DNA from: Campylobacterota bacterium
Lineage (GTDB): Bacteria > Campylobacterota > Campylobacteria > Campylobacterales > Sulfurovaceae
Reading direction: 5' to 3'
NCBI GenBank assembly: GCA_013153055.1
Contig: JAADFE010000116.1
Location: 1-33,431, forward strand
DNA: 33,431 nucleotides
Part shown: in pieces, positions 1-33,431 of the stretch
How the letters are laid out: every line of letters begins with the position of its first letter
Numbering within the stretch: the stretch's first letter is position 1
Position numbers and translations under genes: made by a program
Notes under the pieces: generated by a model
What the model saw: only the letters and a program-made list of their open reading frames with translations
Told to the model about the DNA's origin: nothing
The model's database searches: none

Positions 1-88
1 TGGCAGAGAGGAAGGGATTCGAACCCTCGGTGGGTTGCCCCACACACGCGTTCCAGGCGTGCTCCTTCGACCACTCGGACACCTCTCT
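1..88 (-). tRNA. tRNA-Ser (anticodon GGA)
   Basis: Reverse complement AGAGAGGTGTCCGAGTGGTCGAAGGAGCACGCCTGGAACGCGTGT...GGGTTCGAATCCCTTCCTCTCTGCCA: acceptor AGAGAGG/CCTCTCT, long variable arm, encoded CCA, anticodon loop CTGGAAC. Confidence 0.95.
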
Positions 89-176
89 ATATAGTTAAAG
101 ATGGAAATTATAGCAGATACTCTTTAAAAATCGGTGAATTTAAGCTATTTTAAGCTAATTTGGGTTAATATGCCGT

Positions 177-281
177 TGCCTCTTTTAGACCTATGCAACA
201 GCATTGGTAGGCAACGGGTCAGGATGGGAACATAGCAGCCCACCTACCTTTGTTGTGTGCCGTAGGTATCTGAAAGGGGTT
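177..281 (+). ncRNA. ffs: Signal recognition particle RNA (small bacterial type)
   Basis: Conserved apical motif GGTCAGGatGGGAACatAGCAGCC; flanking arms CCTCTTTTAGACCTATGC / GTAGGTATCTGAAAGGGG pair; T-rich run follows. Confidence 0.9.
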
Positions 282-443
282 TTTCTTTTTTGTGCTTTTT
301 TTTATTTAAAACTATTTAATAATACTTCTTTTTATTTATAAATATTATTTATTTTTATTATTTAATAAATAATTAATAAAATTAAATTTTGTAACAATTT
401 CCTTATAGTATAATCAATATTATCTATTAAGGAGATTATTGAA

Positions 444-2117
444 ATGAAACGATTTACTCTACTTTTAGCACTTTTAATGTTTTTTAGCAGTTTACTTTTT
501 GCTTTGACAGATAAAGAGTTAGCTATATCTATTAATTTATCAGGTAAACAGAGAATGTTAACTCAAAAGATGACAAAAGAGGCATTTTTAGTTCGTTCTA
601 ATATAAATAAAGAAAATAATATTAAAAATCTTAAAAATAGTAGTCAATTATTTGATAAAACACTCAAAGGTTTAATAGCAGGAGATAAATCATTAAATCT
701 TGTAGCAATCAAAAATGATGAGATACAAGAGCAGTTACAAAAAGTTGATACGCTTTGGCAACCTTTTTATAAAGAGGTTCAAAATATATTATCAGGAAAA
801 GCTGATGATAGTAGTTATAAATTTTTAGAAGAGAACAATATAGTTTTATTAAAAGAGATGAATAAAGCTGTAGGAATGTATGCCCAAGAGAACAAAGGAA
901 GTAGTAAATTAAAACTAGCTAATGATATAAATTTAGCAGGAAAACAGAGAATGTTGACTCAGAAAATGGGTAAAGATTTGCTATTTGTTAGTAATAAATT
1001 TAAAACAAAACAGTATTTATCAGATTTTAAAAAATCAAGAGAGTTATTTGACAGAACACTAAATGGACTTTTTAATGGGGATAAAGAGTTAAATCTAGTA
1101 GGAACCAATCTTCCAAAGATAACAAACCAGTTAAATGTCGTAAAAAAATTATGGAGTGAAGAGCAACCTATTTTAGATAAGGCTATAAAAGGCAAAGATA
1201 TCCAAAAAGCTATTAATGGTTTGGATAATATTTTAGTAGAGATGAATAGAGCTGTTACAGAGTATACTAAATCTGTTAATAGACAAAAACAGAGACTTAA
1301 ATTTGCTTCTATTATCAATAGTTTTATGAATAAAAATAATACGCTAAAACGATTGGTAAATTTGTCAGGTAAACAGAGAATGTTGACTCAAAGAATGACA
1401 AAACTTTCTCTCTTGGTTTCATCAGGTATAGATAAAGAGAACAATATAGAAAAGCTAAAAAAGTTTTCATCTCTATATGATAGAACACTAAAAGCTTTTA
1501 AAAATGGAGATAAAGAGCTAGAGTGTACACCTATTAAAAATCCAGTTATTGATGAACAGATTGAAGTGATTGAGAAAAAATGGAAGCCATTTTATCAACA
1601 TATTCAAAATATTATAGATGATAAAGATAAAGATAAAAAGTCATTAAAATATGTAGTTGATAACAATGAAGAGTTACTGAAAGTATCTAATGAACTAGTC
1701 AAAAGATATGAAAAATCAAATAAATCTCAAAACTATTTAGATAAGGCTAGACTGCATATAGTAAATGTAGCAGGACGACAGAGGATGCTAACTCAAAAAA
1801 TGACCAAAGAGAAGCTTTTGATTATCAGTGGTCAAAAAGAGTATAAAGAGAAGATAAAAAAGACTATAGAGCTTTTTGATAGCTCTTTGAATGCTTTAAT
1901 AAATGGCGATGCCAATCAAATGATAGTAAAACCAACTAATAAAAAAATCAAAGAGCAGTTAGCAAAAGTTGAGGAGATATGGAAAAAGTTGAAACCTTTG
2001 TATTCAAAATCTAAAAATAGTACTAGAGATTTGGCAATTATTATTACTCAAAATCCTATTTTATTATCAGAGATGAATAAAATGGTAAAAATGGCAGAGG
2101 TTGAGATAGAGTATTAA
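444..2117 (+). CDS. Secreted protein with four tandem PilJ-type (type IV pili methyl-accepting chemotaxis N-terminal-like) modules
   Basis: ORF 557 aa; signal peptide MKRFTLLLALLMFFSSLLFA; four repeats of [IV]N[LV][SA]G[KR]QRMLTQ[KR]M; no later TM segment or signalling domain visible. Confidence 0.8.
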   Translation: MKRFTLLLALLMFFSSLLFALTDKELAISINLSGKQRMLTQKMTKEAFLVRSNINKENNIKNLKNSSQLFDKTLKGLIAGDKSLNLVAIKNDEIQEQLQKVDTLWQPFYKEVQNILSGKADDSSYKFLEENNIVLLKEMNKAVGMYAQENKGSSKLKLANDINLAGKQRMLTQKMGKDLLFVSNKFKTKQYLSDFKKSRELFDRTLNGLFNGDKELNLVGTNLPKITNQLNVVKKLWSEEQPILDKAIKGKDIQKAINGLDNILVEMNRAVTEYTKSVNRQKQRLKFASIINSFMNKNNTLKRLVNLSGKQRMLTQRMTKLSLLVSSGIDKENNIEKLKKFSSLYDRTLKAFKNGDKELECTPIKNPVIDEQIEVIEKKWKPFYQHIQNIIDDKDKDKKSLKYVVDNNEELLKVSNELVKRYEKSNKSQNYLDKARLHIVNVAGRQRMLTQKMTKEKLLIISGQKEYKEKIKKTIELFDSSLNALINGDANQMIVKPTNKKIKEQLAKVEEIWKKLKPLYSKSKNSTRDLAIIITQNPILLSEMNKMVKMAEVEIEY

Positions 2118-3193
2118 GTCTCATCATTAATAACTACCCACTCATAAAAGGGTAGTGCTTCAAACTCTATACTCTCTATCCAAAAGTTGTATTGGGTTGC
2201 TATGGTTACTATATATACTTTTTTGATACCATTTTTTTTGTATATTGCAAATTTGGAGTGGGCTTTTTTCCAAAAACTCTCTTCGCTTTCAAATGGGGCT
2301 GGTAGAATTAGGACTTGTTTATCTGTCAAGTAACCACTCACTCCAAAAGATTTTATCTCTATTTTGTGTTTTAGCAAAGATAGAGCTATCATTGTATCAA
2401 ACTGTTTTAAAAAGCTCTGTGATAGTGATAGGTACTTAGCTAGTGCAAAATCAAAAAAGAGGAGTTTTTTACTACTAGGTGTAATCGCATCTGGGATAAA
2501 GGAGATAATACCTCTTTGGGTAAACTCTTTGATTTGTTTGTAGATTAAATCTTTGGATATTTTGTATCTCTCTTTTGCATAGTTATATAGCTGAAATGTA
2601 GTTACTGTGGAGCTATTAAAATGAGCTAATACGCTTAGTAGTTTTAGTTCTGATTTATCAAAATGGCTTTTTATAAATGATTGAAATAGTTGCTCTCTTG
2701 GCATATTTTGTGTTGTTAGTTGAGGTAGTGTTCCATGTCTAAGGAATAGATTGAATATCTGTCTCTCTGAGTTTTGTTTTTGAAAAGAGAAAAACTCCTC
2801 ATAATCTAGTAGAGGTACCTCTATAACCTTAAACTCATCTCCATAATCATAGAATTTATTAGAGAGTATAATTAGCTTTTGAGCTGAGGGCAGATACTCA
2901 AAATAGCCATGTTCATAGTGGTCTAAAACCAATATTTTTATACTATTTGACTCTATAAAACCCTCTATATCCTCTTGCATTATATCTATAAACTGAAATT
3001 TTGGGTCATCAAAATCTATATAGAGTATATCCTCTGTATCAAAATTCATTAGATAATCCAGAACCAAATAACTCTTGCCTGATGCTGGAGAGCCATATAT
3101 TAGGACTCTATTGTTATCTGGTATAGAAAATTTTCTCTGATGATAGGTAATAAGCTCATTATTTCTATCATAAAAATACTCTAATAGTTGCAT
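2114..3193 (-). CDS. P-loop ATPase (AAA_14-like predicted ATPase)
   Basis: ORF 359 aa; Walker A GSPASGKS near N-terminus, acidic hhhhDH segment (IKILVLDHYEHG). 4-bp convergent overlap with the upstream ORF. Confidence 0.65.
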   Translation of the reverse strand: MQLLEYFYDRNNELITYHQRKFSIPDNNRVLIYGSPASGKSYLVLDYLMNFDTEDILYIDFDDPKFQFIDIMQEDIEGFIESNSIKILVLDHYEHGYFEYLPSAQKLIILSNKFYDYGDEFKVIEVPLLDYEEFFSFQKQNSERQIFNLFLRHGTLPQLTTQNMPREQLFQSFIKSHFDKSELKLLSVLAHFNSSTVTTFQLYNYAKERYKISKDLIYKQIKEFTQRGIISFIPDAITPSSKKLLFFDFALAKYLSLSQSFLKQFDTMIALSLLKHKIEIKSFGVSGYLTDKQVLILPAPFESEESFWKKAHSKFAIYKKNGIKKVYIVTIATQYNFWIESIEFEALPFYEWVVINDET

Positions 3194-3333
3194 ATTTAAT
3201 TACCTTGTACTATTTTTTACTAAAAAAACATATTAAAAATAATAATATTTTAATATTAATAATAGGTAAAAACAGAGATATAAAATTAATTATGTTACAA
3301 TAGATAAAACAGATAAAAATAGGATAAATATAT

Positions 3334-4227
3334 ATGAAATTTGTAGGAGCTCATGTAAGTGTAAGTGGAGGAGTAGATAATGCTCCATTAAATGCTATGA
3401 AAATAGGTGCAAAAGCCTTTGCTATGTTTACTAAAAATCAGAGACAGTGGGTAGCCAAACCACTTGAAGATAAGATGATAGATAGTTTCAAAGCGAACTT
3501 AAAAAAATCAGGAATATTACCAAAACATGTGTTACCTCATGATAGTTATCTAATCAATTTAGGAAATCCAGATATAGAAAAGCTAGAAAAATCCAGAGAG
3601 GCTTTTATAGATGAGCTTCATAGATGCGACCAGCTTGGATTAGAGTTGCTCAATTTTCACCCTGGTAGCCATCTAGTCAAAGTGGGAAAAAGAGACCCAC
3701 TATATAGTGAAAAAATCTTAGAGGCTGAATTAAACTGTTTGGATTTGATAGCTGAGTCTATGAATATAGCAATAGAAGCTACAAAAGATTTAAATGTCAA
3801 ACTAGTTATAGAGAATACAGCAGGTCAGGGTACAAATCTAGGGTACAAATTTGAACATCTAGCACATCTAATAGATAAGGTTGAAGATAAAAGCAGAGTA
3901 GGAGTTTGTCTGGATACATGTCATACTTTTACAGCAGGATATGACCTAAGAGACAAAGAGGTTTATGAACAGACTATGGATGAGTTTGATAGAGTTGTGG
4001 GGTTTGAGTATCTATCAGGTATGCATATAAATGACTCAAAACCAAAACTAGGAAGTCGTGTAGATAGACACCACTCACTAGGACAAGGTGAGATTGGATG
4101 GGATGCGTTTAGGTTTATAATGAATGATAGTAGGATGGATGATATCCCTTTGATACTAGAGACAATAGATGAGACTATCTGGGCTCAGGAGATACAAGAG
4201 CTATATAATTTAATAGAGGAGGTGTAG
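3334..4227 (+). CDS. nfo: Deoxyribonuclease IV (endonuclease IV)
   Basis: ORF 297 aa; [58 protein letters not shown] motifs. Confidence 0.95.
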
Positions 4228-4289
4228 TTGGATTTTTTTAAATGGTATCGGGTGAGAGGTAATAATTTAAATTTATAATAGGAGAAAAT

Positions 4290-5537
4290 ATGAAAAATAT
4301 AATAACAACAGGGATATTGGGGGTGTCTCTATTTATAGTTTTGGGTTGTGGAGATTTCTCTCAACCATCAAATGAGAGTGTAAAAGGAGGAGAGATAGTA
4401 GTTGACTTTTCAGCATCTGCTATGAAAGATACATTAGTATCAAAGGGGATTGCAGATGAGAACAGTACAGTATTTGGATACAAAGCTTATAAAATTCCTT
4501 ATACTACTACTGATGAAGAGGGTAATGAGGTAGAGGTATCTGGACTATTTGTAATACCAACAGGTATGCCAAGTGCTGTAAATAGTATAGGATTGTCTAT
4601 GGTAAGTGATGGACATGGAACTATTTTTGCTAATAGTGATGCTCCATCTGTGATAGCTTCAAACAATGGTACACCTGATGGTTCATCTGTACTATTGACA
4701 TCTCTTGGTGGGTTTGCAACTCTTCAAGCTGATTATATCGGATTTGGAGACTCTTATCAAAAACATTATCATCCATTTATTCTAAAAAAATCATCTGCAA
4801 ACTCTACAATTGATTTTATAAAAGCTGTAAAAACTTTTGCTCATGATAATAATATAACACTCAATAATCAGTTATTTATGACAGGTTATAGCGAGGGTGG
4901 ATATGTAGCATTGTCTGCTTTGCAAAAGATAGAAGAGGATGGAGAGCTGAGTGTAACTATGGCTATACCAATGTCTGGACCTTATGATGTTAATAGAACA
5001 GCTTTTGGGGTGTTATCAACTCCTACTCTATCTGTTCCATCATTTATGGCTGATTTTGGGTATGCTTATGGAAAAGCTTATGATAAAGATACAGATACTA
5101 TTATCAATGAGCCTTATGCCTCTAAATTACCTACTCTATTAGATGGTTCAATAGATAGGGATGCAATAGACCCACAGTTGAGTTATAACACTACAGGTGC
5201 TGATGGACTATTTAATCAAAATTTTGTAAATAGCTTTTTTACAGATAGTAGTTTTTGGTTTAGAGAGGTTGTAGTAGAGAACTCTGTTCATGCTTGGGCT
5301 CCACAGACTACTATTCGATTGGTTCACTGTCAAGGAGATGATGTTATCCCTTATGGTATATCTCAAATTACAGAAGCTACTATGAATGCAATGGGTGCTA
5401 GAGATGTAGCATTAATTCCAGTGGAAGCTACACTTGGGCTTGACTATAATGTAACACATAGTGAGTGTGGAGGATTAGCTTATGGTATTGCAACAAAAAT
5501 ATTTGCTAATGTTAGAAAAGAAACAATCGGATATTAG
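4290..5537 (+). CDS. Alpha/beta-hydrolase (secretory lipase-like) lipoprotein
   Basis: ORF 415 aa; lipobox-like FIVLGCG; nucleophile elbow GYSEGG; C-terminal HSECGG segment. Confidence 0.75.
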   Translation: MKNIITTGILGVSLFIVLGCGDFSQPSNESVKGGEIVVDFSASAMKDTLVSKGIADENSTVFGYKAYKIPYTTTDEEGNEVEVSGLFVIPTGMPSAVNSIGLSMVSDGHGTIFANSDAPSVIASNNGTPDGSSVLLTSLGGFATLQADYIGFGDSYQKHYHPFILKKSSANSTIDFIKAVKTFAHDNNITLNNQLFMTGYSEGGYVALSALQKIEEDGELSVTMAIPMSGPYDVNRTAFGVLSTPTLSVPSFMADFGYAYGKAYDKDTDTIINEPYASKLPTLLDGSIDRDAIDPQLSYNTTGADGLFNQNFVNSFFTDSSFWFREVVVENSVHAWAPQTTIRLVHCQGDDVIPYGISQITEATMNAMGARDVALIPVEATLGLDYNVTHSECGGLAYGIATKIFANVRKETIGY

Positions 5538-5545
5538 GAGAAGAT

Positions 5546-6781
5546 ATGAAAAATATAGTAACATTAAGCATAATAACTAGCTCATTTTTAGTAGCAGGGG
5601 CATATAAAGTACCAGAACAGTCTCTAAACTCAATAGCATTGGGAGCTGCATATGTGGCTCATACAGATGGTGCCGATAGTGCCTATTTTAACCCTGCCAA
5701 TATGGTATTTGATGAGAATAATAAGCAAATGATGGAAGCTGGATTGACTTTGGCTCATCTACCTGAGAATAAATTTAGTGGGTATCAAGCTTTATCTGCT
5801 ACTGAGTACTATCAAGCAAATGGAGAGTCTGAGATTGAGAATTTGACACTACCATATCTACACTATGTATCTAATCCAATAGGCAAGATGAGGTGGGGTG
5901 CTAGTTTAACTGTTCCAGGTGGACTTACCAAAAGATGGGAGAGTGACTATCAAAAACTATTTGCCCAAGAGTTTACACTAAAGATTATCGAGTTTAATCC
6001 AGTTTTAGCATATAAAGTTAGCGATAACTTTGCTGTTGGTGGTGGTGTTAGAGTGATATACTCTGAGGGTAAAGTATATAGTGATGGAAATCAAGTAGAT
6101 ATACCTATCAAAAGAGAGATGGAGGGTGATACTGTAGAGTATGGATATAATCTAGCAACTACATATAAACCAACAGAAGATATAAATCTAGCTATAACTT
6201 ATCGTTCTAATATCAATCTAAAAGAGGAAGGTGATGCCAACCTATATATAGGAGGAGTTGGAAAACAGTATAGTGCAGATGTTACAGTACCACTTCCAGC
6301 AGCTCTAAATCTAGCTATTAGTAAAACATGGGTAGATAAGTTTACATTAGAGTTTAACTATGAGAGAACATATTGGTCAAAATATAAGAGTTTGGATTTC
6401 AACTATGGCTCTCCTATTCAAGAACGATTAGTTGAGCCATTTGATGACCCCAAAATCAAAAATTGGAAAGATACAAATACCTTTAGATTGGGTGCAACTA
6501 TCAATATGGGCAATATAACCTATATGATGGCATACGCCAAAGATGAAACACCTATTCCAAAAGAGTATGTAAGCTATGAGCTACCAGATAGTGATGGTGA
6601 GATTGTATCTGTAGGTGTTCGTGTCAAAAATAGTGATGAACTCTCATGGGGATTGGCTTATCTACATGATGAAAAAGATAGTATAACTCTAAAAACTGGA
6701 GAGAACAAAAATGGTATCATAGGTACATTTAGTGGTGGAGGTGCTGATTTATTAACAGTTGGTATGAGTTATAAATTTTAA
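5546..6781 (+). CDS. OmpP1/FadL/TodX family outer-membrane transport protein
   Basis: ORF 411 aa; signal peptide, AYKVPEQSLNSIALGAAYVAHTDGADSAYFNPANM typical of FadL N-terminus; terminal aromatic residue (MSYKF). Confidence 0.88.
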   Translation: MKNIVTLSIITSSFLVAGAYKVPEQSLNSIALGAAYVAHTDGADSAYFNPANMVFDENNKQMMEAGLTLAHLPENKFSGYQALSATEYYQANGESEIENLTLPYLHYVSNPIGKMRWGASLTVPGGLTKRWESDYQKLFAQEFTLKIIEFNPVLAYKVSDNFAVGGGVRVIYSEGKVYSDGNQVDIPIKREMEGDTVEYGYNLATTYKPTEDINLAITYRSNINLKEEGDANLYIGGVGKQYSADVTVPLPAALNLAISKTWVDKFTLEFNYERTYWSKYKSLDFNYGSPIQERLVEPFDDPKIKNWKDTNTFRLGATINMGNITYMMAYAKDETPIPKEYVSYELPDSDGEIVSVGVRVKNSDELSWGLAYLHDEKDSITLKTGENKNGIIGTFSGGGADLLTVGMSYKF

Positions 6782-6851
6782 GAAATTATTAAAATTTTAG
6801 ATTATTTTATTTATTTAAAATAAATACACCATTCTTACACAATCTTTGTGT

Positions 6852-6857
6852 TATAAT
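6852..6857 (+). promoter_or_regulatory. Extended -10 promoter element (TGTTATAAT)
   Basis: Perfect TATAAT with TGn extension 7-9 bp upstream of the first base of a hairpin at 6866. Confidence 0.6.
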
Positions 6858-6863
6858 ACCACT

Positions 6864-6990
6864 ATGAGAGCTACAGATTACTTCTTCTCCCCTTTTAGGT
6901 AAGTAGCTCTCTGGAAATGATAACTTTTAATTTTATAACTTATTCTCCTCCTCCTTTTGTATATAAAAATTAAAAGTTACCTATTTAAAT
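6864..6990 (+). ncRNA. Candidate sRNA: two stem-loops with C/U-rich loops
   Basis: SL1: 6866-6874 GAGAGCTAC pairs with 6903-6911 GTAGCTCTC, inner UUACUU/AGGUAA, loop CUUCUCCCCUUUU. SL2: 6921-6934 TAACTTTTAATTTT pairs with 6966-6979 AAAATTAAAAGTTA, loop includes UUCUCCUCCUCCUUUU. Promoter immediately upstream. Confidence 0.55.
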
Positions 6991-7036
6991 TTTAAATATT
7001 TGGGTATAATCAATCATATTTTTTTAGGATTAAAAA

Positions 7037-8767
7037 GTGAAGTACCTTATAGATTTTATAGAAAAAACAGATGTAGAAAAGACTCAAATATATCCAGATT
7101 TGAAATGCTCCCCAAAAGAGGCAAAAATATTACAGTTTATCTCTCAAAACTTTGTCAAAGGGATAGAAGAGACTCCTGTTATAGAGATTTTGCAAAATTT
7201 CAAATCAGAGGGTTATGAGTATCTCAATCATCTCTCTACTGTTAAAAGATTAATGGATTTGGGTTGGATTGTACAGATTAGTTTTGGTCAAATCAAAATC
7301 CAAGAGGTATCAAAGCTAGAGATACTAAATACCTCTGTTGCCCCTAGTACAGCTCTACTAAGACTTCTTGAAGAGGGTTCTATGGAGGTTGCACTCCCAC
7401 AAATCAAACCATATACAGACCACCTAGAGTATCTCCAAGACCAGTTTGATGTGATTGAACTTCTGCATCAGATGGCTGTATCCAAGCAGGGATTTACAGA
7501 TAGCTCACTCACTCTAGGACGGCTAAAAAACAAACTAGTACTTCTAAGCAAACGGATTGAAGAGAGGCTCAAAATAACAGATGAGCCTATAGTTGTAGAG
7601 GAGTTTTTCAAAGAGAAAGAGTTAGATGAAAAAGAGCAGAAGATATTTCTAGCACTACTAAAAGAGGAGTACTCAGGTGGAGAGGGTCAGCTAAGAGATA
7701 TGAATACTCTAATAGAGATAATATCTATAGATGAGTATGATAAAATTAGAAACCGTGCATTGCTTGAAGATGGCTCAAAGCTTCTGAGTGAGGGGATTAT
7801 AGATTATGAAGAGATACTCAATATGTTTGGAGGGATTAGCCGTTCATTTTATCTCCAAGAGGATATACTACAAAAAATCATCCATCCAAACAAAAAGAAA
7901 AAGGTGACAAAACTCAAATTAGATAAGCTAGTAGAAGAGCAAGATATATTTGAGTGTCTAAAACCGACTACAGATTTAAATGATGTAGTTTTGCACCCAT
8001 CAACTAAAAAGACGCTAGATACTATCATAAAACAGGTTGACAAAGAGGTGTTTGCTAAACTAAAAGCTTGGGGTATCAAAGATAAGAGAAAAGGGATAGA
8101 TGCTAGGATTATATTCTATGGTAGCCCTGGTACTGGTAAGACAATGACTGCTATGAGTTTAGCCAAGACGCTCAAACGACCGATTTTGAGTTTTGACTGT
8201 TCTAAGATTTTATCTATGTATGTTGGAGAGAGTGAAAAGAATGTACGAAAGATATTTGATGACTTTAAGCTTCTCAGCAAAAAGGCAAAAGTTGACCCAA
8301 TCTTGCTTTTGAATGAGGCTGACCAGTTTCTAAGTAGTAGAATAGAGAGAGTAGGAAGTGGTGCTGAGACCATGCACAATCAGATGCAAAATATCTTCCT
8401 AGAACAGATAGAGAAGTTTGAGGGTATCTTGATAGCTACTACCAATCTACTTGATAATATAGACAAAGCCTTTTCAAGAAGATTTAACTACAAAATTGAG
8501 TTTAAAAAGCCTGATAGAAAACAGAGAAAAAGATTATGGCACTTTATGTTACCTGAAAATGCAGACTATGATGAGAAATTTAGTGTAGATGAGTTGGCAA
8601 AATATGAGCTAACAGGTGGGCAGATTAATCTGATAATTCGTAATACTGCCTACAAGGTAGCTATAAAAGATGAGAGTCTATTTACTATCGAGGATTTTTT
8701 AGAAGAGATAGAAAAAGAGTTAGGTAGCAACTTTGATTCTAGTAAAAGTATGGGATTTAGGGTTTAA
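7037..8767 (+). CDS. AAA+ ATPase with N-terminal winged-helix-like region
   Basis: ORF 576 aa; Walker A GSPGTGKT; Walker-B-like LLLNEAD; ATTNLLDNIDKAFSRRF sensor region. Confidence 0.85.
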   Translation: MKYLIDFIEKTDVEKTQIYPDLKCSPKEAKILQFISQNFVKGIEETPVIEILQNFKSEGYEYLNHLSTVKRLMDLGWIVQISFGQIKIQEVSKLEILNTSVAPSTALLRLLEEGSMEVALPQIKPYTDHLEYLQDQFDVIELLHQMAVSKQGFTDSSLTLGRLKNKLVLLSKRIEERLKITDEPIVVEEFFKEKELDEKEQKIFLALLKEEYSGGEGQLRDMNTLIEIISIDEYDKIRNRALLEDGSKLLSEGIIDYEEILNMFGGISRSFYLQEDILQKIIHPNKKKKVTKLKLDKLVEEQDIFECLKPTTDLNDVVLHPSTKKTLDTIIKQVDKEVFAKLKAWGIKDKRKGIDARIIFYGSPGTGKTMTAMSLAKTLKRPILSFDCSKILSMYVGESEKNVRKIFDDFKLLSKKAKVDPILLLNEADQFLSSRIERVGSGAETMHNQMQNIFLEQIEKFEGILIATTNLLDNIDKAFSRRFNYKIEFKKPDRKQRKRLWHFMLPENADYDEKFSVDELAKYELTGGQINLIIRNTAYKVAIKDESLFTIEDFLEEIEKELGSNFDSSKSMGFRV

Positions 8768-8768
8768 G

Positions 8769-11423
8769 ATGTCAAAAATATTACTCTTTATGGCAACACT
8801 ATCAGCCATATATGCCGAAACGGTAGTGGTACCAGATAGATATGAGATTATAGATGATGAAAATAGTAGCTATATATTCTCAGATGAGTATAGAGGAGTA
8901 CTACCTGATATCAAAGAGTATCAAGATAGAGTTATCGCTCAATACAGTAGTGAGTTTGGGTTTAATTTTGATGATAAGTTGCGTGTTGGGTTAGCTTCAC
9001 AAAATAACCAAATAGCCAACGCTTTTTCTACTCAGATACCATTTAATTCACAGCTTTTTTATGGAGCTGGGGCTGGAGAGGTTGATTATTTTTGCTCTAC
9101 CTCTTGGCTCAAAGGTATAATCCTACATGAGACAGCTCATAATTTTCAGCTAAATCCAAAAGAGAGCCTCTCCTCTAGGATTAGTCACAAAATTGTAGGT
9201 AATACACCGTTTACTTTTTTAGGACCTCTGCCTATATTTCCTATACCAAATATTATGATAAATAGCTTTGTGTTAGAGGGAAATGCAGTACTAAATGAGT
9301 CTAGGTTTGGTATAGGTGGACGGCTATATAGTGGATATGCACTAGCTGAGATAGTATCTATGGCAAAAGCAGACAAGATTAAACCAGAGAGAATGTATAA
9401 TCAAACGCTAGATTTTCCATATAGTGAAAATCACTATCTAGTTGGTGGATTTTTTCAACAGTTTTTGGCTAGAAAATATGGAGTCAAAAGGGTAAATAGC
9501 TATTTTAAGATACACTCAAAACAGTTTTTTCCATTTTTTACAAGTAGTGCTTTTAAAAATACCTTTGGTAAGACATTTAAAACCCTCCTAAAGGAGTTTG
9601 TAGATGATGTCAAAACTAAACATGCAAATTTCAAAGCCACAAAAGGCAAAACAATAGCTACAAGTCAGCTATTTGTTCCTATGAATAGAACAGATAGAGA
9701 GATATATACTCTAGTTGGAGACTACAAGAGCTACCCAAAAATATTACAATTTGATAAACAGAGTAAACAGGTCAGCTTTAAAAGAGGAGCATATAGAACA
9801 GGAGAGCCATTTAAAATAGATAATAGATACTACACATTAAGCTCTGTAAAAACCTCTCCAACCAAAATCAAAATGGGGCTAATAGATGATAGTGCATATC
9901 TACAAAAAGGAAGTAGTGGCAAAGTCATCCAAGGATACCTATCCAATAACCAAACCGTATATTTTGATATACCAAAATCACTAGATACTCCTCATATCTA
10001 TATAGATGGTAAATTTTATGATACAAGTAGCTCCTCTGTATATATCAATGGGGATGATTTGTACTATTTTAAACAAAATGGTCACACTAGAACTCTATAT
10101 AAAAACAAAAAGCCTATATTTGACTATAGTGGCTACTATGGATTTATAACAGATATTGGAGATGATGGTAGTATATATTTTATATCACTTACTCCTCATG
10201 GAAGTACAGCATATAGTTACTCCAATGGTCAAATCAAAAGAGTAGCTTTAGGAGATGATGTTATAGAGTTTAAACTTATCAATCCCAACGAGGCATTAGT
10301 TGCTACAATAGGAGCAGATGAGTATAAATACCAGATAATCAAAATCAATCCAACAGTAGCCTCTGTCCCTACACCTGATTATTTTTTAGAAGATAGCAGT
10401 AGTTTAGTTACTCAATCAAAAGATTTCTCTAACAATCAAAACAGCAAACTAAAAGCAAAAGAGTATAACCCTATAACCAATTTAGAGTATAGCTCACTAG
10501 AGCAGTATATGGGATATAGTGATGATGAAGGAGGTTTTCTAAGTTTACAGGCTAATTTTGTTGACCCTCTTATGCAAAACTCATTAGCAGTACTACTCTC
10601 AGCAGATGAAGAGAGCGTTGTAGGTGGAGTTGGATATAGCAATAATGCTCACGCTTTAGAGTTTGGAGCAGAGGGTTATCTAGTATCTCACAATGATGAC
10701 TATTATCATGCAGATGAGAGAGATAATGGATACTCTGCTTATTTAAAACTACCACTAGTAGCCACAGGATATTGGAGGGCTTTTACTACTCTTGATTATA
10801 CAAAAGATTTTGATAATATATACCGTAAACCACTCTCCCTATCACTAGATATAAACAATATAAAGCAGTTTGGAGTTAGTAAATACCCAAATAGTCTAAA
10901 TAGTCTAAATCTATTTATCTCACAAGATAGAGGAGAGAATAGTTATGGAGGCTCATACTCTTGGGGATATGGATTACCATATCAGAGTTTTATCTCTTTT
11001 GATGCTACATATATGAAGAGTAATACTATAGATGAATATAGAGAAAAGGGTATAGAGATAAACCATAATTTTGGTGATATACAGACAGAGAAAGCCTCTA
11101 TTAGTATGCCAACTATAGAGACGACTCATTATGCAAAAGAGCTAAAAGTAGGAGGGATAGGAGTTTATAAAACTATTGATGCACCTCTATATTTTTTCTC
11201 ATTTCCTCTATCTATACAAAGAGAATCTATATATCTAAAACAGAAACTATATGATATTGATTTTGCAAATGAAAATAGAAAATACAGTGAGACAACTCTA
11301 GGGCTAGAGAGTGACTTTGTATTTTTCAATAACTTTGTAGCACCTATAAAGTTTGAGCTTTTATATAATCCTGATGTAAAAGACCAGACACAGTTTAGGA
11401 TTTTGATGGGGATGGAGTTTTGA
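8769..11423 (+). CDS. Exported HEXXH metallopeptidase-like protein with propeller-like middle and probable outer-membrane beta-barrel C-terminus
   Basis: ORF track starts at 8733; start at 8769 preferred because MSKILLFMATLSAIYAE is a signal peptide. Motif HETAH, downstream LEGNAVLNES, repetitive beta-rich segments, C-terminal ...ILMGMEF. Confidence 0.65.
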   Translation: MSKILLFMATLSAIYAETVVVPDRYEIIDDENSSYIFSDEYRGVLPDIKEYQDRVIAQYSSEFGFNFDDKLRVGLASQNNQIANAFSTQIPFNSQLFYGAGAGEVDYFCSTSWLKGIILHETAHNFQLNPKESLSSRISHKIVGNTPFTFLGPLPIFPIPNIMINSFVLEGNAVLNESRFGIGGRLYSGYALAEIVSMAKADKIKPERMYNQTLDFPYSENHYLVGGFFQQFLARKYGVKRVNSYFKIHSKQFFPFFTSSAFKNTFGKTFKTLLKEFVDDVKTKHANFKATKGKTIATSQLFVPMNRTDREIYTLVGDYKSYPKILQFDKQSKQVSFKRGAYRTGEPFKIDNRYYTLSSVKTSPTKIKMGLIDDSAYLQKGSSGKVIQGYLSNNQTVYFDIPKSLDTPHIYIDGKFYDTSSSSVYINGDDLYYFKQNGHTRTLYKNKKPIFDYSGYYGFITDIGDDGSIYFISLTPHGSTAYSYSNGQIKRVALGDDVIEFKLINPNEALVATIGADEYKYQIIKINPTVASVPTPDYFLEDSSSLVTQSKDFSNNQNSKLKAKEYNPITNLEYSSLEQYMGYSDDEGGFLSLQANFVDPLMQNSLAVLLSADEESVVGGVGYSNNAHALEFGAEGYLVSHNDDYYHADERDNGYSAYLKLPLVATGYWRAFTTLDYTKDFDNIYRKPLSLSLDINNIKQFGVSKYPNSLNSLNLFISQDRGENSYGGSYSWGYGLPYQSFISFDATYMKSNTIDEYREKGIEINHNFGDIQTEKASISMPTIETTHYAKELKVGGIGVYKTIDAPLYFFSFPLSIQRESIYLKQKLYDIDFANENRKYSETTLGLESDFVFFNNFVAPIKFELLYNPDVKDQTQFRILMGMEF

Positions 11424-12260
11424 TTACTTTATCTCCTCTATCTCCTCATCTCTATCTAGTATATAACAAAACTTCAACCCATGTAAAAATATAGCCCATG
11501 ATATATATATCCATAGAAAAAAGAAGAGTAGAATACTCAAACTACCATATATACTCATATATGTTTTGTTGTGTAGAACATAAAATATAAATCCAATTTT
11601 GGCTAGATACCAAGCAAGAGAGGCTATAAATGAGCTAATAGCAGCAGCTACTGTAGATACATTGGTATTGGCTGAGATTTTATATGTGAGAAAAAATATA
11701 GACCATATAATAAAAAATGGCAGTATAGTTATAAGCTCTATTCCCGAAGTTAGTTTATTGTTATCTAAAAAGTTTTGTATCTCTGTAGATAGATAAAAAG
11801 ACAATACAAGCATAATAGGAGTTAGTGTAACTAGTGTCCAATATACAGATACAGAAGCCCAAAAGCTTCTTCTTTTAGAGCCAAAAATATCATTGACTAT
11901 ATAGTCATAGTTTTTAAAAAACATCATAGAGGCAAAGAGAACATATATAACTCCTACAACTCCCAATTTACCAGAGTTAGCTATAAAACTATTGATATAT
12001 GTTAATATCTCCTCTGAGTTTGTAGGCAATAGATTATTGAATAGTATATCTTGGATATTTTTATATATATCATCAAATATAGGTAAATGAGTCAATATAG
12101 ACAAGATAATAACCAATAGAGGAACAATAGAAAAGAGAGTATAAAAACTCAAACTAGCAGAGTAGTATCCAAGTTTATCATCAAATAGTGCTTTGATAAA
12201 GTCGCGTATAAATATATAATAATCTTTGACTATTTGACGAAATTTTACATCTCTCTTCAT
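11424..12260 (-). CDS. YihY/BrkB family inner-membrane protein
   Basis: ORF 278 aa; YYSASLSFYTLFSIVPLLVIILSI and several TM segments characteristic of the family. Confidence 0.88.
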   Translation of the reverse strand: MKRDVKFRQIVKDYYIFIRDFIKALFDDKLGYYSASLSFYTLFSIVPLLVIILSILTHLPIFDDIYKNIQDILFNNLLPTNSEEILTYINSFIANSGKLGVVGVIYVLFASMMFFKNYDYIVNDIFGSKRRSFWASVSVYWTLVTLTPIMLVLSFYLSTEIQNFLDNNKLTSGIELITILPFFIIWSIFFLTYKISANTNVSTVAAAISSFIASLAWYLAKIGFIFYVLHNKTYMSIYGSLSILLFFFLWIYISWAIFLHGLKFCYILDRDEEIEEIK

Positions 12261-12424
12261 ATCTATCCTTTTATTCTTTTATAATAGTATAATATATTAT
12301 GTTAAAAGAACAATAATTAAAATATTTAAATTATATTTTATTAGAATATCGTTACTCCCATGAAAAACTAATTAAAGGGCTTATCAATAGAAAAAATGTA
12401 TAATCATCTAAAAAAGGTTTATAT

Positions 12425-12658
12425 ATGTTAGCAATAAATCAAGAACAACTTTTTAAAAATATAGAGATACTACCTATTGAAATTAAAACAAAAATAGTGG
12501 ATATGTTACTAAAAAGCCTAAATCCGATTAATGAATCAATAGATAATTTATGGCTCAAAGAGGTCAATCAAAGAAAAGAGGATATAGAGTCAGGTAGAGT
12601 TGAGACTATTGATGGTGATGAAGTTTTTTTAAAAATACAAAAGAGACTTGATAAGTAA
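12425..12658 (+). CDS. Addiction-module antitoxin (RelE/ParE partner, Unstab_antitox-like)
   Basis: ORF 77 aa; LPIEIKTKIVDMLLKSLNP...LWLKEVNQRKEDIESGRVETIDGDEV typical of this antitoxin family. Confidence 0.8.
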   Translation: MLAINQEQLFKNIEILPIEIKTKIVDMLLKSLNPINESIDNLWLKEVNQRKEDIESGRVETIDGDEVFLKIQKRLDK

Positions 12659-12954
12659 TGAGATACTCTTTTCATCCAGATGCAGAGATAGAGTTAAATC
12701 AAGCTATTGATTATTATGAAGAGTCTCAAAAAGATTTGGGATTAGAGTTTGCTGATGAGGTATATAAAACTATACATAGAATATTGACATTTCCTAAAGC
12801 TTGGTAATCTCTAGGAGATGGTATTCGAAGATGTCTAACAAATAGATTCCCATTTGGTATAATCTATTATCAAAGAAATGAAGAAATTATTGTCTTGGCT
12901 GTGATGCAACTCAATAGGAAACCTAACTATTGGAGAGATAGAAAACAGGGATAG
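12658..12954 (+). pseudogene. RelE/ParE-family toxin with in-frame TAA at 12805-12807
   Basis: Translation MRYSFHPDAEIELNQAIDYYEESQKDLGLEFADEVYKTIHRILTFPKAW*SLGDGIRRCLTNRFPFGIIYYQRNEEIIVLAVMQLNRKPNYWRDRKQG*; ATG overlaps antitoxin stop (TAATG). Confidence 0.85.
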
Positions 12955-12963
12955 ATAAATTAT

Positions 12964-14550
12964 CTACCCCCTCTGATTTCCAGCAAAAAAGTTCCCAGCT
13001 AACCCTAAAGGAACCACTGTTCTATAAAATAGATACCGACCTATAAGCTCACTAACCAAAGCCCCAATAGTAGAGAGTAGTAGAGTAAAAATAGCCAATC
13101 CTATCAATCCACTAGCAGTAAATAAAATAGCTAGTAGTGGTAATATAAGAGCAAAAGCTATTAGTGTATATACTCTTATCTTTTTTAGTTTTCCAAAATG
13201 TTCTTGAAGCAGTATTCTAGTTCTATTTAGTTGATAATATATAGGACTCTCTTTATCTAAATGTCGATAGAACATAACCTCTTCATATATGATAAGCACC
13301 TGTGCCATTCCACTTAGAAGTGATATAGCCAAAAGTACTACAGCTCCATCTTTTCCATTTGTTATGAGCAAAATTGTAGCTATAAGCAAAAATCCAATAT
13401 ACCCTGAACCAAAAAATCTTTTGGTAGTTGATTTTCTATCCCATGATGGTCTAGCAGGAACTCTATAAATCATCGATTGGGCATATATACCGTAGATACC
13501 TATAGCTAAAGTTATAGCCATTACCAATAATAACCCAAACCCTCCTATATCAAATAGATACATAAGTGCTACCAATGAAGCTAATGCCGTATATACCCCT
13601 AGTGCTATAGCCTCTCTGGAGAGCCATGAGGTTTTCCAATTTTTCATAGCAGTTATAGCCAATATCGGTCGTCCTAAATGCAGAGCCGATAGAGGCAGTC
13701 CAATAGCAGATGGTATAAAAGCCATAATAGCCATAGATAGAGTAGGCTTTGGTAGGTTAAATCCTAAACTAAATAGCAACTGACCTAAAAATAGTGCCAA
13801 AAATGCTCCAACTGATAGCTGTGTAAGTACAGTCATAAATACTAGTGGCAACTCTGCATGAGCTGGTTTTAATATTCTCTCATCTGCTGGTTTATACTCT
13901 GGCATATCTTTTGGCAAGGTATATCTAGTGGTTGGTTTTGTAATCTCTACATCAGGCAAGAGTGGAGCAGTTCCCTCTTTTTTCATATCATATTTTATCC
14001 ACTGCTCTTTATTTACAACCTCTATCTCTATAGCCCCAGCAGGACACGCTTGGATACAAGCAGGAGTTTCACCTACAGCTAACTTGTCATGACACATATC
14101 ACATTTGGTTACTATGCCTCTATCTTGGTTAAATACAGGCACCTCATAAGGGCAGTTCCAAGTACAATATTGACACCCTATACAGACATCATCATCATGA
14201 AATACTATTCCACTATCTTCAAATTTGATATATGAGTTGGTAGGACACCCTTTTAGACACTCTGGGTCTATACAGTGGTTACAGCTCATAGAGTTAAATA
14301 GTTGAGATACATTAGGGAACTCTCCTCCCTCCATCTCTCCTACTCGTCTCCACTTTACATCTGCTGGATTATTTTGAAGCTCATTACATGCAGCTTCACA
14401 ACAGTGACACCCTACACAAGCAGTAGCATCAAAGTGAAATCTATACTGTTCTCCATCTTTTAGCTTGGGAATATCTATACTATAGTTACCACACTGCATC
14501 CCTGTTTGGGCTTTGTGGTTGATAAAACTATCTATTGGGGTTGGACTCAT
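12964..14550 (-). CDS. Fused DmsB-type 4Fe-4S ferredoxin / DmsC-type membrane anchor
   Basis: ORF 528 aa; four Cys clusters (CVGCHCCEAAC, CNHCIDPECLKGC, CIGCQYCTWNC, CDMCHDKLAVGETPACIQAC) followed by about eight TM helices. Confidence 0.88.
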   Translation of the reverse strand: MSPTPIDSFINHKAQTGMQCGNYSIDIPKLKDGEQYRFHFDATACVGCHCCEAACNELQNNPADVKWRRVGEMEGGEFPNVSQLFNSMSCNHCIDPECLKGCPTNSYIKFEDSGIVFHDDDVCIGCQYCTWNCPYEVPVFNQDRGIVTKCDMCHDKLAVGETPACIQACPAGAIEIEVVNKEQWIKYDMKKEGTAPLLPDVEITKPTTRYTLPKDMPEYKPADERILKPAHAELPLVFMTVLTQLSVGAFLALFLGQLLFSLGFNLPKPTLSMAIMAFIPSAIGLPLSALHLGRPILAITAMKNWKTSWLSREAIALGVYTALASLVALMYLFDIGGFGLLLVMAITLAIGIYGIYAQSMIYRVPARPSWDRKSTTKRFFGSGYIGFLLIATILLITNGKDGAVVLLAISLLSGMAQVLIIYEEVMFYRHLDKESPIYYQLNRTRILLQEHFGKLKKIRVYTLIAFALILPLLAILFTASGLIGLAIFTLLLSTIGALVSELIGRYLFYRTVVPLGLAGNFFAGNQRG

Positions 14551-14669
14551 TTGGTAATCTCTTTTTTGATTATATTATACTCATAAATTAATATCTTTTT
14601 AATATTTTTATGACTATTTTTTAAGCATAGTAGTTACTAATTAAAATTCTGATACTATTTGAAAAAAGT

Positions 14670-15164
14670 ATGGAGACTATTTTGCAAAGAATTTTTTTTA
14701 TATTGCCGTTACTTGTAGTATCTCTGTTATCTCAGACAGTAAATTTCAAAGAGACAAAATATGTAGAGGCTCTACAACTATACACATATAGAGATGGCAA
14801 TGTAACCTATAGTGACAAATCAACAGTAGTTAGATATGCTGATGGCAAGGTTATAACCAAAAGAGACAATAACCTAACAGTCCAAAATGACAAAGGTGAG
14901 CTACTCACAACTATAAATCTAAATGAAAAACCAGATGTAGCACTCTATTTTCAGCTTACCAAAGCTCTATTTTCAAAAAACTTTGAGAGTTTAAAAGATA
15001 ATTTTGATATAGAAAAATCAAAAAATAAATATAGATTTATACCAAAGGGTGATACCAAAAAGGTTATCAAAGATATAGAGTTATATCTAAATAGTGATGA
15101 GTCTATCAAATATTTTGTTATCAACTTTACAAATATGGATACAATCAAAATTGAAACCAAATAA
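14670..15164 (+). CDS. LolA-like periplasmic protein
   Basis: ORF 164 aa; signal peptide, small beta-rich protein directly upstream of an MMPL exporter. Confidence 0.5.
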   Translation: METILQRIFFILPLLVVSLLSQTVNFKETKYVEALQLYTYRDGNVTYSDKSTVVRYADGKVITKRDNNLTVQNDKGELLTTINLNEKPDVALYFQLTKALFSKNFESLKDNFDIEKSKNKYRFIPKGDTKKVIKDIELYLNSDESIKYFVINFTNMDTIKIETK

Positions 15165-17298
15165 GTTACCATTTATTATATATTTTGCTGTTATAGTTGT
15201 TGCTATAGCTCTATTTAGACCCTCTCATCTTACTACAAATATGCTCTCGATTTTTGAGCATGATGAGAATATCGAAAAGCTTCAGACTCTAAATAGTTTT
15301 GAGAACACCTCGATGTTATTTGTAACTATAGAGGGGTTTAATCCCAAAAATCTAAATAGACTAAAAGAGATAGAAAAAAAGCTTAAAAAATCAAAATATA
15401 TCAAAGAGACCAAACTAAACCTATCAAAAATAGAGATTTCTGACTATATCAAAAAGAACTACTACCTACTCAGTGAGTTTAAACCAATTCCACTAGATAA
15501 CCAAAATATAAAAGAGAGGCTAACAAAACTCCGTGCCTCTTTGGTAGATTCATTTCTCTATCAGCCTATTGATAAAAATGACCCATTTAAACTTTTTGAT
15601 TTTAATATATTTACCAAAGATAACCTCTCAAAAGATGGATACCTAAGAGTTGGGGATTATGGATATCTGCTCACAGCAAAACTAAAAGGCAATGCTACAG
15701 ATATGAGAGTAGCAAAAGAGATAGAGCAGAGTATCAAAGATATATTAGCAGACCAAAGTGATGATGTTGTAGCATTTTCCAATCTATTTTTTACAGCCCA
15801 AAACTCAACATATATCAAAAAGAGTGTCAATACTATTATGTTTTTCTCTTTTGGGTTGTTGATAGTTCTATTTTTTATTACCCTTAGAGACTACAAAGTT
15901 TTGATAGCTACTATGTTGACTCTCGGTGGTTCTATATTTGTAGCTTTGGCTATTAGTAGCTTTGTTTTTGAGGAGCTATCTATATTTGCTCTAGCTTTTG
16001 GTTCGGCTATTAGCTCTATATCGGTAGATTATCTATTTCATAACTATTTTCATAGACAGTACCTCAAAAAAGGGATTAACAAATCTATATTTATAGCCTT
16101 TTTGACTACAGCTTTGGGATTTGTCTTTTTACAGTTTGTCTCTTTTCCTCTGATTGTGCAGTTGTCATTTTTTGCTCTAGTTAGTCTATCTTTTTCATAT
16201 TTTCAATTTACATTTATATATCCATATTTCAAATTTGCACCAAAAGAGAACAGACTAAGTCTAAAAGCACTCTATAATATCAAGCCATTTTTACCAGTCA
16301 ATTTAGTATTTATCTTCTCTATAGTAGCTATAATCTATGCAGGATTTCATATCAGATTTGATTATGATTTAAAAAACCTAGACTACGATAACCAGTCTCT
16401 AAAAGCCAAACAGGCAGTTATCCAAAACAATATGCCATCTAAAAGCACTATTTTGATAGAGGCTAATAGTATAGATGAATTGATAGAGAAAGCCTCGATA
16501 CTACAAAAGAAAATCCCATCATTTAACTCTGTAGCCAAAATCGCACTATCAAATCAGGAGTTTAAAACCAAAAGAGAGAAACTAGATAGTTTTGACTTTA
16601 AAAAGCTAAAAGAGTTGCTAAACCAAAATGCCAAAGCGATAGGTTTCAAAGATGGTTATTTTATGGAAGCCTATAGTTTCACAGAGCAGATACCAAAGAG
16701 CTATTCACCTGATTTAGAGGCTTTTAAAGATATGGGATATGAGATAATAAAAAGAGGTGATAAGTTCTATACTATAGCCACTATGAACAAAAATGAGAAG
16801 ATAGAGCCTATGGATGGAGTATATATCATAGATGCCAAAGAGCTAATCAAATCAACCACACAAAATATGTTTGATAGTCTGCTTCTGTATCTATCTCTTT
16901 CATTTGTGTCGGTATTTATTATTATAGCTTGGGTTACTAGAGCTAAAACTATATTGGCTTTGGATTTTATACTATTTCCTATAGCTATGATACTGCTATA
17001 TTTGAGTTTTGTAGGTATCAATATTATGCACCTATTTTCGATTATTATTATTATTGTAGCAGGGATTGACTATGGTATATATATGAGTAGCGATGCCAAA
17101 TCAGACGAGACCAAAGAGGCGATATTTTACTCATTGCTGACATCTTTTAGTGGGTTTGGGATATTGGTATTTAGCTCGATTGGAGCTATGCACTCTATTG
17201 GAGTGGTGATTACTATTGGGATATTGGCTATTTTGTTGTTGGTGATATCTTTAAAATCTAAACCAACTTATAACCAACCATCATTCAAACAGGAGTGA
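15094..17298 (+). CDS. MMPL/RND-superfamily exporter
   Basis: ORF 734 aa with two TM blocks and two large periplasmic loops; start uncertain because the first about 70 bp overlap the upstream CDS. Confidence 0.8.
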   Translation: MMSLSNILLSTLQIWIQSKLKPNKLPFIIYFAVIVVAIALFRPSHLTTNMLSIFEHDENIEKLQTLNSFENTSMLFVTIEGFNPKNLNRLKEIEKKLKKSKYIKETKLNLSKIEISDYIKKNYYLLSEFKPIPLDNQNIKERLTKLRASLVDSFLYQPIDKNDPFKLFDFNIFTKDNLSKDGYLRVGDYGYLLTAKLKGNATDMRVAKEIEQSIKDILADQSDDVVAFSNLFFTAQNSTYIKKSVNTIMFFSFGLLIVLFFITLRDYKVLIATMLTLGGSIFVALAISSFVFEELSIFALAFGSAISSISVDYLFHNYFHRQYLKKGINKSIFIAFLTTALGFVFLQFVSFPLIVQLSFFALVSLSFSYFQFTFIYPYFKFAPKENRLSLKALYNIKPFLPVNLVFIFSIVAIIYAGFHIRFDYDLKNLDYDNQSLKAKQAVIQNNMPSKSTILIEANSIDELIEKASILQKKIPSFNSVAKIALSNQEFKTKREKLDSFDFKKLKELLNQNAKAIGFKDGYFMEAYSFTEQIPKSYSPDLEAFKDMGYEIIKRGDKFYTIATMNKNEKIEPMDGVYIIDAKELIKSTTQNMFDSLLLYLSLSFVSVFIIIAWVTRAKTILALDFILFPIAMILLYLSFVGINIMHLFSIIIIIVAGIDYGIYMSSDAKSDETKEAIFYSLLTSFSGFGILVFSSIGAMHSIGVVITIGILAILLLVISLKSKPTYNQPSFKQE

Positions 17299-17313
17299 TA
17301 TACTCTTTTGAGC
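17286..17313 (+). repeat. 28-bp direct repeat, copy 1
   Basis: CAAACAGGAGTGATATACTCTTTTGAGC; 27/28 identical to 18114-18141. Confidence 0.9.
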
Positions 17314-17326
17314 TTTATCCATATAA

Positions 17327-17350
17327 GGCGAGGCTGAAGCCATCGGTTCC
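17327..17350 (+). repeat. 24-bp REP-like element, copy 1
   Basis: GGCGAGGCTGAAGCCATCGGTTCC; 23/24 identical to 27849-27872; can form GGCT-loop-GCC hairpin. Confidence 0.65.
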
Positions 17351-17421
17351 TATTTTTTTGAAATTAATTTTGCCAAAAATACCAAAAAATAAATTATATT
17401 CAATTCGCTTTAACAAAAGAT

Positions 17422-17444
17422 AGTTTATACTTTAAATATAAACT
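17422..17444 (+). promoter_or_regulatory. Inverted repeat upstream of the antitoxin gene, probable TA autoregulatory operator
   Basis: AGTTTATA-ctttaaa-TATAAACT, perfect 8-bp arms, 13 bp upstream of the antitoxin ATG. Confidence 0.5.
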
Positions 17445-17457
17445 ACAAGGATATAAA

Positions 17458-17694
17458 ATGACTGTAACAGCAAAAGATTTACGATTTAATATCTCAATGC
17501 TTTTTGATTTATTGAGTAAAGGTGAAGAGATACTTATTACCTATCGAGGTAAAGCAAAAGCTAAATTAATCTCTTATACAGAAACCTCCAATCAACCTAA
17601 AACAGATATGATTTTTGGTATGTGGAGCGATAAAGAGCAGAGTGTAGATGAGATGGTTAGAAATATGAGAAAAGGTCGAAATTTTGATTTATGA
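17458..17694 (+). CDS. Phd/YefM-family antitoxin
   Basis: ORF 78 aa; MTVTAKDLRFNISMLFDLLSKGEEILITYRGKAKAKLI. Confidence 0.8.
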   Translation: MTVTAKDLRFNISMLFDLLSKGEEILITYRGKAKAKLISYTETSNQPKTDMIFGMWSDKEQSVDEMVRNMRKGRNFDL

Positions 17695-18073
17695 TAAATT
17701 GATTGATACAGATATACTTATATGGTATCTACGAGGCAATCAAAACGCTTATGATTTAATTCACTCTATTGGAGAGTTTGCTATCTCTGCTGTAACTTAT
17801 ATGGAGCTAGTACAAGGGATGAGAGATAAAGAGGAGCTAAAAAAATTAAAAAAAACTCTAAAGCAGTGGAGAGTAAAAGTTATCTATATGGATATGGAGA
17901 TATCTGCTTTGGCTCTATTTTATGTAGAGGAGTATTTTCTAAGCCACTCAATGCAATTAGCTGATGCACTTATTGGGGCTACTTGCACAAATTTTGGAAT
18001 GACACTTTATACTGCAAATGACAAGCATTATAGATTTATTAAAGATTTGGATATTTTTGTTTTTAGACCATAA
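17684..18073 (+). CDS. VapC-type PIN-domain toxin
   Basis: ORF 129 aa; LIDTDILIWYLRG, SAVTYMELVQG, LADALIGATC, LYTANDKHY; acidic PIN residues present; 11-bp overlap with antitoxin. Confidence 0.88.
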   Translation: MIYDKLIDTDILIWYLRGNQNAYDLIHSIGEFAISAVTYMELVQGMRDKEELKKLKKTLKQWRVKVIYMDMEISALALFYVEEYFLSHSMQLADALIGATCTNFGMTLYTANDKHYRFIKDLDIFVFRP

Positions 18074-18088
18074 AATTTGTAAAGCTTT

Positions 18089-18769
18089 CTACCTCAACTT
18101 ATACCCAATCCCCCAAACAGGGGTGATATACTCTTTTGAGCCATCTGGGTCTATCTTTTTTCTTAGACGGTTTATGGCTACATTGATGGTTTTTTCATGA
18201 GCGTTATCTTTATCTATACCCCAACACTCTCTTAGCGTCTCTCTATTTAGTGGTTGGTTGGCATTTTTTATAAATAGATACATTAGATTGTACTCTAGGT
18301 TGGTTAAATCTATAATTTTATCTTGGATAGTTATAGTTCGCCTCTCCTTATTTAACAGTATATCTCTATATTTTAATCTCTCTTGTTTTCTAGCCCCTGA
18401 GCGTTTGAGTATAGCCTCTATGCGTAATAGTACCTCTTTGATGCGAAATGGTTTGGTGATATAGTCATCAGCCCCTTTTTGAAAACCCTCGTCTATATCT
18501 ATATCTCTATCTTTGGCTGTTAGAAATATGACTGGTATATCATACCCTTTATCCCTAAGATATAAGACAAAGTCACTCCCTTCGATATTGGGTAAGTTTC
18601 TATCTACTATTAGCAGTGAGATATCTTCCTCTTCTAAAAACTGTTCTACCTTTTGAGTTGACAAAAAGCCAGTGACAGCGTAACCTTGTTTGGATAGATG
18701 ATACTCCAAAAGCTCCAAAATATCCTCTTCATCCTCTATAATGACTATCTCTATGGGTTTATCTTTCAT
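18089..18769 (-). CDS. OmpR-family response regulator
   Basis: ORF 226 aa; receiver motifs IIEDEED, IVDRNLPN, FLTAKD, ITKPF; winged-helix C-terminus ITPVWGIGYKLR. Confidence 0.92.
   Translation of the reverse strand: MKDKPIEIVIIEDEEDILELLEYHLSKQGYAVTGFLSTQKVEQFLEEEDISLLIVDRNLPNIEGSDFVLYLRDKGYDIPVIFLTAKDRDIDIDEGFQKGADDYITKPFRIKEVLLRIEAILKRSGARKQERLKYRDILLNKERRTITIQDKIIDLTNLEYNLMYLFIKNANQPLNRETLRECWGIDKDNAHEKTINVAINRLRKKIDPDGSKEYITPVWGIGYKLR
18114..18141 (+). repeat. 28-bp direct repeat, copy 2 (inside response-regulator 3' end)
   Basis: CAAACAGGGGTGATATACTCTTTTGAGC; one mismatch against 17286-17313. Confidence 0.9.
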
Positions 18770-18829
18770 AATTTTATTGTACTATTTTTTTATAACATTT
18801 TGGTTTCAATTTATGAAAAATGATTATTT

Positions 18830-20704
18830 TTAATAGAGAAACTTTTTGGATATAAGCTCAGCTTTAAGAGGTGGGCTATATAGATATCCCTGCATCTCAT
18901 CACACCCATAATCTAACAAAAACTGCAACTGCTCTTTGGTCTCAACCCCCTCGGCTATCACTTTTAGGTTCATGCTCTTTGCTAGTGCTATAGTGGCTTT
19001 GATAATGGCTTCATCTCCACTATCTATCTGTATATCTTTGGTAAAGCTTCTATCTATCTTTAGTTTGTCAAATAGCAAATCTTTGAGGTTTGAGAGAGAT
19101 GAATATCCTGTACCAAAGTCATCAATAGATACTACAAACCCCAATGAGCGTAACTTTGCTATATTTTTAAATGCCTCTGAGGCGTTTTCTAGTAATGCAC
19201 TCTCTGTCACCTCAAATTCGACTCTACTACTATCGATATCATACTCTTTTACGATATCTGATACCCTTTTTGCCATATCGCTTTTGCCTAGCTCTTTTCT
19301 TGATAGATTAATCGCTATTCGTATAGGTTTACACCCCTCTTTATTCCACTCTCTAATCTGTTTGCAGACACTCTCTGTAACCCAATCTGTAATAGACTCT
19401 ATAAAACCACATCTCTCAGCTATTGGTATAAATCTATTTGGAGGGATAGCTCCTAACTCTCTATTTTCCCAACGAATTAACGCCTCTAATCCTATGATTT
19501 TATTGTCTTTTAGTCTAACTTGTGGTTGATATACTAGATAAAACTCCTCTTTTTCTATTGCATTTTTTAGGCTAACCTCTAGCATAAATTTCTCATAAGC
19601 CTTTTTTGCTAACTCATCAGTAAAAAATTGGCAGTTGTCTCTCCCTAGAGATTTAGCATGATACATCGCCATATCGGTCTGTTTGATTAGCTGTGTGATA
19701 TTTTCACTATTTTTATCAAAGATACTAATCCCTACACTAATAGTGATATCCAATAGATATTTGTGTATCTTAAAAGGTTTGACAAACTGGTTCATTATCT
19801 TTTGAGCAATCTCTTTTACCTCTTGTTTGGATGAGATATTCTCAATAATCAATACAAACTCATCTCCACCAAACCTAGCCACTGTGGAGTCTGGACATAT
19901 AACATTTCTGAGCCTCTTTGTCGATTTTATCAAAAGAGTATCTCCGATATCATGCCCTAGATTATCGTTTATCTCTTTGAACCTATCTATATCCAAAAAG
20001 AACAACGCACCCATACTATTATGTTTTTTTACCTTTTTTAGAGCATTTTTTAGCTTTTTTTGAAAGAGAAAACGGTTTGGTAGCTTGGTCAAACTATCAT
20101 GTGTTGCGATATATTTTAGTCTATTTTCTGTCTTTTTTGTTTTTGTTATATCTCTTGCTATTACAATCACTGTATCTTTCTCTTGTAAGGAGAGTTCTAC
20201 AGGCATAATTCTAGCCTCAAAATGTCTAGTTTTGCCATATATTTTTAAATCATACTCTACGATATTTAGTCTCTTCTCTTTGATTGCTTTTGTTATGCTC
20301 TTTTGAAAAAAGTTTGCCAATTTAGTAGGAAATATATCTTTGTAATATTTGTTTAACAGAAACTCTTTGGGGATATATAGGTCATTTTCATGACTAACAA
20401 ATACCTCTAAAAATTTTCCATCCTCATCATTTAGGAACATAATATCGGGCATAGCTTTGATAATAGCTTGAAGATGAGAGTTAAATGAGTCGGTTTTTTG
20501 TTTATATAGTCTATTCATCTCCTCAGAAGAGATGGTTAATGAGCGTTCAAGAGTATAGTTATACTCATCTAGTTCTGTATATGTTTGAGAGACTACTGAT
20601 AGTAACTCTTTGATACGATTGGGGGGTATTGGGCTATTTAGATTATGTAGATTGAATTTTTTTAATTGTCTCTTTAATAGTCTATGCAAGTTAATACTCC
20701 CCAA
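18830..20704 (-). CDS. PAS-GGDEF-EAL cyclic-di-GMP protein
   Basis: ORF 624 aa; RFGGDEFVLI, GLEALIRW, DDFGTGYSSLS, AEGVET motifs. Confidence 0.93.
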   Translation of the reverse strand: MGSINLHRLLKRQLKKFNLHNLNSPIPPNRIKELLSVVSQTYTELDEYNYTLERSLTISSEEMNRLYKQKTDSFNSHLQAIIKAMPDIMFLNDEDGKFLEVFVSHENDLYIPKEFLLNKYYKDIFPTKLANFFQKSITKAIKEKRLNIVEYDLKIYGKTRHFEARIMPVELSLQEKDTVIVIARDITKTKKTENRLKYIATHDSLTKLPNRFLFQKKLKNALKKVKKHNSMGALFFLDIDRFKEINDNLGHDIGDTLLIKSTKRLRNVICPDSTVARFGGDEFVLIIENISSKQEVKEIAQKIMNQFVKPFKIHKYLLDITISVGISIFDKNSENITQLIKQTDMAMYHAKSLGRDNCQFFTDELAKKAYEKFMLEVSLKNAIEKEEFYLVYQPQVRLKDNKIIGLEALIRWENRELGAIPPNRFIPIAERCGFIESITDWVTESVCKQIREWNKEGCKPIRIAINLSRKELGKSDMAKRVSDIVKEYDIDSSRVEFEVTESALLENASEAFKNIAKLRSLGFVVSIDDFGTGYSSLSNLKDLLFDKLKIDRSFTKDIQIDSGDEAIIKATIALAKSMNLKVIAEGVETKEQLQFLLDYGCDEMQGYLYSPPLKAELISKKFLY

Positions 20705-21824
20705 TAAGAGTTAAAGTCATTGTTTGATTAAATAGGTCACATTTACCAGAGTTGACTAGTGAAATCTCTCCATATGAGTAGTATCCAATCTGAGTAGTTC
20801 CCTTTGGGAGCATATCAAATACAGCCTCTATCTCATCCTCTACTCTAGGTCCTAACACCAATCTCCTACCCAAACAGCTAATAGCAATAGATAGTAGAGG
20901 AGGTTTTATATTACTATCTAATTTGATAGCTTTTACAGCATCAGTGGCACCTTTTATCAAATCATTAAAGTTTGATTTCATTAGAGTTACGATACTTCCC
21001 TGAGGTATATCCCCTGCAAAGGTTATAGATTGTCTCTTTTCATCTACTCCTAAAATAGTTCTCACTTTTATCTCATTGGTACCGTGATAAATCCCCAAAG
21101 GAAAAAGCAAACCTGTACTAGGTAGCCCTTCGGCTCTTTTGCCTAGATAGTGTTTGTAGAGTTTTAAAGCTGGTTGATTATCTAGTTCATACAAGATATT
21201 ATCAGCCGATAGTGTCACCTCTCTTCTAACTCCCAAAGTATTCCATCCACTCTGTGAGCCATACCCTATATATAGCTCTTTTCCATAGATACCTAGAGCT
21301 GATACATATCCCTCTTGAGGTTTTTTATCGACTATAGTCCATGTCTTTTCAAATTTATAATCATCCCCTGCTAATCCCCCTGTGATAATGACATCTTTTA
21401 AATCTATAGATGATATCCCCTCTGTTAGTTGAGAACCATTTACATTTAGTCCATCACTAAGTATAAAAATAGATTTTAAATCTTTGTCTTTTAGATTTTG
21501 TGCTAGTTGTTTACCTATATCTTTTGAACTATTTGCATCGGTAACTTTTATGTGAACTAACCTCAATCTACTCTTTTCAAATTGAATAATCTGAACAACA
21601 AACCTATCTATAGAGAGAGTATTATCCACAATCTCACCAGATGTTGAACATCCCATAAACTTTGAGTTGGGAAATGCCAGAGTTAAATCATTTAGAGGTT
21701 TGGTTACTAGAGATATATCAGGAGATGAAAAAATGAGAATAACGGTATCAGGGCTATCAAAAGAGCTATCTAAATTACTACTCCACCCACTATCATTGCT
21801 ATAAATATATTGAAATAGTCTCAA
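20691..21824 (-). CDS. FIST N/FIST C domain sensory protein
   Basis: ORF 377 aa; FMGCSTSGEI, GGLAGDDYKFEKTWTI, CLGRRLVLG, IGYYSYGEISL; 14-bp overlap with the GGDEF-EAL gene. Confidence 0.85.
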   Translation of the reverse strand: MRLFQYIYSNDSGWSSNLDSSFDSPDTVILIFSSPDISLVTKPLNDLTLAFPNSKFMGCSTSGEIVDNTLSIDRFVVQIIQFEKSRLRLVHIKVTDANSSKDIGKQLAQNLKDKDLKSIFILSDGLNVNGSQLTEGISSIDLKDVIITGGLAGDDYKFEKTWTIVDKKPQEGYVSALGIYGKELYIGYGSQSGWNTLGVRREVTLSADNILYELDNQPALKLYKHYLGKRAEGLPSTGLLFPLGIYHGTNEIKVRTILGVDEKRQSITFAGDIPQGSIVTLMKSNFNDLIKGATDAVKAIKLDSNIKPPLLSIAISCLGRRLVLGPRVEDEIEAVFDMLPKGTTQIGYYSYGEISLVNSGKCDLFNQTMTLTLIGEY

Positions 21825-21998
21825 AATATCTCCTCAATCAATTAATTGACAATCTTAATAATATTTTAACGCCAATAAAACAAAGCTTAATATCATGGTG
21901 TTAATATATGAGTTGAGATATATTGTGAAGATACTAAGTAGAAATCAAAACTAAAAATATTAGAATTACATAGAAACAATTAACTAAAAAGGCAAATT

Positions 21999-22814
21999 AT
22001 GTTTAAACAAATTCAACTTATTATAGTAGCTATATTTATAATGACAGGTTGTGCAAATATGGTACAAAATGGAGCAACTTCAACAACAGTAGCTCAAACT
22101 TTCTCTCCTAAAAAGATAGGATATATCATCAATATAAAGCCATACCCAACCCATACACATATAGGAACAACAAAGCTTACTAATTTTGTAAAAGAGTATA
22201 GATATGATTGGAAAATCCCAGCATATACCCAAAATGAGTTAGTAAAAAATCTCAAAAGATTAGCATATGTAACTCCTATCAATTTAAAAAAATATGGCAT
22301 AGTTGCTGATGATGTAAATGGACTTCTCAAAAATGTAAATGGTCTTTGGGTAGTTAGAAGTGGAAAAGCAGAGATATATAAAGAGTTAGCCAACAAACTA
22401 GGACTATCAGCTGTAGTAGTTATAAACGAAGCTCCAAAAACAGCTATAAATGATTGTGGGATACTAGGATGCAAAGAGTACAAAGCACAAGGTTATGGGC
22501 TTTTGACTAAAGGATTTTTGACAACAACAGACTACTATTCAGCTACACCATTTTGGGTACATATATATAAGCTAAAACCAAAACCAACCTCACTAGACCC
22601 AAAGATAGTAAAAATAAATGGAAGCAAACAGATGATAAAAGTAGCCATATCCAAAAGTCACCAGATGCAACCCAACAAAATAGGACTAAAAGCATATCCA
22701 AAAGATTTCAAAAATTGGACAGAGGAGGAGTTTGCTCCGTTTAGATTGCCACTTGTTAGTTATATAGATGGGATGACAAAGGAGATTTCTACTGTTTTGC
22801 TTGATGCTTTCTAA
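21999..22814 (+). CDS. Putative lipoprotein, unknown function
   Basis: ORF 271 aa; signal peptide with lipobox IMTGCANM. Confidence 0.6.
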   Translation: MFKQIQLIIVAIFIMTGCANMVQNGATSTTVAQTFSPKKIGYIINIKPYPTHTHIGTTKLTNFVKEYRYDWKIPAYTQNELVKNLKRLAYVTPINLKKYGIVADDVNGLLKNVNGLWVVRSGKAEIYKELANKLGLSAVVVINEAPKTAINDCGILGCKEYKAQGYGLLTKGFLTTTDYYSATPFWVHIYKLKPKPTSLDPKIVKINGSKQMIKVAISKSHQMQPNKIGLKAYPKDFKNWTEEEFAPFRLPLVSYIDGMTKEISTVLLDAF

Positions 22815-22931
22815 ATAGAGCAAGTATTTCCGAATTTAAATTTATTGCTATAAAATAAGAAAAAGTTAGTTTTGCAATCTTCTTTCAATTTTTTATACTA
22901 TAATATTTATAAAATAAAAAAGGATTAGATA

Positions 22932-23507
22932 ATGAAAAAAAATTTTTTAAAAACTGCAACAATCTTAACTCTGGTAATGTTTATAACTGGATGTGCAAAT
23001 AGTTCGGCTAAACCAAGTTCAACTACAACAGAAGCCAAGGCTTTAGGTACAAAAACAGTATATATTAGAAGTGATAAAGCATCATATTCTGCTAATTCAA
23101 GAATAGCACAAAATATTAAAGATGAGTGTAAAATTGATAGAACTCTCATTAAATATATTCAAGAAGTAGCAACTCAAAATGGTATGAGAGTTGTAGTCAA
23201 AAATGATTTATCACCAGATGATGTTGAGTTAAAAGTAGAGATTACAGATGCAATTAGTGCAGGTAATGCCTTTATAGGTCATAGAAAATTTGTGGCTATT
23301 GCAGGTGGATTAACAAAAGGTGGTCAATCGTTAGGAACATTTGAAGCTGCTAGAAGGACAGGTGGTGGAATGTTTGCAGGATTTAAAGGTTCATGTGCTG
23401 TTTTGGGTAGAGCTGTAAAAGCATTAGCACAAGATACAGTTAAATGGATGAAAAATCCAAAAGATAAAGCTATGTTAGGTGATGTGAGATTAATACCTAA
23501 ACATTAA
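22932..23507 (+). CDS. Putative lipoprotein, unknown function
   Basis: ORF 191 aa; lipobox FITGCANS; Gly-rich segment AGGLTKGGQSLGTFEAARRTGGGMFAGF. Confidence 0.6.
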   Translation: MKKNFLKTATILTLVMFITGCANSSAKPSSTTTEAKALGTKTVYIRSDKASYSANSRIAQNIKDECKIDRTLIKYIQEVATQNGMRVVVKNDLSPDDVELKVEITDAISAGNAFIGHRKFVAIAGGLTKGGQSLGTFEAARRTGGGMFAGFKGSCAVLGRAVKALAQDTVKWMKNPKDKAMLGDVRLIPKH

Positions 23508-23533
23508 AAATAAAGATGCTTAGGATATATAAC

Positions 23534-24517
23534 CTAAGCATCAAAAAAATACTTTTGAGCCTCTTTTTTACTCTCAAAAGGTGATACCTCTATAGTCTCA
23601 TCTCCTACTAAAACATCATAGCTTTGCTCTGGTGAGCTTTTTGCATATGTGATTGCTATTTTAGCACCAAGCTCTTTGTCTGCTTGGGAGGCGTTTTTGC
23701 TTATGAGTGAAAATGGTCCTGCTATTGGTAATCGAATTGGGATATATTTGTCACTTTGGATATTTTGTAGTTTTTCATTATCCTCTTTGTTTCTACCTAC
23801 AACTAGCTTTGATTTATCTGGTAGTCTAAAGTGTCGTCCAAATTTTAGTAAATCTATATCGGCTGTAGAGAACTCATCATATGTTATAAACTCTCTAATC
23901 CTATCAGAGTAGTGAGCCTCTGTCAAAAGACATCCACCACCTGGTGATTCATACTCACTCCATCCGTACTCTTTGGCTAGTGATAACTGTTTTTCTCTGC
24001 TTCTACCTGATATATCTAGTAGCTTCTCTCTATCAACCCACCCTTTGATTTCTGGTGTAGTAGGCTCTAGTAGTTTTGCTGATAGTGGTCTGAGGATTAG
24101 TTTTTCATCCTTGTCATTAGCCAAGGTGCTTACCTGTTTGAGTGCATCTGCTCTTTGGCTCATAGGTCTTTGTCCTACTACCTCTCCTGTAACTATAAAA
24201 GAGGCTCCAAGCTCATCCATAACACCTTTTGCAACTCTAAACATATAGCCGTGACAATCTATACATGGGTTGAAGTTTTTGCCATATCCATATTTGGGGT
24301 CAAATAGGATTTTTTGGATAAACTCCTCTTGGACATCTATCACTTTGAAGTCTGCTCCTACCATTTTGGCTCTTTTTTGGAGTATATCGGTTACATCTTT
24401 TGTTCCACCAAAGCCTGTTTTGATATGCACAGCTGTTACATCGATATTTTGGTCTGTTATGAGCTTGATAGCTATCATGCTATCAAGCCCACCACTAAAC
24501 ATAGATATAGCTCTCAT
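23534..24517 (-). CDS. PP-loop ATPase, tRNA thiolation (MnmA/ThiI)-like
   Basis: ORF 327 aa; PP-loop MFSGGLDSMIA; NPCIDCHGYMF Cys pair. Confidence 0.7.
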   Translation of the reverse strand: MRAISMFSGGLDSMIAIKLITDQNIDVTAVHIKTGFGGTKDVTDILQKRAKMVGADFKVIDVQEEFIQKILFDPKYGYGKNFNPCIDCHGYMFRVAKGVMDELGASFIVTGEVVGQRPMSQRADALKQVSTLANDKDEKLILRPLSAKLLEPTTPEIKGWVDREKLLDISGRSREKQLSLAKEYGWSEYESPGGGCLLTEAHYSDRIREFITYDEFSTADIDLLKFGRHFRLPDKSKLVVGRNKEDNEKLQNIQSDKYIPIRLPIAGPFSLISKNASQADKELGAKIAITYAKSSPEQSYDVLVGDETIEVSPFESKKEAQKYFFDA

Positions 24518-26157
24518 TAGTTAACTCTATACATTTTGCTATAGTACTCATCTGCCATTCTAGCTGAGTCAAAATATGGCAATACATCTCTCATCGAGTT
24601 TTTCATGATTTTTATCCACTCATCTTGGTTATCATAGTATGTAGGGATAATCTGATTTTCTAGTATATCCATCATATTTAGATAGTCATTTCTATCTTGA
24701 GTTTCTATATCTTGATTTGGGTCGGCTGGGATTATAAAACTGTTCTCTCTGTCTTTGCTAAACTCTGGCATCCATCCATCATTGATAGAGAAGTTGATAA
24801 CTCCATTCATAGATGCAGTCATACCACTTGTTCCACTAGCTTCTCTAGTAATTCTAGGAGTATTGAGCCAAATATCTGAGCCTTTTTTAAGCATAGCAGA
24901 TAGTGCTAGTTCATATCCTATTAGTACAGCTACATTGGCATAATCAAAAGATATATGAGTGAGTTCATTAAATATATGTATAGCATTCATATCAAATGGA
25001 TAGGGTTTTCCTGCCCATATAATCTGAACAGGTCTATCACTATTTGTAACTAACTTTTTAAATCTCTCTATATCTTGGATAAGTAGATTTGGTCGTTTAT
25101 ACTCTGCAAATCTTCTAGCCCAAACTATGGTGAGTACATCAGGGTCAAATAGTTTTCCCGTCTGGTCTGCAACAATCTCAAATAGTCTCTTTTTTAGTTG
25201 TTTTTTTCTAGCAATCAGTTTATCATCTTCATTTTTCTCAAAAAAGTAAGATAGTGGTTTATCAGCCCAATATTTTCTGTTTTGTGCATTTGTAATAGCG
25301 ATTATTGGAGCTATATTATCAAAGTTTTTCCACATATCATTAGATACTACACCATGAAGTTTTGATACACCATTTGCTATTTTGGAGAGTCTCAATGCCC
25401 CAAGAGTCAAAGAGAAATTATCATCATATATCTGGGTTAACTCTCTTACTTGGTCTAAATCCAAATCAGCAAAAAAGCCCATTTGGTGTAGTTTGTGTAT
25501 ATTATGCTCTTCATTTCCTGCCTTTTCAGGTGTATGAGTTGTAAATACGATTTTGCTTTTTAGCTCATCTCTGGTTGGGTACTTTTTGTATAGCTCAAAA
25601 GCTAAGGGTAGAGCGTGACCTTCGTTTAGGTGATATATATCAATCTTTTGATTTAGAGCCTCTAAAACCTTGACCCCTCCAACACCTAAAACTGTCTCTT
25701 GGGCTATTCTAGTATCTTCATATACATCATATAGTTTATGTGAAATTGTACAAGCTAGATGGTCATTTTTCTCATAATCTGTTGTTAGAAATATCATAGG
25801 TGCTGTACCAAAAGTTTCAGGTTTTAGCAAAAAGGCTTTGACATAGACAGGGTGGCTGTTTATATTTAGTTTGACCTCTATGTTTAAATCCTCTAGGAAA
25901 TAGTATCTCTTGCGAATAAACTCTGCTTTTAGCTCTTTGTGGTTGTCTCTTGCTTGGTCATAATATCCATAGCTCCAGAGCATCCCAACACCTATGACAT
26001 TTTGTCCTAAATCATAAGCACTTCTCATATGTGAACCACTCAAAAATCCCAAACCACCAGAGTAGGTCTTTAGTGCTTGGTCTATAGCAAACTCCATAGA
26101 AAAATATGCTACGCTTGTTTTATACTCATCTTTTATTTTATATGTATGTAAATTCAT
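24517..26157 (-). CDS. glgP: Alpha-glucan (glycogen) phosphorylase family protein, short form
   Basis: ORF 546 aa; VAYFSMEFAID, YSGGLGFLSG, YHLNEGHA, WARRFAEYKRPNL, EASGTSGMTASMNG. Confidence 0.8.
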   Translation of the reverse strand: MNLHTYKIKDEYKTSVAYFSMEFAIDQALKTYSGGLGFLSGSHMRSAYDLGQNVIGVGMLWSYGYYDQARDNHKELKAEFIRKRYYFLEDLNIEVKLNINSHPVYVKAFLLKPETFGTAPMIFLTTDYEKNDHLACTISHKLYDVYEDTRIAQETVLGVGGVKVLEALNQKIDIYHLNEGHALPLAFELYKKYPTRDELKSKIVFTTHTPEKAGNEEHNIHKLHQMGFFADLDLDQVRELTQIYDDNFSLTLGALRLSKIANGVSKLHGVVSNDMWKNFDNIAPIIAITNAQNRKYWADKPLSYFFEKNEDDKLIARKKQLKKRLFEIVADQTGKLFDPDVLTIVWARRFAEYKRPNLLIQDIERFKKLVTNSDRPVQIIWAGKPYPFDMNAIHIFNELTHISFDYANVAVLIGYELALSAMLKKGSDIWLNTPRITREASGTSGMTASMNGVINFSINDGWMPEFSKDRENSFIIPADPNQDIETQDRNDYLNMMDILENQIIPTYYDNQDEWIKIMKNSMRDVLPYFDSARMADEYYSKMYRVN

Positions 26158-26178
26158 ACGACTCCTTTAATTTATCTT

Positions 26179-27150
26179 TTAACATTTTTGACAATAGTCT
26201 AATTTATATAATCCAATTAATTCATCAGATATTTTATAAGTATGGGAGGCTATATAATCTATAGTGAGAAAATCAAATGATGATTTTTTATATATAATCA
26301 CCTCGCCATGAGCATCATCTTGAAAAATCCTATCTATAGAGTGTTTGATAAAATTACTAGCCATAAGTCTATCAAAAACTGTAGGATTTCCACCTCTTTG
26401 GATATGACCTAGTGTGGTTACTCTAGTATCTAGTTTCATATCATCTTTAAAAAAGTCATAAATCTCTTGGGTCTTTTGGGTTCCCTCTGCTACAACAGCC
26501 AAAACATACCGTTTACCCTCATCTACATCTTTTTTTATCTCTGTTTTTTTGGTCTCTAAATCATAAGGCATCTCAGGGATTACACATATCTCTGCACCTG
26601 AAGTTATAGCTGAGATTAGAGCTAGATATCCAGACTCTCTACCCATAGTCTCTACTACAAAGGCTCGTCTAAATGATGAAGCCGTATCTCTAATAGAGTC
26701 AATAGAGCTTCTAATAATATTTAAAGCTGTATCAACACCCAAACAGTACTCTGTACCATAAATATCATTATCAATAGTAGCAGGGATACCTATAAATTTA
26801 ATTCCAAAATCTCTATAAAAGACATCCATAGCCCTAAAAGAGCCATCCCCACCAAGTACAATAACTTTATCAATACCTAATTTTTGGAGATTTTCATAAG
26901 CCTTTTTACGGTACTCATACTCAAAAAATCTCTTAGAACGGGAGCTACCTATAACTGTACCACCTAGATGTATAATAGGGTTTACATCATTTAGTGTAGC
27001 TTTTTTGATTTTATTGTCTATAAGCCCCTCTAGTCCATCATATATTAGATATGGGGTTAGATTTTTTTGTAAAATATGCTCTACAAAATATTTGATAGCA
27101 GGGTTCATCCCTGCACAATCACCACCAGAGGTCATAATCGCTATACTCAT
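26179..27150 (-). CDS. pfkA: 6-phosphofructokinase
   Basis: ORF 323 aa; TSGGDCAGMNPAI, LGGDGSFRAMD, GIPATIDNDIYGTEYCLGVDTA; residues match ATP-dependent type. Confidence 0.9.
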   Translation of the reverse strand: MSIAIMTSGGDCAGMNPAIKYFVEHILQKNLTPYLIYDGLEGLIDNKIKKATLNDVNPIIHLGGTVIGSSRSKRFFEYEYRKKAYENLQKLGIDKVIVLGGDGSFRAMDVFYRDFGIKFIGIPATIDNDIYGTEYCLGVDTALNIIRSSIDSIRDTASSFRRAFVVETMGRESGYLALISAITSGAEICVIPEMPYDLETKKTEIKKDVDEGKRYVLAVVAEGTQKTQEIYDFFKDDMKLDTRVTTLGHIQRGGNPTVFDRLMASNFIKHSIDRIFQDDAHGEVIIYKKSSFDFLTIDYIASHTYKISDELIGLYKLDYCQKC

Positions 27151-27283
27151 AGCTACCTTTCAAATTAAGTTTTTAGCTCGGATTATAACATTTGTAATTG
27201 GAATATTAAGTAGTATATAACTTAATTTATTTAAGAAAATGACAGCTTGATATATATTTAATTAAAAATTGTATAAAAATTAC

Positions 27284-27312
27284 TTGACAAAAAAGAAAAG
27301 TTCCGTTATAAA
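27284..27312 (+). promoter_or_regulatory. Sigma70-like promoter of trxA
   Basis: TTGACA (27284-27289), 17-bp spacer, TATAAA (27307-27312). Confidence 0.6.
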
Positions 27313-27321
27313 TGCAATGTC

Positions 27322-27344
27322 TTAAACTAAATAAATTAGTTTAA
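27322..27344 (+). promoter_or_regulatory. Inverted repeat at the predicted 5' end of trxA mRNA
   Basis: TTAAACTAA-ataaa-TTAGTTTAA, perfect 9-bp arms. Confidence 0.45.
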
Positions 27345-27399
27345 ATATATTGATGTATAATAGCATCAAAATAAATTACAGATTAAAAGGATAGACAAT

Positions 27400-27720
27400 A
27401 TGGCAAAATATGTTGAACTAACAGAAGAGAATTTCGATGCTACAGTAGCAAACGGTGTAACAATGGTGGATTTTTGGGCTCCTTGGTGTGGTCCTTGTAG
27501 AATGATTGCTCCTGTAGTAGAAGAGTTAGCAGAGGATTTTGATGGAAAAGCAACTATTGCAAAAGTAAATACAGATGAGCAACAAGGTCTTGCTATCAAG
27601 TATGGTATCCGTTCAATTCCTGCTATTCTTTTCTTTAAAGATGGTGAAGTAGTTGACCAGATGGTTGGTGCTGCATCAAAAGATGCTTTTGCTGAGAAAC
27701 TTAACGCTCAGTTGGCATAA
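27400..27720 (+). CDS. trxA: Thioredoxin
   Basis: ORF 106 aa; FWAPWCGPCRMIAPV, YGIRSIPAILFFKDGE. Confidence 0.97.
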   Translation: MAKYVELTEENFDATVANGVTMVDFWAPWCGPCRMIAPVVEELAEDFDGKATIAKVNTDEQQGLAIKYGIRSIPAILFFKDGEVVDQMVGAASKDAFAEKLNAQLA

Positions 27721-27740
27721 TTTAGATAAAACTTCTTAAA

Positions 27741-27774
27741 ATTTTGTGAGCTTTTATAGCTCACTCTACAAAAT
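27741..27774 (+). terminator. Hairpin downstream of trxA (possible terminator)
   Basis: GTGAGCT-tttat-AGCTCAC stem with outer ATTTTGT/ACAAAAT; no strong T-run follows. Confidence 0.4.
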
Positions 27775-27848
27775 ATAGTTATTGTAAAATATTATTTGGA
27801 ATTGGAGATTTTCTAAAAGGGAGTGCATGGCACAAGAATCCTGAGAAT

Positions 27849-27872
27849 GGCGAGGCTAAAGCCATCGGTTCC
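27849..27872 (+). repeat. 24-bp REP-like element, copy 2
   Basis: GGCGAGGCTAAAGCCATCGGTTCC; 23/24 identical to 17327-17350. Confidence 0.65.
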
Positions 27873-27924
27873 ATAGTAATTATTTTACTTTTTTAACAAA
27901 AATTTACTCACAAGGAAATTATAA

Positions 27925-28866
27925 ATGTTAGATTGTGCAATTATTGGTGGTGGTCCAGCAGGATTAACAGCAGGTCTATATACTACTCGTGGTGGTCTTA
28001 AAAATGTAGTAATGTTTGAGATGGGAATGCCAGGTGGGCAGATTACTCAAAGTAGTGAGATAGAGAACTATCCTGGATTTTTTGAACATGGCAAAACTGG
28101 TATGGATTTTATGGATGGATGGCAAGAGCAGTGTTTCCATTTTGGTCTAAAGCATGAGATGAAAAAGGTCGATAGAGTATCCAAAGTTGATGACCATTTT
28201 GTGATTACTTTAGAGGGAGGCGAAGAGTTTGAAGCCAAAACAGCGATAGTATGTACAGGAAGTACTCCAAAAAGAGCAGGGGTCAAAGGAGAAGATGAGT
28301 TCTTTGGTCGAGGTGTGAGTACATGTGCTACTTGTGATGGATTTTTTTACAAAAATAAAAAAGTTGCAGTACTAGGTGGTGGTGATACAGCACTAGAGGA
28401 GGCTCACTATCTATCAAATATCTGCTCAGAGGTTTATGTAATCCATAGAAGAGACCAATTTAGAGCATCTCCATCAACTGTTGAGAGAGTAAAAAAGATA
28501 CCAAATATCAAATTTATTACAGATACTATTGTAGAGGAGATATTGGGTGATAATATGGGTGTAACAGGAGTTAAACTCAAAAATAAAAAAACAGAAGAAA
28601 AAAGTGAGCTTGATATATCGGGTATATTTGTGTTTGTCGGACACAATGTTAATAATGCTGTTTTAAAAAATGAAGATGGCTCATTTATCTGTGAAGTGAA
28701 CGAACAGGGGCAAATTGTAGTTGATTTGAGCATGAAAACTTCTGTCGAGGGGCTATTTGTAGCAGGTGATATTCGTATAGAGGCACCAAAGCAGGTAGTT
28801 TCAGCAGCTGGAGATGGAGCTGTAGCAGGGTTACAGGTTATTTCGTATATTCAAGAACATGTATAA
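27925..28866 (+). CDS. trxB: Thioredoxin-disulfide reductase
   Basis: ORF 313 aa; [51 protein letters not shown]. Confidence 0.96.
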
Positions 28867-28919
28867 ACATTTTTATATAAAAGCTTGTATAATTCACTAA
28901 AAAAATTTAGGATGTTAAT

Positions 28920-29687
28920 ATGGTAAAAGTTGGAATTGTAGGTAGTACAGGTAGAATGGGCGAACATCTCATTAACAATGTTTTAGAGGATGAGAGTTTA
29001 GAACTTAGTGTATTGCATGTTTTTGATGAGCTCAAAACAGCAGTACCTGATAGTGTATTGATTACAAATAGTATGGAAAAAGTCTTAGAGAACGCAGATG
29101 TTGTTATTGATTTCTCTGCACCAACAGCAACACAAGAGCTGTGTGAAAATGCTCTAAAAAACCCTACTGCTTTAGTTATTGCCACAACTGGCTTTAATCC
29201 TCATCAGCAAAATCTATTGGTAGAGGCTTCAAAAGAGATGCCAATTTTATACTCGTCTAATATGTCTGCTGGTATTGCTATTTTAAAGCAACTAGTAGAA
29301 CAGGTATCAGCAACTCTTAGAGATTTTGATATAGAGATAGTAGAACAGCACCATAGACATAAAGTTGATGCACCAAGTGGAACAGCTCTAACTCTAGGTG
29401 AGTTTGCAGCAAAAGGTAGAGGTCTAAATCTCGATGATGTTAGAATTTCAGGTAGAGATGGACAGATTGGTGCAAGAACAAAAGATGAGATAGCAGTAAT
29501 GGCACTAAGAGGTGGCGATATAGTAGGAAGACATACAGTAGGATTTTATAATGATGGAGAGTTTTTAGAACTAAACCATACAGCTACAAGTAGAGAGACA
29601 TTTTCAAAAGGTGCAATTAGGGCTGCTAAATGGGTAGTAAACCAAGAGAGTGGTTTCTATACAATTAATGATGCACTAGGACTATAG
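28920..29687 (+). CDS. dapB: 4-hydroxy-tetrahydrodipicolinate reductase
   Basis: ORF 255 aa; VGIVGSTGRMGEHL, ATTGF, EQHHRHKVDAPSGTAL. Confidence 0.96.
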   Translation: MVKVGIVGSTGRMGEHLINNVLEDESLELSVLHVFDELKTAVPDSVLITNSMEKVLENADVVIDFSAPTATQELCENALKNPTALVIATTGFNPHQQNLLVEASKEMPILYSSNMSAGIAILKQLVEQVSATLRDFDIEIVEQHHRHKVDAPSGTALTLGEFAAKGRGLNLDDVRISGRDGQIGARTKDEIAVMALRGGDIVGRHTVGFYNDGEFLELNHTATSRETFSKGAIRAAKWVVNQESGFYTINDALGL

Positions 29688-29693
29688 ATATGA

Positions 29694-29724
29694 ACTATTC
29701 ACTATTCACTATTCACTATTCACT
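29694..29724 (+). repeat. Heptanucleotide tandem repeat (ACTATTC)x4 plus partial
   Basis: ACTATTC repeated exactly four times at 29694-29721, followed by ACT. Confidence 0.95.
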
Positions 29725-29745
29725 TAAAACTCAAGGAGTTTTATA

Positions 29746-31116
29746 ATGTGTGCTATCGTTGGTGTATATGGAGATGAAAATGCTGCCAAGATTGCATATT
29801 ATGCTCTTTTTGCAATGCAACATAGAGGTCAGGAGTCCACAGGAATTTCTTCAGCTAATGGAGATAAAATCCGTTTAACCAAAAAAAGAGGACTAGTTAC
29901 TGAGGTTTTTGACGAGGCAACTCTAAATCGTCTGGATGGTTTTTGTGCTATTGGACATAACCGTTACTCTACAGCAGGTGAGGAGTCAATACTTGATGCT
30001 CAACCTGTATTTGCAAAGTATAAATTGGGTGAAATCTCTGTAGCACACAATGGAAATTTGGTCAATAAATATGAGGTTAGAAATAGGCTTATAAATAGAG
30101 GAGCCATTTTCCAAACAGGAATGGATACTGAAAATATCGTACACCTCATAGCCAAAAGTCAAGAAGATAAACTCAAAAATCGTATAAAAGATATGCTTCA
30201 AAAAATTGAGGGTGCATACTGTTTGGCTATTCAGAGTAGAGGCAAGATGTTTGTTATCCGTGATAGATATGGTATCAGACCTCTAAGTTTAGGACGGCTA
30301 AAGAGTGGAGGTTGGATAGTAGCTAGTGAGACATGTGCTTTGGATTTAGTTGGTGCTGAGTTTATAAGAGATGTTAGACCTGGTGAGATGTTAACCTTTT
30401 CAAAAGACAAAGAGCCAAAATCTGAGCAGATATTCGAGCCTGATTATCATCCATGTGCATTTGAGTATATCTATTTTGCTAGACCTGACTCTATCATTGA
30501 TGGCAAAAATGTATATAGTGCTAGATTGGAGATGGGAAAACAGTTGGCAAAAGAGACACCTGCTGATATAGATTTAGTACTTCCTGTTCCAGATTCTGGT
30601 GTAGCCGCTGCTAGAGGATTTGCAGAGGGGCTTGGAGTACCTTTTGAGATGGCAATAGTGAGAAATCACTATGTTGGTAGAACATTTATTGAACCAACTC
30701 AGGAGATTAGAGAGCTAAAAGTAAAACTAAAACTCTCTCCAATCAAAGAGTTAATAGCAGGTAAGAGAGTAGCTATAGTAGATGACTCACTAGTTAGAGG
30801 AACTACATCCAAACAGATTGTCAAGATTTTAAAGGAAGCAGGTGCTACAGAGGTGCATATGCGTATAGCAGCACCAGAGATTAAATATCCATGTAGATAT
30901 GGTATAGATACACCTACAAAAGCTGAGCTTATATCTACCAAATATACACCAGAAGAGATTGCAAAAAATATGAATGCAGACTCTTTGGGATTTTTATCTA
31001 TAGAAGGGCTTAAAAAGTCTTTGGGTAATGATAGAAACTACTCATTGGTTAGTTTTGATGGAAACTATTTTGCTGGTGGTAATGAAGATAGTCCTAGTTG
31101 TAGTGTTTGTGATTAG
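29746..31116 (+). CDS. purF: Amidophosphoribosyltransferase
   Basis: ORF 456 aa; MCAIVGVYG N-terminal Cys nucleophile, HRGQESTGI, IGHNRYSTAG, AIVDDSLVRGTTS. Confidence 0.97.
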   Translation: MCAIVGVYGDENAAKIAYYALFAMQHRGQESTGISSANGDKIRLTKKRGLVTEVFDEATLNRLDGFCAIGHNRYSTAGEESILDAQPVFAKYKLGEISVAHNGNLVNKYEVRNRLINRGAIFQTGMDTENIVHLIAKSQEDKLKNRIKDMLQKIEGAYCLAIQSRGKMFVIRDRYGIRPLSLGRLKSGGWIVASETCALDLVGAEFIRDVRPGEMLTFSKDKEPKSEQIFEPDYHPCAFEYIYFARPDSIIDGKNVYSARLEMGKQLAKETPADIDLVLPVPDSGVAAARGFAEGLGVPFEMAIVRNHYVGRTFIEPTQEIRELKVKLKLSPIKELIAGKRVAIVDDSLVRGTTSKQIVKILKEAGATEVHMRIAAPEIKYPCRYGIDTPTKAELISTKYTPEEIAKNMNADSLGFLSIEGLKKSLGNDRNYSLVSFDGNYFAGGNEDSPSCSVCD

Positions 31117-31168
31117 TTTAAATAATTTGATTTAAGTTTGATAGAGTAAAATCTATCAAACTATTATA

Positions 31169-32200
31169 TTACCACTCAACTTCTGCAGTTACCATTAGTG
31201 CATCTCTAGTTTCTGTGTCAGATAATTTGCTTCCACCCTCTTTTAAGTAGTTGACAATGAATTCAACATTTTTATTATACTCATAAGCTATACCTGCTAT
31301 TGCTCTCTTTTTATCTCCTGAGTTGTCATCCATATCAAAATAATCATACTTTCCGATTACATCCCATTTATCTGATAATCTATACTCTCCATTTATAGAG
31401 TATCCATCACCTTTATATTTATCAATAGCATCAGTTACATCAATATATTGTGCAGCTATTAAAAATTCTGGTTGATTATAAACAGCATGAATACCATACC
31501 AGTTTAAATCTTGATTTCCATGTTTGTTACTCTCTTGGTTTTGTTGACCAAAAAATGAGATATTGGCATATTTTAGAGATTTTTTTGCTTTTTGTTTTCC
31601 TGTACCTAAAAGGTGTCCTGTAAGTCTCCACTCTTCGCTTAAACTTTCTCCATCCTCTTCATTATGGTATCCCTCACCATTAAAAACACCAAGTTCACTA
31701 GAAAAATAGTCCAATTTTGTCTTAAAGTTGATACCCCTATCAGCTGAGTTTGTTAAGTGAGCAGCATTGTCATCTTCTACCATCACTTTTGAGATTGAAC
31801 GGAAATTCCAAGCATTATGCTCTTCATAATCAATCCATGGTCTATGAGCTTGACCAAACTCTACACCTGTATTTGGTAATACATCATCTAGGTATAAATA
31901 AGCATATTTAAGTCTTACATTGCTCTCACCATCTTCATCATGAGTATCTAATGTAATTCTCATATAATCTTTTGGGTTCTCTTTGAAGTATGCTTTTACC
32001 TGTAGGTAGTTTCTTCTAGTTTCAAACTTATTTGTACTATCTCCCTCTTCTGGTGAAGAGCTTACAAAACCTAAATAGTGAGTACCACTAAATTTAAGAA
32101 CAGGTACTTTTGATTTTATAATAGTCTCCCCTGCTGTAGCAAATGTAGTTAGTGATGCAATCACAACTGTTGAAAGTATAACTTTTTTCATAAATAACAC
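31169..32200 (-). CDS. Outer-membrane porin-like protein
   Basis: ORF 343 aa; likely starts at the second Met (MKKVILSTVVIASLTTFATA signal peptide, about 32191); beta-rich, terminal aromatic residue (AEVEW). Confidence 0.7.
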   Translation of the reverse strand: MLFMKKVILSTVVIASLTTFATAGETIIKSKVPVLKFSGTHYLGFVSSSPEEGDSTNKFETRRNYLQVKAYFKENPKDYMRITLDTHDEDGESNVRLKYAYLYLDDVLPNTGVEFGQAHRPWIDYEEHNAWNFRSISKVMVEDDNAAHLTNSADRGINFKTKLDYFSSELGVFNGEGYHNEEDGESLSEEWRLTGHLLGTGKQKAKKSLKYANISFFGQQNQESNKHGNQDLNWYGIHAVYNQPEFLIAAQYIDVTDAIDKYKGDGYSINGEYRLSDKWDVIGKYDYFDMDDNSGDKKRAIAGIAYEYNKNVEFIVNYLKEGGSKLSDTETRDALMVTAEVEW

Positions 32201-32329
32201 TCCTAGTAATTTTATAAGAGTATTCTATTACAAATTGATTACATTTTGATTACATTTTATAAATATAATTTTTAATTTATAAAAATATTGTTTAAATAGG
32301 ACAAATTTACTCTTAATAATTCAAAAAAC

Positions 32330-32343
32330 TTGATTTAAATCAA
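32330..32343 (+). promoter_or_regulatory. FNR/CRP-type palindromic site
   Basis: TTGATTTAAATCAA matches TTGAT-N4-ATCAA; the full palindrome CTTGATTTAAATCAAG (32329-32344) is perfect. Confidence 0.6.
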
Positions 32344-32426
32344 GAATCATTATCATGAACTAAGTTATTCTGTCGTCTGTTTAAATCGGAGTTATTTACT
32401 CCTAATTAAAATTTAAGGATAAAATA

Positions 32427-32816
32427 ATGAAAAATAGAACTATTTTGTTTAGTTTATTGATAGGAACATCTCTATTTGCAGATGTAAAAAAAGGAGAGGA
32501 TGTATATAAAGCAAATTGTGCAATATGTCATACTATTGATGGTAGAGGTGGTTTAGGTCCTGATTTTAATATGGTATCTTATAAAAGAACCAAAGAGGAG
32601 ATAGCTAGTTATGCAAAAGACCCATATTCTCTATCAGAAAAATTTGGATATAGTGCAAATGCAATGCCTACATTACCTCTAACAAACCAAGAATTTAAAG
32701 ATGTAGCTGATTATGTTAGTTCATTGGTTAAATTTAAAGTTTGGATGAAAAAGAGAAAGGATATAAAAAAAGAGCTAGTAAAGGTAGATAACAATAGTAG
32801 TAAATTGAGTAGTTGA
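32427..32816 (+). CDS. Periplasmic monohaem cytochrome c
   Basis: ORF 129 aa; signal peptide, CAICH haem motif, NAMPTLPLTNQEFKDVADYVSSL. Confidence 0.9.
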   Translation: MKNRTILFSLLIGTSLFADVKKGEDVYKANCAICHTIDGRGGLGPDFNMVSYKRTKEEIASYAKDPYSLSEKFGYSANAMPTLPLTNQEFKDVADYVSSLVKFKVWMKKRKDIKKELVKVDNNSSKLSS

Positions 32817-32889
32817 TTAAGATATAAAATTTATGTTCAGTTCATATAGAGATAGTAAAATAGTGTTTTTATTTGATAAAGGTTATATT

Positions 32890-33102
32890 ATGGAACGAAT
32901 TTTACTGTTGTTGCTTATTGGATTAGGAATATTTTATCTAGTTAGCAATAATTATATTGATATTAGTGGATTGCATATAAATCATATAGATAGTAATACT
33001 TTAATTCTTGTTGCTATAGGAATAGTTATTCTATTTTTACTTTTTAATAGAGGAAATGGAGGTGGAGGTCGAGGAGGAAGAAGAGGTGGAAGAAGAAGGT
33101 AA
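32890..33102 (+). CDS. Small two-TM membrane protein with Gly/Arg-rich tail
   Basis: ORF track start 32833; MERILLLLLIGLGIFYLV start at 32890 preferred; tail RGNGGGGRGGRRGGRRR. Confidence 0.5.
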   Translation: MERILLLLLIGLGIFYLVSNNYIDISGLHINHIDSNTLILVAIGIVILFLLFNRGNGGGGRGGRRGGRRR

Positions 33103-33141
33103 TTCTCTCCTCTTTTCCTATTTTAATCTTTTTTGATTTAT

Positions 33142-33431
33142 TTAATTCAAGCTTTGTGTAACTAACTCATTCACAACTTTAGGATTACCCTTTCCTCTAG
33201 TGGCTTTAAGCACCTGCCCCACAAAGAAACCAAGTAGTTTTCTGTTCCCCTCTCTGAATTTTGCTACATTCTCAGGATTTTTAGCCATCACCTCTTTAAT
33301 AATAGGCAGGATAACATCAGGGTCACTTATCTGTTTCAAATCTTTGCTTTCAACTATCTCTATAGGATTAGCCCCACTTTTAGCCATCTCCTCATATACC
33401 TGTTTGGCAATTTTGGTTGAGATGGTCTCAT
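33142..33431 (-). CDS. gatB: Asp/Glu-tRNA amidotransferase subunit B, C-terminal part (truncated by window end)
   Basis: Open to the window edge; SGANPIEIVESKDLKQISDPDVILPIIKEVMAKNPENVAKFREGNRKLLGFFVGQVLKATRGKGNPKVVNELV is typical GatB C-terminus. Confidence 0.9.
   Translation of the reverse strand, partial: ETISTKIAKQVYEEMAKSGANPIEIVESKDLKQISDPDVILPIIKEVMAKNPENVAKFREGNRKLLGFFVGQVLKATRGKGNPKVVNELVTQSLN

Follow-up and report, generated by a model that had tools for sequence, protein, structure and literature searches.

A multicopy family of two-hairpin RNAs with pyrimidine-rich loops and a shared putative operator in one genus of Sulfurovaceae

The 33,431-nt stretch of Campylobacterota DNA analysed here (the window) carries, upstream of an AAA ATPase gene, one copy of a real, strongly conserved and previously uncatalogued multicopy sRNA family of a single Sulfurovum-like genus (Sulfurovaceae MAGs). 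Comparison of sequences among genomes established how the RNA is structured, that it is conserved in several copies, and that it has a promoter and a shared operator, and we regard the structural and promoter claims as near certain; the conservation with covariation, the multicopy state and the shared operator had not been seen in an earlier sequence-only reading of the window and were found by this comparison. Our main reading, to which we assign a probability of about 0.62, is that the family comprises Hfq-independent sibling sRNAs with a response-regulator-like promoter, whose C/U loops act on AAGGA ribosome-binding sites (RBSs). These would be independently transcribed, trans-acting RNAs of ~100-130 nt. 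Transcription would start at the base of the first stem-loop (SL1), driven by a promoter with a CAC-N8-CAC operator (11-bp period, resembling that of an OmpR-type regulator) or, in most copies linked to the AAA gene, by a plain extended -10. SL1 and the second stem-loop (SL2) would expose C/U loops (UUUUCCC, UCCU, CUCC) able to pair with the (A)AGGA RBSs of mRNAs and lower their translation, with no need of Hfq. The regulon would include genes for cytochrome c and for SoxY, and in sister genera those for OmpA/glycine-zipper envelope lipoproteins. Predicted parts of this proposal are transcription, the identity of the regulator, pairing with RBSs, repression as its outcome, and the targets.

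In the window, the predicted sRNA spans positions 6864-6981 (+ strand, as for all window features below), which is the match to covariance models R1 and R2, with its 5' end expected at ~6864. It is preceded by an extended -10, TGTTATAAT, at 6849-6857 and by a putative operator at 6827-6840, a CAC-N8-CAC direct repeat with an 11-bp period that is a degenerate form of CACRATTNNNNCAC lying 11 nt upstream of the -10. SL1 (6866-6911), read directly, folded and backed by covariation, has a 9-bp outer stem in which GAGAGCTAC (6866-6874) pairs with GTAGCTCTC (6903-6911), an inner 6-bp stem (6878-6883/6897-6902) and a 13-nt loop of pyrimidines only, CUUCUCCCCUUUU (6884-6896). A linker at 6912-6918, the GGA of which is not conserved across the family, leads to SL2 (6919-6981), which rests on the same three lines of evidence; it has a perfect 14-bp stem (6921-6934/6966-6979) and the loop ACUUAUUCUCCUCCUCCUUUUGUA (6938-6961), which includes CUCCUCCUCCUUUU. 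The fold has an MFE of -25.9 kcal/mol (z = -3.8), and none of 200 shuffled sequences was equally stable. It is possible that SL2 serves as a weak terminator; the T-richness after it is modest (49% versus 37%). The extended -10 and the two stem-loops described by the sequence-only reading are indeed present.

The element was searched in 60 relatives, and syntenic copies were recovered 5' of the AAA gene within the same genus. An alignment of 20 copies (A1), in which 96.7% of cells keep the pairs, gave covariance model R1, and a search with R1 turned up additional copies at non-syntenic positions of these genomes. In a second alignment of 103 copies (A2), which was fitted to the model so that its figures lean in the model's favour, two-sided compensatory changes occur at 22 of 23 stem pairs, and cells with such changes number 323 against a shuffled mean of 86.6, a value reached in none of 500 shuffles; sliding the pairing partners destroys this signal. 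The sequence-only reading had named a lack of compensatory stem substitutions among relatives as an argument against it, and such substitutions were found; the covariance-model search that it had proposed gave a strongly positive result. It had also considered the element a candidate new sRNA and suggested an Rfam scan. In agreement with the former, an Rfam 15 scan of the window yielded only SRP RNA and a tRNA above the gathering threshold, and permissive Rfam scans, applied to the element and to six loci, gave chance-level matches only.

With model R2, the RNA was detected in 33 of the 34 genomes of the genus at 1-10 copies per genome (~143 in total), including four copies in the source genome of the window. 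When 300 genomes of the order were searched with R2, four matched, two of which belong to the same genus; outside the genus there were only weak candidates at three loci of sister genus g4 and a match on one probably stray contig, and the RNA was absent from the AAA loci of other Sulfurovaceae. The match in another family of the order (G390) comes from a contig of 861 bases, the MAG of which has 6% contamination, and is probably stray. One of the weak g4 matches (L154, ~2018-2154, genome G140) has its own TATAAT, the loop UUUUUCCUCCUCCC and CUCCCCCCC in SL2, and may possibly be a distant family member outside the genus. At six loci, arrays of at least two like-oriented copies, separated by 0.3-9 kb and set between ordinary genes, look like the result of local duplication.

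A multicopy, palindromic sequence with some copies near contig ends, and some others spaced by 0.3-9 kb in a single orientation, could also be a DNA-level element, such as a small inverted-repeat mobile element or a recombination site, rather than an RNA. We consider this the least probable reading of all, close to negligible, as the paralogs have diverged yet retain their pairing, up to 21 genomes share orthologous positions and nearly all copies have a promoter at fixed spacing. A phage or plasmid origin was rejected, since BLAST searches against phage and plasmid records returned no match to the element.

The AAA ATPase gene (7037-8767; PF00004 and winged-helix domains) lies outside the RNA unit and has a separate -10, TATAAT, at 7005-7010. 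This second promoter, noted in the sequence-only reading, is borne out by comparison, as the relatives that carry the RNA upstream, 21 syntenic genomes in all, each have such a TATAAT of the gene's own, mostly 30-41 nt 5' of the start codon. Of the genus genomes, 28 have readable DNA upstream of the AAA gene, and in 21 of these the RNA precedes it, which would suit a mere 5' leader or cis-regulatory element of that gene; in the other seven, the gene occurs with no RNA detected upstream. Of 121 family copies, 119 are located outside longer ORFs, the flanking genes show all four combinations of orientation, and the neighbour clusters are varied; most copies stand beside genes unrelated to the AAA gene. 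The separate promoter, the AAA genes without the RNA and the unrelated contexts rule out a role solely as AAA leader for the family, and this reading is highly improbable for the window element as well. Together with the fixed 6-nt promoter spacing described below, these observations agree with the sequence-only suggestion that the sRNA is a unit independent of the AAA gene. An 896-aa ORF without a Pfam match (8733-11423) overlaps the end of the AAA gene, and its product is probably a partner of the ATPase.

The promoter evidence is independent of the model fit, because promoter bases are absent from the covariance models. TATAAT or TATACT is correctly placed in 105 of the 119 copies with readable upstream DNA (2.4 in shuffles), and in 96 of these 105 the hexamer ends exactly 6 nt 5' of the RNA. 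The CAC-N8-CAC repeat is found within the preceding 50 nt of 86 of the 119 copies (0.8 in shuffles), mostly 10 nt before the -10, where it takes the place of a -35. A search of the 34 genus genomes for the full pattern CACRATTNNNNCAC-N10-TATAMT was positive in 33, and a reversed control pattern was found once. The window copy falls outside the strict operator pattern with its spacing of 10, as its repeat stands at a spacing of 11 and differs in one base, and a generic sigma-70 scan does not list the window sRNA promoter because there is no -35. Most AAA-linked copies have no operator and only the extended -10; therefore, the siblings are probably wired differently at the promoter level. OmpR-family response regulators use direct repeats with an 11-bp period over the -35, and by this analogy the operator would fit a putative OmpR-type response regulator.

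Among the 82 operator sites listed, 52 directly precede a model-detected RNA, and others in this genus (g1) precede forms of the RNA that consist of SL1 alone or of a bare hairpin or that the model missed (seven loci), a small cytochrome c gene (eight loci) or a SoxY gene (four loci). This arrangement suggests that one regulator may serve sulfur oxidation, electron transfer and the sRNAs. In sister genera of Sulfurovaceae, CACRATTNNNNCAC-N10-TATAMT heads operons for OmpA/glycine-zipper lipoproteins and other exported proteins, with sites recorded at ten loci, and the envelope-type regulon thus seems older than the sRNA family. At two loci in one genome (G004), the operator is followed by a bare hairpin of the form GGATATAA-UUUUUUCCUUUUUUU-loop without the family stem sequence, which is possibly a minimal or an independently formed member.

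The sequence-only reading had named loss of the C/U character of the loops in relatives as an argument against it; the SL1 apical loops proved to be 63% U, 24% C, 12.5% A and 0.7% G, that is, 87% pyrimidine. Stems and loop order vary across the family, with UCC, UCCC or UCCU cores kept, and the SL1 loops are mainly UUUUCCC, UUCCU and CUCCU. Pairing with AGGAGG, as that reading had it, covers the matter in part only, since starts in the genus mostly use (A)AGGA: in a sample of them, AGGA occurs in 47% and GGAGG is almost absent (0.5%). In computed pairing, the loops bind RBS windows 2.2 kcal/mol better than windows further upstream, and 45 of 61 loops, which are related by descent and not independent, beat composition-matched shuffles. 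The margin of real over shuffled loops at RBSs is small (-2.22 versus -1.87 kcal/mol), and for the window's own loops it is not significant. RBS pairing is thus plausible, supported by computed complementarity short of proof. A search for Hfq found no match in the genus, with control genomes positive, and from this and the computed pairing we infer that the pairing would be Hfq-independent. No conserved specific target was found among the mRNAs tested by computed pairing. The mRNA of the OmpA-like lipoprotein pairs no better than average RBSs bearing a Shine-Dalgarno (SD) sequence and was rejected as a special target; the AAA mRNA, for which complementarity can be seen by eye in some relatives, pairs weakly with the window copy (-4.7 kcal/mol).

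The sequence-only reading had envisaged a global SD-binding or a protein-sponging RNA. Its first part is plausible in the computed sense just given, and its second was neither supported nor excluded by the comparison. The pyrimidine loops would then have a protein and not mRNAs as their partner, be it a regulator that binds RNA or the translation machinery, and the siblings would act as a sponge. This would agree with the high copy number, with loops kept pyrimidine-rich and not as a single exact sequence, and with bare U6CCU7 hairpins under the same operator; however, the loop order suits RBSs better than that of shuffled loops, UCC cores persist rather than just any pyrimidine mix, and no candidate protein was identified. 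We therefore hold the sponge to be rather unlikely and continue to prefer sibling sRNAs that pair with RBSs.

It is also conceivable that the transcript is a leaderless mRNA whose 5' AUG opens the frame of a small hydrophobic peptide (MRVxxFFPFF...), for instance a type I toxin. An AUG begins 98 of 121 copies, the frames are mostly 10-18 codons long, and the AAA-linked subtype keeps the loop in a single frame. However, the CUUCCU loop motif is spread over the three frames (10, 8 and 12 occurrences), 23 copies have no AUG, the frame ends vary, and the SL1 stem encloses the AUG, with non-AUG variants retaining the pairing. The frame counts of CUUCCU and the copies without AUG in particular make a conserved leaderless peptide unlikely, and we rate this reading as very improbable beside that of RBS-pairing sRNAs.

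Few sRNAs have been worked out in Campylobacterota, to which these data add an RNA family that is uncatalogued and covaries very strongly. The family is tied to a concrete operator common to sulfur-oxidation, cytochrome and envelope genes. A bolder extension of the main reading, possible but on the doubtful side, is that the family forms a genus-specific, Hfq-free layer of control, in which 1-10 paralogous hairpin RNAs, each connected in its own way to one envelope/sulfur-respiration operator, would jointly set the translation of many AAGGA-led mRNAs. The hairpin-only members, even bare U6CCU7, would then make the loop the whole active unit, repeatedly renewed in evolution.

Several known RNAs resemble this family. 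RepG of Helicobacter acts with the C/U-rich loop of its terminator on a G-repeat of an mRNA leader (PMC8295292). The present family is likewise a Campylobacterota RNA with a C/U-rich loop, and it would act, as RepG does, on a purine-rich mRNA leader; in contrast to RepG, both loops are C/U-rich here and the RNA is multicopy. In rhizobia, the alpha-r14/NfeR1 and cuckoo/CcsR RNAs have anti-SD loops, several copies and stress-type promoters; alpha-r14 has three hairpins with the ultraconserved CCUCCUCCC, and the CcsR RNAs share their transcript with a DUF1127 gene (PMC10746234, PMC10253847). Here as there, single-stranded anti-SD loops are carried on divergent stems. In contrast to alpha-r14, the loops here are variable, U-rich UCC loops: SL2 of the window carries CUCCUCCUCC, the SL1 loops of the family differ from CCUCCUCCC, and the loop motif thus speaks against membership in the cuckoo family. 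Each copy here has its own promoter and the neighbour clusters vary, with no partner of the CcsR kind noticed among them. For the cuckoo family and RepG, both invoked in the sequence-only reading, membership is not supported, and the likeness is one of way of working.

Several operator sites read TTCAC-N6-TTCAC, which we take to fit the DccR box, and we know of no sRNA in the DccRS regulon. In the genomes of the genus, no regulator was identified for the operator. In C. jejuni, DccRS comprises a regulator of the OmpR type that acts on putative periplasmic and membrane proteins (PMC9449129). In Listeria, LhrC1-5 are multicopy sibling sRNAs under LisRK control, whose CU-rich loops pair with SD regions; the Listeria RNAs have three CU-rich regions, and their targets were shown by experiment (PMC5880928). 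The Sulfurovaceae RNAs similarly have several siblings per genome (1-10 copies, 33 of 34 genomes) and CU-rich loops, and they share a putative operator with the 11-bp period that a response regulator would use. The likeness in SD pairing consists here of computed complementarity only. They differ from LhrC in having two hairpins and unrelated sequences, in belonging to another phylum and in that some siblings have no operator. LhrC, alpha-r14/NfeR1, cuckoo and RepG are thus the closest RNAs in way of working, none of them an established homologue. If the main reading is true, response-regulator-driven siblings with anti-SD loops would be a parallel development of these bacteria, of Listeria and of rhizobia, and the loops would have been retained while stems and promoters changed.
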